This document shows positions 1 through 64,000 of a stretch of 64,000 nt of DNA, piece after piece. The translations under genes and the position numbers were made by a program. Source of the stretch: Halobaculum rubrum (GTDB lineage: Archaea; Halobacteriota; Halobacteria; Halobacteriales; Haloferacaceae); contig NZ_CP082284.1 in assembly GCF_019880225.1 (NCBI RefSeq), positions 1,550,001 through 1,614,000 of the forward strand, written 5' to 3'. The notes beneath the pieces were generated by a model, which worked only from the letters and a program-made list of their open reading frames with translations, was not told where the DNA came from and did not search any database. Position 1 is the first letter of the stretch. The number at the start of each line of letters is the position of its first letter.

Positions 1-1
1 G

Positions 2-241
<240 letters not shown>

Positions 242-437
242 CCATCGGGCCGACCTGACACCCGCACTCGAGCAGTCGCGATTCGTTCCTTCGTTTTCCG
301 CGTCGCCAGCGACTGGACCCCCTCGCACGCGACGGCCGGCGTTCCCGGGTCGTCGCTGTGGGTCGTCGCCTGACCCGGTGTCGCTCCCGTCACACGCACG
401 CCAACGGCTTTAGGTGGCGTCGACCTACTCCCGGCAG

Positions 438-2591
438 ATGCAGCAACGAGGCCTCGCCGTGGTCGCCGTCGTCGTGCTGATCTCGTCGCTCGTCGCGCCC
501 GCAGTCGCGATCGATCCGGCGTCGGCGACCGGGCAGCCGACCGCAGTCGGCAGCTTCACCGGGCCTGCCGATATCGACGCGCCTGCGACGACTCCCGCCG
601 CCTCGCTCGCCGACGGCGACGACATCCGCCTCACGACGACGCTCGCGCTCACCCCGGACAGCCCGGGGTCGGTCGCGGTCACGCTGCGGTTCGACGTTCC
701 CGACCGCGTCACCGCGGTCGAGGCGACGATCGCCGCCGACGCCGAGGCGGTGACGACCGAGGGCTTCTCCGCGACCGAGGGCGACACCTACGAGTGGGAC
801 GGGGAGACGGCGACGCCGACGATCCGGTACCGGCTGCCGGCGAACCGAACCGCGGCCACCGGACGGCTCGACCGGCTCGGACCGCGATCGGCAGGACCGA
901 GTCCGGACGGCGTCTCGGGCACGGCTGCCGGCGATACGGGGTACCTGTTCGTCGACACCGGTCCCTGGGCGCTCGTGTCGCTGCCGGGGACGAGCCTCTC
1001 GTGGCGCTACCGCGGCGAGACGGTGGGGCTCTCGCGCGAGGCGACGACCGCCGGCCCCGGCGCCGTCGGCGACCGCGTCGCGTTCCTCGGCGAGCACGCC
1101 GTCCGCGAGCGAACCGCCAACGGCCAGACGTTTCGGCTGGTCGTCCCCGCGGCGTCGGACGGCGCGATGACGGTTCGGCCCGAACGGGTGCTCGACTCGT
1201 TTGCGGCGGCGTCGGGCGACCTCCGCGTCGGCGACCGCGACGAGTCGGTGTTCGTTGTCGCCGCGCCGACGGGCGTCGACTGGGCGGTTCGCGGGCTCCA
1301 GACGGGCGATTCGGACGCGTGGGTGCGCGCGGACGAACCGCTCGATGACCCGCAAAGCGCGTGGCTCCACGAGTACGTCCACACGCGCCAGTCGTTCGCG
1401 ACGACCGCCGAGACGCGCTGGCTGACGGAGGGGTCGGCCGATTACTACGCCGCGCTGCTCGCGCTGCGGCAGGGGCTGACCGACTTCCCGGCGTTCGCCG
1501 ACCACCTCGAACGCGGCGCCGAGGCGCCGTACGGGGACGACGTGCTCGCGGACCCGGGCACGTGGACGACGGGGACTCCGTACCGGAAGGGCTCGCTCGT
1601 CGCCGGCGAGACCGACCGCCGGATCCGGCTGGCCAGCGACGGCGGCGCCACCTTCGCGACGGTGGTCGCGCGCCTGAACGCCGAGTCCGAGCCGATCTCC
1701 GGGGACCGATTCCGGGCGCTCGTCGCCGACGCGGGCGACGAGTCGGTCGCCGACGAGACCGGGCGATACGTCCGGACGGACGCCGCGCCCGGCATGTGGT
1801 CGGCGTCGGCCCACGAGGCGGCGTTCGGGACGCCCGTGGCCCGCATCGCGGTCGACCCGCCGGCGCGGGTCGCCGTCGAGGGTCCGTTCCGGAACACGAG
1901 TCTCGCGCCGCCCGTCACGGTCGCCGTCGGGGAGTCGCTGACCGTCCCCGTCGCCGTCTCGAACGTCGGCGGCGCCGCCGGCGACTACCGGGTCGCGCTC
2001 GCGGCGAACGACCGGACGGTCGACGCCGCGAACGGCACCCTCGCGGCCGGCGGGAACGCGACCGTGCCGCTGTCGTGGACGCCGACCGAGCCCGGGACGT
2101 ACGCGGTGACTGTGCGCGGGCGCACCTACGAGGTGTTCGTCGAGGAGCCGTCGACGCCCTCGGTCGCCTCGGTGTCGGTGAATCGCACGACCGTCCCGGC
2201 CGGGGACGGCGTGTCGGTGACCGCCGAGGTCGTCGCCGAGGGACCGGTCCCCGCCGAGGGCGACCTCGCCGTTCGCGTCGACGGCGAGACGGTCGCGACC
2301 GAGCGCGTCCGCGTCGGTCCCGGCGAGGCCACGACGCTTCGCGTCACGATCCGCGTCGACGAGCCGGGCGCTCACACCGTGTCCGTCGGCGACGCGGGCG
2401 CGTCGTTCACCGTCGAGTCCGCGGACGGTGGAGACGGCACTGAGAGAACCGATTCCACGAACGGGGCCGACGACGGGCGAGCGGGCGGGACCGCCGCCCC
2501 CGTCCCGGGATTCGGATTCGGCGCGGCCGCGGCGTCGCTGGCGGTCGCACTCGCGGTTGCGCTCCTGACGAGGCGCCGATCAGAAGGGTGA
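438..2591 (+). CDS. Cell-surface gluzincin-like metalloprotease with PGF-CTERM anchor
   Basis: A secreted protein of 717 residues. The N-terminus is a classical signal peptide (residues 1 to about 25, ending VAPAVA). Residues 311-315 read HEYVH, a zinc HExxH motif, and E331 in WLTEGSADYY is the probable third ligand, as in gluzincin peptidases. After it come one or two Ig/CARDB-like beta domains (about 465-670), a Ser/Thr/Gly/Asp-rich stalk, and a PGF motif, hydrophobic stretch and RRR tail, the PGF-CTERM signal cut by archaeosortase A in haloarchaea. So it is probably lipid-anchored in the S-layer. I chose ATG 438 over GTG 414 because a TATA-like GCTTTAGG sits about 28 nt before it and the signal peptide begins there. 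The substrate is unknown. Confidence 0.8.
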   Translation: MQQRGLAVVAVVVLISSLVAPAVAIDPASATGQPTAVGSFTGPADIDAPATTPAASLADGDDIRLTTTLALTPDSPGSVAVTLRFDVPDRVTAVEATIAADAEAVTTEGFSATEGDTYEWDGETATPTIRYRLPANRTAATGRLDRLGPRSAGPSPDGVSGTAAGDTGYLFVDTGPWALVSLPGTSLSWRYRGETVGLSREATTAGPGAVGDRVAFLGEHAVRERTANGQTFRLVVPAASDGAMTVRPERVLDSFAAASGDLRVGDRDESVFVVAAPTGVDWAVRGLQTGDSDAWVRADEPLDDPQSAWLHEYVHTRQSFATTAETRWLTEGSADYYAALLALRQGLTDFPAFADHLERGAEAPYGDDVLADPGTWTTGTPYRKGSLVAGETDRRIRLASDGGATFATVVARLNAESEPISGDRFRALVADAGDESVADETGRYVRTDAAPGMWSASAHEAAFGTPVARIAVDPPARVAVEGPFRNTSLAPPVTVAVGESLTVPVAVSNVGGAAGDYRVALAANDRTVDAANGTLAAGGNATVPLSWTPTEPGTYAVTVRGRTYEVFVEEPSTPSVASVSVNRTTVPAGDGVSVTAEVVAEGPVPAEGDLAVRVDGETVATERVRVGPGEATTLRVTIRVDEPGAHTVSVGDAGASFTVESADGGDGTERTDSTNGADDGRAGGTAAPVPGFGFGAAAASLAVALAVALLTRRRSEG

Positions 2592-2960
2592 CTGCGGGCC
2601 GTCGTCGGCCGCGGCGGCGGCGCCGTCCGTGTCCGACGCGCCGGCCTCCAGTTCGCCGCCCCAAGCGTTCAGTCCCCCCGCCATGCTCTCGACGACCGCG
2701 TCGGTCGTCCCCTCGAAGGAGGCGATGAGCCGGGCCGCCTGGACGCTTGACTCCCCGTGCGGGCACACCGTCACGATGCGCTCGCTCCCCGAGAGCGACG
2801 CCACTCGGGTCGGGAGCTGGTTGAGCGGGATGTTCTCGGAGCCGGGGATGTGGCCGCGCGTGTACGCCCCCGGCGAGCGGATGTCGACGACGCGGATGTC
2901 CGCGTCCTCGGCGAGGAGTCGCTCGACCTCCTCGGGCGTGATCTCGCCGTCCATGTCCAT
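2580..2960 (-). CDS. Rhodanese-like domain protein
   Basis: A 126-residue single rhodanese domain. Visible are the strand and loop RVVDIRSPGAYTRGHIPGSENIP and the active-site loop VCPHGESS with the cysteine that would carry a persulfide, followed by the MAGGLNAW element typical of the family. Rhodaneses move sulfane sulfur; the acceptor is unknown here. The C-terminal 30 residues are an acidic Ala/Asp tail. Its stop overlaps the 3' end of the convergent metalloprotease gene by 12 nt. The two ATGs at 2958 and 2952 are equivalent; I took the first. Confidence 0.88.
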   Translation of the reverse strand: MDMDGEITPEEVERLLAEDADIRVVDIRSPGAYTRGHIPGSENIPLNQLPTRVASLSGSERIVTVCPHGESSVQAARLIASFEGTTDAVVESMAGGLNAWGGELEAGASDTDGAAAAADDGPQSPF

Positions 2961-3034
2961 GGGGTGCCGTCGCCCGGGGAAAAGCGCTCCGCCGGCGGCG
3001 ATCCGTGGCGCTCCGTCGCGGTCGCGACGCTCCG

Positions 3035-3664
3035 CTACAGCAACCCCTCCTCGCGAGCGAGCAGGACACCCTCCAGCGTCGCGTCGTTCGTCGGCGGCGA
3101 GCGAACCACGCCGACCGCCTCGTCGACGGGGACGGTTCGCGGGACGAGGTACTCGTTGTCGTCGAGATCCTGTCCGACGGGCTCCAGCCCCTCGGCGAAG
3201 ACGAACCCGCGGGTGTGCCTGAGCAGCCCGGTCGTGCACTGCACCTCCCCGAGCAGCGAGAGGGAATCCGCCTCGAACCCGGTTTCCTCGCGGAGCTCTC
3301 GTCGGCCCGCGGCGGTGTACGACTCCCCGCTCTCGACGATGCCCGCGGGGAGCTCCAGCTGCGTGTTGCGGACGGTCGGCCGGTACTGTTCGACCAGCAG
3401 GAGGTCCTCGCCGGCGCGGGCGACGACGACCACCGCCGTCGCCAACTCCGACCAGTAGTACCGCTTCGTCGAGCCGTCGGGATGCTCTACCAGGTCGTAG
3501 CCGGCGGTCTGCCAGCCGGTCTCGTACTCCACCACCGTCTCCAGCACGGGCCAGTCGGGCTCGCCCGGCCAGTCGTGGCGGCGGCCGTCGTCGAACTCGG
3601 GCTCGTCGCTCGTCCACGTCGCATCGGATCCGCGCGTCTCGTCGGTTCGTGTCTCGTCGCTCAC
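3035..3664 (-). CDS. Nudix hydrolase, ADP-ribose pyrophosphatase type
   Basis: A 209-residue Nudix protein. The box Gx5Ex7REUxEExGU is complete at residues 108-130 (GIVESGE ... RRELREETGF), with the Glu residues that bind Mg2+. The upstream strand LLVEQYRPTVRNTQLELPAG is typical of the ADP-ribose/NDP-sugar subfamily, which hydrolyses ADP-ribose to AMP and ribose 5-phosphate. The first 35 residues are an acidic, probably disordered extension. It starts with GTG at 3662-3664 and overlaps the stop of the upstream membrane-protein gene by 4 nt, so the two are probably translated together. Confidence 0.88.
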   Translation of the reverse strand: MSDETRTDETRGSDATWTSDEPEFDDGRRHDWPGEPDWPVLETVVEYETGWQTAGYDLVEHPDGSTKRYYWSELATAVVVVARAGEDLLLVEQYRPTVRNTQLELPAGIVESGESYTAAGRRELREETGFEADSLSLLGEVQCTTGLLRHTRGFVFAEGLEPVGQDLDDNEYLVPRTVPVDEAVGVVRSPPTNDATLEGVLLAREEGLL

Positions 3665-4062
3665 GGGTGGACGACGGTTACGCGGTAGCGGGTATCGTTG
3701 TACCGGACGAGGACGGCGTCGCCGTCGACGGCGTCCGGCGGCGCGAACTCTCTGAACGTCGCCAGTTCGTCGAACGGCGAGTGCGTGAACTCCTCTTTCA
3801 GGCCGTACGACCCCCGCCGGTACGCTTCGGAGCGGCCGTCGCTCGACTCGACGGCCGAGAGGAAGTACTGGAACCGCCGCTCGGCGACGCCGCCCTCGGT
3901 CGCGTTCAGCTCGTAGGCCGGGCCGTCGGCCTCGGCCACGGGGGTCGCCTCCAGGTAGTACGGGTCGCCGGCGCCGAGATACGAGGGGAGCGCCCCGAGC
4001 GCGAGCAGTCCGACGAGCACGACGAGGACTGCCGCGAGGAACGTCCGCGTAGCCGGTCGCAT
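3661..4062 (-). CDS. Small membrane-anchored protein of unknown function
   Basis: A 133-residue protein I do not recognise. Residues 7-28 form one hydrophobic helix (FLAAVLVVLVGLLALGALPSYL) preceded by Arg residues, so it is an N-terminal anchor or uncleaved signal. The rest is a soluble alpha/beta domain that should face outside, ending with the strand pair VLVRYNDTRYRVTVV. It forms an operon with the downstream Nudix gene, with a GTGA overlap. Confidence 0.75.
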   Translation of the reverse strand: MRPATRTFLAAVLVVLVGLLALGALPSYLGAGDPYYLEATPVAEADGPAYELNATEGGVAERRFQYFLSAVESSDGRSEAYRRGSYGLKEEFTHSPFDELATFREFAPPDAVDGDAVLVRYNDTRYRVTVVHP

Positions 4063-4093
4063 GGACGCGGTAGGGGCCGACGGCGAAAACCCG

Positions 4094-4621
4094 TTACGGC
4101 TCCCCCGACCCGTCGTTCGTTCCCGGCTCGATCCCGGCCTCGTCGTCACCGTCGCGTTCCCCACTGTCCACGACCGGTCGGTACGCCCGGCCGAACGCAC
4201 GCCGCCGGAGCGTTCCGAGTGCGGCCTCGCGCTCGGCCTGCCACGTCGCCGCGACGACGGGCTTGGTGCGCTCGCTTCGCTCGCCCTCGCCTTCGCCGTC
4301 GGGCGCGAACGCGACCGGGTGCCAGACGACGTTGTCGACGTTGTCGCTGCCGGCCACGTCGGACTCGTACTCCGGATGGTCGTCAAGCCACGCCTCGTAC
4401 TCCTCGCGCGTGCCGACGTGAACGCGAAGCAGCGACGCGAACAGGGCGTCGCGGACGGTCTCGATCACCTCGCCGGTGACGCGCTCGGCGTACTCCTCGC
4501 GGTCGAACGCCATCGCCCTCGTCGCCTCGCGGACGGCGACCTTCGCGGCGGGCACGAGCGTGTCGTACTCCTCGCGCGCGGCCGCCGGCGTCGCCGGCGC
4601 GAGCGTCCCTTCGGTGTCCAT
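4094..4621 (-). CDS. Haloarchaeal conserved protein, DUF5809-like
   Basis: A 175-residue soluble acidic protein. It matches my memory of the haloarchaeal family DUF5809, function unknown; I could not verify this. The core (residues 1-150) is helical, with conserved-looking WHPVAFAP and KPVVAATWQAEREAALGTLRRRAFGRAYRP; the C-terminus is an Asp/Gly-rich tail. The start MDTEGTLAP at 4621 is preferred over an in-frame ATG nine codons earlier. It follows a DUF5810-like gene on the same strand with a 56-nt gap, and the pair may be cotranscribed. Confidence 0.75.
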   Translation of the reverse strand: MDTEGTLAPATPAAAREEYDTLVPAAKVAVREATRAMAFDREEYAERVTGEVIETVRDALFASLLRVHVGTREEYEAWLDDHPEYESDVAGSDNVDNVVWHPVAFAPDGEGEGERSERTKPVVAATWQAEREAALGTLRRRAFGRAYRPVVDSGERDGDDEAGIEPGTNDGSGEP

Positions 4622-4677
4622 ACCCGCCGCTGGGAGCGTGCGAGTCAAGAGTCGTTCCCTTCTCGAACCGAGAGCGG

Positions 4678-5124
4678 CTACTCCTCGTCGGCGGGTTCGT
4701 CGCCGCCGGTCCCGCCGCCGCCGTCCCCGTCCGCGCTCTCCTCGTCGAGCCCGTACATCTCCTCGGTCAGCTCCTGCGCCTCCTCCAGAACGGACTCGAC
4801 GGCCTCGTCGACGACCGCCTCCGCGGCGCCGCTCGTCGAGTCGCCGGTCACGTCGGGACGCGCCGCGTCGTCGTGTTGGTGGTCGCGATGGCCGTGCCCT
4901 CCGCCGGTGGTGTCCTCGAACACCTCGTCGTACTCGGTCTCCTCGGCGAACTCGGTCACCGAAGACGCCAGATCCGCCGGGGTGCGGTCGCCCCAGTCGT
5001 CGACGCGCTCGTCCAGCCAGCCCTCGTGCTCGTCGCCGTGGAGCATGGCCGTGAACGCCAGGTGGTTCGCGAGGTGCTCGCCGTCGCGCTGGGGCGTCTC
5101 ACACACCGGACAGGCGTATCCCAT
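4678..5124 (-). CDS. Zinc-ribbon-like haloarchaeal protein, DUF5810-like
   Basis: A 148-residue protein starting MGYACPVCETPQ, a CxxC knuckle, followed by HLANHLAFTAMLHGDEH; the two Cys and two of these His could form a C2H2-type zinc site. After it come WLDERVDDW and a low-complexity Gly/His/Asp linker (GGGHGHRDHQHDD), then a helical acidic tail. It resembles the haloarchaeal family DUF5810; no biochemical role is known to me. It lies 56 nt upstream of the DUF5809-like gene. Confidence 0.78.
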   Translation of the reverse strand: MGYACPVCETPQRDGEHLANHLAFTAMLHGDEHEGWLDERVDDWGDRTPADLASSVTEFAEETEYDEVFEDTTGGGHGHRDHQHDDAARPDVTGDSTSGAAEAVVDEAVESVLEEAQELTEEMYGLDEESADGDGGGGTGGDEPADEE

Positions 5125-5225
5125 ATCCCGGATGGGGCGCCGAGCGTGAAAACGGCTGCCGTCCGCGGCCGTCGCTCGAAGCGCCGCCGAAGCGCTGTCG
5201 GCCGGGATCTCGCCCGATCGAAGGC

Positions 5226-5816
5226 TTACGGCCCGCCCGCGTTGCGCTCGCGGACCCACTCGCCAAGATCCAGCCGCATCACGAACGCCGCCTCGCCGTC
5301 GCCGTAGTACCGCGGGATCCGCCGCGCCGGCCGGAACCCCTCGTCGGCGTACAGCGACTGCGCCCGGTGATTCGTCTCGCGCACCTCCAACTTCACCACA
5401 CTCGCGCCCGCGGCCGCCAACTCCGACAGCGACGCCCGGAGCAGGCGGCGGCCGAGCCCCTCTCCCTGCATGCCGGGGTGAACGGCTACGTCCTTGATGT
5501 GGCCGATGTCCCGGCCGTGGTTCGGCGTCACGTCGCCGACGACGTAGCCGAGCACGTCGCCGGCGTCGATTCCCGCGGTTCCCCCGCTCCCGGTCGCAGC
5601 ATCCCGACCGCCGTCGTGGCTGCCCTCGGTGTCACCTTCGGCGACGAGGAACCCGGGGGCATCGAGCAGTCCCTCGAACGCGGCGTACGGCCACGGCTGC
5701 GTGAACACGGCCTTCTCGATGCGGAACACGCCGAGCAGGTCCGCCCGGTCGGCCGGGCGGATCCGGACCCCGCTGTCAGCGTTGTCGCCGGTGGCCGAGC
5801 CGCGCGAGGTGGTCAC
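5226..5816 (-). CDS. rimI: Ribosomal protein alanine N-acetyltransferase RimI-like (GNAT)
   Basis: A 196-residue GNAT acetyltransferase. Archaeal RimI homologues acetylate N-termini of proteins, often after Met removal. Motif A is clear: HIKDVAVHPGMQGEGLGRRLL, with the Q/RxxGxG/A acetyl-CoA loop. RIEKAVFTQPWPYAAFEGLL and the end KLEVRETNHRAQSLYADEGF ... PRYYGDGEAAFVM are also typical RimI elements. A 25-residue Gly/Asp insert (about residues 57-81) is haloarchaeal filler. The start is GTG 5816, supported by a TATA-like CTTATCC about 28 nt upstream (5841-5847), giving a leaderless mRNA. Confidence 0.88.
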   Translation of the reverse strand: MTTSRGSATGDNADSGVRIRPADRADLLGVFRIEKAVFTQPWPYAAFEGLLDAPGFLVAEGDTEGSHDGGRDAATGSGGTAGIDAGDVLGYVVGDVTPNHGRDIGHIKDVAVHPGMQGEGLGRRLLRASLSELAAAGASVVKLEVRETNHRAQSLYADEGFRPARRIPRYYGDGEAAFVMRLDLGEWVRERNAGGP

Positions 5817-6313
5817 GGACGCCCCTTTGGAAGTGGTAGGGATAAGTGGATTGGCGGATCGGCGGTCGAAACTGGCGAAGAAGGGACTGTTTCGGTCCGG
5901 TGTGGTGCGGTCGACGTATCGTCCCGCGAGCGAGGCCGGAGGCCGAGCGAGCGGCCTTTTGATCATCATCAGAGCCGCGGTGCGGTTCCGATCCGCAGTC
6001 GGATTCTCCGAATCCGGCCGCATAAACGAGTTTTGCGGGGGTTTGGTTGCAGTCGCTCGAGAGGCTCGAAGCGCCTCTCGTGATGCCCCCAGATCCGACG
6101 GACCTGGCTGCTAACCAGACGCCAACGGCGTCTGGTAACGACGAGAGACGACTCCGCCGTCTCTCGAACCACGCGCTGCTTCGCGGCGTGCGAGGAAATC
6201 TCTCCGAAAACGTGGTCGTTCGTGGGCGACTCGGGCCCCGCGGCCTCACTCCGTTCGGCCGCGGACACCTCATCGTCGTTCTTCGGAGACGCTCGCTTCG
6301 CCCGCGTCTCGCC
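5817..6313. other. Intergenic stretch with rimI promoter and stacked hairpins
   Basis: No protein gene fits here. Next to rimI is its TATA-like box (5841-5847, minus strand). Around 5925-5965 an imperfect inverted repeat GCGAGCGAGGCC/GGCCGAGCGAGC is followed by TTTT on the plus strand. From 6058 to 6264 there are four strong inverted repeats, listed separately, downstream of the aconitase stop (minus strand). Confidence 0.6.
6058..6264. repeat. Cluster of four perfect inverted repeats downstream of aconitase
   Basis: Four perfect stem-loops in about 200 bases: CGAGAGGC/GCCTCTCG (6058-6065 and 6073-6080), ACCAGACGCC/GGCGTCTGGT (6114-6123 and 6127-6136, loop 3 nt), CGAGAGACG/CGTCTCTCG (6142-6150 and 6158-6166) and CCGCGGCC/GGCCGCGG (6238-6245 and 6257-6264). 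They lie 50-256 nt past the aconitase stop. They could end transcription or protect the mRNA 3' end, but four in a row is more than a terminator needs. Confidence 0.7.
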
Positions 6314-8299
6314 TCAGTCGTCGGCGGGCGCCGCGCCGCTGCCGGTGTCGTGCTGCTGTTTCGTCCACGAGAGCTTCCCGCCGGCCGCGAGGATCTCGCG
6401 CTCGCGCTCGGAGGCGTCGAGGTGCGCCGTGGCCTCCCAGTCGTCGTTCACGCGGACCGTGAACTCGGTGGCGCCGTTGCGGACGCCCTCGCCCACGTCG
6501 TCGACGATCTCGATGTCGTCGCCCTGGTCGATGTTCTCGTACGTCTCCTCGTCGATGGTGAGCGGGACGAGGCCGAAGTTGAACAGGTTCGCCTTGTGGA
6601 TGCGGGCGAAGCTCTCCGCGAGCACGCCCTCGACGCCGAGGAACATCGGGCACAGGGCCGCGTGTTCACGCGAGGAGCCCTGCCCGTAGTTCTCGCCGGC
6701 GACGAGGAAGCCGCCGTCGGCGTCCAGCGCGCGCTGTGCGAACGTGTCGTCGACGCGCGAGAGCGTGAACTCCGAGAGCTTCTCGATGTTCGAGCGGAAC
6801 TTGAGGATGTCCGCCGTCGCCGGGATGATGTGGTCGGTCGTGATGTTGTCCTCCATCTTCAGGAGCGCCTCGCCCTCGATGTCGGAGGCGAGCTCGTCCT
6901 TCAGGGGGACGTCGCCGATGTTCGGCCCCTTGATGAGGCCGTCGTCGACGGACTCGTCGGGGCTGATGATGTCCGGGTCGGACTCGCCCATGCCGGGGCC
7001 GTACTTCGTCCCCATCTCGAGGCCGGGTGCCTCGAGGTCGCCGAGCTCGTCGGCCAGGTCTCGCGGGTCGACGATCTCGCCGGTGATGGCCGCCGCCGTG
7101 GCGACCTCGGGCGAGCACAGGTACACCGAGTCGTCCTCGATGCCCGAGCGGCCCTCGAAGTTGCGGTTGAACGTCCGCAGCGAGACGGAGTCGGAGGCGG
7201 GCACGTGGCCGATGCCGATACAGGCACCACACGTCGCCTCCGAGAAGTTGACGCCGGCGGCCATCATCTCCGCGGTCCAGCCCTCGCGGGCCAGCATCTC
7301 GGAGGCCTGCTTGGAGCCGGGCGCGACGATCATCTCGGTCTTCTTGGCGACCTCGCGGCCCTCGATCATCTTCGCGCCGGGGAGGATGTCCTCGTAGGCG
7401 CCGTTCGTACAGGAGCCGATGATGACCTGCTCGACGTCCTCGCCCGCGACCTCGCGGACGGGCACGACGTTGTCGGGCATCGACGGCGTCGCGATGAGCG
7501 GCTCGAGATCCGAGAGGTCGACCTCGATGGTCTCGGCGTACTCGGCGTCCTCGTCGGGCGTCAGCTCGACGTACTCCTCCTCGCGGTCCTGGCGCGCGAG
7601 CCAGTCTTTCGTCTTCTCGTCGGTGCCGAAGATCGAGGAGGTCGCGCCCAGCTCGGTGCCGAGGTTCGTGATGGTCGTCCGCTCGGGGATCGTGAGGTTG
7701 TCGACGCCGGATCCGGTGTACTCGAGTACCTTGCCCACGCCGCCCTTGACGGTCAGCTCGCCCAGCAGGTGGAGCGCGATGTCCTTCGCGGTCGCCCACT
7801 CGGGGAGCTCGCCCTCGAGCTGGACGTTGACAACCTCGGGCATCTCGACGTAGTAGGGGCCGCCGCCCATCGCTACGGCGATGTCGAGGCCGCCCGCGCC
7901 GATGGCGAACTGGCCGAGACCGCCGGGGGTCGGCGTGTGCGAGTCCGAGCCCAGCAGGGTCTTGCCGGGCGCCGCGAAGTTCTCCTTGTGGACCTGGTGG
8001 CAGATGCCGTTCCCGGGCCGGGAGAAGTACGCGCCGAAGGTTCCCGCCGCCGAGCGGAGGAAGCGGTGGTCGTCGGTGTTCTTGAAGTCGAACTGGTACG
8101 TCTGGTGGTCACAGTACTGCGCGGCCAGTTCCGTCTGGACCTCGTCGAGGTCGAGCGCCTCGAACTGCAGCCACACCATCGTCCCCGTCGTGTCCTGCGT
8201 AAGGACCTGGTCGATCTCAATTCCGATCTCCTCGCCGGGTGTCAGCTCACCCTCGACGAGGTGATCGTCGAGAATCTGCTCCGTGATCGTCTGTCCCAT
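6314..8299 (-). CDS. acn: Aconitate hydratase
   Basis: A 661-residue aconitase that interconverts citrate and isocitrate in the TCA cycle through a [4Fe-4S] cluster. The three cluster ligands are visible: C297 (IIGSCTNG) and C357/C360 (EATCGACIGIGH). Substrate-side motifs SDSHTPTPGGLG (about 118-129) and, in the C-terminal swivel domain, EDNITTDHIIPAT and ENYGQGSSREHAA are intact. The length is between the long AcnA and the short two-subunit LeuC/D types and fits archaeal single-chain aconitases. A TATA-like element at 8325-8333 lies about 28 nt before ATG 8299, so the mRNA is leaderless. The gene is divergent from the dUTPase gene. Confidence 0.96.
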   Translation of the reverse strand: MGQTITEQILDDHLVEGELTPGEEIGIEIDQVLTQDTTGTMVWLQFEALDLDEVQTELAAQYCDHQTYQFDFKNTDDHRFLRSAAGTFGAYFSRPGNGICHQVHKENFAAPGKTLLGSDSHTPTPGGLGQFAIGAGGLDIAVAMGGGPYYVEMPEVVNVQLEGELPEWATAKDIALHLLGELTVKGGVGKVLEYTGSGVDNLTIPERTTITNLGTELGATSSIFGTDEKTKDWLARQDREEEYVELTPDEDAEYAETIEVDLSDLEPLIATPSMPDNVVPVREVAGEDVEQVIIGSCTNGAYEDILPGAKMIEGREVAKKTEMIVAPGSKQASEMLAREGWTAEMMAAGVNFSEATCGACIGIGHVPASDSVSLRTFNRNFEGRSGIEDDSVYLCSPEVATAAAITGEIVDPRDLADELGDLEAPGLEMGTKYGPGMGESDPDIISPDESVDDGLIKGPNIGDVPLKDELASDIEGEALLKMEDNITTDHIIPATADILKFRSNIEKLSEFTLSRVDDTFAQRALDADGGFLVAGENYGQGSSREHAALCPMFLGVEGVLAESFARIHKANLFNFGLVPLTIDEETYENIDQGDDIEIVDDVGEGVRNGATEFTVRVNDDWEATAHLDASEREREILAAGGKLSWTKQQHDTGSGAAPADD

Positions 8300-8324
8300 A
8301 TCGTCCGCATATCCTCGCTCGGCG

Positions 8325-8333
8325 GATATAAAT
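8325..8333 (-). promoter_or_regulatory. TATA box of aconitase gene
   Basis: On the minus strand this reads GGATTTATATCC, an excellent archaeal TATA element centred about 29 nt before ATG 8299, so transcription would begin at or next to the start codon. Confidence 0.7.
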
Positions 8334-8528
8334 CCGGCGAGTTTCCACCCCGACGTTCGTGATAGACCGACGCTCCCTCCGGTAATTTTTGCACAGTCGA
8401 CGCGAGTATTGCCTCGTATTCTGTCCGAATGATCCGTCTACGGATCTGTTCGTGGACAACCGAAACCCGGTCGTACCAGTCGGTTTCCGACCGGCGGGCT
8501 TTTCGGTCGGCCTGTCTCTCCCTCGGGT

Positions 8529-8987
8529 ATGTTCGAATCGGGACCGACCGTCGCCGATCACGTCGACCCCGTCGACGACGACCAGATCCAGCCGAACGGC
8601 GTCGACTTGACGGTTGCCGCGCTGTACGACCAAGCGGAAGCCGGGCGGATCACACGCGACGGGAAGCACGTCGGCGACCGGCGGGAGATCGACCCCGAGG
8701 ACGGCCTGTACCGACTCGACCCCGGAACATACGTCCTGCAGTACGGCGAGCGCCTGCGGATTCCGGACGACCACGTCGGCTTCGTCTACCCGCGGTCGAC
8801 GCTGCTTCGCAACTCCTGCATGCTGAACACCGCAGTGTGGGACGCCGGGTACGAGGGTCGCGGTGAGGGGCTCCTCCAGGTCGGCCACCGGATCGAGATC
8901 GAACCCGGCGCCCGCGTCGCGCAGTTCGTCCTCGCGGCCGCCGACCACGAGGGTCACTACGACGGCATGTACCACGGGGAGGGATAG
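8529..8987 (+). CDS. dut: dUTP diphosphatase / dCTP deaminase family protein
   Basis: A 152-residue trimeric dUTPase-fold protein. It should act on dUTP (or dCTP) to keep uracil out of DNA. Motifs: GVDLTVAAL near residue 24, YPRSTLLRNS (PRSS-like phosphate loop), VWDAGYEGRGEGLLQVG (the DxGYxG uracil-binding hairpin), and the region ARVAQFVL. The DAGYEG form is closer to archaeal dUTPases than to classical dCTP deaminases, but sequence alone does not separate the two. A TATA-like GGCTTTTCGG at about 8497-8506 sits 27 nt before the ATG. Confidence 0.88.
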   Translation: MFESGPTVADHVDPVDDDQIQPNGVDLTVAALYDQAEAGRITRDGKHVGDRREIDPEDGLYRLDPGTYVLQYGERLRIPDDHVGFVYPRSTLLRNSCMLNTAVWDAGYEGRGEGLLQVGHRIEIEPGARVAQFVLAAADHEGHYDGMYHGEG

Positions 8988-9046
8988 GCCCCGGCGCCCC
9001 GGACTCCCCCGAGTCGTTCACTGCTTACCTGATGTTCTCAGGAATA

Positions 9047-9114
9047 GCGGGCTGGAAGGGATTCGAACCACGTCGCCGGCTCGCCCCGCTCGCCGTCGTC
9101 TACTTCGAATTCCT
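9047..9114 (-). repeat. Palindromic 3'-end repeat, tRNA-Lys copy 1 (distal)
   Basis: On the minus strand the unit runs from GAATTCGAA through GTAGACGACGGCGAGCGGGGC and GGCGTGGTTCG to a degenerate copy of the T-arm and acceptor 3' strand of the tRNA-Lys gene. The bases 9047-9069 match 9305-9327 of the true tRNA with one or two changes. The core GAAGTAGACGA ... GGCGTGGTTC is shared with the units at 9177, 13630 and 12348. Confidence 0.75.
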
Positions 9115-9176
9115 CGGACGCGGTCTGCTCGGCGGAGACGACTCGCTCCGCTCGTCGTCTCGGGCGCCTCACAAGA

Positions 9177-9246
9177 ACGGGCTGGGAGGGATCCGAACCA
9201 CGCCGCCGGCTCGCTCCGCTCGCCGTCGTCTACTTCGAATCCCTCG
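9177..9246 (-). repeat. Palindromic 3'-end repeat, tRNA-Lys copy 2 (proximal)
   Basis: This is the second unit, about 130 nt from copy 1 and 130 nt from the true tRNA 3' end. On the minus strand it has GGGATTCGAA, GTAGACGA, AGCGGAGCGAG, GGCGTGG and TTCGGATCCC followed by TCCCAGCCCG, the tRNA-Lys acceptor 3' strand. The arms GGGATTCGAA and TTCGGATCCC are almost perfectly complementary, so the unit folds into one long hairpin. Confidence 0.78.
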
Positions 9247-9305
9247 GACGCCGTTCGTGCGCCGCGGCTCCTCTCTTCGCTCGTCGCCGGTGCGGCGCAC
9301 AGAAG

Positions 9306-9413
9306 CGGGCTGGGAGGGATTCGAACCCCCGACCGTCCGGTGTCTTCCCCGCACGCACGCGCCGTCCGAACGGGTTAAAAGCCGGACGCTCTCCCTAACT
9401 GAGCTACCAGCCC
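9306..9413 (-). tRNA. tRNA-Lys (anticodon UUU) with a 34-nt intron
   Basis: The acceptor GGGCTGG pairs with CCAGCCC; the D arm GCTC/GAGC, the T arm with TTCGAAT and the anticodon stem TCCGG/CCGGA are all present. The anticodon loop is CTTTTAA with anticodon TTT at 9377-9379. The 3' half of the anticodon stem appears only after about 34 extra bases (9342-9375), inserted right after position 37, the canonical site for archaeal introns. Inside the intron CCCG and CGGG can form the short helix of a bulge-helix-bulge splice site. Without the intron the tRNA is 74 nt; CCA is not encoded. The exact splice points could shift by one base. Confidence 0.88.
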
Positions 9414-9524
9414 TCACCCGGTCTTACTGTCGTGCGCGCATAAGCGTTTACGAATGGCGACACCGACGGCGACCCGACCGCCGCCACCCACACGCCCTTG
9501 CCACCGGCGGTCGATCGACACCGC

Positions 9525-10835
9525 ATGACCGTTCCGGCCCTGCGGGACCTCACGACCCGGCTGTGCTCGTTCGAGACGACCGACGGCAACGAGGCGGCCG
9601 CCGCCGAGTGGCTCCGAGACCGCCTCGCGGACGCCGGCCTCGAGACGTACACGTGGGAAGCCGACCCCGAGCGACTCGCCGAGCACCCCTCGTTCCCGGA
9701 CGACCCCGCGGACATCGACGCCGCGGGCCGCCCGAGCGTCGCGGGCGTCCTCGAGTTCGGCGACCCGGACGCCGGCCGAACGCTCGTGCTCAACGGCCAC
9801 CTCGACGTGGTGCCAGCGGACGACGACCTCTGGACGAGCGACCCGTTCGACCCCGTGTGGGGCGAGGCCGGGGACGGCGCGGAAACGCTCACCTGCCGCG
9901 GCGCCGCCGACATGAAAGCCGCCGTCGCCGCCTGCGTCCACGCCGCCGTCGACCTCCGGGAGGGGGTCGAGTCCGGCGATCTCGATCTCGACGGTCGGGT
10001 CGTCGTCGAGGCGGTCGCCGGGGAGGAGGAAGGCGGTATCGGCGCGGCCGCGGCAGCGCTCGACTCGCCGTACCCGTTCGACCGCGACGCCGCCCTCGTC
10101 GCGGAGCCGACGGAGCTCCGCGCCGTCACCGCGACGGAGGGAACCGTCATGAAGCGCCTTCGGATCGCGGGCCGGAGCGCCCACGCCGCGACGCGGTGGA
10201 ACGGCGTCGACACGCTCCCGCTGTTCGAGACGATCAGGCGGGCGTTCATGAAACTTGAAACCGAGCGGTGCGAGCGCGTCACCCATCCGCTGTACGAGTC
10301 GTTCGACGTGCCGTGGCCGATCGTCTGCGGCCGGGTCGAGGCGGGGTCGTGGGCGTCGACCGTGCCGGGAACGCTGACCGCCGAGTGGCGGATCGGGGTC
10401 GCACCCGGCGAGACGGTCGACGAGGTGGAGGCGGAGTTCGAGGCCCGACTCGCCGAGGTGGTCGCGGACGACGAGTGGCTCTCCGAGCACCCGCCCGAGT
10501 TCGACCGCTTCTCGATCATGTTCGAGCCCGCCGAGATCGGCGCCGACGAGCCCGTCGTCCGGTCGTTGCAGGCGGCGATGACCGACGCCGGTGTGTCCGA
10601 CACCGCTCCCGCGGGGGCGACGTACGGCGCGGACAACCGACACTACATCGCCGCCGGGGTTCCGACGGTCGTGTTCGGCCCCGGGAGCATCGACCAGGCC
10701 CACTTCCCCGACGAGACGATCCGCTGGCCGGAGGTGGAGACGGCCCGAAACGTGATCCGCGACACCGCCGAGCGGTTCCTCGGCGGCAACGATAGCGACG
10801 GCACTGACCACAGTAACGGAACGAACGGGCGATAA
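9525..10835 (+). CDS. M20 family metallopeptidase (ArgE/DapE type)
   Basis: A 436-residue zinc hydrolase that cleaves an amide bond in small N-acyl amino acids or peptides. Dinuclear-zinc motifs: NGHLDVVPADD (first His and bridging region), RGAADMKAAVAA (bridging Asp), GEEEGGIGA (catalytic Glu), and near the end YGADNRHYIAAGVPTVVFGPG with the last His. The middle lid domain (IAGRSAHAATRWNGVDT) is present. The substrate (N-acetylornithine, succinyl-diaminopimelate or other) cannot be told. ATG 9525 is preferred to an in-frame upstream start because it begins the MTVPALRDLTTRLCSFET helix. Confidence 0.88.
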   Translation: MTVPALRDLTTRLCSFETTDGNEAAAAEWLRDRLADAGLETYTWEADPERLAEHPSFPDDPADIDAAGRPSVAGVLEFGDPDAGRTLVLNGHLDVVPADDDLWTSDPFDPVWGEAGDGAETLTCRGAADMKAAVAACVHAAVDLREGVESGDLDLDGRVVVEAVAGEEEGGIGAAAAALDSPYPFDRDAALVAEPTELRAVTATEGTVMKRLRIAGRSAHAATRWNGVDTLPLFETIRRAFMKLETERCERVTHPLYESFDVPWPIVCGRVEAGSWASTVPGTLTAEWRIGVAPGETVDEVEAEFEARLAEVVADDEWLSEHPPEFDRFSIMFEPAEIGADEPVVRSLQAAMTDAGVSDTAPAGATYGADNRHYIAAGVPTVVFGPGSIDQAHFPDETIRWPEVETARNVIRDTAERFLGGNDSDGTDHSNGTNGR

Positions 10836-10873
10836 AGCGACATTGTACGACAGCTCGGACGTCCCGGGGAGAC

Positions 10874-11569
10874 TCAGAGATCTCGGTACTCGTCGAGCGC
10901 GTCGGCGATCACGTCGCCCGGGTCCCGGTTCTCCAGCGACGCGCGGTCCCGGAGCCACCGATAGACATCGGGTGGCAGGTCGGCTCTGAGCTCGCCGGGG
11001 CTGCCGCCCTCGGCTCGGAGGGCCGCTTCCGGGGAGTCGCCGTCGTTGATCGCGCTGGCCGCGCGGCGCACCTCGCGGACGGTGAGGTCCGCATCGAGCA
11101 CGGCCCACGCGAGGTCGAAGCGCGCGTCGCCGGCGACGCGCGCGATGTGCTTGGCGGCAGTCGGCGCGATGTGCCCGCGGGCGACGTGCCGGCGGACCGA
11201 CTCGGGGAGGTCGTGCACGCGCGCCCACTTGCGGATGAACGACACCTGGACGCCGTCGCCGGCGGCCTCGGCGGCCGTCTTGTACGATCCGTGTCCGCGA
11301 ACGAGCGCGGCGCAGGCGGCCGCCCCGCGCAACATAACGACGTTGTCGTCGCCGGCGACGGCCTCGCTGGCGAACCGTCGGACGGTGTCGGCCGCCCGCT
11401 CGAGGCTCTCGGGGTCGCCGGGATCGAAGCGTGCGGCCCGTTCGGCGCGCTCGCCGGTGACGGCCGGATCGCCGCGGACGACGGGCTCGCCGATCTCCGC
11501 CTCGCGGTCGGCGCGACGGCGCCGCTCGCCGTTGCCGTCGTGGCCGTCTCCGGGCCGCTCGTGACTCAT
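10874..11569 (-). CDS. ParB-type helix-turn-helix protein, haloarchaeal
   Basis: A 231-residue protein without a recognised name. Residues 90-160 resemble the HTH and adjoining helices of ParB/KorB: KTAAEAAG ... SFIRKWARVHDLPESVRRHV, then ARGHIAPTAAKHIARV, which follows the ParB pattern of an exit region with conserved Ala and His. The C-terminal 30 residues (PPDVYRWLRDRASLENRDPGDVIADALDEY) look like a short ribbon-helix-helix-type segment. The first 40 residues are charged filler. There is no ParA or Walker protein next to it, so a chromosomal DNA-binding role is inferred, not shown. Confidence 0.7.
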   Translation of the reverse strand: MSHERPGDGHDGNGERRRRADREAEIGEPVVRGDPAVTGERAERAARFDPGDPESLERAADTVRRFASEAVAGDDNVVMLRGAAACAALVRGHGSYKTAAEAAGDGVQVSFIRKWARVHDLPESVRRHVARGHIAPTAAKHIARVAGDARFDLAWAVLDADLTVREVRRAASAINDGDSPEAALRAEGGSPGELRADLPPDVYRWLRDRASLENRDPGDVIADALDEYRDL

Positions 11570-11718
11570 CGTCCATTCGTGGGCTCTACCGCCTCAAAAG
11601 GGTCCCGGGGGTGGCTGTCCCTGCCGTCATCTGTGACGCCGAACGGGAGTCGACCACCCGGCGTCTCGTGGCCTCGATACATCGACGCCGCTTTGCCCGG
11701 GCCGCTCCGAGCGCGGGT

Positions 11719-12348
11719 ATGCTCCGCTACGTCACGACGAACCCGGGAAAGGTCCGCGAGGCCCGCGAGTACCTCGGCGACGAGGTGTCACAACTCGACT
11801 TCGACTACACCGAGATCCAAGCACCCGATCTCGCGCCCATCGCCGCCCACGGCGCCCGCGAGGCGTACCGCCACGCCGGCGAGCCCGTCCTCGTCGACGA
11901 CGCCGGGCTGTTCGTCCGCGGATTCGACGGCTTTCCCGGCCCGTACTCCGCGTACGTCGAAGACACGATCGGCGTCGAGGCCGTCCGACGGCTCGTCGAC
12001 GCCGAGCTCGACGACCGTCGCGCCGAGTTCCGCTGTGTGCTCGCGTACTGCGACGGCGAGCAGTTCGACGCCAGCCCCGACCCTGTCGACCGCGACGAGC
12101 GCGTCGTCGCGGCCGCAACCGGGGCCGAGCGCGGCGACGAGGAGACGGAGCCGCTTCCGGTGAAGCTGTTCGAGGGCGTCGTCCGCGGCGAGATCGTCGA
12201 GGCGCGCGGCGACGGCGGCTTCGGCTACGACCCGATCTTCGCGTACGACGGATCGACGCTCGCCGAGATGGACGCCGCCGAGAAGAACGCGATCTCCCAT
12301 CGCGGGCGGGCGTTGGAGAAGTTCGGGGAGTGGTTCCAGGAACGGTAG
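11719..12348 (+). CDS. XTP/dITP diphosphatase (HAM1/RdgB/ITPA family)
   Basis: A 209-residue house-cleaning enzyme that hydrolyses dITP, ITP and XTP to monophosphates. The family signatures are intact: TTNPGKVREAREYL at the start, DDAGLFVRGFDGFPGPYSA (catalytic Asp pair), GDGGFGYDPIF and EKNAISHRGRALEKF. An 18-residue acidic insert (about 128-147) is haloarchaeal. ATG 11719 begins the first beta strand; 36 upstream in-frame codons lack family similarity. The last codons form one arm of an inverted repeat whose loop holds the stop codon. Confidence 0.92.
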   Translation: MLRYVTTNPGKVREAREYLGDEVSQLDFDYTEIQAPDLAPIAAHGAREAYRHAGEPVLVDDAGLFVRGFDGFPGPYSAYVEDTIGVEAVRRLVDAELDDRRAEFRCVLAYCDGEQFDASPDPVDRDERVVAAATGAERGDEETEPLPVKLFEGVVRGEIVEARGDGGFGYDPIFAYDGSTLAEMDAAEKNAISHRGRALEKFGEWFQER

Positions 12349-12398
12349 TTCCTGGAAGTAGACGAGACCCGAGCGAAGCGAGGATCTCGGCGTGGTTC
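12334..12398 (+). repeat. Palindromic 3'-end repeat at the end of the HAM1 gene
   Basis: TTCCAGGAAC (12334-12343, last sense codons of the gene) and GTTCCTGGAA (12348-12357) form a perfect 10-bp stem with the loop GGTA that leads into the stop codon. Directly joined are GAAGTAGACGAG (12355-12366), AGCGAAGCGAG (12372-12382) and CTCGGCGTGGTTC (12386-12398). These three blocks occur, same order and spacing within a few bases, next to tRNA-Gly and tRNA-Lys. Confidence 0.75.
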
Positions 12399-12501
12399 GC
12401 TGAGCGATAGCGAGGCAAACTACGGAGGACAAGCGAGCGAAGCGACACGGATCCGTGCCGTGAACGCCGACGCTAAGCCGTCGCCGTCGCAACGCGAGCG
12501 C

Positions 12502-13224
12502 ATGTCCCGCGCGGTCGCCATCAACGTCGCCGCCAACACGAACCTCCCGGGTCGCTGCGGGCCGGTGTACCCGGACGGCTCGTTCGTGTACGTCCCGATC
12601 CCCGATCGCGAGCCGACGGCCGAACCGGTCCCTACCTACGAGGACCTCGACCTCGCGGCGTACGTTCCCGACGACGCGGTCGATCTGCCCGTTCATGTCG
12701 ATCCGGAGTTCGCGGGCGCGCTCGGCCGCGAGTCGTACACCTACGGCGACCCGCACGGCGTCAAAGCCGGTCCGATCTCGGGACTGGAACCAGGGGACTC
12801 TCTGTTGTTCTACGCGACGTTGACCGTCCACGGGGACGAGCACGACCGAGCCGAGTGGCTCCCGCCGGAGTGGGGCTGTTTCCTGATCGGGGAGTTCCGG
12901 GTCGCGGAGGTCCTCACCGGCGACGAGTATCGGGAGGGCAACGCCGCGACCCGGGACCGGTTCGCCTCGAACGCCCACGCTCGACGGGAGTCGTTCGACG
13001 CGGCCGTGCTCGTCCGCGGCGATCCCGAGGGCTCGCGGCTGTTCGACCGCGCGGTCCCGCTGTCGACCCCCGCCGGCGGCACCGACGCGAACCGGCTGGT
13101 CACCGAGCTCTCGAACGACTCCGGGAAGGGACCGTGGTGGCGGCGCGTCCTCCGCTACGACGCCGACGCGACCGCGACGCTGCGCGAGCGGATCGACGCG
13201 GACCCGGCCGACTGGCCGGCGTGA
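12502..13224 (+). CDS. Nmad3-like nucleotide modification-associated protein
   Basis: A 240-residue soluble protein. The N-terminus NVAANTNLPGRCGPVYPDGSFVYVPIPD has the pattern I recall for nucleotide modification associated domain 3 (Nmad3), a family found near DNA base-modification systems in phages and bacteria. Haloarchaea carry a chromosomal version with no modification genes nearby, as here. Other landmarks are LEPGDSLLFYATL, PEWGCFLIGEFRVAEVL and a C-terminal GPWWRRVLRYD. The function is not established. ATG 12502 was chosen; 14 upstream in-frame codons are atypical. Confidence 0.72.
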   Translation: MSRAVAINVAANTNLPGRCGPVYPDGSFVYVPIPDREPTAEPVPTYEDLDLAAYVPDDAVDLPVHVDPEFAGALGRESYTYGDPHGVKAGPISGLEPGDSLLFYATLTVHGDEHDRAEWLPPEWGCFLIGEFRVAEVLTGDEYREGNAATRDRFASNAHARRESFDAAVLVRGDPEGSRLFDRAVPLSTPAGGTDANRLVTELSNDSGKGPWWRRVLRYDADATATLRERIDADPADWPA

Positions 13225-13264
13225 CCCGAGACGGTTGTTCCGGCCGGCCCGCTGACGACGATCG

Positions 13265-13525
13265 CTACCCGATCACGCTGTGGTGGTAGGCCCACCCCCA
13301 CACGAAGGTGAGGACGACGAGGAGGCCCACGGCAGCCACGCCCGCCACCGTGTCCGTCGCGCTCGTTACGCCGACGCGGTCGACGAGCTGGACTCCCGCC
13401 GTGCTGGCGTACGCCACGAGGTCGCGCGTGCTCACGAAGTGCTTCAGGACGTCCTTCAGGTACGAGGCGGACACCATCGCCGCCAGCGCGGCGATCGCGT
13501 GCGAGACTCCGGTTCGGTGGGGCAT
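13265..13525 (-). CDS. Small two-helix membrane protein, unknown
   Basis: An 86-residue protein with a moderately hydrophobic helix at 8-25 (HAIAALAAMVSASYLKDVL) and a clear transmembrane helix at about 58-80 (DTVAGVAAVGLLVVLTFVWGWAYHH). I do not recognise the family. It sits alone between the convergent Nmad3-like gene and the tRNA-Gly repeat region. A protein of this type and length is common in haloarchaea and the reading frame is free of rare patterns, so I consider it real but weakly supported. Confidence 0.6.
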   Translation of the reverse strand: MPHRTGVSHAIAALAAMVSASYLKDVLKHFVSTRDLVAYASTAGVQLVDRVGVTSATDTVAGVAAVGLLVVLTFVWGWAYHHSVIG

Positions 13526-13629
13526 ACGTCGCTGTGGTCACGTCGGGGTGATATAGGTTGCCGCCGGTGAAGGGGGTGCTCGGCGTCGCGTCCGGCGACG
13601 GCGTGGCCGTTTCGTTCGAGCCTCGGAAG

Positions 13630-13705
13630 AATGCGCCGTCCGGGAATTGAACCACGCCGAGACGTGCTCGCTTCGCTGTGTGCGACTCGTCTACTTCAAT
13701 TCCCG
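13630..13705 (-). repeat. Palindromic 3'-end repeat with second copy of the tRNA-Gly 3' end
   Basis: The 24 bases 13630-13653 repeat 13737-13760, the tRNA-Gly 3' strand of T arm and acceptor plus two flanking bases, without a mismatch; distance 107 nt. The arm CGGGAATTGAA (13641-13651) is complementary to TTCAATTCCCG (13695-13705). Between them, on the minus strand, lie GTAGACGAG, AGCGAAGCGAG and TCTCGGCGTGG, the same core as at 12355-12398 and 9047-9246. Confidence 0.8.
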
Positions 13706-13738
13706 TCGGCGATTTCGCCTCGCTTCGCTCGGCAGAAA

Positions 13739-13809
13739 TGCGCCGTCCGGGAATTGAACCCGGGCTATTAGCTTGGGAAGCTAATGTCCTACCACTGGAC
13801 CAACGGCGC
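13739..13809 (-). tRNA. tRNA-Gly (anticodon CCC)
   Basis: A 71-nt cloverleaf without intron: acceptor GCGCCGT/ACGGCGC, D arm with GTCC/GGAC, anticodon stem TTAGC/GCTAA around TTCCCAA (anticodon CCC), and T arm CCGGG/CCCGG around TTCAATT. It is encoded on the minus strand and followed downstream by a repeat unit that duplicates its 3' end. Confidence 0.93.
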
Positions 13810-14043
13810 GCTCGTTCGTTTCACTCACTCGCGCCCCGAGGCTCGCGATTCCTCCGGAATCGCTCACCAACGGCGCTCGTCTGCTCGGGATCTCCGACCG
13901 GCGGGGCGCTCGTGTGTATTACGCCCTTTCCCATCGCAACACTTCAACTAATCGGTCGCCGGCGTCGCCGCGGAACTGGACGCGCGTCCACGATCCGTGG
14001 TCACGAGGGAACTATTTGTTCGACGGCGACCTACCCGGAGCCG

Positions 14044-14877
14044 ATGAGCGAATCCGTCCTGTTGGAGGAGGAATCGACCCCGTTGGACCTGCGGTTCTCC
14101 GCCGCCGAACTCGACCGGGTGCACGGGCACGTCACCGACTTCATCGCCGAGCAGGTCGACGCCGCGGGGGCGGAGGGGGCGGTGCTCGGGCTCTCCGGCG
14201 GGATCGACTCGACGACGGTCGCGTACCTCGCGGCCGACGCGCTCGGCGCCGAGAACCTCCGCGGGCTGGTGATGCCGGGGTCGGTCAACGCCGACGAGAA
14301 CATGGGCGACGCCGAGCGCGTCGCCGAGGATCTCGGCATCGAGCACGACGTGATCGAGATCGAACCCATCGCCGAGGCGTTCTACGACGCGCTCCCGGCG
14401 GCGGCCGACGAGAAGATGGCCGAGAGCAACGTCCGCGTGCGCGTCCGAGCAGTCTGCAACTACTTCGCCGCCAACGCCGACGGCCGCCTCGTGCTCGGGA
14501 CGGGCAACCGCAGCGAGGCGCTCACGGGCTACTTCACGAAGTACGGCGACGGGGCGGTCGACTGCCATCCCCTCGGGAACCTCTACAAACAGCAGGTACG
14601 GCAGCTCGCCGCCCACGCCGGCGTTCCACACGACCTCGTGATGAAGACGCCCTCGGCGGAGATGTGGGCCGGCCAGACCGACGAGGCGGAACTGGGGCTC
14701 GACTACGACACGCTCGATGCGGTGCTCGCGCTCCACGTCGACGGGCCGCTGTCGACGGCCGCCACCGTCCGCAAGCTCGACGTGACCGAGGAACAGGTCG
14801 CCCGGGTCGAGGAACTGTACGAGTCCTCGAAACACAAGCGCGCGGTGCCGCCCGCGCCCGCCGAGTTGACGCTGTAG
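14044..14877 (+). CDS. nadE: NAD+ synthetase, ammonia-dependent
   Basis: A 277-residue enzyme that makes NAD+ from deamido-NAD+, ATP and ammonia; the glutaminase domain of the long form is absent. The PP-loop is LGLSGGIDSTTVAYLAADALG (near residue 50). Other family motifs: MPGSVNADENMGDAERVAEDLGI, VLGTGNRSEALTGYFTKYGDGAVDCHPLGNLYKQQVRQLA and KTPSAEMWAGQTDEAELG. A TATA-like ACTATTTGT (14011-14019) is 29 nt before ATG 14044, so the mRNA is leaderless and the long upstream in-frame extension is not coding. Confidence 0.95.
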   Translation: MSESVLLEEESTPLDLRFSAAELDRVHGHVTDFIAEQVDAAGAEGAVLGLSGGIDSTTVAYLAADALGAENLRGLVMPGSVNADENMGDAERVAEDLGIEHDVIEIEPIAEAFYDALPAAADEKMAESNVRVRVRAVCNYFAANADGRLVLGTGNRSEALTGYFTKYGDGAVDCHPLGNLYKQQVRQLAAHAGVPHDLVMKTPSAEMWAGQTDEAELGLDYDTLDAVLALHVDGPLSTAATVRKLDVTEEQVARVEELYESSKHKRAVPPAPAELTL

Positions 14878-15004
14878 CGCCGCCGGACGCGTCCGGGGCG
14901 CGTTGATCTCCTCCGGCCCTCACCGCCCGGCGTCGGTCTCCCCCGGATCCGACCGCCCGATAGCTGGGAGAAAGGATTTACCGCCGGGAGCGGACCTGCC
15001 GGGC

Positions 15005-16363
15005 GTGTCCCCCTTCCATTTCCCCTCCCCCCGTGCCGCCGTCGCGCTCGCGCTCGCGGCCCTGTTCGTCGCGGGCGGCGTCGCCGTCCCGGCGCTCGCC
15101 AGCCCGGCCCCGGTTTCGGCGTGTTCGCCGTGCGACGACGGGTTCGTCCACGCCGCCGCGGAGCACGGGCTCGACACCGGCGTCGCAGAGAGCGAGGCGA
15201 CCGTCCGCGTCCACCGCAATGACTCCGCGACGTGGCGGGTTCGCGTCGTTCCGACGAACGAGTCCGCGCTGAACCGCCTCGCCGAGAACGAGTCGCTCGC
15301 CCGCGCCGTCGCCGGCGACAGCTTCGGCGTCCGCTACGGCGGCGGGATCGACGGCCGGCTCCTCGCGGCCGACGTTCGCGACGGCGCGTTCCTGGTCCGG
15401 TACCGCACGTCCGGCGTCGTCGATGAGGGCCCGCTCGGAACGAGCGTGTTGACCTACTTCCGTGACGACCCCGGCGGGTACGTCTACACGGACCTCGGCG
15501 CGGACGAACTGACCGTCGTCGGCCCCGAGGGAACGACCGTCGCTCGCGGGTTCGGCGAGGTCGAGGGCCGCCGGATGACCGCGACCGCGCTCCCGGACGC
15601 CCGCGACGGCCCGTTCGTCGTCTTCGCCCCGACGGGAACGCCCGCCCCCGGACTCGTCGGGACGCTCGCGGTTCTGGAGGCGCTCGCCGGCGTCGTCGCC
15701 CGCAACCTCCTCGCGTTCGTCCTCGTCCCCGGCGGCGTCGCCGTCGGCGGACTGGTCGCCCTCCGTCGGGTCGCCGATCCCGCTCGCGATCGCGACCCGC
15801 GGCGTCTCGGCGGCGCCGTCGCCGTCGGCGGAGCCGTCGTCGTCGTCGCGACGCTCGTCGCCGAGGGGGGCGTACTACTCGGGGTGACCGGAAACCTCCT
15901 GGTCGGCGTCGCCGTCGGAACGGTTCCCCTCGGACTCGGCGTGGCTGTCGCCGTCACCGCGACACGGCGGACGCTCACCGTCCGTCGGCTGCTTGGCGTC
16001 GGCGTCGTCCTCGCAGCGGTGGTCGCCGCGGGCGGCGCCCCCGCGCTCGGCGGCGATGTTCACGCCGCGCTCGCGCTGGGCGGGGCGCTCCTGCCGGCGG
16101 TCGCGGCGATCGGGCGTGCTGACGCGGTCGGTGGGGACGGCACCCGAACGGTCGCCGCGCTGGGGGTCGTGCTGTTCGCGGCGCTCCTCGTGCTCGCCCC
16201 GCTGACGGCGCTGGGCGGGACGCTGTTCCTGCTCGGTCCCGTCCTGCTGACGCTTGCGGCCGGCGCGTTCGTCCTCGCGGCGGTTCCGCTGTACCTCCTC
16301 GGCGGAGCCAGCGTCGGGGCGGACCCGGGGACGTCGACCCCGGACCGTCGGACCTCGGCGTGA
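15005..16363 (+). CDS. Multi-pass membrane protein with extracytoplasmic N-domain
   Basis: A 452-residue protein I do not recognise. A signal peptide or first helix (RAAVALALAALFVAGGVAVPALA) is followed by a Cys pair (CSPCDDGF) and a soluble domain to about residue 215 with strands such as WRVRVVPTNESALNRLAENESLARAV and YVYTDLGADELTVVGPEGTTVARGFGEVEG. From about 220 to 440 there are seven or eight hydrophobic helices rich in Ala/Val/Leu/Gly. GTG 15005 is preferred because a TATA-like GGATTTACC lies about 27 nt upstream and the signal peptide starts there. Confidence 0.75.
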   Translation: MSPFHFPSPRAAVALALAALFVAGGVAVPALASPAPVSACSPCDDGFVHAAAEHGLDTGVAESEATVRVHRNDSATWRVRVVPTNESALNRLAENESLARAVAGDSFGVRYGGGIDGRLLAADVRDGAFLVRYRTSGVVDEGPLGTSVLTYFRDDPGGYVYTDLGADELTVVGPEGTTVARGFGEVEGRRMTATALPDARDGPFVVFAPTGTPAPGLVGTLAVLEALAGVVARNLLAFVLVPGGVAVGGLVALRRVADPARDRDPRRLGGAVAVGGAVVVVATLVAEGGVLLGVTGNLLVGVAVGTVPLGLGVAVAVTATRRTLTVRRLLGVGVVLAAVVAAGGAPALGGDVHAALALGGALLPAVAAIGRADAVGGDGTRTVAALGVVLFAALLVLAPLTALGGTLFLLGPVLLTLAAGAFVLAAVPLYLLGGASVGADPGTSTPDRRTSA

Positions 16364-16398
16364 GCGGCCGCGGTATCGGACCGAATTCCTGAACCGTG

Positions 16399-16980
16399 TT
16401 ACCGAACCGGGTTCTCGGGGCCACGCCCGAGATACTCGGCGGCGAACGCCCGAACGACGTCCGCGTCGTACTCGTCCATCCGGAGGAGGTGACGCCACGC
16501 GGTGAGCGCGTACGGTGTCTCCGGGTCGTCGTACGGGTACGGCATCGCGACGAAGCCCCTCCAGGTCCCGGTGTGGTCGTTCGCCCACGACCGGAGGTTC
16601 GATCGGGCCTCGTCGGTCAGCGCGTTCGGCGCGTAGTACGCGACGATCGCGCCGTGTTCGAGCGTGTGGACGACGTCGCCCATCGACTGTGGCTCCTCGT
16701 AGAACCCCGCGTCGACGACGCCGCTGTAGTGGGGCCCGGAGGTTGGCGGTCGTGTGCTGTAGTCGACCTCGGTACCGCGCTGAACGTGTTGGTTGCCTTG
16801 GTTGGGGAACGACTCAACGTCCGCGAGCAGTTCGGGATCGCCGTTTTCGGGCAGCGACGTCTCGCCGCCACCGCCCCCGAGACAGCCGGCGAGCGCGGCG
16901 AGGGCGCCGGCGCCGACGACGCCGAGGGTCCGGCGTCTGGAGAGCGAGGAGTGGTCCGCCAAATCGTGTCCGTCGGTCAT
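16399..16980 (-). CDS. DUF3105 Tat lipoprotein
   Basis: A 193-residue exported lipoprotein. Residues 15-34 have a twin-arginine signal (SRRRTLGVVGAGALAALAGC) with a lipobox ending in Cys, so it is probably exported folded and lipid-anchored. The mature part carries DUF3105 landmarks: VDYSTRPPTSGPHYSGVVDAGFYEEPQ, VVHTLEHGAIVAYYAP and the Trp/Asp-rich segment ending WRHLLRMDEYD. Conserved His and Tyr might bind metal, but the function is unknown. It is convergent with the membrane protein upstream, ending 35 nt from its stop. Confidence 0.85.
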   Translation of the reverse strand: MTDGHDLADHSSLSRRRTLGVVGAGALAALAGCLGGGGGETSLPENGDPELLADVESFPNQGNQHVQRGTEVDYSTRPPTSGPHYSGVVDAGFYEEPQSMGDVVHTLEHGAIVAYYAPNALTDEARSNLRSWANDHTGTWRGFVAMPYPYDDPETPYALTAWRHLLRMDEYDADVVRAFAAEYLGRGPENPVR

Positions 16981-17025
16981 ACCCGAGATACGCGGCCGCC
17001 AGGATTCAACTGTTGTGGTGCCGGG

Positions 17026-17706
17026 TCACTCGCCGAACCGCTCGCCGTGGAGTCGCGCGAACGCCTCGCGCTCGTCGGGCGCCGTCTCGTCGCCGCGGGC
17101 GCCGGCGCGAACGAGCCGCTTCACGGCGGCGAGCGCCTCGGGATCGTTGCCGGCGACCTCCCGTGCGACGGTCGACGGGTCCGAGACGACCCGAGAGACG
17201 AGCCCGATCTCCCGGGCCTCCTCGGCGTCGACGACCCGCGCGGAGCAGGCGATGTCGAGCGCGACGCCCTCGCCGACGACGCGCGGGAGCCGTGCGGTGC
17301 CACCCCACGCGCCGAACAGCCCGAAGGAGACGCCCGTCTCGGCGAACGTCGCCGCCGGCGTCGCGACCCGGAGGTCGCACGCGAGCGCCAGCTCCACGCC
17401 GCCGCCGCGGGCCGCCCCGTCGACGCCGGCGATCACGACCGGATCGGCCGACTCGATCGCGTCGGCGACGCGCTGCCCGTGCCCCGCGAACGCGGCGGGA
17501 TCGTCCAGCGATTCGACCACGCCGAGGTCGGCGCCGGCACAGAAGGCGGAGCCGGCGCCCCGCAGCAGCACCACCGGTTCCGTCGCGTCGACGACGGCTC
17601 GCTCCAGCGCGTCGAGCGCCTCCGGCGTGAGGGCGTTTCGGGCCTCGGGGCGGTCGATCGTCACGGTCCGGTACGCCCCGTCGGCGGCCCGTTCAGTGCG
17701 GATCAC
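17026..17706 (-). CDS. Enoyl-CoA hydratase/isomerase (crotonase) family protein
   Basis: A 226-residue crotonase-fold protein. The oxyanion-hole elements are present: AGSAFCAGADLG and GAARGGGVELALACDLRVAT. The Glu after GGG matches the first catalytic Glu of hydratases. At the place of the second catalytic Glu (ten residues before GGTARL) this protein has Gly (ETGVSFGLFGAWGGT), so it may be an isomerase, thioesterase or another branch. GTG 17706 is the start, with a TATA-like CCTTTGG about 25 nt upstream; the promoter overlaps that of the divergent 17767 gene. Confidence 0.85.
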   Translation of the reverse strand: MIRTERAADGAYRTVTIDRPEARNALTPEALDALERAVVDATEPVVLLRGAGSAFCAGADLGVVESLDDPAAFAGHGQRVADAIESADPVVIAGVDGAARGGGVELALACDLRVATPAATFAETGVSFGLFGAWGGTARLPRVVGEGVALDIACSARVVDAEEAREIGLVSRVVSDPSTVAREVAGNDPEALAAVKRLVRAGARGDETAPDEREAFARLHGERFGE

Positions 17707-17766
17707 GGGGCGGGATAGCCCCCCGTTTCCAAAGGTCTTTGCGTGTGCCGGGTCTACCGAACGTCG

Positions 17767-18432
17767 ATGGATGACGCCGTGCGGACTCGGGCCGCAGCGG
17801 AGCGGGCGGTCGGCGACGTCGAGCCGGCGGCGCTCCGGAGCGCGCTGACCGACCGCTTCGACGACGCGGAGATGACGCCCGGAGCGCTCACGCTTGTATC
17901 GGCCCGCGCACTCGACCCCGATGTCGACCTGTCCGGCATCGAGGACCACGCCGCCGGCGTCCAGCTCATTTACGAGGGACTGCGACTTACTCGCGAGCTC
18001 TCACAGACGGAGCCGTGGGCGGGCGTCGACCTCGGCGCGACCGGCGATATCGACGCCGATCTCGACGTGCTCGCGGCGGACGTGTCCGTCTCGCGGGGGT
18101 TCTATCTCCTCGCCAGGACGGCCGCCGCGGAGAAGGCCGTCGAGACGGTCAGGGCGTTCGGTCGCGACCAGACGCTCCGCCGCGACGCGGACGCCGAGGG
18201 CGCCGCGGCGCTGGACCGCAACCTGGAGGCCGACGTGTTCGAGCTCGCGCTCGTCGCCGGCACGGCCGCCGTCGGCGCGTCCGCGCCCGCGGACCTGCTG
18301 TCGTACGCCGCCGAGCTCGCCGCCGGCGACGACGACCGCATGCCCGCTGTGGGCGCGCTTCCCGACTCGACGGGCGATCGGATCGCCGCCCTCGCCGACG
18401 AGGAGCGCGTGGCGTCGTCGGCCGACCCGTGA
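17767..18432 (+). CDS. Helical haloarchaeal protein of unknown function
   Basis: A 221-residue, Ala- and Asp-rich, almost wholly helical soluble protein. I do not recognise it with certainty; it may be one of the haloarchaea-specific DUF families (possibly DUF7114). Landmarks are IEDHAAGVQLIYEGLRLTRELSQTEPW, DIDADLDVLAADVSVSRGFYLLARTAAAEKAVETVRAFG and NLEADVFELALVAGTAAVGA. The repeated helix pattern with Asp-rich bends recalls isoprenoid-synthase helices, but no DDxxD motif is visible. It shares a promoter region with the divergent crotonase gene. Confidence 0.65.
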   Translation: MDDAVRTRAAAERAVGDVEPAALRSALTDRFDDAEMTPGALTLVSARALDPDVDLSGIEDHAAGVQLIYEGLRLTRELSQTEPWAGVDLGATGDIDADLDVLAADVSVSRGFYLLARTAAAEKAVETVRAFGRDQTLRRDADAEGAAALDRNLEADVFELALVAGTAAVGASAPADLLSYAAELAAGDDDRMPAVGALPDSTGDRIAALADEERVASSADP

Positions 18433-18548
18433 TGGAGGGCCGGACGGGGCGCGACCTCGCTCGTCCGGTCGGCGTCCCGTGATACTGTCTGTCTGTGGCG
18501 GGACCCAATCGTAACGCATAAAGACGGCTCCCGGCTATCCATATCCGC

Positions 18549-18620
18549 GCCTGGGTAGCTTAGCGGTAAAGCGCGTCCTTGGTAAGGACGAGAGCGCGGG
18601 TTCAAATCCCGCCCTAGGCT
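18549..18620 (+). tRNA. tRNA-Thr (anticodon GGU)
   Basis: A 72-nt cloverleaf: acceptor GCCTGGG/CCTAGGC with one G-U pair, D arm with AGCTTAGCGGTAAAGC, anticodon stem CGTCC/GGACG around TTGGTAA (anticodon GGT), and T arm GCGGG/CCCGC around TTCAAAT. It is intron-free and CCA is not encoded. It marks the left end of a 1.3-kb relic that ends with a defective tRNA-Thr copy at 19914-19984. Confidence 0.94.
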
Positions 18621-18974
18621 CTTTCCTCCGTACACCGCTTGTCGCACACTTTTCCGGCAACACTCGTTTGAACGAAACCCGTTCACGATTCGTCTCTCTC
18701 GCTAAACAGGGCATCCATCGCCGTATTGCGATTCGCCAATCCGTCAGGAAACACAAACTAATTCACTGACAGCAGTGGGATAGACTCGAAATCGACCGAG
18801 GGCACGTCCCCTCAAGCGATACTCCTGATCTCGCTAATCAACGCTCACAGATGGAAGAATGGATCTTAGTCAGGAATGTGATAGAACACCCTCGATGCGG
18901 TTATCCACGACGGTTACGTGGCGAGGAGGATTCCGCCGAAACGACTATCGGTAACACCAGCGTATTACGTCTAT
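18621..18974. other. Gene-free stretch after tRNA-Thr
   Basis: A lower-GC stretch between tRNA-Thr and the RHH gene. I see no reading frame with family features. The bases just after the tRNA (CTTTCC, then ACACTTTTCC) could end its transcription. The probable promoter of the RHH gene is near 18944-18950 (ACTATCGG), about 27 nt before ATG 18975. The rest holds nothing I can name. Confidence 0.5.
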
Positions 18975-19256
18975 ATGTCCGAAGCGGTCACAAACGACGA
19001 CGGCGGGGACGACATCGCCACGGTGAATTTCAAACTCACCGAGTCGTTCCTCGAACAGATAGACGATACGTGGCAGGGGCGCGGGTTCAACAGTCGAAGC
19101 GAGTTCATCCGGTACACGCTTCGAGACGCCGTCGAGTTCCCGACGTTCGACCGCGACGAACTCGTCGCCCTGCTCGAAGCCGAGGAGGACATCCGCGAGG
19201 GACGGACGACGAGCGCCGAGGAGGCCCGCGAGCGATTCGGCACGAGCGACGAGTGA
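18975..19256 (+). CDS. Ribbon-helix-helix antitoxin-like regulator (RHH copy 1)
   Basis: A 93-residue CopG/RHH protein. The DNA-binding strand IATVNFKLTESFLEQID and the helix pair WQGRGFNSRSEFIRYTLRDAVEF are intact. The C-terminal half is an acidic toxin-binding tail (LEAEEDIREGRTTSAEEARERFGTSDE). It is directly upstream of, and overlaps, a RelE-type toxin frame, so it is the antitoxin and autoregulator of that pair. A paralogue with the same NSRSEFIR helix is at 58620-58853. ATG 18975 gives the exact RHH N-terminus. Confidence 0.85.
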   Translation: MSEAVTNDDGGDDIATVNFKLTESFLEQIDDTWQGRGFNSRSEFIRYTLRDAVEFPTFDRDELVALLEAEEDIREGRTTSAEEARERFGTSDE

Positions 19257-19533
19257 CGACGGGTGGGCGTGGGAACTCTCACCGACGGCCGAAGACGACC
19301 TCGACGGACTGTCCCCCGCCGACCAAGACCGGATACTCGACAAGCTCGATGAGATCGTCTCCTCGCCGTGGCGCGACCCGCCGGACTACGGTGAACCGCT
19401 CCAGAACAGCCCGTACAAGAAAATCCGCATCGGGGAGTTCCGGCTCTCCGTGAGTTTCCGGCAGAACGACGGAAAGCTCGTTGTCGCACGTATCAAGCGT
19501 CGTGGCGGCGCGTACACCGCTGACGACGACTAA
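19249..19533 (+). pseudogene. RelE/ParE-type toxin frame without a usable start codon
   Basis: An open frame of 94 codons: SDDGWAWELSPTAEDDLDGL, LDKLDEIVSSPWRDPPDYGEPLQ, YKKIRIGEFRLSVSFRQNDG, KLVVARIKRRGGAYTADDD. This is a full-length RelE-superfamily mRNA-interferase fold with basic C-terminal strands. No ATG, GTG or TTG occurs in this frame anywhere between the preceding in-frame stop (inside the RHH gene) and the toxin body. Where the paralogue has ATGAGTGA overlapping the antitoxin stop, this copy has ACGAGTGA (19249-19256). The T-to-C change is silent in the antitoxin (GAT to GAC, Asp) but removes the toxin start. It may be dead or start weakly from ACG. Confidence 0.75.
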
Positions 19534-19913
19534 GCGACGAAATACCCTCGATGTGGGGAGTCCCTTCGGTAAGTACAGAGGGTGAGTCTATCGTGGGTCA
19601 AACGCATAGTAGACGATTACCATCGTAACTCCCATCATCACTGCGTGGACAGTGGTCAGCCCCCAACAACAGGCTCCCAACGAATACCCCGAAGAAACTC
19701 GCAATACCAACGGCGATGGCGAATTTCAGCCGGGGGTTGTCATGTGACGGTCGGAACGCTCAAATCCGAATATCCGCGCCACGATTGTCCTTTTCCGATG
19801 TCCACAGACGGCATACGGGGCCGAATACCCAATCTCTTTATAAGTAGCGTTGGTAATACAGAGATAAGAAACGCGCAAAGTGGATGTTTGCAGCAAATGT
19901 AGCCCTTTTGAGA
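19534..19913. other. Low-GC relic stretch
   Basis: Between the toxin frame and the tRNA-Thr pseudogene I see no intact gene. It contains the broken small membrane-protein gene at 19588-19743 (minus strand) and an isolated TATA box, TTTATAAG at 19837-19844, that is palindromic enough to work on either strand and has no gene at the expected distance. Confidence 0.6.
19588..19743 (-). pseudogene. Broken gene for a ~51-residue two-helix membrane protein
   Basis: ATG at 19743 opens MTTPG and then meets TGA. If one C is added to the following C run the frame continues as PRLKFAIAVGIASFFGVF and VGSLLLG; if one G is then removed from the next G run it goes on as LTTVHAVMMGVTMVIVYYAFDPR and the stop at 19588. 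ATG and final stop are in the same frame (156 nt), so two opposite single-base changes in homopolymers break it. The restored product would be a small two-helix membrane protein of unknown role. Sequencing error in both runs is an alternative. Confidence 0.55.
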
Positions 19914-19984
19914 GCCGAAGGACTCCTCAGTAAAGCAAGTCCTTGGTAACGACGAGACCCCGAGTTCAATTCCCGGCCTCGGCT
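19914..19984 (+). pseudogene. tRNA-Thr (GGU) pseudogene
   Basis: A 71-nt tRNA-like sequence with the same anticodon loop TTGGTAA as tRNA-Thr at 18549, the T loop TTCAATT and acceptor GCCGAAG/CCTCGGC. It cannot fold normally: the D stem is destroyed (GACTCCTC in place of TAGCTCAG), the anticodon stem AGTCC/CGACG has two mismatches, and acceptor and T stem have one each. Its acceptor differs from the intact gene, so it is not a simple copy and more likely came with a foreign element. Confidence 0.75.
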
Positions 19985-20014
19985 TTCGGCGTTTTCACGT
20001 CGCCAGCGACGCCC

Positions 20015-21712
20015 TCACTTCCTTTCCGGCACGATCTGCGGGACACCCACCGTCACCACGGTGCCGCCGCCCTCGCGGTCGTCGATCGTCAAGTCGCCGT
20101 CAACCATCTCGGTTCCCCAGGCGATGAGCCACAGGCCGAGGCCGCTGCCGTGGTCCAGCGGCGTCTCGTTCCCCCGCTCGAGGGCGGCCCGTTCGTGGTC
20201 GCTGATTCCCGGGCCGTTGTCGGCGACCCTGATCTCGACTGCCTCCTCGGTACAGGTCGCCCGCACGCCAACCCACGGGTCGGCCGCGTCGTTGTGTTCG
20301 GCGGCGTTCTCGACGACGTTCTTCACGACCGAGCTGAGTACCGGAGAGATCGCGATCTCCGCGCCGTCCGCGCAGCCGCCGCTCCGGTCGAACTCGAGGT
20401 CGATCTCGACGGACGGGTGGTCCTCGCGGACCGCTTCGATGCATTCCCGGATCACCGCCCTCAGCGTCAGCGACCGCTCGGACTGGCGGCCCCGCTCGAA
20501 GATGTCGATCACGTCGCGCGCCTTGTCGCTGATCGCCTCGATCCGCATCGCGCCCTCCTTCACCGCCTCGACGTGCCCGCCCTCGGCGTCGATGAGGTCC
20601 GCGTTCCCGTAGATGAGGTTCGTCTCCGTGCGGATGTTGTGCCTGAGCACGCGGTTGAGCACCTCGAGGCGCTGCTGGCGCCGGAGGTGGTCGCTCACGT
20701 CGTGAAAGGAGACGACGCCGCCCAGCGAGCGGCCGTGGAAGTCCGCGACCGCCGTCACCGTCGCGTCGTACTGTCGGCTCTGGAGCCCCTCGCCGAGCGT
20801 GAGGTGGCGGGAGGCGCGTCCCTCCTCCGGCAGGTGTTCGTACCGGGGGATCACCTCGGCCGCCGGGCTCCCCAGCGCGTCTCGCGGGTCGACGCCGAGG
20901 ATCTCCGCGGCCTGTTCGTTCATGTCGACGACGTAGTCGTGTCGGTCGACGACGACGGCGCCCTCGCGCATGCGCTCGAACACCAGCTGTCGCGCGCGGT
21001 GGTTCGCCGAGGGGCTCGTCCCGAGCAGGCGAAACCGCGTGATTGCGCCGAGGTACGCGACCCCCGACACCGCGAAGAACACCGGCGTCGGGTCGAGGCT
21101 CGGAACCGGGACGGCGCCGGCGAGAAACAACACGTTGCTCGCCCACGGAGCGAGCGTCCCGACGAGCAGCCCGAGGCTCTGGCCGCGGAACGGGACCGAG
21201 TCGCTGCGGACCAGCCCCAGTAGGGGGATCGACCCGAGCAGTCCGAGCAGGTAGGTGTAGCCGGTGACGACCCAGTACCAGGGGCCGCCGACGCGGCGGA
21301 GCACCGTTCGACCGGCCTCGGTGACGAGTTCCGTGTCGAGATACAGCAGATCGTGGTACGGGTCGGTCGCCGCGAGCGCCACCGTAACGACCGGGACGAC
21401 CGACAACAGCGCCACGTACCGCGGACGGACGTAGTGATCGCGTCCCGTGTACTCCAGCGCGAACAGGAGCCACGCGACCGGGATCACCACGACGCCCAGC
21501 CACTGGATATCGGAGTAGAGCACCTTCCGCGCGAAGGTCCCGGCGCGGTGTTCGAGGACGAAGAACACCGACCACCACACCTGCCCGGCCAGCATGGCCG
21601 TCAACGGGACCGCGCCGGGTTCCCGTCGCTCGCGCCACGCGAGGAGCGCGGCGGTCGTTCCCACGACGACCGTGAGCAGCATTACCGCCGTCAGCGTTCC
21701 GGGCGGAAGCAC
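20015..21712 (-). CDS. Sensor histidine kinase with N-terminal 7TM region and PAS domain
   Basis: A 565-residue kinase. Residues 1-215 hold seven hydrophobic helices of the histidine-kinase 7TM sensor type (LTAVMLLTVVVGTTAALLAW ... QWLGVVVIPVAWLLFALEYTGRDH). A PAS domain follows (about 225-335: ERMREGAVVVDRHDYVVDMNEQAAEILGVDP). The dimerisation helix has the phosphoacceptor in LNRVLRHNIRTETN, the haloarchaeal RHN form. The ATPase domain shows VVKNVVENAAEHN (N box), VADNGPGIS (G1) and HGSGLGLWLI (G2). No response regulator is next to it. The start is GTG 21712 with a TATA-like ACTTATTAC about 30 nt upstream. Confidence 0.9.
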   Translation of the reverse strand: MLPPGTLTAVMLLTVVVGTTAALLAWRERREPGAVPLTAMLAGQVWWSVFFVLEHRAGTFARKVLYSDIQWLGVVVIPVAWLLFALEYTGRDHYVRPRYVALLSVVPVVTVALAATDPYHDLLYLDTELVTEAGRTVLRRVGGPWYWVVTGYTYLLGLLGSIPLLGLVRSDSVPFRGQSLGLLVGTLAPWASNVLFLAGAVPVPSLDPTPVFFAVSGVAYLGAITRFRLLGTSPSANHRARQLVFERMREGAVVVDRHDYVVDMNEQAAEILGVDPRDALGSPAAEVIPRYEHLPEEGRASRHLTLGEGLQSRQYDATVTAVADFHGRSLGGVVSFHDVSDHLRRQQRLEVLNRVLRHNIRTETNLIYGNADLIDAEGGHVEAVKEGAMRIEAISDKARDVIDIFERGRQSERSLTLRAVIRECIEAVREDHPSVEIDLEFDRSGGCADGAEIAISPVLSSVVKNVVENAAEHNDAADPWVGVRATCTEEAVEIRVADNGPGISDHERAALERGNETPLDHGSGLGLWLIAWGTEMVDGDLTIDDREGGGTVVTVGVPQIVPERK

Positions 21713-21796
21713 GTACCCTCCTGCTGTGGGGAGGAGCGTAATAAGTTCCGCCGTCGCACACCGCGAGACGATCCGACAGATCGGGCGAGGCCCCGC

Positions 21797-22732
21797 TCAC
21801 ACCAGCAGCAGCGACCCGATCAGCGCGGTCGCGACGACGAGGTACTCACACTCCGATGCCAGCGCGAGCGCGTCGTCGTCAACGCGACCGAGCAGCCCCG
21901 TGACGACCAGCGAGTACGCCAGTCCGACGCCGAGCGCGACCGCGAATTCGACCCGCAGCGCGCCGCCGGAGACCGCCCCAGCGACGAGTCCGACGGTGAG
22001 CAGGTCGACGCCGTACAGCGCCCGCCGCGTCGCCGGGACGCCGAACGCGACCGGCAGCGTCGCCACGTCGATCGCGCGGTCGGCCTCGACGTCGCCGACG
22101 TTCGGGATCTCGGTGTCCACGAACGACCGAAGCAGGAAGTACGCGAACACGACCGCCGTCGCCGGGGTAACCGCCGCGTCGGTGAACGCGACCGGGAGCG
22201 CGGTCAGCGTCGTCGCCCACGCGAGCGCGACGACGAGGGAGTTGACGACGAGCACCTGCTTCAACCGGCGGAGCGTCGGGGCGACGCTCGGAACCCAGTC
22301 GGCGGCGTACGCCACCCAGAACGCCCCGGGAAGCAGCGTCACGGCCAGCGCGACCGGACCGCCGAGCACGGAGATCGCGACCGCGAGGCCGTACGCCGCC
22401 GACGCGAACACGTACAGTGCGCCGCGGTGCCGCCGGACGAACGCCGACCGATCGGGATCGGAAACGGCGTCCGTGTCCACGTCGGCGAGCCGGTCGTTCG
22501 TGTACACCGCGAACGTCACGAGCCCGACGACCACGGGCGCCGGGTTCGGCGGCAGCGACAGCAACACCATGGCGATCGCGACCTCGGCCATCGCGATCGC
22601 CGCCAGATACGCGGAACTGTACACGAGCGCGTTCCCGGCGCGCTCCCCCTGCGTCGTTAGCAGCTCGACTATCCGACTCGTTCGCCCGGTCGTACCGTAC
22701 TCGTCCGACGCGCGGTTCGATTCGTGGGGCAT
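21797..22732 (-). CDS. UbiA family prenyltransferase
   Basis: A 311-residue membrane prenyltransferase. Two Asp-rich motifs that bind Mg-pyrophosphate are visible: YTNDRLADVDTD (about residue 74) and PNVGDVEADRAIDVATLPVAFG (about 190). Eight or nine hydrophobic helices surround them. Family members attach isoprenoid chains to quinones, lipids or carotenoids; the acceptor here is unknown, and lycopene elongase or lipid synthases are possible. A TATA element TTTATAG (22793-22800 region) would start a transcript with a leader of about 38 nt before ATG 22732; an earlier in-frame ATG at 22888 lies upstream of that TATA and is rejected. Confidence 0.85.
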   Translation of the reverse strand: MPHESNRASDEYGTTGRTSRIVELLTTQGERAGNALVYSSAYLAAIAMAEVAIAMVLLSLPPNPAPVVVGLVTFAVYTNDRLADVDTDAVSDPDRSAFVRRHRGALYVFASAAYGLAVAISVLGGPVALAVTLLPGAFWVAYAADWVPSVAPTLRRLKQVLVVNSLVVALAWATTLTALPVAFTDAAVTPATAVVFAYFLLRSFVDTEIPNVGDVEADRAIDVATLPVAFGVPATRRALYGVDLLTVGLVAGAVSGGALRVEFAVALGVGLAYSLVVTGLLGRVDDDALALASECEYLVVATALIGSLLLV

Positions 22733-23048
22733 GTGTGGTGGACCGACCGACGGCGACCCGCCGACGTGCCCTGGCGGTACCACCTCCACCAATTCTATAA
22801 ATATTCTGTCCAACGTGATACTGATTTGACCGGATTTGCGCTGTATGAAATCGATCGCGATACCCACGGCTGGTACGTCGTTCGTCAACGGGGCCGACTC
22901 GGCTGCGGTCGCGGACGGGACGGCGATCCGCGGCGAGTCGCGCCGGCGGTGGCGGGTCGATCAAGCCGGTCGACCCGCGTCGGCTGGGGCGAGGAGGCGG
23001 GTGTGGTGATCCCGCGGCGGATCTCCGGGCCGGAGCGTCGAGAGGTCG

Positions 23049-23702
23049 CTACCTCTCGATCCCGGTTCCCGTCGCGGCGTCGGGGACCTCGTTTTTCACC
23101 ACGTCGATTCCGAGCTCCTCGATGGCGGCCTCCATGTGTTCGTCGTCGACGTAGCTCGCGCCGGCGGCGACGCGCTTCGACTGCGCGAGCGCCATCACCT
23201 CGCCGCGGCGGTCCTCGGGCAGTTCGTACTTGTCGACGACGAGCTCGATGGTGAGGCCGTTGTGGTCGCGGGTGTACAGCGAGTGGAACGCGCCGCGGTC
23301 GAACTCGCTGTAGCGGTGGCCGTGTTCCGAGAGGGCCGCCTTGATCTCGGGCAGTTCCGCCGCCTCGATCGAGAACGCGAGGTGGTGGACCGCGCCGACG
23401 CCGGGGCGCTGGCCGGGGGCGTTCTCGCGGTCCTCCTCGACGAAGAACGTGATGATGCGTCCGTCGCCGCTGTCGAAGAACAGATGCGTCACCTCCGGCG
23501 CGTCGAGGTTCGGCTGGCGCATCACCAGCGGCATTCCGAGCACGTCGCGGTAGAACCTCACCGTCTCCTCCTCGTTGCTCCCGATGAGCGTGATGTGGTC
23601 AGTTCCGGTCGTCCGCAGCACGCTGTCGTCGGGGCGCTCGGCCGTCACCGGAATGTCCGACTGGTCCGCAGGTACCTCGGTGTCGCGGTCGTCTGTTGCC
23701 AT
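23049..23702 (-). CDS. VOC family (glyoxalase/dioxygenase fold) protein
   Basis: A 217-residue vicinal-oxygen-chelate protein. Typical elements: TGTDHITLIGSNEEETVRFYRDVLGMPLV (first beta-alpha-beta with metal His), AVHHLAFSIEAAELPEIKAALSEHG (second His) and SLYTRDHNGLTIELVVDKYELP (terminal Glu). These His and Glu residues could hold a divalent metal as in glyoxalase I or ring-cleavage dioxygenases. The substrate is not predictable. A TATA-like GCTAAGTGG is about 27 nt before ATG 23702. The C-terminal 55 residues are an extra helical segment. Confidence 0.85.
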   Translation of the reverse strand: MATDDRDTEVPADQSDIPVTAERPDDSVLRTTGTDHITLIGSNEEETVRFYRDVLGMPLVMRQPNLDAPEVTHLFFDSGDGRIITFFVEEDRENAPGQRPGVGAVHHLAFSIEAAELPEIKAALSEHGHRYSEFDRGAFHSLYTRDHNGLTIELVVDKYELPEDRRGEVMALAQSKRVAAGASYVDDEHMEAAIEELGIDVVKNEVPDAATGTGIER

Positions 23703-23749
23703 ACCAGTGGTACGGTCGCCGGCCACTTAGCCGATCGCTGACATCGGTG

Positions 23750-24235
23750 TTACCGGGTCGTCCGGGGGTCGTCGCTTTCGATGCCGTCTTTCCCCTCGAT
23801 GCTGTCTTCGCACTCGACACTGACTCCTCCCCCCACGCCGATCCGGCCTCGGCTCACGCCCGATTCCAGTTCCGTCACGGCGTTCGTTCGGTCGTCGCCC
23901 GTATCCCCGGCGTCGCCGGTGTTCTCGGTGCCGGACGGCTCGAACAGCGCCACCTCGGCCTCCTCGTGCGCGACGGGCCGGTGCTCGACGCCCGCGGGGA
24001 CGACGAGCAGCTCGCCGGCCGACAGCGTCTCCGTCGGGGCGTCGCGGAACTCGATGGCCAGCGGGCCGCCCTCGATCACCCAGAACAACTCGTCGGCGTC
24101 GGGGTGGCTGTGCCACACGAACTCGCCGTCGAGGCGGGCGAGCTTCAGCGCCTGTCCGTTCAACTCGGCGGCGAGGTGCGGCGACCACGGCTCCTCGACG
24201 GAGCCGAAGCCGTCCGCGAGGGATACCTTCTCCAT
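23750..24235 (-). CDS. Cupin domain protein
   Basis: A 161-residue protein. Residues 30-105 make one cupin barrel: motif 1 FVWHSHPDADELFWVIEGG with two His and one Glu, motif 2 PAGVEHRPVAHEEAEVALFE with the last His; together they form a metal site. The C-terminal 55 residues are an acidic Gly/Asp/Thr tail. Small stand-alone cupins can be isomerases, dioxygenases or sensors and nothing nearby decides which. ATG 24235 has a TATA-like GCTTTTGTT about 27 nt upstream. Confidence 0.85.
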   Translation of the reverse strand: MEKVSLADGFGSVEEPWSPHLAAELNGQALKLARLDGEFVWHSHPDADELFWVIEGGPLAIEFRDAPTETLSAGELLVVPAGVEHRPVAHEEAEVALFEPSGTENTGDAGDTGDDRTNAVTELESGVSRGRIGVGGGVSVECEDSIEGKDGIESDDPRTTR

Positions 24236-24273
24236 GCCCGCCCCTCGATGCCGACCGAACAAAAGCCGTCGGC

Positions 24274-24882
24274 CTACCGCAGGTCCTCGATGACCGTCTC
24301 CGGAATCGCCGCGAGCACGGCGGCGGGCGCGGCCGCGACGAGGCGCTCGCCGGCGTCGACGAGCGACCGGCGCACGAGCGTGTATCCGGCGGAGACGATC
24401 ACGAGGGCGGCCACCGTCGACTGGGACACCCCGTCAAGCATCGCCAGCGACGGAAGCGCGAGCGCGATCCCGACGAGGAGATCCTCCGGGGCGCCGTCGT
24501 AGCGGATCAACCGGCGCGGGGGATGCCACCGCCCGCGGAGGTGCTCGTACACCGCCCGGTCTCCCGTCGCCTCCCACGGGCGAAGCGTGAGGTCTCCCCC
24601 GAGGACGTCCGAGACGGCGTGGACCGCGGCCGCGACGAGGAAGGCCGCGAGCGACAGCGTCGCCGGCGACGGGGCGACCGCGGCGGCGACGACCGCGAGC
24701 ACGGCGGCGATGCTGCCGTACCCCGGAAAATGTAGATCCTTCCGGTGGGCGCCCGCCAAATCGAGGTCGGGCGCGAGCCCGCCCAGCGCTCCCGCGAGAA
24801 CGACCGGCCCGGCCTCCGGCACGAGCGCCAGCGTCCCGAGCCCGACGAGCACGCCCGCGAGGACGTGGGTCGTCGCCATCAT
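24274..24882 (-). CDS. Membrane-bound metal-dependent hydrolase-like protein (YdjM/DUF457 type)
   Basis: A 202-residue membrane protein with about five hydrophobic helices. It has the DUF457-type signature: TTHVLAGVLVGLGTLAL at the N-terminus with a conserved His, GALGGLAPDLDL with two Asp, HFPGYGS, and AAAVHAVSDVLGG. These His/Asp residues face one side of the membrane and may hold metal; the family is annotated as hydrolase but little is proven. Starts at 24882 and 24879 are both ATG. Confidence 0.8.
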   Translation of the reverse strand: MMATTHVLAGVLVGLGTLALVPEAGPVVLAGALGGLAPDLDLAGAHRKDLHFPGYGSIAAVLAVVAAAVAPSPATLSLAAFLVAAAVHAVSDVLGGDLTLRPWEATGDRAVYEHLRGRWHPPRRLIRYDGAPEDLLVGIALALPSLAMLDGVSQSTVAALVIVSAGYTLVRRSLVDAGERLVAAAPAAVLAAIPETVIEDLR

Positions 24883-25013
24883 AGCCACACGCAGGCGGCG
24901 GAGACGCAAAAGCAGGCTGTGTCCCGTGCTAGCGCGGTGGGAGCCACGGACGAGCAGCGTCCCGGGTCCGCGTCGGCGACAGCGCTATGTGGCATGACGT
25001 AGCATACCACGAC

Positions 25014-25670
25014 ATGGACATTCTCATCGTGGGCTACGGCCGGGTCGGCGCCCGCACCGCGCGGGTGCTCGACGAGGAGGGACACGACGTGACCGTCGTC
25101 GACAACGATCAGACCAAAGTCGAGCGCGCGCGGGCCCGCGAGCTCCGGGTCGTCGAGGGGGACGGCTCGAATCCGGCGGTGCTCACCGAGGCCGGCGTCG
25201 CAGACGCCGACGGGCTCGGCGCGATCACCGGCGATCCGAAACTGAACTTCGAGATCTGTATGGAGGCGACGGAGCTGAGCGACTGTCGGACGGTGATGCG
25301 CGTCTCCGATGACTTCCACGAGGAGATCTACGACGAGTTCGAGCGTGCCGTCGACGAGATCGTCTACCCGGAGCGCCTCGGCGCCGCGGGCGCGAAGACT
25401 GCCATGCTCGGCGGCAACTTCAACGCCATCAGCGACCTCACCGAGCAGCTTCAACTCGTGACCATCGCGGTCGAGGACGACTCCCCAGTGATCGGTGGGC
25501 ACGTCAACGACCTCTCCGTCGACGGTGGACGGGTGTACGCTCACGGCCGCGCCAGAGAACCGCTCACGATCCCGTTGCCGGGAACCACCGTCGAGGCCGG
25601 CGACCGACTCGCCGTGCTCGCCGAGACGGAGCGCGTCGTCGACGTACGCGCGGCGCTGCTCGGAGCGTGA
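25014..25670 (+). CDS. TrkA-type NAD-binding K+ channel/transporter regulator
   Basis: A 218-residue cytosolic RCK protein. TrkA-N: MDILIVGYGRVGARTARVLDEEGHDVTVVD (GxGxxG dinucleotide loop), then VVEGDGSNPAVLTEAGVADADGLGAITGD and NFEICMEATELSDCRTVMRVSD. TrkA-C starts at about residue 140 (LQLVTIAVEDDSPVIGGHVNDLSVDGG). Such proteins gate potassium transporters in response to nucleotides. No transporter gene is next to it, so the partner lies elsewhere. Confidence 0.9.
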   Translation: MDILIVGYGRVGARTARVLDEEGHDVTVVDNDQTKVERARARELRVVEGDGSNPAVLTEAGVADADGLGAITGDPKLNFEICMEATELSDCRTVMRVSDDFHEEIYDEFERAVDEIVYPERLGAAGAKTAMLGGNFNAISDLTEQLQLVTIAVEDDSPVIGGHVNDLSVDGGRVYAHGRAREPLTIPLPGTTVEAGDRLAVLAETERVVDVRAALLGA

Positions 25671-26057
25671 CCTGCGACGCGGCCGCCGCTCCCGAAGCGA
25701 CCGTGGACGCCGGCTCGGCGACCGGCGGACCCAACGTGGGGAAAGAGGCAGGGCGAGGCCCTGGCAGGCGGGAGTCGGGGGTCCACGCGCCTGCGACGCG
25801 GATACGGGGCGAGCGTGTGAGGCGCTCGAATCGGACACACCGTCGCGATCCGAGTCGCGCTCGGCGATCGAGGACCGACGGACGGTCTCGCGCCCGTTCG
25901 CCGGGTCCGACTCCCTCCGTATAAAGCCACGTCAGACGGAAACGGGTCCGTCAGACGCCCGTTCGACTCGATTTCGGCGGATCCGCCGTGCTCGTCGATC
26001 GCACCCGTGCCCCGATCGACGGGAACGCTCTTGACGCGGGCTGTCGAGCCACCCCGT
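25671..26057. other. Gene-free stretch with TATA box and direct repeats
   Basis: I see no protein gene. A good TATA box CGTATAAAG lies at 25918-25925. Just downstream the 9-mer CGTCAGACG occurs twice, at 25930-25938 and 25949-25957, 19 nt apart on the same face of the helix. If this promoter serves the aldolase gene it would give a leader of about 110 nt. A GC-rich inverted repeat (GGGC GAG GCCC) is near 25755. Confidence 0.5.
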
Positions 26058-26939
26058 ATGCACGGAACCGGACCGCCGCTGGTCACGCCGTTCGACGCCG
26101 ACGGAGATCTCGACGAGACTGCCCTGCGCGAGCTCGTCGGCTGGGTCGAAGCCCGCGGGGTCGACTTCCTCGTCCCGTGTGGGTCGAACAGCGAGGCCGA
26201 ACTCATGACCGCCGCGGAGCGCGCCCGCACGATCGAGGTCGTCGCCGACGAGGCCTCGGTCCCGGTGCTGGCCGGCACGGGTAGCCCCGGAAAGCGGGAG
26301 ACGCTGGCGGCGACCGAGTCCGCCGCCGCCGCCGGCGCCGACGCCGCGCTCGTCGTGACGCCGTTCTACTACGGCCACGATCAGGGGACGCTGGAGACGT
26401 ACTACCGCGAGGTCGCCGACGAGTCGCCGGCCCCGGTGTACCTCTACTCGGTCCCCGTGTTCACCGACGCGAGCCTGGAACCGGAGACGGTCGGCCGGCT
26501 CGCCTCCCATTCGAACGTCGCGGGCATGAAGGACTCCTCGGGCGACGTCGCGACGTTCCAGCGGATCCGCGAGCGCACCGCGGACGCGGACTTCGAGCTC
26601 ATGGTCGGCTCCGGGGGCGTGCTCGGGCAGGCGCTCGCGGCCGGCGGAACCGGCGGCGTGCTCGCGCTCGCCAACATCGCGCCGGAGGCGACGACCGCGA
26701 TCTACGAGGCCCACGAGGCCGGCGACACCGAGCGCGCGCGCGAACTCACCGCCGCATGCGTCGACCTCAACCACGCGATCACCGCCGAGTACGGTATCCC
26801 AGGGCTGAAGTACGCGATGCGCCAGCGGGGGGCGCCGGCGGGGCACGCCCGCTCGCCCCACCGTCCGGTCGACGAGGACGCGCGGGCGGCGCTCGACGAC
26901 CGTCTCGGCGAGTTCGAGGAACTGCGCGCCGACCTCTGA
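26058..26939 (+). CDS. Dihydrodipicolinate synthase / N-acetylneuraminate lyase family aldolase
   Basis: A 293-residue (beta/alpha)8 class I aldolase. The Schiff-base lysine is in VAGMKDSSGD, the proton-relay Tyr in PVYLYSVPVF, and the pyruvate-binding loop PCGSNSEAELMTAAER has Gly-Ser-Asn-Ser-Glu where DapA has GTTGE. The family condenses or cleaves pyruvate with an aldehyde (DapA, KDG/KDPG aldolases, sialate lyase). The loop differs enough that a sugar-acid aldolase is as likely as lysine synthesis. ATG 26058 starts the first strand. Confidence 0.85.
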   Translation: MHGTGPPLVTPFDADGDLDETALRELVGWVEARGVDFLVPCGSNSEAELMTAAERARTIEVVADEASVPVLAGTGSPGKRETLAATESAAAAGADAALVVTPFYYGHDQGTLETYYREVADESPAPVYLYSVPVFTDASLEPETVGRLASHSNVAGMKDSSGDVATFQRIRERTADADFELMVGSGGVLGQALAAGGTGGVLALANIAPEATTAIYEAHEAGDTERARELTAACVDLNHAITAEYGIPGLKYAMRQRGAPAGHARSPHRPVDEDARAALDDRLGEFEELRADL

Positions 26940-26956
26940 GAGTCGTTTCGACCCCG

Positions 26957-27733
26957 CTACGGTTCCCGCCCGTCCGCGTCGACGGCGGCGTCCGCGCGGG
27001 TCGCCCGCGTCGCCGTCGCCTTGAACGACGCGACCACCTCGCCGCCCTCGCGCAGGCCGAGCCGGTCGGCGCTGTCCACCGTCACCAGCGCCGCGAGGGG
27101 ATCCTCGGCGCCAACGTCGACCCGGACCTCGACGACGGCGTCCCCGCGGTCGACCGCGCTGGCGACCCCCGGGAACCGGTTTCTCGCGCTCGTCGCGTCC
27201 GCCGAAGGCGTCTCGTCGGGGTCGTGCAGCGTCACGGCGTCGGCGCGGACGCTCACCTGCAGGCGGTCCCCCGCAACCGGGTCCGGGTCGCCGACCGCGA
27301 GCGCCCGCAGCGACCCGGCGTCGGTGTCGACGACCGCGAGTTCGCCGTCCCGCTCCGCGATGATTCCCTCGAATACGGACTCGGCGGCACCGGCCGTTCC
27401 CGCGAGGGCAGCGGTGAGGCGGTCGAACCGCGCGAGCAGCGCCCGCGCCCCCGGCGTCAACCTGCTCCCCCCGCCGTCGGCGCCGCCACGGCGCCGCGCG
27501 ACGAGGGCGCCGAAGGCGTCCTCCAGCGTCTCCAGCCGCGAGAGCGCCCGCGCTCGGGAGCGACCCAGATCCGCCGCGGCCCCGCTGACGGACCCCGTGG
27601 CAGCGATCGCCCGCAACAGCGCGGCGTCGCGCCCGTCGAACGTCGCGTCGTCGGCGACGAGGCTCGCGTCGAACTCCGCCGCGCCGCCGTCGCCGGCGGC
27701 CCCGTCCCCATCGCTCCCGTCGTTCGCTCGCAT
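26957..27733 (-). CDS. ModE-like regulator with TOBE (molybdate/tungstate-binding) domain
   Basis: A 258-residue protein. Residues 30-105 are a ModE-type winged HTH: FDGRDAALLRAIAATGSVSGAAADLGRSRARALSRLETLEDAFG. From about 130 to 250 are two TOBE-like segments (LQVSVRADAVTLHDPDE and NRFPGVASAVDRGDAVVEVRVDVGAEDPLAALVT) that bind oxyanions in this family. It lies divergently from the ABC importer genes and probably represses them when molybdate or tungstate is plentiful. ATG 27733 begins a charged tail. Confidence 0.88.
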   Translation of the reverse strand: MRANDGSDGDGAAGDGGAAEFDASLVADDATFDGRDAALLRAIAATGSVSGAAADLGRSRARALSRLETLEDAFGALVARRRGGADGGGSRLTPGARALLARFDRLTAALAGTAGAAESVFEGIIAERDGELAVVDTDAGSLRALAVGDPDPVAGDRLQVSVRADAVTLHDPDETPSADATSARNRFPGVASAVDRGDAVVEVRVDVGAEDPLAALVTVDSADRLGLREGGEVVASFKATATRATRADAAVDADGREP

Positions 27734-27832
27734 CGCCGGTGGCTTCGGCGACCCGGCTGAAAACCGTTGCGCGCGGCGGCGCGCTCGCGAACCACGCTGG
27801 CGGCGCACTACGAAACCGAAACCGGGTCCGCA

Positions 27833-27864
27833 GTACCGGTTGGGCCCCTCGAAGTAACTGGTAC
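27833..27864. promoter_or_regulatory. Candidate ModE-type operator before the ABC importer
   Basis: GTACCGGTT (27833-27841) and AACTGGTAC (27856-27864) form an inverted repeat with one mismatch and 23 nt between centres, two helical turns. It ends a few bases before the TATA-like CTATTTGTG (27871-27879), which is about 29 nt before ATG 27902. A bound dimer here would block transcription factor loading. Placement between regulator and transporter makes it the best operator candidate. Confidence 0.55.
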
Positions 27865-27901
27865 CAACAACTATTTGTGGCCTCTGCCGATCGTTGTATC
27901 T

Positions 27902-29017
27902 ATGCCGAAACAACGCGGCGGTCGGAACGGGCCGACGGGCAGGCGATCGTTCCTGACGGCGGCGGGTTCGACCGCGGCGTCGCTCGGCCTCGCGGGCTGT
28001 CTGGCCGGCGCTAACGGCGATGGCTCCGGGGGGTCGACCGGCACGTTCGCCTCGGACGGCATGGACACCGAGGGCGACGACGCCACGATCGGGTCCTCGG
28101 GGATGGGGTTGGAGGACTCCATGACGATCTTCCACGCGGGCTCGCTTGCGCCGCCGTTCTCGGAGGCCGAGCCATTGTTCGAGGAGGAGTACGGCGTCGA
28201 CGTGACCCGCGAGGCGCAGGGGTCGGTCGCCTCCGCCCAGAAGATCACCCAGCAGGGTCGCTCGGCCGACGTGCTCGGCGTCTCCGACTTCCGGCTCATC
28301 CGCGATCGCGTGCTCCCCGAGTTCGGCGACTGGTACGCCATCTTCACGACGAACTCGATGTCGATCCAGTACCGCGAGGACTCCCCCGGCGCCGACGAGA
28401 TATCGCAGGACAACTGGTGGGAGATCCTGACGCGCGACGGGATCACCATCGGCCACTCCGATCCGGCGGTCGACCCCGGGGGCTACCGCGCGGTGATGAC
28501 CCAGCAGCTCGGCGCCGAGGCGTTCGAGGGCCAGCGGCTGTACGACGACGCCACCTACCGGCAGCTGCGCGAGAACTCGGTCGTCCCGACGGGCACCGAG
28601 ACGAACCTGGAGGGCCAACTGAAGTCCGGGGAACTGGATTACGTGTTCTACTACCAGTCGATCTCCGCGAGTTCGGGGCTGCCGTACGTCGACCTCCAGC
28701 CGGAGGTCGACCTCTCGCGGGCGACGGGCGCGTACGCCGAGCACTACGCGAAGGCGGAGGTGGAGACCGATTCGGGGACGTTCACCGGCGCGCCCATCGC
28801 CTACGGGATCACGGTACCGAACGTCGCCGAATCCCCGAACGCGGGCGCGAAGTGGGTCGAGTACTTCGCGACCGACCCCGGACGGGCTGTCCTCGAAGAG
28901 CTGGGACTCGTCCCCGTCGACCCGATCGTCGTCCCCGCCGCCAGCGAGGACGCCGTTCCGGAGAACGTCATGTCGGTCGCGAGCGCCCAGGAGACGCTCG
29001 GTCCGCTGGAGCTGTAA
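27902..29017 (+). CDS. wtpA: Molybdate/tungstate ABC transporter substrate-binding lipoprotein
   Basis: A 371-residue extracellular binding protein. The Tat lipoprotein signal is GRRSFLTAAGSTAASLGLAGC (residues 13-33). After an acidic linker the WtpA/ModA-type fold begins: MTIFHAGSLAPPFSEAEPLFEEEYGVDVTREAQGSVASAQKITQQGRSADVLGVSD. FHAGSL is the oxyanion-binding turn of this family, and SDPAVDPGGYRAVMTQQL is also typical. It delivers molybdate or tungstate to the permease encoded next. It is the first gene of the operon and has its own leaderless promoter with the operator-like repeat. Confidence 0.9.
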   Translation: MPKQRGGRNGPTGRRSFLTAAGSTAASLGLAGCLAGANGDGSGGSTGTFASDGMDTEGDDATIGSSGMGLEDSMTIFHAGSLAPPFSEAEPLFEEEYGVDVTREAQGSVASAQKITQQGRSADVLGVSDFRLIRDRVLPEFGDWYAIFTTNSMSIQYREDSPGADEISQDNWWEILTRDGITIGHSDPAVDPGGYRAVMTQQLGAEAFEGQRLYDDATYRQLRENSVVPTGTETNLEGQLKSGELDYVFYYQSISASSGLPYVDLQPEVDLSRATGAYAEHYAKAEVETDSGTFTGAPIAYGITVPNVAESPNAGAKWVEYFATDPGRAVLEELGLVPVDPIVVPAASEDAVPENVMSVASAQETLGPLEL

Positions 29018-29068
29018 CGCGGGCGTCGACGGAAGATAGTTCAATGACTCCCACCGAGAGCCTCTGTA

Positions 29069-30049
29069 ATGGCGTCGGGTACTGAGACCGGACCCCGGCC
29101 GAAACGCCTCGGCCGCGCGCCGGTGGTCGTCGCGTTCGCGGCCGTGCAACTGACGGCGTTCGCGGCCGCGTACGTGTCGGGGAGCCCGACGTTGTACGCG
29201 TACTTCGTCGTCGGCAGCGTCGCAGTCGTCGCGTACGCGCTCGACGGGAGCGCGTTCGTCGTCGGCGCCGCAACGCTCGGGAGCGTCCTGCTCGTCGCGC
29301 TCGGACTCCCGCTGGCGCTGTTCGTCGCCCGCCAGCAACCGGGACTGATCGCCGAGAAGGCGCTTGACCCGGACGTCCACCGCGTGCTGTACTTGGGCGT
29401 GTACGGCCCGCTGCTGGCGGCGAGCGTGAGCCTCCTGTTCGGCGTCCCGCTCGCGCGCCTGCTCGCGGACGGCTTCCCCGGGCAGGCGGTCGTCGAGAGC
29501 CTCGTCGACCTCCCGCTGGTCGTCCCGCACTCGGTCGCGGGGATCGTCATCCTGTTCGGCTTCGGCGAGGGCGGCGCCTTCCCGTCGGTGTCGGTGCTCG
29601 GCACGATGACGGGCATGGTGCTGGCGATGGCGTTCGTCTCGGCGCCGTACGCGGTCAACGCCGCCCGCGAGGCGTTCGAGTCGATCGACGACCGATTGGA
29701 GTACGCCTCGCGGATACACGGCGCCTCCCGGTTCCAGACGTTTCGGCGCGTCACCGCGCCGCTCGCGGTCCGCGGGATGGTTACCGGCGGCGTGCTCGCG
29801 TGGGCGCGGGCCGTCTCCGAGTTCGGGGCGGTCGCGGTCGTCGCCTACACCGTCGAGTTCTTCTACCTCCCGGCGGGGGGGTCCGTCCGCGCCCAGCACG
29901 CCCCCGTGTTCGTGTACAACACGTACCTTCAGGGCGGACTGGAGGAGAGCGGCGCGGTCGCGTTCCTCCTGCTGGCGGTGTCGGCGGTCGTCTTCCTCAT
30001 CGTGCGATATCTGACCGGCGACACCACGACCACCGGGGGTGTCGTCTGA
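29069..30049 (+). CDS. wtpB: Molybdate/tungstate ABC transporter permease
   Basis: A 326-residue inner-membrane permease with six or seven helices. The EAA loop that contacts the ATPase is YASRIHGASRFQTFRRVTAPL. Before it, AVVESLVDLPLVVPHSVAGIVILFGFG and MVLAMAFVSAPYAVNAAREAFESID match ModB/WtpB proteins. An N-terminal extra helix pair (about 18-62) precedes the ModB core. The gene follows wtpA by 51 nt and its stop TGA overlaps the ATG of the ATPase gene by one base. Confidence 0.9.
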   Translation: MASGTETGPRPKRLGRAPVVVAFAAVQLTAFAAAYVSGSPTLYAYFVVGSVAVVAYALDGSAFVVGAATLGSVLLVALGLPLALFVARQQPGLIAEKALDPDVHRVLYLGVYGPLLAASVSLLFGVPLARLLADGFPGQAVVESLVDLPLVVPHSVAGIVILFGFGEGGAFPSVSVLGTMTGMVLAMAFVSAPYAVNAAREAFESIDDRLEYASRIHGASRFQTFRRVTAPLAVRGMVTGGVLAWARAVSEFGAVAVVAYTVEFFYLPAGGSVRAQHAPVFVYNTYLQGGLEESGAVAFLLLAVSAVVFLIVRYLTGDTTTTGGVV

Positions 30050-31095
30050 TGGCGCTGTCGGCCGACATCGCCGCCACGTTCACCGCGGACGGCGCCGACG
30101 CGTTCGTCGTCGACGCCGCCGTCGAGGTCGAGCGCGGCGAGAGCCTCGTCGTGCTCGGCCCCAGCGGGAGCGGGAAGACCCTCCTACTGGAGACGATTGC
30201 GGGCTTTCACGAGCACGAGGGAACGATCTCGCTCGACGGCGAGGCGATCCACGACCGGGACCCGGAGGACCGCGGCTTCGGCTTCGTCTTCCAGGACTAC
30301 GCGCTGTTCCCGCACCTCACCGTCGCCGAGAACGCCGCGTACGGTACTCGCTATCGCGACGACCACGGCGACCCGGACGCGCTCCTCGCCGAGCTGGGGG
30401 TCGCCGACCTCGCCGACCGCTCCCCGCCGACGCTGTCGGGCGGGGAGAAACAGCGCGTCGCGCTGGCGCGCTCGCTCGCGGTCCACCCGGACGTGATGCT
30501 GCTGGACGAACCGCTCGCGGCCCTCGACGTGCCGACGCGACAGACGCTGCGTGACGACCTCGCCGCGGTCCTCGACGACGTGACGGCGGTGTACGTCACC
30601 CACAACCGGACGACCGCTCGCGCAGTCGCCGATCGGATCGCCGTGATGCGCGACGGTCGGATCGTCCAGACCGGGACGCCGGAGGACGTGTTCGAGCGTC
30701 CCGCCTCCCCGATGGTCGCGGCGTTCACCGGGTCGAACGTCGTCGCCGCCGACGCCCTTCGCGGCGCCGTCGACCTGCCGGCCGACGCCGTGACGGCGGC
30801 CGTCCGACCGGAACACGTCGCGCTCGCGGACGCCGCCGCCGCCGACGGCGACCTCCCCGGCGAGGTCGTGCGCGCGGTCCGCGAGGACGCCGCTCACCGC
30901 GTCGTCGTCGACCTCGACACAGGTCCCTCCGATGTAGGCTCCTCCGACCCCGAGCCTCCGGTCGGCGCAGTCACCGACGGCGGCGACGCCCGCCTCTCGC
31001 TGTTCGTCGCCGACGACCCCCCGGCGCCGGGCGAGCGCGTCCGGCTCTCTGTGTCTCCCGAGCGCGTGACGCTGTACACTGCCGAAACTGAGTAA
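30049..31095 (+). CDS. wtpC: Molybdate/tungstate ABC transporter ATP-binding protein
   Basis: A 348-residue ATPase. Walker A is GPSGSGKTLLLE (about residue 37), the Q loop VFQDYALFPHLT, the signature LSGGEKQRVALARSLAV, Walker B VMLLDEPLAALD and the switch His in VTHNR. From residue 240 a TOBE-like regulatory domain (AVRPEHVALADAAAADGDLPGEVVRAVRED) is present with a 40-residue acidic insert. It couples ATP hydrolysis to uptake by the upstream permease. ATG 30049 overlaps the permease stop. Confidence 0.92.
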   Translation: MALSADIAATFTADGADAFVVDAAVEVERGESLVVLGPSGSGKTLLLETIAGFHEHEGTISLDGEAIHDRDPEDRGFGFVFQDYALFPHLTVAENAAYGTRYRDDHGDPDALLAELGVADLADRSPPTLSGGEKQRVALARSLAVHPDVMLLDEPLAALDVPTRQTLRDDLAAVLDDVTAVYVTHNRTTARAVADRIAVMRDGRIVQTGTPEDVFERPASPMVAAFTGSNVVAADALRGAVDLPADAVTAAVRPEHVALADAAAADGDLPGEVVRAVREDAAHRVVVDLDTGPSDVGSSDPEPPVGAVTDGGDARLSLFVADDPPAPGERVRLSVSPERVTLYTAETE

Positions 31096-31179
31096 CTGGA
31101 AGTAGTTTCTCTCCCCCGCCTGATCGACCGGATCTCGTTTCTGAACACGGTCAAGTACGATCCGACGAATGGGAACTCA

Positions 31180-32280
31180 GTGGCGTTCTCCGACCGATTC
31201 GCGTCGACACGTTCGATTCAAATCGACGCCGGCGAGGTCACCGGAGCGTTAGGAGATTCGGTTACGGTTTTCCCGATAGTCGTCGGTCTGGCGGCGCTGA
31301 CGCCCGTGTCGTTGGCGCACGCCCTACTGTTCTTCGGCGTCTTCCAAGTCGTCTGGGGCCTGGTTTACGGTCTCCCGCTGTCGGTTGAACCGATGAAGGC
31401 GCTGGCGGGGCTGGCGCTGGCGGGCACCGTCTCCGCCGGCGAGTACGTCGCCGCCGGCCTGCTCGCGGGCGTCGTTCTCCTCCTGGCGGCGGCGACCGGC
31501 GCGCTCTCGCGGGTCCGGCGGTACGTGAGCGATCCGGTGATCCGCGGCATCCAACTCGCGGTCGCGCTGCTGCTCCTGCGTGCCGGCGTCGACCTCGGCC
31601 TCGCGGACCCGACGCTCGCGCTCGCTGCCGCCGGCGTCGCCGGCGTGGTCGCGCTGGCGGGCTACCGGCGGGGCGCCGCCCTCGCGGTGCTCGGGGTCGG
31701 ACTCGCGCTCGCCGTCGCCGACGCCGGCGTCCCCCCGGCCGAGTTCCCCGCTCTCACGGTCTTCCCGGCCGGTGCGCCCGCGCTCACGGCCGATGCGCTC
31801 TCGGCGACGACCGGCCAACTCGCGATGACCGTCGGAAACGCCGCCGTCGCGACGAGCCTCCTCCTGTCGGATCTGTTCGACGCCGACGTGTCCGCCGACC
31901 GGCTCTCGGGGAGCATGGGCGCGATGTGTCTCTCGGCGGTCCCGCTGGGCGGGATCCCCATGTGTCACGGCTCCGGAGGCCTCGCAGGCAAGCACGCCTT
32001 CGGCGCGCGGACCGGCGGCGCGAACCTCGTGCTCGGCGGTCTGTATCTCGCGGCCGTCCCGTTCGCGGGGGTCGTCGCGGCGTTTCCGATGGCCGTCCTC
32101 GGCGTGCTGCTGGTCGTCGTCGCGGTCCACCTCGGACGCCGTGCGGTCGACGTGGACGGCCGGCGTGCGCTCGCGCTGGTCGCGCTCGTCGGCTGCGTCG
32201 GCCTCCTGTGGAACGTCGGCGCGGCGTTCCTCCTCGGCATCGGCGTCGATACGGTTCGGCGGCGGCTCGCGGCGACCTGA
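31180..32280 (+). CDS. MOT1-type molybdate/sulfate transporter
   Basis: A 366-residue membrane protein with ten or more helices. It shows the MOT1 signatures: AGEVTGALGDSVTVFPIVVGL at the start, YGLPLSVEPMKALAGLALAG and PLGGIPMCHGSGGLAGKHAFGARTGGAN, which form the substrate site in this family of high-affinity molybdate transporters (related to sulfate permeases). It starts with GTG 31180, 84 nt after the ATPase gene and same strand, so the locus codes for two unrelated uptake systems for the same oxyanion class. Confidence 0.88.
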   Translation: MAFSDRFASTRSIQIDAGEVTGALGDSVTVFPIVVGLAALTPVSLAHALLFFGVFQVVWGLVYGLPLSVEPMKALAGLALAGTVSAGEYVAAGLLAGVVLLLAAATGALSRVRRYVSDPVIRGIQLAVALLLLRAGVDLGLADPTLALAAAGVAGVVALAGYRRGAALAVLGVGLALAVADAGVPPAEFPALTVFPAGAPALTADALSATTGQLAMTVGNAAVATSLLLSDLFDADVSADRLSGSMGAMCLSAVPLGGIPMCHGSGGLAGKHAFGARTGGANLVLGGLYLAAVPFAGVVAAFPMAVLGVLLVVVAVHLGRRAVDVDGRRALALVALVGCVGLLWNVGAAFLLGIGVDTVRRRLAAT

Positions 32281-32325
32281 GTGGGAACGGCTCTGCTTTT
32301 TGTCCCGCGGCGCCCCGGGTCCGGT

Positions 32326-32949
32326 ATGGAGACGTGGGGTGCGCTGTTCGAGCAAGCGGAGGCGTTCGATGTCGACGAGGCGGCGATCCGGTCGGCGCTC
32401 GCCGATCGACGCGATCGCGAGTTCCACGGCGACGACACCGATGACCGCGCTAGCGACGGGGACGACGACGTCCCGGATCCGGCCGACGCCTCGCCGGCGC
32501 GGGTCGTCGCCGACGCGGACGTACTGGCGGCGGACCTCCTCGTCGGCGGCGACGCCCGCGAGGCGCTGGACGGACTGCGCGCGCACTCGTGGACGACGCT
32601 CGTCGCCAGCGACGCCCTCCTCGACGACGCCGAGGCCGTGATCGCGTCTCTCGCGGACGCCGCCCTCGTGGCCGACTGGCGCGAGCGGATCGACGAGTGG
32701 CGCGAACCGATCGTACAGCCACCCGGCGATCATCCGGCGCTCGCGTCGGCGTTTCGCGGCGGCGCCATGCACGTGCTGTCGTTCGACGACCGGCTCACCG
32801 CACCCGGGGCGGGCGCGGGGCTCAACGACCGCTTCCCGGTGAGCGTGCGCGAGCCGCGGGCGTTCGCGGCGCTGTTCGACGCCGAGAAGCTGTATCCGGA
32901 AGTGGGGGATGGGGAGTATCCGGGTCCGGATCGGGACCCACGGGCGTGA
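32326..32949 (+). CDS. PIN-like domain protein, haloarchaeal
   Basis: A 207-residue soluble protein. The segment RVVADADVLAADLLVGGDAREALDGLRAHSWTTLVASDALLDDAEAVI has the first Asp and alpha/beta order of PIN nucleases, and HPALASAFRGGAMHVLSFDDRL carries later acidic positions. A His/Gly-free acidic insert (about 38-58) is filler. Because not all catalytic Asp are certain, nuclease activity is unproven. I am reminded of a haloarchaeal DUF family (possibly DUF7384). ATG 32326 follows a TTTTTGTCC-rich promoter. Confidence 0.65.
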   Translation: METWGALFEQAEAFDVDEAAIRSALADRRDREFHGDDTDDRASDGDDDVPDPADASPARVVADADVLAADLLVGGDAREALDGLRAHSWTTLVASDALLDDAEAVIASLADAALVADWRERIDEWREPIVQPPGDHPALASAFRGGAMHVLSFDDRLTAPGAGAGLNDRFPVSVREPRAFAALFDAEKLYPEVGDGEYPGPDRDPRA

Positions 32950-33012
32950 TCGTCGCCCGGGACTGCGGAGGAGAGTGAGGCCGGCGAGGGGTGATGCCGA
33001 GGCGGGCCCCGG

Positions 33013-33936
33013 CTACTCGGCGTCGGGGGCGTCGACCCCGTCCGGCGGCGTGAGGTCGCGCTGGAACTCGTCGAAGACGTCGAGGTCGTCGGGGAGGTCG
33101 AACGCGACTCGCCGCTCGTCGGCGCGGTTGGTCAGCTTGTCCTCGACGGGGTCGGCGACGGACTCCCAGCCGGGCTTCACGCGGACGCTCCGGGCGGGGG
33201 ACCCGACCGCGATGTGGTGATCGGGAACGTCGCCCTGAACCGTGGCTTTCGCGCCGACGACGGCGTTCTTCCCCACGCGGCAGCCCGCCGAGATCATCGA
33301 GTCGTAGGTGACACGCGCGTCGTCGTCGACGATCGTGTGGTAGTTGTCGACGTGCGTCTGGTCGACGACGTCGTGGTCGTGGCTGTACACGTGTGCGGAG
33401 TCGGAGATGGAGACGCGATCGCCGATGGTGAGCTTCCCGCGGTCGTCGAGGTGGACGTCGTCGTGGACGACGGTGTTGTCGCCGATCTCGATGTTGTGGC
33501 CGTAGGTGAACGTGATCCCTTTGAACAGCCGGAGGTCGTCGCCGGCGTCGTCGAACAGGTGGTTCGCGAGCATCTGTCGGAAGCGGAGCGCGAACGCGAT
33601 GTTGTCGGCCATCGGCGTCGCGTCGAACTGCCGCCACAGCCACTGGAGATGTTTCGAACGGGTGTACCGCTGTTCGTCCTTCTCGGCGTAGTACTCCGAC
33701 TCCAGCGTCGCGTTACACGGATCGTACCCCTGCAGCCGGGCGCGCTCGGCGGGCGTCACGTCGCCGCCCGCCCGCCACCGCTCGTAGGCGTCGCGGTCGC
33801 CGAACAGGTCCACGAGCGTGTCGCGGACGATCTCACAGGCGTCCTCGTCGGACGACAGCCGGTCGTCCACCTGCTCGATGAAGGCGGTCACGCCCTCGTC
33901 CGCCTCAGCGGGGAGGGACACGTGGCGCTTGGTCAT
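33013..33936 (-). CDS. Left-handed beta-helix acyltransferase-like protein
   Basis: A 307-residue protein. Residues 1-130 are helical and family-specific. From about 140 the hexapeptide repeats of a left-handed beta helix begin: ITFTYGHNIEIGDNTVVHDDVHLDDRGKLTIGDRVSISDSAHVYSHDHDV, later ARVTYDSMISAGCRVGKNAVVGAKATVQGDVPDHHIAVGSPAR. The VYSHDHD element holds the catalytic-type His of maltose/xenobiotic acetyltransferases. It should transfer an acyl group from acyl-CoA to a sugar or similar; the substrate is unknown. Confidence 0.88.
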   Translation of the reverse strand: MTKRHVSLPAEADEGVTAFIEQVDDRLSSDEDACEIVRDTLVDLFGDRDAYERWRAGGDVTPAERARLQGYDPCNATLESEYYAEKDEQRYTRSKHLQWLWRQFDATPMADNIAFALRFRQMLANHLFDDAGDDLRLFKGITFTYGHNIEIGDNTVVHDDVHLDDRGKLTIGDRVSISDSAHVYSHDHDVVDQTHVDNYHTIVDDDARVTYDSMISAGCRVGKNAVVGAKATVQGDVPDHHIAVGSPARSVRVKPGWESVADPVEDKLTNRADERRVAFDLPDDLDVFDEFQRDLTPPDGVDAPDAE

Positions 33937-34050
33937 ACCGCCACGATTGGCCGTGACGAGTCATAGGGGTTCGGATATGCGAAGTCGCCGCTGACCCGCC
34001 GCGCGCACGGAAGCGACAGCGGTTAGGGTCCGCCTTCCCTGCGACCGATA

Positions 34051-35397
34051 ATGAGCGATCTCGACGGTACGGCGGGCGCCGACACGGGGGCCGACGCCGA
34101 GTCGGTCCGGCCCCGGACGCCGGCGTGGACCCGCGAGCAGGCGGGCGGGCTCGCCCGGGTCGACGACGCCGTGAAGCCGGTGATCTACCCGCCCGCGGAG
34201 CCGGTCAGCGACGAAGTGTATCTGTGGGACACCTGGCTGTTGCGCGAGCGCGACGGCTCCATCGCCGACGTGGGGGGGTACCGCGTCGCCTTCGCGCTCA
34301 CCGCGCCGCGGGACCTGCTCCCCGGGAAGCGTCACGACGTGGCGACGATCCGCTGTTTCTACTCCGCCGACGGCGAGTCGTGGGAGTCCGCCGGCCCCGT
34401 CTTCGAGGGGAGCGACCCGCTCGGCTCGCGCCAGTGGGCCGGCTGTGCGCTGTGGGACCCGGATGGAACGGGGCCGTCGGACCTGTACTGCTACTACACC
34501 GCCGCCGGCGAGGCCGGCGAGGCGGACCTGAGCTACACCCAGCACCTCGCGCTCGCGACCGGCGGCACCCTCGTTGCCGAGGGCGGAGGCCTGCACGTCG
34601 AGGGAACGTTCGCTCACGAGTCCCTCCTGCATCCGGACGGCGTCCGGTACGAGACCGAGGAACAGTCGCGCGGGATGATCTACACGTTCCGCGACCCGTG
34701 GTTCTTCGAGGACCCCGCGACCGGCGAGCCCCACCTGCTGTTCGAGGCGAACGTCCCCGTCCCGGAGGGCAGCGACGCCTGCGACGGCGACGCGGTCGGC
34801 CAGGAGTTCAACGGTGCGGTCGGCATCGCCGACTCCCCGACCGGGGATCCGACCGAGTGGGAGCTTCGAGCCCCCGTGCTCCACTCCACGTGCGTCAACC
34901 AGGAACTGGAGCGGCCGCACGTCGTCGTGCGCGACGGCCGCTACTACCTGTTCGTTTCCAGCCACGAGCACACGTTCGCGCCGGGAATCGACGGGTTCGA
35001 CGCGCTGTACGGCTTCGTCGCCGACTCCCTGCACGGCGACTACCGCCCGCTCAACGACACCGGACTCGTGCTCACGAACCCCGCGAACGCGCCGTTCCAG
35101 ACGTACTCGTGGCTCGCGTTCCCCCACGACGAGGAGCTGCTCGTCACCTCCTTCTTCAACTACTACGACCTGGAGGGCCGCACGCTGGATCAGGTCGCCG
35201 AACTGCCGCCCGAGGAGCAGTTCCAGCGCTTCGGGGGCACGCTCTCGCCGACGATCCGGATCGACCTCGACGGCGACCGAACCCGGGTGCTCGGGAAGCT
35301 CGCGCACGGCCACATCCCGCTCCCCGGAGAAGCCCTCCCCGACTTGCCCACACGCGACGTGGACGCCGGTCGCGACGGCTACGGTGCCTCGCGGTGA
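34051..35397 (+). CDS. Glycoside hydrolase family 68 (levansucrase/inulosucrase type)
   Basis: A 448-residue GH68 enzyme that splits sucrose and transfers fructose to make levan or inulin, or hydrolyses it. Five-bladed propeller motifs: VYLWDTWLL with nucleophile D60, MIYTFRDPWFF with stabiliser D215, and ELERPHVVV with acid/base E287. No signal peptide is visible, so it may act in the cytoplasm or leave by another route, unlike bacterial levansucrases. A TATA-like GGTTAGGG is 28 nt before ATG 34051. It is convergent with the GH32 gene (stops 33 nt apart). Confidence 0.93.
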   Translation: MSDLDGTAGADTGADAESVRPRTPAWTREQAGGLARVDDAVKPVIYPPAEPVSDEVYLWDTWLLRERDGSIADVGGYRVAFALTAPRDLLPGKRHDVATIRCFYSADGESWESAGPVFEGSDPLGSRQWAGCALWDPDGTGPSDLYCYYTAAGEAGEADLSYTQHLALATGGTLVAEGGGLHVEGTFAHESLLHPDGVRYETEEQSRGMIYTFRDPWFFEDPATGEPHLLFEANVPVPEGSDACDGDAVGQEFNGAVGIADSPTGDPTEWELRAPVLHSTCVNQELERPHVVVRDGRYYLFVSSHEHTFAPGIDGFDALYGFVADSLHGDYRPLNDTGLVLTNPANAPFQTYSWLAFPHDEELLVTSFFNYYDLEGRTLDQVAELPPEEQFQRFGGTLSPTIRIDLDGDRTRVLGKLAHGHIPLPGEALPDLPTRDVDAGRDGYGASR

Positions 35398-35430
35398 CGA
35401 CGGCGTAGTCGAACCGCGCTCTCGTCTCGC

Positions 35431-37839
35431 CTACCGCCCGGTCGACGTGGGCCACGTGCCGGCCATCGTCCACGCGTCGATCTCGACCGCCGCGCTCCCG
35501 TCGACCGCGAACGCCGACACGCGATCGGCGTCGGCACGGGTCGGGTACACCCGGGTCGTGAGACAGCGGCGCTCGTTCGCGAACAGTTCTAGCGTCGACC
35601 CGTCGACGAAGACCCGCAGCGACAGTTCCGCGTCGTCCTCCGCCGTCGGCGACGCGCCGTCCGCGTCGCCGCCAGCGAGCAGGTCGCCGACGGGCATCCC
35701 GCGCGGCGCCCGGTTCACGCGCTCGTCGCCGCCGCTGTCGCCGCGGTCGACGGTCACCGTCTCGCCGTCGTAGCGGACCACGGTGCGCTCGGTCGCCGCG
35801 GGCGACTCCAGCACCGACAGGCCGACCGCCTCGGCGTCGCCGAGACGGAGCGTGCAGTCGAGTTCGAGCGCGGCGCCGCGGACATCGAGCAGGCGTTCCT
35901 CCCCATCGAGCGTGAGGGTCTCCGACAGCGCGTGGTCCTCGCGCGCCGCCGTCAACTCCGGCGCGGGGCGCTGTCGCAGCAGTCCGTCCTCGCCGGTGTC
36001 GATCACCCGCGGGACCGACATCGTTCCGGACCAGCCGGCGTCCCACTGGGCGCTCCCGTCGCGCGTCTCGGGGAGCCAGCCCCACGTGAGGTACCGGTCG
36101 TGTTCCTCGTCCCACAGCGACTGCGGCGCGTAGAAGTCGCCGTGGTCGAGCAGGCCGGCCTCGCGCACGTCGAACTCCGGCGCGGGGTCGTCACTCCCGG
36201 CGGGCGCGTCCGGGCCGCCCAAGTCAGCGTCGCCGAGGTAGTACGCCACGCGGTCGTCGTCGGAGACGTGCAGCAGGCGGGCGTCATCGAAGGTCAGGAG
36301 CTCGGGGCACTCCCAGACGGGCGCGCCGCGGGGTCCCTCGCCCGCGTGGAACACGCCGACGTACTCCCACTCGTCGAGGGTGTCGCCGCGGTACAGCAGC
36401 GCCGCCCCGTCGCCCTCGTGGGCGTCGTCGTTCCCGGCGGGAGGGTCCTTCTCGCTGTCCGCGCCGGTGTCGCCGACCCCGTCGGCGCCGCCCGCGGCGG
36501 CCGCCGTCGCGCCGGTCGACTCGTGACCGCCGGCGACCCCGGAGCCGATCAGGTGATACCAGACGCCGTTCTCGCGCCAGACGTTGTGGTCGCGGAACTC
36601 GGCGGCCCAGTCGGCCGTTCCGTACACGTTCTCCCCCTCCGGCGCCGACTCGATCACGGGGTTGCCGGCGTGTTTCTCCCACGAGTCGAGTCCGGGGTCG
36701 TCGGCCGTCGCCAGACACGGCAGTTGGTCACGGCCGCGCCCGCCTGTGTACAGCAGGGTGGGAGTCCCGTCGGTGTCGATCACGGTGCAGCCGGACCAGC
36801 AGCCGTCGCGGTCGGGACCGTCGGGGTCCGGCGCGAGCGCGACAGGTCGGTCCTCCCAGTGAACGAGGTCGTCGCTGACGGCGTGCCCCCAGTGAATTGC
36901 GTTGTGAAACGGTCCGCCGGGGTTGTACTGATAGCAGACGTGATACTCGCCGTCGTGTTTGATCAGTCCGTTCGGGTCGTTGAGCCAGTTCGCCGGCGGG
37001 GAGAGGTGGTACGCGGGCCGGTGGCGGTCGTCCGCGAGCCGCTCGCGTAGCGCGGCGAACCCCTCGGCCGTCGACGGCCGTCCGGTGAACGCCGGCAGCG
37101 TCCCGCGCCCGAGCGTCGCGAACGCGTTCCGCAGCAGGCGCTCGCGCTCGTACCCGTGGCCGTCGTCCGGGCCGTCGAACCGGAGCGTGCCGCCGAGGCC
37201 GATCACCGCACCGCACTCCGCGGCGTCGCGCTCGATGTCGCCCCCGCCGACAGCACCACCGACGCGCCACTCGACCACCGCCTTTTCGGGGTGGATGTCG
37301 TGGCCGCCGTGGGTCGCACAGGCGAGCACGTCGCCGTTCGCCGGCAGCAGGTCGTCGTAGCGGGCGTACGCCGCCTCGCCGCCCGGTCCCACGACGGGGA
37401 TCCGTGGCGGGCCGCCGGCGTCCGGGTCGCCGAACCCCTCGAACAGCGGGTGGTCGCGGTGGATCTCCCGAACGCGGTAGCCGGCCACGTCGTCCGAGTG
37501 CGTCGCGCCGGTCGCGTCCGGCGCGATCGAGTCGATCCTGAGCGGCACGACCGCGGGGAGCGCCCGCGCGCTGAGGAGGAGTCCGCCGCCGGACTCGAGG
37601 TACGAGCGGACCGCGGGGCCGGCGTCGGCGACGGGGGCGTCGCAGTCGTCGAACGGGGCGTCGCGGTGCCACCACAGCGCATCGAACGCGTCGAGGTCGA
37701 CCTCGCCGCCGGCGACGGCCGACAGCGACACCGACTCGACGGACGCGGCGACCCGCTCGGCGACCGAGCGCGCGGACCGACGCTCCGCGCTGTGCTCGTC
37801 AGCCGCGAGCACCCCAACGTGAACCGGGGCCGTGTGCAT
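35431..37839 (-). CDS. GH32 fructan hydrolase with N-terminal amidotransferase-like domain
   Basis: An 802-residue fusion. Residues 1-245 have a Rossmann-like class I glutamine amidotransferase/ThuA look ([58 protein letters not shown]), which has no usual place in GH32. Residues 275-650 are the GH32 propeller: NWLNDPNGL with nucleophile D288, FRDHNVW with D417 (the RDP triad reads RDH), WECPEL with acid/base E510. The C-terminal beta sandwich ends [14 protein letters not shown]. Residues 437-477 are a low-complexity insert. No signal peptide. It likely hydrolyses sucrose, levan or inulin made by its GH68 neighbour. Confidence 0.9.
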
Positions 37840-38002
37840 GGATCGAGGGATTCACTCGGCGGCGAAAAAGCGTTCGCGTCGCGGGCGCCCGGCGACCGAC
37901 ACTCGGTCGCCGCCGCAGTCGGTACCCGGTCGCTCCCGTCGTCGTCGCCCGAGCGACGCGGCAACCGGGTCGGATAAGTGGCGGCGGCGCCAAACGCGGG
38001 GC

Positions 38003-39067
38003 ATGCAGTACCGAGAACTCGGCGACTCGGGCGTCGAAGTGAGCGAGGTGGCCTTCGGTGCGTGGGTCGTCGGCACCGACTGGTGGGGCGACCGCTCGGA
38101 CGAGGACGCCGTCGACATGGTCCAGCACGCGCTGGACGAGGGCGTCACGTTCTTCGACACCGGCGACGTGTACGGGCACGGCCGGTCCGAGGAGCTCATC
38201 GGGGAGGCGCTCGGCGAGTATCGCGACGAGGTCACCGTCGGCACGAAGGTCGGCTACGACTTCTACAACAACGCGCAGGCCGGCCACGGCGAGATCCCCA
38301 AGGACCTCTCGCCCGACTACCTCCGGAGCGCGGTCGAACGGAGTCTCGACCGACTCGACATGGAGTACCTCGACGTGCTGTTCCTCCACAACGCGAACGT
38401 CGACGAGGTGACCGACGAGGTGCTGGAGGAGCTGTACGCCATGCGCGAGGAGGGCCTGTACGACGCGCTCGGCTGGGCGCTCGGCCCCTCGATCGGCTGG
38501 CTCGCCGAGGGCGACCGCGCGGTCGAGCTCGACTTCGACGCGGTCCAGACCGTCTACAACCTCCTCGAGCAGACGCCCGGCCGGCACTTCCTCGACACGG
38601 TCCGCGAGGAGGGCGCCGACACGAGCCTCATCGCGCGCGTCCCCCACTCCTCGGGGCTCCTGAACAAGCAGGTCACCCCCGACACCGAACTCGGCAAGGG
38701 CGACCACCGCGCGCACCGGCCGCAGGCGTGGTTCGAGACCGGCTGGGAGAAGGTCGAGGCCATCGAGTTCCTCGAACGGAACGGCGAGCGGACGATGGGC
38801 CAGGCGTCGATCCAGTACCTCCTCGACGACGAGGAGGTCGCGAGCGTCATCCCCACGTTCCGCTCGGTCGACGACATCGACGAGTGGGCCGCCGCGCCCG
38901 ACACGCCCCGCCTCAGCGACGAGGAGCGCCGGCGCGTCGACGAGCTGTACGCCGAGAACTTCGGGATCGACCGCGACGACGGCATGAACCCCGAGGACTT
39001 CCGCACGTCCGTCGGCGGCGAGGACCTCCGCAACGCCGGCGTGCTCCCGCCGGAGCCCGCCGACTGA
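38003..39067 (+). CDS. Aldo/keto reductase
   Basis: A 354-residue (beta/alpha)8 NADPH-dependent oxidoreductase. The catalytic tetrad is visible: FFDTGDVYGHGRSEELIGEAL (Asp and Tyr), VTVGTKVGY (Lys) and DVLFLHNANVD (His). Near the end, QASIQYLLDDEEVASVIPTFRSVDDIDEW is the coenzyme-binding part. Substrates in this branch (YajO/Tas-like) are not predictable. A TATA-like GGATAAGTGG is about 28 nt before ATG 38003. The small gene at 39078 follows 10 nt later. Confidence 0.92.
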   Translation: MQYRELGDSGVEVSEVAFGAWVVGTDWWGDRSDEDAVDMVQHALDEGVTFFDTGDVYGHGRSEELIGEALGEYRDEVTVGTKVGYDFYNNAQAGHGEIPKDLSPDYLRSAVERSLDRLDMEYLDVLFLHNANVDEVTDEVLEELYAMREEGLYDALGWALGPSIGWLAEGDRAVELDFDAVQTVYNLLEQTPGRHFLDTVREEGADTSLIARVPHSSGLLNKQVTPDTELGKGDHRAHRPQAWFETGWEKVEAIEFLERNGERTMGQASIQYLLDDEEVASVIPTFRSVDDIDEWAAAPDTPRLSDEERRRVDELYAENFGIDRDDGMNPEDFRTSVGGEDLRNAGVLPPEPAD

Positions 39068-39077
39068 GGGCCGCGAC

Positions 39078-39272
39078 GTGACCGACAACCGAACGCGGAA
39101 GTACGCGCGCCGGCTCGCCCGCCTCGTCGGCGTCACCACTGTCGTCCACGTCGCGCTCGCGTGGTTCGTCTACCGCGACGCCGCCGACCGCGAGGTCCCC
39201 GGCGGCCGGTGGGCCGCGCTTACGCTGCTCGGCGGCCTGTTCGGCCTCGCGGGATATCTCCGTCGCCGGTGA
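39078..39272 (+). CDS. Small two-helix membrane protein, unknown
   Basis: A 64-residue protein starting with GTG 10 nt after the aldo/keto reductase stop, so probably cotranscribed. A basic N-terminus (RTRKYARRLARL) is followed by helices VGVTTVVHVALAWFVY and GRWAALTLLGGLFGLAGYL and a terminal RRR. By the positive-inside rule both ends face the cytoplasm. The family is not recognised. Confidence 0.65.
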   Translation: MTDNRTRKYARRLARLVGVTTVVHVALAWFVYRDAADREVPGGRWAALTLLGGLFGLAGYLRRR

Positions 39273-39402
39273 GCCGCGCGCGACGGTCGGCCGCCGGCGG
39301 CTGTCGCTCATCGTTCTCGCGCCGCTAACGACCCCTTCACTTCGCCTCGAAACCCGCACACTGCGGGGTGGTATCGCGGGAGCCGTTCACCTTCGCTCCG
39401 CG

Positions 39403-41064
39403 CTACTCGTCGACGACGACCTCGAACCGCGCGCCGCCGGCGTCGGCGTCGGTCACGCGGACGGACCAGCCGTGGGCGCCGGCGATCTCCGCGACGATCG
39501 CGAGCCCGAACCCGGTGCCGTCGTCGGCGGTCGTGTGTCCGCGCTCGAACACCGCCTCGCGACGATCCGGCGGGATCCCCGGGCCGTCGTCCGCGACGTA
39601 GAACCCCGTCAACGCGTCGCGATCGTCGGCGGTGTGGCTGCCGGCATCGGGACCACCCGCGCGGCGCTCGGCGGCGTCGTATTCTCCGCCGAGACTCCCG
39701 ACGGTGATGTCGACGTCGTCGCCGGCGTGGTCGACGGCGTTGCGAACGAGATTCTCCAACAGTTCCTGCAGCCGGGACGCGTCGGCGTCGACGTAGCCGA
39801 CGTCGTCGGCGACCGAGATCGACCCGTCCCCGTCGACCGTCCGCCACACCTCGTTGACGGCCCGCTCCAGCGACACCGGCTCGGTGTCGCCCACGGATCG
39901 CCCGGTGCGAGCGAGCGCCAGCAGGTCCTCGATGAGCGCCTCCATCCGCTCGTGGGCGGTTTCCATCCGATCGATGTGCGGGCTGTCGACGTCGTCGGCG
40001 AGCAGTTCGAGGCGACCCCGGGCGACGTTGAGCGGATTGCGCAGGTCGTGTGAGACCACGCTCGCGAACTCCTCGAGCCGCTCGTTCTGTCTGGCGAGGT
40101 CGCCCTCGCGTCGACGGAGGAGCGCCTCCCGTTCGGCGCGGTCCAGCGCCGCCTCGACCGTGTCCGCGAACAGCCGCGTCAGCGCCACGTCGGTCTCGTC
40201 GAATCGACCGGGACGCTCGGATCCCGCGAGGAACACCCCGTGGGCCCCGAGCGGAACGACCAACGCGCTGCGGATCGCCGGCTCGGGCGCCGTGCCGGCG
40301 AGGGACAGCCGGGCGTCGTCTCGGTGCGCCAGCTCGCCCGATTCGAACACCTGCCACGCGAGCGAGTCGGCCGACAGCTCCGGCACGTCGCCGAACAGCG
40401 CCCGCGCCTCGCCGGTCACGCTCACGGGAACGAGCCGGTTCCCGTCGCTCGACGCGAGATACACCGCGTTCAGCCGGAGGCCGAGCACCTCGTGTGCGGT
40501 GTTCGTCGCCGACGCGGCGACGGCGGCGCCGTCGCGTGCTTCCATCAGTTCTCTGGTCGTCTCGTGGAGGCCGTTCAATCGCGACTCGCGTTCGATGGCG
40601 TCCAGCGCCACCGCGGCGTGCTGTCCGAGCAGTTCGACCAATTCCAGACACGCGTCGCCGGCCTCCCCGCTTCGTTCGTGTCCGGCTATCAACACGCCGT
40701 GATCGGGGATCGGAACCACGATCCCCCTATGTGACGCCGGCTGGCGCTCCGGCACGGCGCCGAGTCGGAGGGGGTCGCCCTGTTCGTACACCCCGTACAC
40801 CTCGTCGCCGGGGACGTACGTCGGCGGACCGTCCTCGAACCGTTCGCGGACTGGCTCGGGGTACGCCATGGGTACCAACTCCGCTTCGTCGTCGCCGCGG
40901 AGGTGCACGCCGGTCAGCGTGTAGCCGAGGACGCGCTCGCTCACGTCGACTACGGTCCGACACAGCGCCGCTCGGCTCGTCGTACTCATGAGATCTCGCG
41001 TCGCCGCGTACAGCGATCGAAGTCGCTCGTCGGCGGCGATCGCGGCCTCGTCGGCCGTCATCAC
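39403..41064 (-). CDS. GAF-domain sensor histidine kinase
   Basis: A 553-residue soluble kinase. Two GAF domains (about 15-160 and 165-315) precede the catalytic core; each has GAF-type strands (GYTLTGVHLRGDDEAELVPMAYP; LGLRLNAVYLASSDGNRLVPVSV). The phosphoacceptor is in EFASVVSHDLRNPLNVARGRLELL. The ATPase domain has LQELLENLVRNAVDHAGDD (N box), VADDGPGIPPD (G1) and DGTGFGLAIVAEIAGAHGWSV (G2). The signal is unknown. A TATA-like GTTTATACG about 26 nt before ATG 41064 gives a leaderless mRNA. Confidence 0.92.
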   Translation of the reverse strand: MMTADEAAIAADERLRSLYAATRDLMSTTSRAALCRTVVDVSERVLGYTLTGVHLRGDDEAELVPMAYPEPVRERFEDGPPTYVPGDEVYGVYEQGDPLRLGAVPERQPASHRGIVVPIPDHGVLIAGHERSGEAGDACLELVELLGQHAAVALDAIERESRLNGLHETTRELMEARDGAAVAASATNTAHEVLGLRLNAVYLASSDGNRLVPVSVTGEARALFGDVPELSADSLAWQVFESGELAHRDDARLSLAGTAPEPAIRSALVVPLGAHGVFLAGSERPGRFDETDVALTRLFADTVEAALDRAEREALLRRREGDLARQNERLEEFASVVSHDLRNPLNVARGRLELLADDVDSPHIDRMETAHERMEALIEDLLALARTGRSVGDTEPVSLERAVNEVWRTVDGDGSISVADDVGYVDADASRLQELLENLVRNAVDHAGDDVDITVGSLGGEYDAAERRAGGPDAGSHTADDRDALTGFYVADDGPGIPPDRREAVFERGHTTADDGTGFGLAIVAEIAGAHGWSVRVTDADAGGARFEVVVDE

Positions 41065-41181
41065 CGAACGCTCTCATCAGGATGCGTATAAACCTCGGTC
41101 CGCAAGCATCAACTCGGATATTCGGAGGGGGTGATCGGAGCTACGCTGTCGTGCGGTTCTCGGTGGGAACCGGTACCAGTA

Positions 41182-42705
41182 TCACGCCAGGAACACGTGG
41201 CGCGGTCGGTCGGCGAGCACGTCCCGGCCCCACGAGACGGTCTCGCGGAAGTCGTCCGACCGGAAGAAGGCCATCGCGTCCTCGCGGGAGGCCCACTGGC
41301 TGGCGATGAACATGTCGTTCTCGTCCTCGAGGTTCACCATCAGGTCCGTCTCGTAGTGGCCGTCCATCTCGCCGAGGGTGTCGCCGACGACGTCGAACTT
41401 CTCGACGAAGTCCCCGCGGTGTTCGGGCTTGACGGTGTAGAACATCCCCATCGTCCCGAAGCCGGACTCCTCGCCGGCGCGCTCGACGATGCCGGGCAGC
41501 TCCGACAGGAAGCCCGCGGCCGTCTCGGCGGCGCTGGCGGTCTCCCAGATGCTCACGACCCCGGCGCGGTCCGTCTCCGTCCCGGTGTAGACGGCCGTCT
41601 TCACGTGGGTCCCGTAGTGGTCGAAGTTGCCGCGGAGCCCCTCGACCTCCTCGAAGAGGTCGTCGGTGTCCGCCTCGGAGTAGAGGACGGTCGCGAACAC
41701 GTCCTCACCGTGGGGCTGTCCGGCGTAGATGTCGAGATCCTCCAGCTCCGACCGAATACTCGCTTCCTCGTCGGCGCTGTCGTCGCCGTCGTCACCGTGG
41801 TGGCCGTCGTTGCCTCCTCCGTGGTGGCTGTCTCCACCGTGGTGGTCACCGTCGTCGCCTTCGCCGTGGTGGTGATCCTCCTGACCGTGTGCCCCGTGGT
41901 GCGACTCCTCGCCGCCGTGTTCGCTCGTCGGCACCTGCTCGCCGTCGAGATACGCGCCCAGGTCGGTCGGCGGGAAGCGCCGCCCGACGTAGAACGGGCC
42001 GAACTCGCCGTACTCGGCCGAGGCCTCGTCGAAGCGCATCTCGTAGACGATGTCCTTGATGTCGGCGGGGTCGCCGCCGAACAGGGTGACGCCCCACTCG
42101 TAGTCGTCGAGGCCGACCGAGGAGGCGATCACCTGCTTGATCCTGCCGGCGTACTCGCGGCCGATCTCCCCGTGGGCCGAGAGCAACTCCGCGCGTTCCT
42201 CGTACTCGAGGGTGTACCAGTTCTGTTCGGCCTCCCGCTTGCGGCTCATCGGGTAAAAGGAGACGTACTCCGTGTCCGGGATGTCCGGCTTCAGCTTCCC
42301 CTCGATGTATCGGCGGATGCCCTCGTCGGTCTCCTCCTCGTCGTCCTCGAAGTAGCTGTCCGAGACGTAGTCGGACACCTCGGTCATCGACACGTACGAC
42401 GTCGACTGCTCGGTGAAGTCCGCGAGCGCCGTCGACTCGAGGCGGCGCTCGGCGGCCGACAGCGCGTCCAGCGTCGGCCGGAAGTGGACGATCATGAGGT
42501 CGGCCTTGTGTCCGAGCACGGAGAACACGGCCGAGGCGCCCTCCTCGGCGTCGACGACCCGCTCGTGTTCCTCGAGGTACGCGACGCCCTCCTCGACGGC
42601 CGACTCTCGCTCCCGCTCGGGCGCCGCGCGCCACGCGTTCCAGTCGACGGTCCGGAAGTCGTGCAGCGCGTACCAACCCTCTTCGGTGCGTGGGGGATTC
42701 GCCAT
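41182..42705 (-). CDS. pitA: PitA-like fusion of chlorite dismutase/HemQ and ABM-type domain
   Basis: A 507-residue two-domain heme protein typical of haloarchaea. Residues 1-250 are a chlorite-dismutase/HemQ fold: SAHGEIGREYAGRIKQVIASSVGLDDYEWGVTLFG with H178 as probable proximal heme ligand. Residues 261-311 are a linker with about 18 His mixed with Gly and Asp, able to bind metal. The C-terminal 190 residues hold two antibiotic-biosynthesis-monooxygenase-like repeats. HemQ-type enzymes finish heme b synthesis from coproheme, so this may do so; the fused role is not proven. ATG 42705 begins MANPPRTEEGWYALHDFR. Confidence 0.9.
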   Translation of the reverse strand: MANPPRTEEGWYALHDFRTVDWNAWRAAPERERESAVEEGVAYLEEHERVVDAEEGASAVFSVLGHKADLMIVHFRPTLDALSAAERRLESTALADFTEQSTSYVSMTEVSDYVSDSYFEDDEEETDEGIRRYIEGKLKPDIPDTEYVSFYPMSRKREAEQNWYTLEYEERAELLSAHGEIGREYAGRIKQVIASSVGLDDYEWGVTLFGGDPADIKDIVYEMRFDEASAEYGEFGPFYVGRRFPPTDLGAYLDGEQVPTSEHGGEESHHGAHGQEDHHHGEGDDGDHHGGDSHHGGGNDGHHGDDGDDSADEEASIRSELEDLDIYAGQPHGEDVFATVLYSEADTDDLFEEVEGLRGNFDHYGTHVKTAVYTGTETDRAGVVSIWETASAAETAAGFLSELPGIVERAGEESGFGTMGMFYTVKPEHRGDFVEKFDVVGDTLGEMDGHYETDLMVNLEDENDMFIASQWASREDAMAFFRSDDFRETVSWGRDVLADRPRHVFLA

Positions 42706-42864
42706 GCGCGCGCTTCGAGTGGGAGGGGCTTGTGGCTTGCGTCACCGCGGCGCGAACCCGCGGTCGACCTCGCGGGCGTCGCCGGTCGAGCGGGTCACCG
42801 ACGCGCCGTCGCCGGCCGTGATGAGACCCGAACCCCTTTGGCCGCCGGAGACTTGTCCCCGACA

Positions 42865-44655
42865 ATGAATACGCTCCTGTGGGTCCTCGTGGGAGCCCTC
42901 GCGTACTCCGTCGTCCTCATGGCGCTGTACACGAGGGGCTATCTCCCGGACGCGGTGCGCGTCCAGGGGCCGCTGACGACGATCCACACCCAACGCGGTC
43001 GCGCGTTCCTCAACTGGCTCTCGGGTCCCACGCGGTTCTGGCGGGCCTGGAGCAACCTCGGCGTCGGCATCGCCGTCGTCGTCATGGTCGCGATGTTCGT
43101 GTTCCTCGTGTGGTCGGCGCTCGCAACCCTCCAGAACCCCGTGCAGACGCAGGCGAACGAGCCCTCGAACTTCCTCATCATCCCCGGCCTCAACGACTTC
43201 CTCCCGCCGGCGGTGGCAGCCGAGATCGTCCTCGGCCTCCTCATCGCGCTGGTCGTTCACGAGGGCGGTCACGGCCTGCTGTGTCGCGTCGAGGACATCG
43301 ACATCGACTCGCTGGGCCTCGTGCTCCTCACGATCATTCCCGTCGGCGCGTTCGTCGAACCCGACGAGGAGAGCCAGTCGAACGCCGACCGCGGCGCGCG
43401 CAGCCGGATGTTCGCCGCCGGGGTCACGAACAACTTCGCGATCACCGCCGTCGCGTTCGCGCTGCTGTTCGGCCCGGTCATCGCCTCGATCACTCCGGCT
43501 GCCGGTCTCGCCGTCGGCGGCGCGTACGCGGGTGCGCCGGCGGCCGACGCCGGTATCGAGGGCGGCGATCGGATCACCGCCGTCGACGGAACCGAGGTCG
43601 CGGACTCCGCCGCGTTCCAGTCGGCGCTCTCGGCGACGCAGGACCCGTCCGTCGAGATGACTGTCAACGGCGAGGAGACGGTCACGGTCGACAGGCGCGT
43701 CACCGTCGTCGGCGCCGTCGAGGGGAACCCGCTGGGGCTCTCGGTCGACCCCGAGGGCGACGCCGCGCAGATCACCGCCGTCAACGGCACCGAGGTACAC
43801 ACCGTTGCGGCGTTCCGCGAGGTCGCCCGTGAGCACGAGATCGCCCGCGTCTCCACCACCGAGGGCGAGATCACCGCGCCGCTGGGCGCGTACGTCACGA
43901 ACGTCTCCGCCGACGGACCGCTGGGGTCCCAGACCGATCTCTCCGGCACGCTCACCGTCACCCGGATCGACGGGCAGCGGATCCTCGACTACGACGACCT
44001 CGACCGCACGCTCTCGGGCGACGCGTACGACGCCGGCGACACGGTGACGCTGCGGGTGTACGCCGACGGGCAGTTCCGCGATGTAGACGTCGCGCTCGGC
44101 GGCACCGACGCCGACCCGCGCGTGGGGGTCGTCGTGACACAGGGCGTCTCCGGCGTCGTCGTCGACGACCTCGGGGTCCAGCGGTACCCCGCCGAGGCGT
44201 ACCTCGCGCTGTTGGGCGGTGACACCGGTGACCTTCCGCCCGGACTCGGCGGCATCGCCGGTACCCCGCTCGGGTTGGTGTACGCCGCGCTGTTGCTCCC
44301 GCTCGCGAGCGCCGTCTCGTCGGCGCTCCCGTACAACTTCGCGGGGTTCTACGGCGAGTTCGCGGGCTTTTACGACGTGACCGGCCCGCTCGCCGCGTTC
44401 GGGGAGGGTCCGGTGTTCCTCCTCGCGAACGTGCTGTTCTGGACCGGGTGGATCAACGTCCAACTGGGGATCTTCAACTGCATTCCCGGCTACCCGCTCG
44501 ACGGCGGGCGCCTCCTTCGGATGGGCGCCGAGGGGCTCGTCTCCCGGCTCCCGGTGTCGAACCGCAACCGACTGGTCACGACGCTTACCACCTCCGTCGG
44601 CCTCACCATGCTGGCGGCGCTGCTGGTCGTCGTGTTCGCGCCACAGTTCCTCTGA
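42865..44655 (+). CDS. Site-2 protease family membrane metalloprotease with PDZ domains
   Basis: A 596-residue intramembrane protease (M50B). HEGGH at residues 132-136 is the zinc motif; the third ligand is D546 in GYPLDGGRLLRMG. Between them lies a large outer part with two or three PDZ-like domains (AGAPAADAGIEGGDRITAVDGTEV, NPLGLSVDPEGDAAQITAVNGTEV and LTVTRIDGQRILDYDDL). The protein has about seven helices. Such proteases cut membrane-bound regulators after a first cleavage outside. ATG 42865 has a TATA-like CCCTTTGG about 28 nt upstream; in-frame codons further upstream are only an open frame. Confidence 0.92.
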   Translation: MNTLLWVLVGALAYSVVLMALYTRGYLPDAVRVQGPLTTIHTQRGRAFLNWLSGPTRFWRAWSNLGVGIAVVVMVAMFVFLVWSALATLQNPVQTQANEPSNFLIIPGLNDFLPPAVAAEIVLGLLIALVVHEGGHGLLCRVEDIDIDSLGLVLLTIIPVGAFVEPDEESQSNADRGARSRMFAAGVTNNFAITAVAFALLFGPVIASITPAAGLAVGGAYAGAPAADAGIEGGDRITAVDGTEVADSAAFQSALSATQDPSVEMTVNGEETVTVDRRVTVVGAVEGNPLGLSVDPEGDAAQITAVNGTEVHTVAAFREVAREHEIARVSTTEGEITAPLGAYVTNVSADGPLGSQTDLSGTLTVTRIDGQRILDYDDLDRTLSGDAYDAGDTVTLRVYADGQFRDVDVALGGTDADPRVGVVVTQGVSGVVVDDLGVQRYPAEAYLALLGGDTGDLPPGLGGIAGTPLGLVYAALLLPLASAVSSALPYNFAGFYGEFAGFYDVTGPLAAFGEGPVFLLANVLFWTGWINVQLGIFNCIPGYPLDGGRLLRMGAEGLVSRLPVSNRNRLVTTLTTSVGLTMLAALLVVVFAPQFL

Positions 44656-44680
44656 GCGGGAGAACTCGCTTTTGGTCCGC

Positions 44681-45304
44681 TCAGGCGTTCGTTCCGCCGT
44701 CGGCGGCGGCCTCCTCCGGGCGGTCGTCGTCGGGGTCCTCGCTCACGTCGTCGTCCGACGTGTCTGTGTCCGATGCGTCGTCGTCCGGTGCGTCGGCGTC
44801 GCCCTGGCGGGCGTGGAACTCCTCGGGCGTGTCGGGGACGCGCTCGAACTCGCCGAAGTCACGCTCGTGGTGGCGGATCACCTGCTCGGCGATCCAGCCG
44901 GAGTACTCGTCGTCGAAACACCAGTCGTCGTCCGACGGGTCGACGTCGAAGCGCTCGTCGGTCGCGAACGCGACGTACATGTGATAGAAGCCCAAGATCA
45001 CGTCCGCGAAGTCACGTGCCTTTCCGCCGACCTCCGTCCGCTTTTCGGCGAGGTGGTCGTGGCCCTCGTCGGTGAGCGCGAAGTACTTTCGGTCCGGCTC
45101 GTCCTCGCGCTCGATCCGTTCGGCGTACCCCTCCTCCTCGAACTTGTAGAGGATGGGGTAGACGGAGCCGTAGGACGGCTCCCAGTGGCCCCCGCTGATG
45201 TCGGTGATCTCCTTGAGGATCTCGTAGCCGTACCGCGGCTTCTCCTCGAGGAGTTCCAGCACGATGTACGAGATGAGACCACGCGGGGGGCCGCTTTTCC
45301 GCAT
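44681..45304 (-). CDS. PadR family transcriptional regulator
   Basis: A 207-residue repressor-like protein. The PadR winged helix is intact at residues 6-88: RGLISYIVLELLEEKPRYGYEILKEI, SYGSVYPILYKFEEEGYAERI and RKYFALTDEGHDHLAEKR. A helical dimer part follows, and the last 45 residues are an acidic Asp-rich tail. PadR proteins respond to small ligands and often repress their own gene. Two perfect palindromes just upstream (45334 and 45356) are candidate binding sites. Confidence 0.9.
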   Translation of the reverse strand: MRKSGPPRGLISYIVLELLEEKPRYGYEILKEITDISGGHWEPSYGSVYPILYKFEEEGYAERIEREDEPDRKYFALTDEGHDHLAEKRTEVGGKARDFADVILGFYHMYVAFATDERFDVDPSDDDWCFDDEYSGWIAEQVIRHHERDFGEFERVPDTPEEFHARQGDADAPDDDASDTDTSDDDVSEDPDDDRPEEAAADGGTNA

Positions 45305-45333
45305 TACCCGAGGGTTTCGCCGTCGCTCACTAA

Positions 45334-45375
45334 GGGTTTCGGTCCCCGAAACCCGTACTGACTTACCAGTCAGTA
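45334..45375. promoter_or_regulatory. Two adjacent perfect palindromes upstream of the PadR gene
   Basis: GGGTTTCGG-TCC-CCGAAACCC at 45334-45354 and TACTGACT-TACC-AGTCAGTA at 45356-45375 have perfect 9-bp and 8-bp arms and centres about 21 nt apart, two helical turns. A TATA-like CTTAGTG (45327-45333) lies between them and the PadR start, about 27 nt from ATG 45304. Two different half-sites suggest two regulators or one activator plus the PadR repressor. Confidence 0.6.
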
Positions 45376-45493
45376 GGTCTCGCGGGCGATCTGTGTTTAC
45401 GCGGTTTCGAACGCGCGTGAACGTCGGCGGGAGGCGTTCGCCTCGGTCGGCCTCGCCTCTCCTGTGGGCGGCTCGGCCCGGAGACCTCGTCGT

Positions 45494-45542
45494 TCACGAG
45501 ACCGCAGATCTCGTGAGCGCACAAATCGCGGCGCGATTTGTG
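45494..45542. repeat. Two stem-loops downstream of lysS
   Basis: TCACGAGA/TCTCGTGA (45494-45501 and 45509-45516) and CACAAATCGCG/CGCGATTTGTG (45520-45530 and 45532-45542). The second is a 23-nt near-continuous palindrome with 11-bp arms. They lie 42-90 nt past the lysS stop on the minus strand and may end its transcript; on the plus strand they also follow the PadR promoter region, where no gene begins. Confidence 0.55.
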
Positions 45543-45583
45543 AACGCCGTTTTTCGAGGCCTCCCTTCGGTCGGCCTCGCCTC

Positions 45584-47287
45584 TCACGCCTCCCGTCGCA
45601 GCCGCGCGACGACGAACTCGCGCTCCAACTCGCCGAGGAACTCGCCCAGCCGCGGCCCCTGCGTCTCGTCGAAGAACAGCCGGTAGCCGGCCGCGAAGAA
45701 GTCGCTCACCTCCACGTCGTGGCGGCGGGCGGTCTCGTAGATCTCTCCCTGGACAGCCTCGCCGTCGTGTCCCTCGGCGACGAAGTCGGCGAGGTCGTCG
45801 AGGGCCGCTTCCACGTCCGCCTCGAACTCGTGCTCGGGTAACTCCGACTGGAGCCGGTAGTTGTACTCGTTGTCGCAGCGCTCGGCCCACCGGCGGGCGC
45901 GTTCGACGCGACCGAGGGCGTCCTCGATGGCCCACTCGGGCGTGTCCTCGGTGAAGTGCCCCTCGTCGCGCGCGAGCTGGACCCGGAACTCGCGGTCGTC
46001 GACCATGCCCAGCACCGCGGCGAAGGTGTACGGCAGGCGAACGCGCCCCTCGCGCACCTCGTCGACGACGAACGGGTACGCCCGCTCGGCGACCGCCGCG
46101 AACCGCTCGTCGGGGTCCTCGTCGCCGAAGTACGCCCGCTCGAAGCGATCGAACTCGTTGACGAGCTGATCCAGCCGCTCGATGTCGAAGTCCTTCGCCT
46201 TCCTCGGATTGCGCGCGAAGAAGTAGCGCAACACCTCCGGCTCGATGAGGTCCAGCACCTCCTGAACGGTGACGACGTGTCCCTCCGACGACGAGAGCGA
46301 CTCGCCGTTGAGGGTGAACCACTCGTACACCATCGGGACGGGCGGCTCGTTCCCGAGCACGTTCCGCGCGATGTCGACGCCGCTGGGCCAGGAGCCCTCG
46401 GCGTGGTCCTTCCCGAACGGCTCGAAGTCGACCCCGAGCACCGCCCACTGGGCGGGCCACTCGAAGCGCCACGGGAGCTTCCCCTCGCGGAACGAGGCGA
46501 CGCCCTCGTGCCCGCACCCCTCCATGAACCGGTCGCCGGCCTCGATACCCGAACAGCGGTAGTGAACTTCGCGGGCGTCCACGTCGACCTCGGTCACGTC
46601 CTGCGTGAGCATGCCGCACTCCGAGCACTGCGGCATGAAGGGAACGTAGTCCTCGTCGACCTTGTCCTGATACTCGCCGAGCGTCTCGCGGGCGGCGTCG
46701 GCGTTGCGCAGCACCCGCTCGACCACGTCGTCGAAGGCTCCCTCGGCGTACAGGTCCGTGTTCGACACCATCTCGACGGGGATGCCGAGCGCCTCGGCGT
46801 CGGCCGCCAGCAGCGCCGCGAAGTGGGCGGCGTAGGAGTCGTGCCCGTCCTCGAACGGGTCGGGGATGTCGGTGTACGGTTTCCCGAGGTTCTGGCCGAG
46901 CGCGCCGGCGTTCACGTCGCCCAACTCGACGATGTCGCCGTCGGTGTCCGCGAGCTTCCGGGGGAGCTTCCGGAGGGCGTCCCTGTCGTCGCTGGTGAAC
47001 ACCTGCCGGACCTCGTGGCCACGCTCGCGCAGCACCGCGGCGACGAAGTAGCCGCGGATGATCTCGTTGAAGTTGCCGATGTGGGCGATGCCGGAGGGGG
47101 AGACGCCGCCCTTGATGACGACCGGCTCGTCGGGGCCGCGCGCCTCGATTTCATCCGCGATCTCGTCGGCCCAGAAAGCGTGATGCGCGTCGCCGTCGCC
47201 GTCGCCCTCGCCGCCGCGGCTCCCCACGGCGTGCGGGTCGACGGTCGGTCCGTCGCCCACGGCCCCGCGTTCGTCCTCGCTACTCAT
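45584..47287 (-). CDS. lysS: Lysyl-tRNA synthetase, class I
   Basis: A 567-residue class I LysRS, the archaeal form unrelated to the bacterial class II enzyme. HIGH motif: SPSGIAHIGNFNEIIRGYF (about residue 62). KMSKS-like loop: TLNGESLSSSEGHVVTVQEVL. A zinc-ribbon-like Cys set (QCSECGMLT ... HYRCSG ... EGCGHEG) lies between. The C-terminal helical domain reads the anticodon. The first 35 residues are an acidic haloarchaeal extension. The ATG overlaps the stop of pyrH (ATGA), so the two are an operon. Confidence 0.96.
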   Translation of the reverse strand: MSSEDERGAVGDGPTVDPHAVGSRGGEGDGDGDAHHAFWADEIADEIEARGPDEPVVIKGGVSPSGIAHIGNFNEIIRGYFVAAVLRERGHEVRQVFTSDDRDALRKLPRKLADTDGDIVELGDVNAGALGQNLGKPYTDIPDPFEDGHDSYAAHFAALLAADAEALGIPVEMVSNTDLYAEGAFDDVVERVLRNADAARETLGEYQDKVDEDYVPFMPQCSECGMLTQDVTEVDVDAREVHYRCSGIEAGDRFMEGCGHEGVASFREGKLPWRFEWPAQWAVLGVDFEPFGKDHAEGSWPSGVDIARNVLGNEPPVPMVYEWFTLNGESLSSSEGHVVTVQEVLDLIEPEVLRYFFARNPRKAKDFDIERLDQLVNEFDRFERAYFGDEDPDERFAAVAERAYPFVVDEVREGRVRLPYTFAAVLGMVDDREFRVQLARDEGHFTEDTPEWAIEDALGRVERARRWAERCDNEYNYRLQSELPEHEFEADVEAALDDLADFVAEGHDGEAVQGEIYETARRHDVEVSDFFAAGYRLFFDETQGPRLGEFLGELEREFVVARLRREA

Positions 47288-48000
47288 CGCTGTGCCCAGT
47301 ACGACAGCTCCTCCCCGCCGGCGGGAACCACGTCTGTCCCGGTATGTTCGCCGTACAGTACCGCGTTCTCGACCGCCTCAGGGTCGTGGCCGTCGAGGAC
47401 GACCGTCCGCATTCCGGCGCGCTGGATAAGCTTCGCCGCCAGCAGATCGACCGGAGCGGAGGCGCCGGCGTCCCGGCTCATCGGGACGATGACCTCGACG
47501 AGCTCCTCGGGAGTCATCTCGGCGAACTGCTCGGCCGTCTCGTCGACGTTCGGGTCGGCGTCGTAGATCCCGTCCGCGCCCGTCGCGTACACGAGCAGGT
47601 CGGCGTCGGTGTACTCTCCGAGCGCGGCGGCGACGGCGTCGGTCGTCTGCCCCGGCGTGACGCCGCCCATCACGGACACGTCGCCGCGGCGGATGGCGTC
47701 GGCCGCCTCGTCGTAGTCGTGTGCCGGTGACGGGTCCACGGAGGGGCCGAGTGCTGTGATCAACAGTCGGGCGTTCACCCGCGTCACGTCGATGCCGAGC
47801 TGGTCGAGTTGGACCTCGTTGGCGTCCAACTCCCGCGCTGCCCCGATGTAGTCGCGGGCGACGCCGCCGCCGCCGACGACGATCCCCAGCTCACATCCCT
47901 CGCCGACCAGACGCTCGATGGCGTTCGCGTACGCCGCCACCCGCTCCGGATCGAGTTCCGGCGCGAGGACGCTCCCGCCGAGCGACAGGACTACTCTCAT
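47284..48000 (-). CDS. pyrH: Uridylate kinase (UMP kinase)
   Basis: A 238-residue amino-acid-kinase-fold enzyme that phosphorylates UMP to UDP in pyrimidine synthesis. Visible: MRVVLSLGGSVLAPELD (phosphate loop), GIVVGGGGVARDYIGAARELDANE, NARLLITAL, GGVTPGQTTDAVAAALGEYTDADLLVYATGADGIYDADP and KLIQRAGMRTVVLDG. The length fits archaeal PyrH. A TATA-like CCTTAAGAG 27 nt before ATG 48000 gives a leaderless transcript that continues into lysS. Confidence 0.94.
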   Translation of the reverse strand: MRVVLSLGGSVLAPELDPERVAAYANAIERLVGEGCELGIVVGGGGVARDYIGAARELDANEVQLDQLGIDVTRVNARLLITALGPSVDPSPAHDYDEAADAIRRGDVSVMGGVTPGQTTDAVAAALGEYTDADLLVYATGADGIYDADPNVDETAEQFAEMTPEELVEVIVPMSRDAGASAPVDLLAAKLIQRAGMRTVVLDGHDPEAVENAVLYGEHTGTDVVPAGGEELSYWAQR

Positions 48001-48133
48001 TGCACCCGCTTACCCCCGTTTCGCTCTTAAGGCTCCCGGAGCGATCCCGGCACGGTACCGACTGTCAGGCCCCGAGCCGGTCGAACCGGAGTCGAGCCGA
48101 AGGCCTAAGCCGGTCGCTCGCCCTCTCTGTGAC

Positions 48134-48961
48134 ATGCGCACGCTCTCGCTCGTCGGCCCCGGGACGGCCGACCTCCTCGCGCCGCTGTCGGCGGAACTCG
48201 ACGGTCGGGTGGTGACCGTTCGACGCGACGACGCCGGCGCGACCGGCACAGCGCCCGACGACCGCGCCCTTGCGGCGCCCGACGACGCGCCCGGCGACGC
48301 GGGCGCGGCGTACAGCCTCGCCGCCGACGGCGCCTGGACAGGTGCGGGCGCCGGCGCGGACTTCGAGACGCTCATCGACCGGCTCGCGCCCGACTTCGAC
48401 TACGCGCTCGTCGCGGGGTTCTCGCGGCTGCGACTCCCGACGGTCGTCGTCGGCGACGAGTCGGTCCCCGGCGACGTGATCGACCGCGTCGACGAGGCGT
48501 CCGACCTCGATCTCGACGACCTCGTCGACGCCGTCGAGACGGCCGAACCGTACGTCACGCTCGAGAGGCTCGTCGACGAGGCGAAAGCCAGCGAGGAGGC
48601 CGACCGCGCGGGAGCGATCGCGACGTTCACCGGTCGCGTCCGCGCGAAGAACTCGCCGGATGACGACCGGACGGAGGCGCTGACGTTCGAGAAGTACGAG
48701 GGTGTCGCCGCCGATCGGATGGCCCGAATCGAGCGCGAACTGACCGAACGTGCGGGCGTCTTCGACGTACGGATGCACCACCGCGTCGGCACCGTCGCCG
48801 ACGGCGAGGACATCGTCTTCGTGGTCGTGCTCGCGGGCCACCGGACGGAGGCGTTCCGGACCGTCGAGGACGGGATCAACCGCCTCAAAGACGAGGTGCC
48901 TATCTTCAAGAAGGAGACCACCGAGTCCGAGGAGTTCTGGGTCCACGAGCGCTCTCAGTGA
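48134..48961 (+). CDS. moaE: Molybdopterin synthase catalytic subunit MoaE with MobB-like N-terminal part
   Basis: A 275-residue fusion. The C-terminal 135 residues are MoaE: AGAIATFTGRVRAKNSPDDDRTEALTFEKYEGVAADRMARIERELTERAG, DVRMHHRVGTVADGEDIVFVVVLAGHRTEAF and DEVPIFKKETTESEEFWVHE, with the conserved Lys of the active site. It adds sulfur from thiocarboxylated MoaD to precursor Z. The N-terminal 115 residues (RTLSLVGPGTADLLAPLSAEL ... DYALVAGFSRLRLPTVVVGDE) resemble the MobB nucleotide-binding fold without a clear Walker A. TATA-like CCTAAGCC lies 27 nt upstream of the ATG. Confidence 0.9.
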   Translation: MRTLSLVGPGTADLLAPLSAELDGRVVTVRRDDAGATGTAPDDRALAAPDDAPGDAGAAYSLAADGAWTGAGAGADFETLIDRLAPDFDYALVAGFSRLRLPTVVVGDESVPGDVIDRVDEASDLDLDDLVDAVETAEPYVTLERLVDEAKASEEADRAGAIATFTGRVRAKNSPDDDRTEALTFEKYEGVAADRMARIERELTERAGVFDVRMHHRVGTVADGEDIVFVVVLAGHRTEAFRTVEDGINRLKDEVPIFKKETTESEEFWVHERSQ

Positions 48962-49095
48962 CCCCGTCGGCCGTGCGTCGCCACCGCGGGAGAGCGTGCC
49001 GGGTATTTATTTCAATTATTAGAAGTAGAAATGATAGTTATACGAACCGACTCGACGGTCGTCTGCCTGACCCGGAACTGGGGCTTGAAAGAAGA

Positions 49096-49239
49096 GTATA
49101 AACGGTTTAACGGATTCTCGAACGGTTGTAAAACGTTCGACCCGACTCGTTTCACGGCAGAACTCTCCTGAACGGACCCGAATCACCCTCAACGGACTGG
49201 ACTTTATATGCCCCATCGGGTTCGTAGACAGAGTCGAGG
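49096..49239 (+). promoter_or_regulatory. Promoter region with five AACGG repeats and a Shine-Dalgarno site
   Basis: AACGG occurs at 49101, 49109, 49121, 49171 and 49191. Two TATA boxes are present, GTATAAAC (49096-49102) and CTTTATATG (49202-49210). The second is correctly placed for a start of transcription near 49230. GAGGTGA at 49233-49239 is a good ribosome binding site 7 nt before ATG 49247, so this mRNA is not leaderless, unlike most here. Confidence 0.5.
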
Positions 49240-49246
49240 TGACACA

Positions 49247-49513
49247 ATGAGCGCAACCGTACAACCCTCCGACACCGACCGCGCCTCGACCGACACCCCT
49301 TCCAAGGAGGATCGTCTCGCGACGTTCCTGCGCGAGAAGGCCGAGGACGGCGAGCTCTACTTCAAGAGCAAGTTCATCGCCGACGAGGTCGGCCTCTCGC
49401 CGAAGGAGATCGGCGCCCTGATGGTGAAACTCAAGGACTCCGCGTGCGGGCTCTCCATCGAGAAGTGGTCGTACACGTCCGCGACCACGTGGCGTATCGA
49501 ACCGGCTAACTGA
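49247..49513 (+). CDS. Small winged-helix-like haloarchaeal protein
   Basis: An 88-residue protein with 25 disordered residues followed by a compact domain: KEDRLATFLREKAEDGELYFKSKFIADEVGLSPKEIGALMVKLKDSACGLSIEKWSYTSATTWRI. The pattern helix, strand, helix-turn-helix, strands is that of a winged helix, so a DNA-binding role is likely. I recall a widespread haloarchaeal DUF family of this kind (possibly DUF7123). The strong promoter with RBS and repeats suggests high or regulated expression. Confidence 0.75.
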   Translation: MSATVQPSDTDRASTDTPSKEDRLATFLREKAEDGELYFKSKFIADEVGLSPKEIGALMVKLKDSACGLSIEKWSYTSATTWRIEPAN

Positions 49514-49711
49514 CGAGGCGTACTCGACACTCCCGATCGGTACGGTGACGCACGGGCGGTCCCCGTTTCGGTCCCCGATTCACCTGGTCCCCGCCCGACT
49601 CGTTCGCGTCCGCCGCCCGTTCTCCACGTCGCCCCCATCCCGTCAGTCATATCTCGCCGGCGGCGTCTCTGGCGCCGAGGACTTATCCCCGTTCGCAGCG
49701 AACATCCGTCG

Positions 49712-50848
49712 ATGAGTGAGGCGGCCGCAGCCGATCCCCCCCGTCCCCCCGAACTCGACGCCGTCTTCCACTGTTCGGAGGTCAGACGCGACGGCGATCG
49801 GATCCTCTACTACGGAGTCAGCGACGTCGGCGAGCGCGAGCTCGTTCGTCGCGTCTGGCCCGCGTTCCGCGAGGCCGGCTACGAGGTGCAGGTCGTCACC
49901 ACCGACAGCGGCCTCGACGTCGTGGTCGCCAGCCCCTACTCGGACGGGATCGACGGAGTCCCGTGGCTCAACGTCGCGCTGTTCGTCGCGACGGTGGTGT
50001 CGACGCTGCTCGTCGGCGCGATCGCGTGGTACTACGTCCCCATCCCGGTGATTCGAGAGACACCGCTCGCCGTGCTACAGGCATGGCCCTTCACGGCGGC
50101 CGTCCTCGGCGTGTTGTTGACACACGAGCTCGGCCACTACGCGCTGGGTCGCTATCACGGCGTCGACGTGTCGCTGCCGTACGTCATCCCGTTCATCCTC
50201 CCGTTCGGAACGATGGGAGCGATCATCCGCATGCGCGGACAGATGCCCGACCGGGAGGCGCTGTTCGACATCGGCGTCGCCGGCCCGCTCGCGGGGCTCG
50301 CCGCCACGATCGTCGTCACCGTGGTCGGGCTCCTGCTGGGTCCGTTCACGGTCCCGCAGTCGGTGCTCGGCGGCGGCGGGCAGGTCATCATCTTCAACAA
50401 CCCGCCGCTGTTGGACCTGATCGCCGCGGCGCTGAACCAGCCGACCGGCTACACCGACCCGACGAAGACGGCCCATCCGGTGATCATGGGGGCGTGGGTC
50501 GGGATGTTCTTCACCGTGCTCAACCTCCTCCCTGTCGGGCAGCTCGACGGGGGACACATCGTCCGCGCGATGGTCGGACGGCGCCAGGAGACGCTCGCGG
50601 CGTTCGTGCCTACCGCGCTGTTCGGCATCTCCGCGTACCTCTACTTCGTTCGCGACCTGGGGCTCAACGAGTCGGTCGGACTGTGGGCGTTCTGGGGGCT
50701 GTTCTCGGCGTTCATCGCCTACCGTGGCCCGGCGAACCCGATCGATGACTCGGCGCTCGGTCCGAGGCGCATCGCCGTCGGCGTGCTCACGTTCGCGCTG
50801 GGGCTGCTGTGCTTCATGCTCGTCCCGATTCAGGTGACGACGCTGTGA
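49712..50848 (+). CDS. Site-2 protease family protein (M50)
   Basis: A 378-residue intramembrane protease-like protein with six or seven helices. HELGH at residues 138-142 binds zinc (LLTHELGHYALGRYHGVDVSLPYVIPF), followed by GTMGAIIRMRGQMPDREALFDIGVAGPLAGL. The third ligand is Asp in LPVGQLDGGHIVRAM. The N-terminal 85 residues are a cytoplasmic domain (FHCSEVRRDGDRILYYGVSDVGERELVRRVWPAFREAGYEVQVV) found in the cyanobacterial/plant EGY-like and archaeal M50 group; PDZ domains are absent. Its targets are unknown. Confidence 0.92.
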   Translation: MSEAAAADPPRPPELDAVFHCSEVRRDGDRILYYGVSDVGERELVRRVWPAFREAGYEVQVVTTDSGLDVVVASPYSDGIDGVPWLNVALFVATVVSTLLVGAIAWYYVPIPVIRETPLAVLQAWPFTAAVLGVLLTHELGHYALGRYHGVDVSLPYVIPFILPFGTMGAIIRMRGQMPDREALFDIGVAGPLAGLAATIVVTVVGLLLGPFTVPQSVLGGGGQVIIFNNPPLLDLIAAALNQPTGYTDPTKTAHPVIMGAWVGMFFTVLNLLPVGQLDGGHIVRAMVGRRQETLAAFVPTALFGISAYLYFVRDLGLNESVGLWAFWGLFSAFIAYRGPANPIDDSALGPRRIAVGVLTFALGLLCFMLVPIQVTTL

Positions 50849-50876
50849 GTCGAGGCGGGCGGAACGCGTCCCCCGC

Positions 50877-51764
50877 TCAGTCGCCCGCGTGTTCGTAGCC
50901 CCGATCGGGGAGCGGTTCGCCGTCCATCTCGACGCCATCCCAGGTCACGTTCCCGATCACGGAGATCGGCGTCGGCGAGGCCGCCTTCGCCGCCTCGACG
51001 TCGTCGCTCGCGAGCGTGAACACCAACTCGAAGTCCTCGCCGAAGAACAACGCCGCGTTCCGGCGTGCTTCCGTGTCGTCGAACAGCTCGGGTATCGCGT
51101 CGGCGACCGGAACGTACGACTCGGTGATGTCCATCCCGAGATCGCTCACGTCGCTCGCCCCGACGAGTTGGTGGAGCGACCGCGCGAGCCCGTCGCTGGA
51201 GTCCATCATCGCCGTCGCGTACGGACGGAGCGCCACTCCGGCCGCGACGCGGGGGGTGAACCTGAACAGTTCGTTCCCTCGCTCGTGGTCCCCGGTCTCG
51301 AACGCACGGACCGCTGCGGCGCTCCGGCCGAGCGCGCCGGTCACACAGACGGCGTCGCCGCGCCCGGCGCCGCCGCGTCGGATCGGGTCGTCGGTCCGAC
51401 CGAGGGCGGTCGTGGCGACGGTGAACTCGTCGTGGCCGTCGAGGTCGCCGCCGACGTACTCGCCGTCGACCGCCTCACACACCTCCCGGGCGCCGCGCAC
51501 GAAATCGTGCACTTCGTCGGGGTCGAACCGCGGCGCTCCGTAGGCCGCGACGGCGGCCTCCGCGTCCGCGCCCATCGCGGCCACGTCCGATAGCGACGCC
51601 CCGACCGCCCGCCACCCGGCGGTGTAGCGGTCGACGCCGGCGGGGAAGTCAGTCGTCTCGTGGAGCATGTCGGTCGTGAGCACCCGGTCGCCGACGACGG
51701 CGCAGTCGTCGCCCGCGCCCGGGAGCGTGTCGGCCAGCCGGGCGAGCGCCTCGCGTTCGTCCAT
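50877..51764 (-). CDS. thiL: Thiamine-monophosphate kinase
   Basis: A 295-residue kinase that makes thiamine diphosphate from the monophosphate with ATP. Family motifs: PGAGDDCAVVGDRVLTTDMLHETTDFP (Asp residues for Mg2+), GWRAVGASLSDVAAMGADAEA, CVTGALGRSAAA, AMMDSSDGLARSLHQL and FGEDFELVFTL. It is shorter at the N-terminus than bacterial ThiL. It is convergent with the M50 gene (stops 28 nt apart) and divergent from the flippase-like gene. Confidence 0.94.
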   Translation of the reverse strand: MDEREALARLADTLPGAGDDCAVVGDRVLTTDMLHETTDFPAGVDRYTAGWRAVGASLSDVAAMGADAEAAVAAYGAPRFDPDEVHDFVRGAREVCEAVDGEYVGGDLDGHDEFTVATTALGRTDDPIRRGGAGRGDAVCVTGALGRSAAAVRAFETGDHERGNELFRFTPRVAAGVALRPYATAMMDSSDGLARSLHQLVGASDVSDLGMDITESYVPVADAIPELFDDTEARRNAALFFGEDFELVFTLASDDVEAAKAASPTPISVIGNVTWDGVEMDGEPLPDRGYEHAGD

Positions 51765-51900
51765 CGAGGTCCCGTTTCCGCGCCGACACCTACGGTGTTT
51801 CCCTTCGAGATGCCCGCGTCGTCGACCTCAGTCCGGAGTCGCACCCCCGCGTCCTCACGGTTTCGGAGGCTTGAAGCGGTCGCCGGGCGACCGTCGCGAC

Positions 51901-52929
51901 ATGGACTCGGACCAGCTACGCGCCACGGTCGTCGGGTTCCTCGGCGCGTTCGCGGTCCTCGGCGTGCTCCTGTATCTCGTCGGCGTCGGCGACCTCCTCG
52001 GCGTGCTCCGGCGGGCCTCCCTCGAGACGGTCGGGCTCGTCGTGCTCGTCACGCTCGGGTGGCTCGTCGCCTGGTCGGTCGCGCTCAGAACCGTGCTCGG
52101 CGTGCTCGGCATCCGGCTGTCGGTATGGCGGTCGTTTCTCGTGTTCAACGGCGCGATGTTCTCCAACAACGTCACGCCGTTCGGGCAGGCAGGGGGCGAA
52201 CCCGTCACCGCGCTGCTCATCGCGAAGGTGGCCGACACGGAGTACGAGCGCGGCCTCGCCGCGATCGCGAGCGTCGACACGCTCAATTTCGTTCCCTCCA
52301 TCACGCTCGCGCTCGTCGGCGCGGCGTACTTCGCCACCGAGACGACGTTCGGCACCCGCCTCCAGCTGGCGACGGGCGTCGTCGTCGCGCTCGCGTTGCT
52401 CGTCCCCGGACTCGTCTACCTCGGGTGGCGCAACCGCTACGCCCTCGAGACGCGCGTCGTCGGCGCCGTCGTCCCGCTGATCCGCCGCGTCGCGAATGTT
52501 CTCCCGGTGTTCTCCGCGCCGAGCGAGGAGTCGGTCGAGTCGCGGATCGGCCACTTCTTCGGCGCCATCGAGCGCGTCGCCACCGACCGCACCGGTATCG
52601 TGATCTCGCTGGCGGCGTCGACGCTCGGCTGGGTCCTCCAGATGGTCGCCCTCTATCTCGCGTTTCTGGCGATCGGCCAGCCCGTCCCGTTCTCGGCGAT
52701 GCTGTTCGTCGTGCCGATGGGCGCGATCGCGGGCGTCACGCCCCTCCCGGGCGGCGCGGGCGGCATCGAGGCGGTGCTCGTGGCCGTGCTCGCAGCGCTC
52801 CCGTCGGTGTCGGTCTCCGCGACGGCGGCGCTGGGTGCCGTTGTCATCTACCGCGGTGCGGTCTACTGGGTCCCGGTGATCATCGGCGGCGTGGTCGTGA
52901 GCGTGATCGGTGCCGACAGCGTCGGGTGA
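51901..52929 (+). CDS. Flippase-like membrane protein (LPG synthase TM / UPF0104 family)
   Basis: A 342-residue protein with about eight helices of the lysylphosphatidylglycerol-synthase transmembrane family. Hallmarks are FLVFNGAMFSNNVTPFGQAGGEPVTALLIAK and PMGAIAGVTPLPGGAGGIEAVLVAVLAA, two re-entrant-type motifs with conserved Pro-Gly. The aminoacyl-transferase domain of MprF is missing, so a lipid or lipid-sugar flippase role is inferred. ATG 51901 is chosen because upstream in-frame codons are Arg/Ser-rich and atypical. Confidence 0.88.
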   Translation: MDSDQLRATVVGFLGAFAVLGVLLYLVGVGDLLGVLRRASLETVGLVVLVTLGWLVAWSVALRTVLGVLGIRLSVWRSFLVFNGAMFSNNVTPFGQAGGEPVTALLIAKVADTEYERGLAAIASVDTLNFVPSITLALVGAAYFATETTFGTRLQLATGVVVALALLVPGLVYLGWRNRYALETRVVGAVVPLIRRVANVLPVFSAPSEESVESRIGHFFGAIERVATDRTGIVISLAASTLGWVLQMVALYLAFLAIGQPVPFSAMLFVVPMGAIAGVTPLPGGAGGIEAVLVAVLAALPSVSVSATAALGAVVIYRGAVYWVPVIIGGVVVSVIGADSVG

Positions 52930-53022
52930 GGGTCCGAATCGACGATCGCGATCCTCCGTTGACCCATCGCACGCGAGGGGCGATACGACGGCTTTAAACG
53001 GAACGACGGAGAATTCGTCCGT

Positions 53023-53478
53023 ATGGTTACCCTCTACGACGTCCCGGCGGCGGACCTCAACGACGAGGTCGCCGCTCGACTGGAGGATCGCATCGAGCAG
53101 CCGGAGTGGGTGCAGTTCACCAAGTCCGGACAGAGCCGAGAGCTCCCGCCCCAGCAGGAGGACTTCTGGTTCCGCCGGGCGGCCTCGCTGCTGCGCAAGG
53201 TCGCCGACCGCGGCCCCGTCGGCGTCGAGCGCCTCGCCACCGAGTACGGCGGCGCCAAGCACGGCTCGAACCGCTACGTCGTCTCTCCCCCGAACCACGA
53301 GGGCGGCTCCCGGAAGATCATCCGCGTCGCGCTCCAGCAGCTGGAGGAGGAGGGACTCGTCGAGACCGCACAGGGCGAGGGCCGTCGCGTCACCGACGAT
53401 GGTCGCTCGTTCCTCGACGACGTCGCCGGCGACGTGCTCGAGGAACTCGACCGCCCCGAGCTCGAGCGCTACGCGTAA
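53023..53478 (+). CDS. rps19e: 30S ribosomal protein S19e
   Basis: A 151-residue S19e, found only in archaea and eukaryotes. It matches over its whole length: MVTLYDVPAADLNDEVAARLE, DFWFRRAASLLRKVADRGPVGVERLATEYGG, and RKIIRVALQQLEEEGLVETAQGEGRRVTDDGRSFLDDVA. It binds the head of the small subunit. The TATA box GCTTTAAACG (52991-53000) is 27 nt before ATG 53023, a leaderless promoter that may also serve the downstream genes. Confidence 0.96.
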   Translation: MVTLYDVPAADLNDEVAARLEDRIEQPEWVQFTKSGQSRELPPQQEDFWFRRAASLLRKVADRGPVGVERLATEYGGAKHGSNRYVVSPPNHEGGSRKIIRVALQQLEEEGLVETAQGEGRRVTDDGRSFLDDVAGDVLEELDRPELERYA

Positions 53479-53613
53479 CCGACCGGGTACGCCGACGAGT
53501 TCTCCGATCTCCGCGCCGCCAGCGACGGCGCCGTCGCCGGTACCCCGCCGGATAGCGCCGTGCTCTCGGCACCCACAATCGTTTTGGCCGCTCGGCGGCA
53601 ACCTTGACTCGAC

Positions 53614-53964
53614 ATGAGCGAGACCCCCGACGACGAGCGCCTGGAGGAACTGCGCGAGCAGAAGCTGCAGGAGCTTCAGGATCAAGCGCAGGGACAGGGA
53701 GACGCGGAGACACAGCAGGCCGCCCAAGAGCAGGCGGAGCGCCAGCAGGAGGCGATGCTCAAGCAGCACCTCACCGACGGCGCGCGCCAGCGGCTCAACG
53801 CCGTCGAGATGAGCAAGCCCGACTTCGCCGCGAAGGTGAAACAGCAGGTCACGGCGTTGGCGCGCAGCGGCCGGGTGAACGGCCGCATCGACGAGGACCA
53901 GATGAAGGAGCTGCTGCGCGAGCTGCAGCCGGACCAGAAGAGTTTCGACATCCGGCGCCGCTGA
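53614..53964 (+). CDS. DNA-binding protein of the PDCD5/TFAR19 family
   Basis: A 116-residue protein. The first 45 residues are a Gln/Glu-rich helix ([20 protein letters not shown]); the core is [59 protein letters not shown], the PDCD5 triple-helix bundle. Archaeal members bind DNA or chaperonin; the gene often follows S19e, as here (135 nt). The next gene starts 7 nt after its stop, suggesting cotranscription. Confidence 0.94.
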
Positions 53965-53971
53965 CGCACGC

Positions 53972-54562
53972 GTGGATCTCGCGCTCTGCTACAGCGGCGG
54001 GAAGGACTCCTCGCTCGCCGCGCTCGTCCTCGATCGCTTCTACGACGTGACGCTCGTCACCGCTCACTTCGGCGTCACGGACGACCACGAACACGCCCGC
54101 CGAGCCGCGGAGGCGCTCGGCTTCCCGTTCGAGACGCACGACCTCGACCGCGAGGTCGCCCTGGAGGCCGTCGAGACGATGCGCGCGGATGGCTTCCCCC
54201 GCAACGGGATCCAGCGCGTCCACGAACACGCGCTGGAGTCGGTCGCCTCCCGCGATGTGGACGCCGTCGCCGACGGCACCCGCCGCGACGACCGCGTTCC
54301 CTCGATCTCCCGGGCGTTCGCCCAGTCGCTGGAGGACCGCCACGGCGTCGACTACATCTCCCCCCTCTCGGGGTTCGGCCGCGGCGCCGTCGACCGCCTC
54401 GTCGACGCCACGCTCGACGTGGAGTCGGGGCCCTCCGAGGAGGTGCCGAAGGCCGACTACGAGGGCGAACTCCGCGTCCTCCTCCGCGAGGAGGCCGGCG
54501 ACGACGCGGTCGCCGAGGTGTTCCCAGCGCACGAGCAGACGTACGTGCGCGGGACGCGCTGA
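53972..54562 (+). CDS. PP-loop ATPase, predicted tRNA-modifying or amidotransferase-like
   Basis: A 196-residue adenine-nucleotide alpha hydrolase. The PP-loop LCYSGGKDSSLAALVLDRFYDVTLVTAHFG is at the N-terminus, and conserved ADGTRRDDRVPSISRAFAQSLEDRHGVDYISPLSGFGR is a second contact region. The protein activates an oxygen with ATP; the acceptor is unknown (the ExsB/ThiI/tRNA-thiolase branches differ). It begins with GTG 53972, 7 nt after the PDCD5 gene, and lies in a ribosomal/tRNA gene group, which favours an RNA-related role. Confidence 0.8.
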   Translation: MDLALCYSGGKDSSLAALVLDRFYDVTLVTAHFGVTDDHEHARRAAEALGFPFETHDLDREVALEAVETMRADGFPRNGIQRVHEHALESVASRDVDAVADGTRRDDRVPSISRAFAQSLEDRHGVDYISPLSGFGRGAVDRLVDATLDVESGPSEEVPKADYEGELRVLLREEAGDDAVAEVFPAHEQTYVRGTR

Positions 54563-54663
54563 GTCGTCCGCGAGGTCGCGGAGGCGCCGAGCGCCCCTCC
54601 GATGACGCGACCCGACGGCGACGAACCACGGGGTTAAACTCCCGGACGCGTGAGGTCCCGGTA

Positions 54664-55980
54664 ATGCCAACGTACGACCGCCTGAAGGGGTTCCGCGACT
54701 TCTATCCCCCCGAGATGGCCGTCCGCCGCGAGGTGACCGACACGCTGGAGTCGGTCGCGCGCGGGTACGGCTTCCGCGAGATCGACACGCCCCGGCTGGA
54801 GCCGGCGGAGATGTGGACGGACAAGTCCGGCGACGACATCGTCGACGAGCTGTACGCCTTCGAGGACCACGGCGGCCGCCACGTCACGCTCGCGCCGGAG
54901 CTGACGCCGACGGTCGCGCGGATGTACGCCGCGAAGGCCCAGGAGCTGTCCAAGCCGGTGAAGTGGGTCTCGACGCGCCCGTTCTGGCGCTACGAGGCCG
55001 TCCAGCAGGGCCGCTTCCGCGAGTTCTATCAGACGAACGTCGACGTCTTCGGGTCGGCCGAACCGGAGGCGGACGCCGAGGTGCTCGCGACCGCGGCCGA
55101 CGCGCTCACCGAACTCGGCCTGTCGGCCGACGACTTCGAGTTCCGCGTCAGCCACCGCGACATCCTCGGGTCGCTGCTGTGCTCCTTTGACGGGGACGTC
55201 GACGTGCGCGCGGCGATCCGCGCGGTCGACAAATCCGAGAAGGTCGACGAGGCGGAGTACCTCGACCTGCTCAACGACGCAGGCCTCGGGTTCGACGAGG
55301 CGCGGGAGTTCGACGACCTGCTCGGCGTCGACGACCCCGCCGACCTCGACGAACTCACCGACTTCGCGCCCGGCTCCGAGGGCCTCGCGGACGCGGTCGA
55401 CAACCTCCGGGCCGTCCTCGCGGCGGCCGACGACCTCGGCGTCGGCGAGCACTGCGACCTCTCGCTTCGCACCGCTCGCGGGCTCGACTACTACACCGGC
55501 GCCGTCTTCGAGTGTTTCGACGCGACCGGCGAGATCGGTCGCTCAGTCTTCGGCGGCGGTCGCTACGACGACCTCATCGAGGAGTTCGGCGGCCAGCCCA
55601 CGCCCGCCGTCGGCGTCGCCCCCGGGCACGCGCCGCTCGGGCTCCTCCTGGAGCGCGCGGGCGTCGCCCCCGACGCGGCCATCGAGACGGACTACTACGT
55701 GCTGCAGGTGGGCGACACCCGAGCGACGGCCGCCCGGATCGCTCGCGACCTCCGGAGCCGCGGCCACGTCGTCGAGTCCGACGTATCGGATCGGAGCTTC
55801 GGCGCGCAGCTCAACTACGCCGACTCGATCAACGCCGAGACGGTCGTCATCGTCGGCGAGCAGGACCTCGCGAACGACGAGGTGACGCTGAAGGACATGG
55901 CCTCCGGCGACCAGACGACCGCGCCGGTCGATGAGTTCCCGGGCGGGGTCGACCGCCCGACGTTCGACGACTTCGGGTAA
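54664..55980 (+). CDS. hisS: Histidyl-tRNA synthetase
   Basis: A 438-residue class II synthetase. Motif 1: ARGYGFREIDTPRLEPAEMW; motif 2: FWRYEAVQQGRFREFYQTNVDVFG; the His-specific GLDYYTGAVFE (HisA) and the motif-3-like GGRYDDLIEEFGGQPTPAVGVAPG are all present. The C-terminal 90 residues form the anticodon-binding domain (YYVLQVGDTRATAARIARDLRSRGHVVE). GTTAAACTC at about 54633-54641 is a TATA box 29 nt before ATG 54664, so it has its own leaderless promoter although it follows the PP-loop gene closely. Confidence 0.96.
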   Translation: MPTYDRLKGFRDFYPPEMAVRREVTDTLESVARGYGFREIDTPRLEPAEMWTDKSGDDIVDELYAFEDHGGRHVTLAPELTPTVARMYAAKAQELSKPVKWVSTRPFWRYEAVQQGRFREFYQTNVDVFGSAEPEADAEVLATAADALTELGLSADDFEFRVSHRDILGSLLCSFDGDVDVRAAIRAVDKSEKVDEAEYLDLLNDAGLGFDEAREFDDLLGVDDPADLDELTDFAPGSEGLADAVDNLRAVLAAADDLGVGEHCDLSLRTARGLDYYTGAVFECFDATGEIGRSVFGGGRYDDLIEEFGGQPTPAVGVAPGHAPLGLLLERAGVAPDAAIETDYYVLQVGDTRATAARIARDLRSRGHVVESDVSDRSFGAQLNYADSINAETVVIVGEQDLANDEVTLKDMASGDQTTAPVDEFPGGVDRPTFDDFG

Positions 55981-56828
55981 TGGCGATCCGCCGGGCGTAC
56001 CGCGTCGCCTACGACGGCCGCCCGTTCTTCGGCTTCCAGCGCCAGCCGGACGTGCCGACCGTCGAGGACACGCTGCTGGACGCGCTCCGGGCGCTCGACG
56101 TCATCGCGCACGACGCCGACACCCCGGCGGGATACGCCGCCGCCGGCCGCACCGACCGCGGCGTCTCGGCCGTCCGTCAGACCGTCGCCTTCGACGCGCC
56201 CGAGTGGCTCACGCCGCGGGCGTTCTCCAGTGAACTCCCGGCCGGCGTTCGGGTGTGGGCCGCCGCCGACGTGTCCGCCGACTTCCACGCGACCCACAAT
56301 GCCGCCCGGCGGACGTACCGGTATCACCTCCACGCGCCTGGGGCGGACCGCGACCGCGCCCGCGACGCCGCCGCGGCGCTTTCGGGCGAGCACGACGTCC
56401 ACAACCTCACGAGCGATCCGCGCGGGTCGAAGACCCGACGCGACCTCTCGGTCTCGGTCGATTTCGGGGCCGGCGCAGCGGCCGGCGACGCCGCCGGCGA
56501 TTTCCTGACGCTCACGGTCGCAGCGGGAGGGTTCCCACGCGAGTTCGTCCGCCGACTCGCGACGGTCGTCCGCGGCGTCGCCGTCGACGACACCGGCCTC
56601 GACCGCGTCGACGAGGTGCTCGGGGACGAACCGCTGTCGGGGGCAGGGGGTGTCGGCCCCGCCGCGCCCGAGCCGCTCGTGCTCGTCGGCGTAGACTACC
56701 CCGGCGTCGAGTTCGAGCCGGACCCGGAGGCGGTCGCGACGCTCCGGGAGGTGTTCTCCGAGCGCCGCGTCGACGCGCTCGCCCGGGGTCGAGTGTTCGA
56801 CGACGTGCTCGCCGCGGCGTCGGAGTGA
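55980..56828 (+). CDS. truA: tRNA pseudouridine synthase A-like
   Basis: A 282-residue pseudouridine synthase of the TruA family, which modifies U38-40 in the tRNA anticodon arm. The catalytic Asp is in AAGRTDRGVSAVRQTVAFD. Other family parts: YRVAYDGRPFFGFQRQPDVPTVEDTL at the N-terminus, HNAARRTYRYHLHAPG and GGFPREFVRRLATVVRGVA. It overlaps the hisS stop by one base (TAATG), so translation is coupled; a synthetase-modifier pair is logical. Confidence 0.92.
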   Translation: MAIRRAYRVAYDGRPFFGFQRQPDVPTVEDTLLDALRALDVIAHDADTPAGYAAAGRTDRGVSAVRQTVAFDAPEWLTPRAFSSELPAGVRVWAAADVSADFHATHNAARRTYRYHLHAPGADRDRARDAAAALSGEHDVHNLTSDPRGSKTRRDLSVSVDFGAGAAAGDAAGDFLTLTVAAGGFPREFVRRLATVVRGVAVDDTGLDRVDEVLGDEPLSGAGGVGPAAPEPLVLVGVDYPGVEFEPDPEAVATLREVFSERRVDALARGRVFDDVLAAASE

Positions 56829-56835
56829 CCGTCGC

Positions 56836-58164
56836 TCACTCCCACTCTTCGGGCCACAGCCCCGCCGCCCGCATTCCCGGCTCGAAGTCGGCCTCGCGGA
56901 ACGCCTCCTCCAGTTCGTACGGATCGAGGACCGGAACCTCGGTCGCCTCGTCCGCCAACTCGCGGACCATGAGCGCCGCGAGGACGCCGTGCTCGCGGAT
57001 GCACCGGTCGTCCACCTTGTCTCGAGTGTCGGCGTGGGTGTGGCCCCACCCGCGGCCGCGCTCGCCGGAGTCGGAGTGCAGTTGGAGCGCCGCCGTCCCG
57101 CGCCGGACGAACGGCCACTGGTCGGAGAACGGGTGCGGCTCCTCGCGCACGTCGACCGGTTGGTGCGTCCGCTCCCCCACGCGGCGCGCGACCCGCGCGG
57201 TCGCCTCGGAGGTGTGCGTCATCGCGACGAGATCCCGGAAGCGACCGGCTCCGTCGAGATTGACGACGGCCTTCACCCCGTCCAGATCCGTCGTCTCGGC
57301 GAGGTGATCCGAGCCGAGCAGCCCCGTCTCCTCACAGCCGACGGCGGCGAACCGGACGCCGATGTCGAGGTCGGCGGCCGCGAGCACCCGCGCGGCCGCA
57401 AGCAGCGTCGCGACGCCGCAGCCGTTGTCCAGCGCCCCCTCCGAGATGTCGTGGCCGTCGTAGTGCGCGAGGACGAGCACGGACTCGTCGGTCGTCGGTC
57501 CCGTGCGTGCGAGCACGTTCTGTGACTCGCCGGGCACCGTCTCGGCGTCGACCGACAGCTCGGCCTCCCCGCCCCCGTTCGCGTACTCCGTGAGCCACGC
57601 GCCCGTCTCCGTGCTCACGCCCACCGCCGGGATCGACGCCTCCTCCCCGAAGGTGAGCGACCCCGTTGGCGGCAGTTGTCCGGGGACGTGGTTGACGAAG
57701 ACGAACCCGTCCGCGCCCGCCTCCGCGGCGGTGCCGAACTTCTCCATCCGGTGGATGAACCGTGAATCGCCCGGCGTCGTCGTCGATGCGACGGCGATCT
57801 TCCCCTCTACGTCGACTGCCGCGATCTCCTCGGGCGTACCGTACCCCACGTCGACGAGGTCGCCCGACACCTCGCCCGCGGGGCTGTACGGCAGCGCGAT
57901 GGCGTCGAACGCGCGGTCGGCGGGCTCGGTGAGCCGCAGCGTCGTGTCGCCGCGGCGCCACTCGGTCGCGCCGAACTTCTGTCGTCGAACGCGGTCGAGT
58001 CCGATCTCCTCGAACGCGTCGGCGACGAGATCCGCCGCGCGGGCCTCGCCCTCGCTTGCCCCCATCCGACCGCCAAGCGCCGTCAGCTCGGTGATGAACT
58101 CCCACGGCGCGGTGTCGGTCCAGGCGCGCCCGACCGCCGCGGCGAGGTCGTCGTCGAGATCCAT
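56836..58164 (-). CDS. M28 family zinc aminopeptidase-like protein
   Basis: A 442-residue peptidase. The M28 di-zinc ligands: LVLAHYDGHDISEGALDNGCGVATLLAAARVL (His and bridging Asp), FAAVGCEETGLLGSDHLAE (catalytic Glu and ligand Glu), VVNLDGAGR (Asp) and GWGHTHADTRDKVDD near the end (His). A PA-like insert domain (about 85-190: GDLVDVGYGTPEEIAAVDVEGKIAVAST) is present as in many M28 members. No signal peptide from ATG 58164, so it is cytoplasmic. It is convergent with truA, stops 7 nt apart. Confidence 0.9.
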   Translation of the reverse strand: MDLDDDLAAAVGRAWTDTAPWEFITELTALGGRMGASEGEARAADLVADAFEEIGLDRVRRQKFGATEWRRGDTTLRLTEPADRAFDAIALPYSPAGEVSGDLVDVGYGTPEEIAAVDVEGKIAVASTTTPGDSRFIHRMEKFGTAAEAGADGFVFVNHVPGQLPPTGSLTFGEEASIPAVGVSTETGAWLTEYANGGGEAELSVDAETVPGESQNVLARTGPTTDESVLVLAHYDGHDISEGALDNGCGVATLLAAARVLAAADLDIGVRFAAVGCEETGLLGSDHLAETTDLDGVKAVVNLDGAGRFRDLVAMTHTSEATARVARRVGERTHQPVDVREEPHPFSDQWPFVRRGTAALQLHSDSGERGRGWGHTHADTRDKVDDRCIREHGVLAALMVRELADEATEVPVLDPYELEEAFREADFEPGMRAAGLWPEEWE

Positions 58165-58288
58165 GACGACAGGATCGCTCAGTTGTGGCAAAAACCCGCG
58201 GGTGGATGGCTGCACGGCACGCTGCCGGGCGAGCACCCGAGCTCGTCGACCGGCCAAGCGCCGATCCAGTGACCGACACGCCCAGTAG

Positions 58289-58307
58289 TTGAGACCAGTC
58301 GTCTCAA
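58289..58307. repeat. Perfect inverted repeat at the edge of the low-GC module
   Basis: TTGAGAC-CAGTC-GTCTCAA, 7-bp arms and a 5-nt loop, lies between the M28 gene start and the dead toxin. GC content drops beyond it. It could be a terminator for the toxin-antitoxin transcript (minus strand) or a trace of the insertion edge. Confidence 0.4.
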
Positions 58308-58343
58308 TGCATATGGATCGTCGTCGAGAAGAAACAAGGACGG

Positions 58344-58627
58344 TCAGTCGTCGTCGCCGCGGTAGGCGTCGCCACCGCGCTTGGTGATCGTAAGCACGTA
58401 GAGGACTTGTTCACTCCGAGCAGCACGACACCCAAGACGAAACGGGCCAATTCGGAGCTTCTGGTGTGGTGCAGCTTCAAGCGGGTCGAGATAATCCATC
58501 GGTTACGCCACTGATCCGTGACGATCGCGTCCAGTTTGGAACTGATTCGATCTTGAGCGTATTCGTCGAGGCCGTCGAACTGTCGGTCTGCTGTATCGGT
58601 GAGCTCCCAGTCCTATTCGTCACTCAT
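58344..58627 (-). pseudogene. RelE/ParE-type toxin pseudogene (copy 2)
   Basis: ATG at 58627 overlaps the antitoxin stop (ATGAGTGA) and opens MSDE, but codon 5 is TAG (58613-58615). The frame continues DWELTDTADRQFDGLDEYAQDRI, SSKLDAIVTDQWRN and then needs a one-base shift to resume as DYLDPLEAAPHQKLRIGPFRL ... VLYVLTITKRGGDAYRGDDD. The length is 284 nt, one less than the 285 nt of copy 1 at 19249, with the same start/end pattern, so one base was lost. With a nonsense codon and a frameshift it cannot make toxin. Confidence 0.85.
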
Positions 58628-58853
58628 CGTCGCTGTTCCCGGCCAGGCCGCGATCCGCCTTCACGTCGTCGCTCGCTCGCGTGTTCCCCTCCTGAATGTC
58701 GACTTCGCTCGCGAGCATCGCCTTCAGGTCCGCTCGGTTGAAATCGGGATGCTTGATCGCGTCGCGAAGTACGTCACGGATGAACTCGCTCCGACTGTTG
58801 TATCCTTCCTCTTTCCAAGTCCCGTCAACATCGGTGAGGAACGTCTCCGTCAT
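58620..58853 (-). CDS. Ribbon-helix-helix antitoxin-like regulator (RHH copy 2), start uncertain
   Basis: From ATG 58853 it codes for 77 residues: MTETFLTDVDGTWKEEGYNSRSEFIRDVLRDAIKHPDFN and an acidic tail. The RHH strand TTVNIR lies just upstream in the same open frame (to about 58880), so the true protein should start earlier. Yet no ATG or GTG is found upstream in frame; ATT at 58911-58913 is the nearest codon that fits the length of copy 1 (93 residues). So the start may also be lost, and the product from 58853 would lack the DNA-binding strand. It is similar to copy 1 throughout. Confidence 0.7.
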   Translation of the reverse strand: MTETFLTDVDGTWKEEGYNSRSEFIRDVLRDAIKHPDFNRADLKAMLASEVDIQEGNTRASDDVKADRGLAGNSDDE

Positions 58854-59294
58854 CCGGATATTGACCGTCGTTTTCTCCGGAGATCCAGCTTCTGCCGTAC
58901 CGTTGTGTTGAATTTGTATAGCAATGACGGTTACGCACAGCCCACCACACCAACAGTGGACCGAGGTGACTTGACCGGATGAGTTCTAGAATAATATCTC
59001 AGCTGCTCAGTATGGATGCGTGTCGAATACTCCTTAATAATGATTGTATTAGTATGACTATACTCATTTAATATTCTGGGGTGTTGTTTTCGATATCGAT
59101 AATTGATAGACAGTATTTAATATACAAGATTGCTAAATAGCTACCAGACCCATGACTATTACCAATAACATTTGGAATAGTGAAAAAATTATAAATATTT
59201 CGACACCTTTGTTCGGGATTGTAATCCGTTTGATCCTGTCAACTCTGCCCTCCAATCAGGTCGCGCTAAGTGAACCTCTTAAGGAGGTGTGAAT
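58854..59294. other. AT-rich promoter region of the transducer gene
   Basis: No protein gene apart from the possible upstream part of RHH copy 2 (to about 58913). The stretch 59000-59220 is the most AT-rich in the window. A strong TATA box TTATAAATA lies at 59189-59197. The predicted transcription start near 59221 gives a leader of about 75 nt that ends in the Shine-Dalgarno sequence AAGGAGG (59281-59287). Confidence 0.6.
59189..59287 (+). promoter_or_regulatory. TATA box, leader and Shine-Dalgarno of the transducer gene
   Basis: TATA element TTATAAATA at 59189-59197; AAGGAGG at 59281-59287 fully complementary to the 16S rRNA 3' end with a 7-nt spacer before ATG 59295. The RBS selects ATG 59295 over GTG 59289. 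Confidence 0.7.
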
Positions 59295-61382
59295 ATGTTG
59301 GAAAAACTGAAAATTGACAGTCTCGATCTCGGACCGAAACTCATCCTCGCGTTCGTCCTCATTGCCGCTCTGGTTGCCATCACCGGGGCGATCGGATATA
59401 CCTCGGTTGCCACCGTTGACGAACAAGCACACATTATTGCGGAAGATGGACATAAGATGGACGCGTCCGCAGAACTGGTTGTTGCCATCGAGCAGCAACA
59501 GGGTGCGATACAGGCCGCCCAACTCGGTGACGAAAACGCACAGCAACAATTCGAGGAGGCAAATCAACTTTTCAACGAACAGGCACAGCGCCTCGAAGAA
59601 ACGGAGTTGAGCCCACAGCAAGAAGAACAGTTCTCAACCCTCAAATCGCAACACGAGGAGTACAATACGCTTGGTAGCGAGTTCTTCGAAGCACAACAAG
59701 ACGGTGACACGGAACTCGCTGCTCAGAAAGCCGACGAAATGAAGTCACTATCATCCCCAATGGAGGAAGACGCGCACTCCATTGAGCAATCAGCAAAAGC
59801 AGATCTGGAATCTCAAGTCGAGATTGCCGATAGCACGACACAGACGGCGCAAATGGAGATTATTGGACTCACCATGGGTGCGTTTGTCTTCGCCATCGTC
59901 ATCGGTCTGTTTGTTGCCAGGCGCATCACGTCTCCCGTCACGCAACTCTCTGAAGCTGCCATTGCCGCCAGTAACGGCAACCTCGATACAGAGCTTGAGG
60001 AGCACGCTGAAAGTGACGAACTCGGCCGCATGGTTGATGCCTTCAAAGAGATGCAAGCGAATCTGCGAGGTGTCTTCAGCGAACTCGATGCTGTGAGCCA
60101 GAATCTTGGAACCGGAGAACTTGAACGGGATATCGAGACGAATTACCCTGGCACGTATGGAGAGGTCATGGAACGTCTCAATTCGGGCACCGGCCAGCTC
60201 ACCGCTAGTTTCGACGAGATTCAACGAGCGAGTGAGGGACTCAAAACTGGCGACCTCGACAAACGGCTCCAGACTGACTACCCTGGTCAATATGGTGCGG
60301 TCTTACAGAATCTCGACGAAGGGCTCCAGAAAATGAGCGAGAGCGTCAAATCTGTGCAGGAGGTCGCGGACAAAGTCGCCACCTCCAGCGAGGACGTTGC
60401 GAGCAGCACAGAAGAGATCGAGCAGGCCAGTGAGGAAGTCGCTGACTCAGTTGAAGAAATCTCGCACGGCGCGGAGAATCAAAGCGAGAGCTTGCAAGAA
60501 GTCGCCGGCGAAATGAACGACATGTCAGCAACTGTCGAAGAGATTGCCTCCTCATCAGAAGAAGTCGCAGCAACAGCGACAACCGCCGTCGAGCGGAGTG
60601 AAACGGGTCAAACGTATGCTGCTGAAGCGACTGAAGAAATTGAAGCAATCGAAGTCCAAGCAGACGAGACGACGACGCGCGTGGAAACGCTCGACGAGAA
60701 GATGGAGGAGATCGGGGAGATCGTCGAAATGATTACCGAGATAGCTGACCAGACGAATCTGCTCGCATTGAACGCCTCGATTGAGGCCGCTCGTGCGGGC
60801 GAGGCTGGTGAAGGGTTCGCCGTTGTTGCAGATGAAATCAAAGGCCTTGCGGAGGAAGTCGCCGATGCGACGACCGATATCGAACAGCGCATTAATGCAA
60901 TTCAGGCGACGACAACAGAGACTGTCGAGGGGATGGAGGCGATGAGTGAGCGCGTCGAGCGTGGGTCAGACACGATCGAAGATGCGATCGAGATGTTCGA
61001 CGAAATCGCTAATGCTGTTGGAGAGGCAGAGTCGGGTATTCGAGAGATCAGCGACGCGACTGACGATCAGGCAGCCTCGTCAGAAGAAGTCGTTGCGATG
61101 GTGGATGAGGTGTCGAGTGTGAGCCAGCAGACCGCGGCAGAAGCGAGCAACGTCTCCGCTGCTACTGAAGAACAGACTACGTCGCTCTCGGAGGTTTCTG
61201 AGAACGTCCAGGATCTCTCGCAACTTTCAGAGACGCTTCACGACCAGGTCTCGATGTTCAACATTCGTGGTGACGGAACTGTCGGAGGAGTCAGCGCGAC
61301 TGATCCCGCGGGCCAACCGGCAGTCCAGGCAGACGGGGGAAGGTCTTCCACGCCAGAGGACGGGTCGGGCTCATCTCTCTGA
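59295..61382 (+). CDS. Halobacterial transducer (methyl-accepting chemotaxis protein)
   Basis: A 695-residue Htr. TM1 (about 14-38, [25 protein letters not shown]), an extracellular helical domain of about 150 residues rich in Gln/Glu, TM2 (about 190-212, [22 protein letters not shown]), then two HAMP-type segments ([26 protein letters not shown]; a second at about 300-345). The signalling hairpin tip is [41 protein letters not shown], which contacts CheA/CheW. Glu/Gln pairs around it are methylation sites. Use of GAA, CAA and ATT codons is higher than in neighbours to the left. The next gene starts 13 nt later. Confidence 0.95.
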
Positions 61383-61395
61383 GGAAAATAAGAAA

Positions 61396-64000
61396 ATGAG
61401 CGACTCACGCACACCGAACGCTGTACAGCGGCGAAGTGACGCACTCGAACGAGTATCCGACGGCATCGTGGCTCTGGATCACGACCTCCGGTACACGTAC
61501 GTTAACAAGCGAGCGACAGAGTTCCTCGACACTGACGCTGAGTCACTTCTCGGCGAGTACGTTTGGGACGCCTTTCCAAACCCCGAGGGAACCAAAGCAC
61601 AAGACGCGATCGAGCAAGCGAACGAAACCGGACAAATGACCTCCTTCGAACGGTACAACGACGCGCTGGAAACGTGGTGGGAGGTCAGAGTCCATCCCGA
61701 CGACACGGGTGTTACTGTTTTCTTCAAAGATATTACTGAAAGAAAAGAACGCCTATACGAACTGAAACGGGCAGACACGTTGTTCCAGAACGCGCAAGAC
61801 GGACTGTTCGTCATTGACGTCGAAGATGATGGAGAGACGTTTCGCGTCAATCAGGTCAACCCTGCATACGAGAGTTATACGGGCGCTCTGGCTGGCGAAA
61901 TCCAGGGAAAAACGATCCGTGAAATCACCGACGAGACGGACAGCGATGCGATCCGCGAGAAATGCAGAGAGTGTGTACACGGACGAACGTCCATTGAGTA
62001 CGAAGAATATCTCTCAGTATTCAACAGTGGGCCGTGGTGGGAAACGAGACTCGCACCGGTAATCGTCGACGAGGAGGTGACGCAAATCGTCGGATCGACG
62101 CGAAACATCACTGACCGCAAGGAGCGCGAAAAAGAACTTCGTCGAAAGACGCGCGCGCTTGACAACGCGCCCATTGGGATCTCAATCACTGATCCGTCAC
62201 AGGAGGATAACCCGATGAGCTATGTGAATGAAGCATTCACCGAAATTACCGGGTACGACGAAGACGAAGCAGTCGGGCGGAACTGTCGGTTTCTTCAGGG
62301 CGAGGGAACCGACCCCAAACAGGTTGCAACCATCCGTAACGGGATTGAAAACATCGAGCCGGTCGAGACGATATTGCAAAACTATCGTAAGGACGGTACC
62401 GCATTCTGGAACCAATTATCAATCGCCCCGGTCAGAGACAAAGACGGTGAACTGGAGAGCTTCGTCGGCTTCCAGAAGGACATCACCGACCGGAAAGAGC
62501 GCGAACGACGCCTGCAAACGCACGAGCTCGTCGTGCAGGCGATGAACGAAGTCGCATTCCTGATCAACGAGGACAAGCGAATCCAGTTTGCCAACGATGC
62601 GGCACTCTATTTTGCAGACGTGCCCCTGGAGGCGATCAAGGGGGTCCCGATTGAATCGGTCACCGAGGAGATGGCTGCACCTGACGAAGAGCCGCAACGG
62701 TTTGTGGACGCGATCGACTCATTCTTAGAGGACGAGGAACCCGATGTCGGCGAGTGGGTTCGAGAACCTGACGGGTCGGAGACGTTAAGTCTCGAATTTG
62801 ACCTCTCGTTAGAATCGGTCGGGGTGGTATGTGCCGAGCAACGGTTCGTTCCGGTGAAACTCTACGATGGCGAACGAGGTGTCGCGGTCATTTCGAGGGA
62901 CGTTACCGCGCGCAGGGAGAAAGAGGAAGAAATCCAGACGCATCTGGAGCAAGCCCAAGAAGTCGGGAACGTGGGGAGTTGGCATCTGGATATTGACACC
63001 AGCGATCTGCAGTGGTCGGACGAATGTTATCGGCTCTTCGGCTTAGAACCGGGAACGCCGATGACGTATGAACGGTTCCTGGAGAGGGTTCATCCCGATG
63101 ACCGCGAGAAAATTGACGAAGCGTGGAGTGAAGCACTAGAAGAGGGCAGCTATGACATTAAGCATCGAATCGTGGTAGACGGCAAGACACGATGGGTGCA
63201 GGAAACAGCCAAGGTTGAATTCGGGTGTGACGGAGAGCCAGAGAGCGGTATGGGCGTTGTCCGAGACATTACAGAACAGGTCCAGCGGACCCGCGAGATA
63301 CACGCGCAGAAAGAGCGGTACAAGTCGTTATTTAATAGCGTCAGCGGCGCGGTCGTAGTCACGGATATCGATGGCACGATTACGACGTGCAACCCGGGCT
63401 TTGCCGACCTGTTCGGGTACGAGAGTGACGACATCAAGGGAAATCACCTCAGCACGATCACAGACGAGAGTACAGATGTGGAGCGACTGCTTGAGACGAC
63501 AGACACCTCCCAGGAAGCACTCATCCGTACTTTCGAAAAAAAGTCGGGACAGGTCTTCCCGAGTGAGACACGGAGTTCGCCGCTTCGAACGCATAATGGT
63601 GATATCGATGGATATGTGGTACACATAATTGATGTTTCTGAGGAACAAGCAAACCGCGAGCAACTGCAAGTTCTCAGCCGTGTCTTCCGGCACAATATAA
63701 AGAATGATATGAATGTCATCCTAGGGCATGCCGAACTCATCGAACAGCAAGGGCCAAATACAGTATTGTCCAACGCTGAGAAAATACGCAAAAAATCCCG
63801 AGACTTCATTGAGGTGGCGAAGAATCAACATCGAATCACGACACTGCTGACCAAGAACACTGACACCGTCGATGTGGACTTGGCACCGACAATTAGTGAA
63901 ACTGTCTCAGAGGTGCAGACGCAATACCCTGATGCGAGATTACAGACGGACCTGGATCGCGACTGTCAGGTGAGTACCACGCCTGAGATTACTGAAGCGA
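61396..64000 (+). CDS. Multi-PAS histidine kinase with a LOV domain, 3' partial
   Basis: An open frame of 868 codons that runs off the window. Domain order: PAS (about 10-115), PAS (115-245), LOV (about 250-360), PAS (about 370-500), PAS (505-625), PAS (630-745), then the kinase core with phosphoacceptor H766 in LSRVFRHNIKNDMNVILGHAEL. The LOV domain is convincing: FTEITGYDEDEAVGRNCRFLQGEGTD with the flavin-adduct C297, then NYRKDGTAFWNQLSIAPVRD and FVGFQKDITDR. It should sense blue light through FMN/FAD and control phosphotransfer. The ATPase domain is beyond the end. It follows the transducer gene by 13 nt and shares its codon use, so both form one unit. Confidence 0.92.
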   Translation, partial: MSDSRTPNAVQRRSDALERVSDGIVALDHDLRYTYVNKRATEFLDTDAESLLGEYVWDAFPNPEGTKAQDAIEQANETGQMTSFERYNDALETWWEVRVHPDDTGVTVFFKDITERKERLYELKRADTLFQNAQDGLFVIDVEDDGETFRVNQVNPAYESYTGALAGEIQGKTIREITDETDSDAIREKCRECVHGRTSIEYEEYLSVFNSGPWWETRLAPVIVDEEVTQIVGSTRNITDRKEREKELRRKTRALDNAPIGISITDPSQEDNPMSYVNEAFTEITGYDEDEAVGRNCRFLQGEGTDPKQVATIRNGIENIEPVETILQNYRKDGTAFWNQLSIAPVRDKDGELESFVGFQKDITDRKERERRLQTHELVVQAMNEVAFLINEDKRIQFANDAALYFADVPLEAIKGVPIESVTEEMAAPDEEPQRFVDAIDSFLEDEEPDVGEWVREPDGSETLSLEFDLSLESVGVVCAEQRFVPVKLYDGERGVAVISRDVTARREKEEEIQTHLEQAQEVGNVGSWHLDIDTSDLQWSDECYRLFGLEPGTPMTYERFLERVHPDDREKIDEAWSEALEEGSYDIKHRIVVDGKTRWVQETAKVEFGCDGEPESGMGVVRDITEQVQRTREIHAQKERYKSLFNSVSGAVVVTDIDGTITTCNPGFADLFGYESDDIKGNHLSTITDESTDVERLLETTDTSQEALIRTFEKKSGQVFPSETRSSPLRTHNGDIDGYVVHIIDVSEEQANREQLQVLSRVFRHNIKNDMNVILGHAELIEQQGPNTVLSNAEKIRKKSRDFIEVAKNQHRITTLLTKNTDTVDVDLAPTISETVSEVQTQYPDARLQTDLDRDCQVSTTPEITEA

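Follow-up and report, generated by a model that had tools for sequence, protein, structure and literature searches.

Introduction

Archaeal integrative elements that target tRNA genes insert at the tRNA 3' end; the gene is restored, and its end is present as direct repeats afterwards (PMC8371274). In Haloquadratum, the MITEs carry fixed terminal repeats related to known transposons, and the PATEs and small mobile repeats are reported to insert without target duplication (PMC3119063). In Haloferax volcanii, hairpins have been found upstream of some termination sites, one being reporter-confirmed (PMC7237163).

In this study, we analysed a 64,000-nucleotide stretch of haloarchaeal DNA (the window), in which an earlier note had described four palindromic units behind gene ends, with three blocks in fixed order and outer arms matching the neighbouring gene. 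We found that they belong to a large family of short DNA hairpin units in haloarchaea that had so far gone unrecognised, and the family is well supported. A full-text search of the open-access literature gave no description of such units.

Results

Four units in the window

All four units were present where they had been described (Table 1), the fourth with GACGTGG instead of GGCGTGG. The exact three-block pattern occurred three times in the 3.06-Mb genome (G000), each time in the window, and the reversed pattern used as a control did not occur. As the earlier note had claimed, the arms differed from copy to copy and agreed with the neighbouring gene, with TTCAATTCCCG for tRNA-Gly, TTCGAATCCCTC for tRNA-Lys and TTCCAGGAA for HAM1. 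The right arm indeed matches the gene, but it is more than an arm, namely a full direct copy of the 3' end (20/20 nt for tRNA-Gly). The HAM1 arms were also taken from the gene, but the left arm pairs with the upstream gene end and not with the right flank. The direct duplication of gene ends, the tandem arrays, the other core classes and the position of HAM1 as an exception among tRNA hosts had been absent from that description.

The model R1 was built from family units including these four, which therefore match it by construction, at 13637-13708 (-), 9183-9247 (-), 9053-9117 (-) and 12344-12410 (+) with E values from 1.6e-21 to 8.9e-13; the next-best match in the window had an E value of 0.07. 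When positions 8900-13900 of the window were searched against Rfam 15, only the host tRNAs reached the gathering score, and the other hits were weak chance matches.

Table 1. Genes and unit parts in the window (position 1 is its first letter)
Feature	Position	Strand	Remarks
HAM1-family gene (XTP/dITP pyrophosphatase family)	11719..12348	+	Pfam Ham1p_like E 1.1e-46; the last codons, GTTCCAGGAACGGTAG, serve as left copy of unit C
Unit C, inverted copy TTCCTGGAA of HAM1 end TTCCAGGAA	12349..12357	+	
Unit C, class I core GTAGACGAGACC...GGCGTGG	12358..12394	+	
Displaced HAM1 3' end GTGGTTCGCTGAGCGATAG	12391..12409	+	ending of the unit-free relative G006
tRNA-Gly(CCC), host of unit A	13739..13809	-	left copy is the 3' end, 13739-13758 (TTCAATTCCCGGACGGCGCA)
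Unit A, spacer, 34 nt	13705..13738	-	
Unit A, inverted copy of the T-arm 3' strand (GGGAATTGAA)	13695..13704	-	
Unit A, class I core GTAGACGAGTCG...CGTCTCGGCGTGG	13652..13694	-	
Unit A, right direct copy of tRNA-Gly 3' end	13632..13651	-	20/20 identical
tRNA-Lys(TTT), apparently intron-containing	9306..9413	-	3' end (9306-9325) serves as left copy of unit B1; gene detected by Rfam, missed by ARAGORN
Unit B1, inverted arm CCGAGGGATTCGAA	9234..9247	-	
Unit B1, class I core	9198..9233	-	
Unit B1, right copy of tRNA-Lys 3' end	9178..9197	-	1 mismatch; doubles as left copy of unit B2
Unit B2, inverted arm CCGAGGAATTCGAA	9104..9117	-	
Unit B2, class I core	9068..9103	-	variant GACGTGG
Unit B2, right copy of tRNA-Lys 3' end	9048..9067	-	

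Common plan of the units

Along the tRNA strand, a unit starts with the gene 3' end, which is followed by a spacer (about 20-140 bases) and by the inverse of the first 10-15 bases of this end; next come a constant core and a second direct copy of the 3' end. The left copy is the tRNA's own last 20 bases counted from T54 (TTCRAAT...), and the two junctions of tRNA-hosted units fall at G53|T54 of the T-arm in every core class. The class I core runs GTAGAC, stem, variable loop, stem, GGCGTGG. The units are noncoding, measure about 80-220 bp, which is too short for an integrase gene, and are always oriented with the tRNA strand.

The claim that the core is tied to gene ends and not scattered at random was borne out. 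Among 100 distinct model matches, 59 had an exact 20-nt copy of the right arm within 400 bp upstream (control, 0/99), and 91 had a copy with at most six mismatches (control, 6/99). Several of the matches lacking an upstream copy were HAM1 loci or decayed. The DNA folding z-scores were -4.8, -3.5 and -1.8 for the three tRNA units of the window and -0.2 for the HAM1 unit. Pairing in the core stem was kept via paired changes, with 41 such cells compared to 11.7 in shuffles for the whole structure, and these changes were confirmed in 86 de-duplicated units.

Several known structures were compared with the units and rejected. By hand, the internal loops did not fit the 3-4-3 geometry of a bulge-helix-bulge tRNA intron, and the tandem G-A pairs of a kink-turn were absent. 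A casposon was dismissed since the units carry no gene at all. Inverse copying that extends to the trailer was also considered, and it did not differ from the control.

The right copies of the tRNA end often had an extra T-loop base, with TTCA(C/T)AATC in place of TTCAAATC. It was seen at L034, L024, L217, L401 (the tRNA-Val of G006), L348 and the Thr loci of G006 and G009, and spans several families and tRNAs, a recently gained unit included. It may be left over from insertion or may disable the T-loop.

Relation of the arms to the host tRNA

The 13 bases before the core motif matched the inverse of their own tRNA end at 8.39 positions on average, compared with 7.22 (sd 0.11, maximum 7.61 in 5,000 draws) when the ends of other tRNAs of the same genome were reassigned. 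The arms are not identical between copies, and they match their own tRNA better than others of the genome, as had been proposed. The own tRNA end was the best or tied-best match at 28 of the 59 clear sites. Because T-arms resemble each other, this specificity is statistical and not absolute, and some inverted arms showed only partial complementarity to the local tRNA.

Where the left and right copies differ, the inverted arm agreed with the left copy at 16 positions, with the right copy at one and with neither at one (18 positions, five loci with a register-shifting indel in the right copy being left out). The raw count, with register shifts included, was 21 left, 15 right and 2 neither. The inverted arm therefore preserves the sequence of the tRNA and does not stay complementary to the right copy. 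This would be expected of an arm that was copied a single time and whose sequence does not depend on pairing with the right copy.

Distribution across genomes

A covariance model built from 29 units gave 11 matches in G000. The earlier note had suggested searching other haloarchaeal genomes, and with this model at least one match at E <= 0.01 was found in 50 of 60 relatives, the largest number in one genome being 25. When 120 genomes from across the phylum were sampled, 17 had a match, all in the same order; among the genomes listed, 17 of 19 haloarchaea and none of the 101 others matched, where sampling was one genome per species and the sensitivity of the covariance model may fall in low-GC genomes.

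The chromosomal tRNA loci of three related genomes were also surveyed. A downstream copy of the own tRNA end was present at 16/43 loci in G000, 23/43 in G006 and 21/43 in G009, a few of these copies being weak. About 40-50% of the tRNA loci in these genomes were occupied, with up to three units in tandem. In G024, at least four units stood behind tRNA-Gly(GCC) (L216), with near-identical spacers and different core classes. On plasmids, one class I-like unit was found, behind a tRNA-Val-like gene on the 828-kb megaplasmid of Natronorubrum bangense (L250); this gene was absent from the gene table used, which was incomplete. Scans of viral contigs and phage records gave no convincing unit, and a viral or phage origin was rejected since the matches were chance coding matches only.

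Core classes and their probable movement between genes

Further core classes were found, namely class II (CAGGGAG...CGACCGNGG), class III (CCCTGCAAG...CTTGCTCYGG) and class IV, with the types CACGGAAG... and TCGAACAG... Classes I-IV follow an identical plan of arms and copies, and several classes can share one tRNA in tandem. Class II spans at least six families of haloarchaea. One of its cores, 39 bp long, stood in identical form behind tRNA-Val in G123 and tRNA-Lys in G135, as the tRNAs were read from sequence; the two genomes belong to different families, and the arms differ. Because the same non-tRNA core of about 40 bp is found on many unrelated tRNAs, the sequence must travel from locus to locus.

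Nearest cores were compared for 74 class I units that had neighbours both on a different tRNA within their own family and on their own tRNA in a different family; the former held the nearest core in 55 and the latter in 14. This comparison backs movement between genes and is supportive only, as the numbers of candidates were unbalanced between the two kinds. Orthologous cores of G006 and G009 diverged by about 4.3% (34/783), and alignable sequence downstream of unit-free tRNAs by about 5.4%. Since the cores drift at nearly the flank rate, slow host-level conservation is a poor reason for identity over long range, and spread is a better one. Stem pairs that are kept in cores drifting near the flank rate are as expected if copies are tested at propagation and not by host need.

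Gain and loss at orthologous sites

G006 and G009 are close relatives, with HAM1 97.9% identical. Among their 41 orthologous tRNA loci, 21 were occupied in at least one of the two, and the number of units differed at 14 of these 21. Empty sites had exactly one copy of the tRNA end. The unit behind tRNA-Val in G006 (2,944,277) was absent in all ten other congeners (1/11 occupied), and the same site in G009, G005 and G003 was cleanly empty with the same trailer, CTTYTGNCCCTNTCACGAATCG. The G006 unit is therefore a lineage-specific gain, the one case that could be polarised, and its nearest core (about 90%) is on a different tRNA-Val gene in G000. Many other differences between close relatives could be losses alone.

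At another G006 locus (L237, C1:1503000-1504500), the sequence upstream of the 3' half of tRNA-Gly becomes foreign at the anticodon arm, which looks like the result of a separate integration that split the gene and left the downstream unit in place.

The HAM1 unit and the HAM1 C-terminus

HAM1 is an exception, a protein-coding host among hosts that are otherwise tRNA genes. The order of its unit was GTGG|TTCCAGGAACGGTAG, the inverse TTCCTGGAA, the core and GTGG|TTCGCTGAGCGATAG. The last stretch is the HAM1 ending of G006, which has no unit at that locus. The right flank is thus a diverged HAM1 ending that reads W-F-A-E-R-stop, compared with the actual W-F-Q-E-R-stop.

Endings were recovered via the in-frame NAISHRG motif in 7 of 11 orthologous loci. 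In these seven congeneric genomes, the HAM1 tail carried one, two or three endings in the orders a, b-a or a-b-a, and the C-terminus was WFAER, WFQER or WYQERSD, set by whichever copy of the ending stands first. Array recombination (window 12330-12410; HAM1 orthologues L188-L197) alters the HAM1 C-terminus between congeners. At L189-L192, core-less hairpins were formed by the gene end and post-stop sequence (GTGGTTCGC...GCGAACCAC), and both sides of these hairpins had changed between some relatives.

Discussion

A possible mechanism

The best explanation is that the units are mobile, non-autonomous hairpin modules. On insertion, the end of the target gene would be duplicated and inverted, and recombination between direct repeats would remove the modules again. 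We give this reading an even chance. With slightly less confidence than that, we suggest that they are coding-free modules confined to haloarchaea, inserted at the T-arm boundary with arms copied from the target in both orientations, such that one core may colonise any tRNA harmlessly, and that they represent a new kind of mobile DNA.

The anatomy of the units, their host specificity, the target-matched arms, the occupied and empty sites, the single lineage-specific gain and the cores shared by different tRNAs are observed. The mechanism, which could about equally well be right or wrong, would be as follows. Insertion would occur at a fixed point of a gene 3' end, either G53|T54 of a tRNA or the look-alike GTGG|TTC that ends HAM1. 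The gene would stay complete, its 3' end and part of the trailer would be duplicated as direct repeats, and the first 10-15 bases of the gene end would in addition be copied in inverse orientation next to the core. A dedicated recombinase or nuclease supplied in trans would recognise the hairpin core. The core may join a nick at T54 and fold back, and the recessed 3' end would be filled in with the attached target strand as template; such fill-in would give a perfect inverted arm at birth for any gene. Established units would accumulate in tandem, and recombination between the direct repeats would remove them. Tyrosine integrases are candidate enzymes because they target the same sites.

The earlier note had suggested an element that copies target sequence as it inserts, and both the empty and filled sites and the presence of the same core on different tRNAs fit this possibility. 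Neither an enzyme nor an autonomous partner or circular form was found, and no coding cargo was seen. These negative results count against a mobile nature, as do the lack of convincing units in viral contigs and phages, the arms with only partial complementarity, the recurrent extra base of the right copies and the many differences that losses could explain.

Other explanations

The constant orientation on the tRNA strand, folding better than that of shuffled sequence and the concerted changes of core stem pairs could also reflect a structured RNA or terminator useful to the host, located in the 3' region of the tRNA transcript, where it would stop transcription, protect the end or aid 3' processing and would become tandem by ordinary duplication. 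The hairpins near termination sites of Haloferax volcanii provide a precedent (PMC7237163). We regard this role as rather unlikely, because less than all tRNA loci (about 40-50%) are occupied, units are freely gained and lost at orthologous loci, the cores drift near the flank rate, and mutations in the right copy are not compensated in the inverted arm. Furthermore, a terminator does not need a copy of the tRNA 3' end, and the wobble asymmetry is weak (core stems, G-T 19 vs. A-C 4, driven by one position; arms, 24 vs. 29).

Integration by tRNA-targeted tyrosine-integrase elements is typically marked by direct repeats of tRNA 3' ends (PMC8371274), and the units could be scars or miniature derivatives of such elements, with the repeats as attL and attR and the core as a remnant of an attP arm. 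Elements bearing integrases do adjoin two unit-bearing loci, L217 and L247, where integrase genes with phage-integrase SAM-like N-terminal domains lie next to tRNA-end copies near the units; these tRNA ends are integration hot spots as well. However, both elements end in a gene copy upstream of the unit and not in the core, no full-length element was seen with a core beside its att site, and the core was in no viral contig. The inverted arm is re-tailored for each tRNA, which no att model explains, and we therefore consider such an origin unlikely. Replication accidents, that is, fold-back template switching and slippage at tRNA hairpins in the absence of dedicated mobility, would explain how arrays grow and shrink, and serial template switching can make inverted and direct copies of one end. 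They appear quite improbable as the sole cause, since a non-tRNA core of about 40 bp stands on many unrelated tRNAs, with 39 bp identical between families, and the present data already favour cores derived from other units and not from each host locus.

If the units are mobile modules as proposed, a process that copies gene ends would reshape a large share of the tRNA loci in one archaeal order by a new mechanism of mobile DNA. It would be a further source of duplicated tRNA ends, at present interpreted as scars of integration, and, at HAM1, a route for swapping the C-terminus of a protein. Close relatives carry both occupied and empty alleles, which makes the mechanism open to direct test.

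Comparison with known systems

The units resemble integrase elements of the SNJ2, pT26-2 and SSV types in the tRNA 3'-end target, the restored gene and the flanking direct repeats, which were exact in 59 and within six mismatches in 91 of the 100 matches. They differ from them in their size of about 80-220 bp, which leaves no room for an encoded integrase, in being noncoding, and in the constant hairpin core and inverted target copy. None of the four units of the window matched a known RNA family in Rfam 15.

Integron attC sites have the consensus core site GTTRRRY and inverse RYYYAAC. The units share with them a hairpin site, paired arms, a variable terminal loop, head-to-tail arrays and the G|TT junction. 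However, the junction of the units is GTTCRA (GTTCAAA, GTTCGAA or GTTCAAT) and not GTTRRRY, their arms vary with the host tRNA, and cassette genes are absent. No integron integrase scored above the TIGR02249 cut-off in any of 40 relatives.

REP and BIME elements are similar as short noncoding palindromes with GTAG at the 5' foot of the hairpin and with mismatches. A GTAG-type foot was found in class I, whose cores mostly begin with GTAG, and was lacking in the other classes. In contrast to REP and BIME elements, the units are bound to tRNA 3' ends, are flanked by direct copies of the gene end and take their arms from the host gene. The PATEs, MITEs and small mobile repeats of Haloquadratum are likewise short, noncoding, palindromic mobile elements of haloarchaea (PMC3119063). 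Unlike PATEs and small mobile repeats, the units duplicate the gene end; and unlike MITEs, with their fixed repeats and short duplications, they have arms that depend on the host and a duplication made up of the gene end and a variable trailer.
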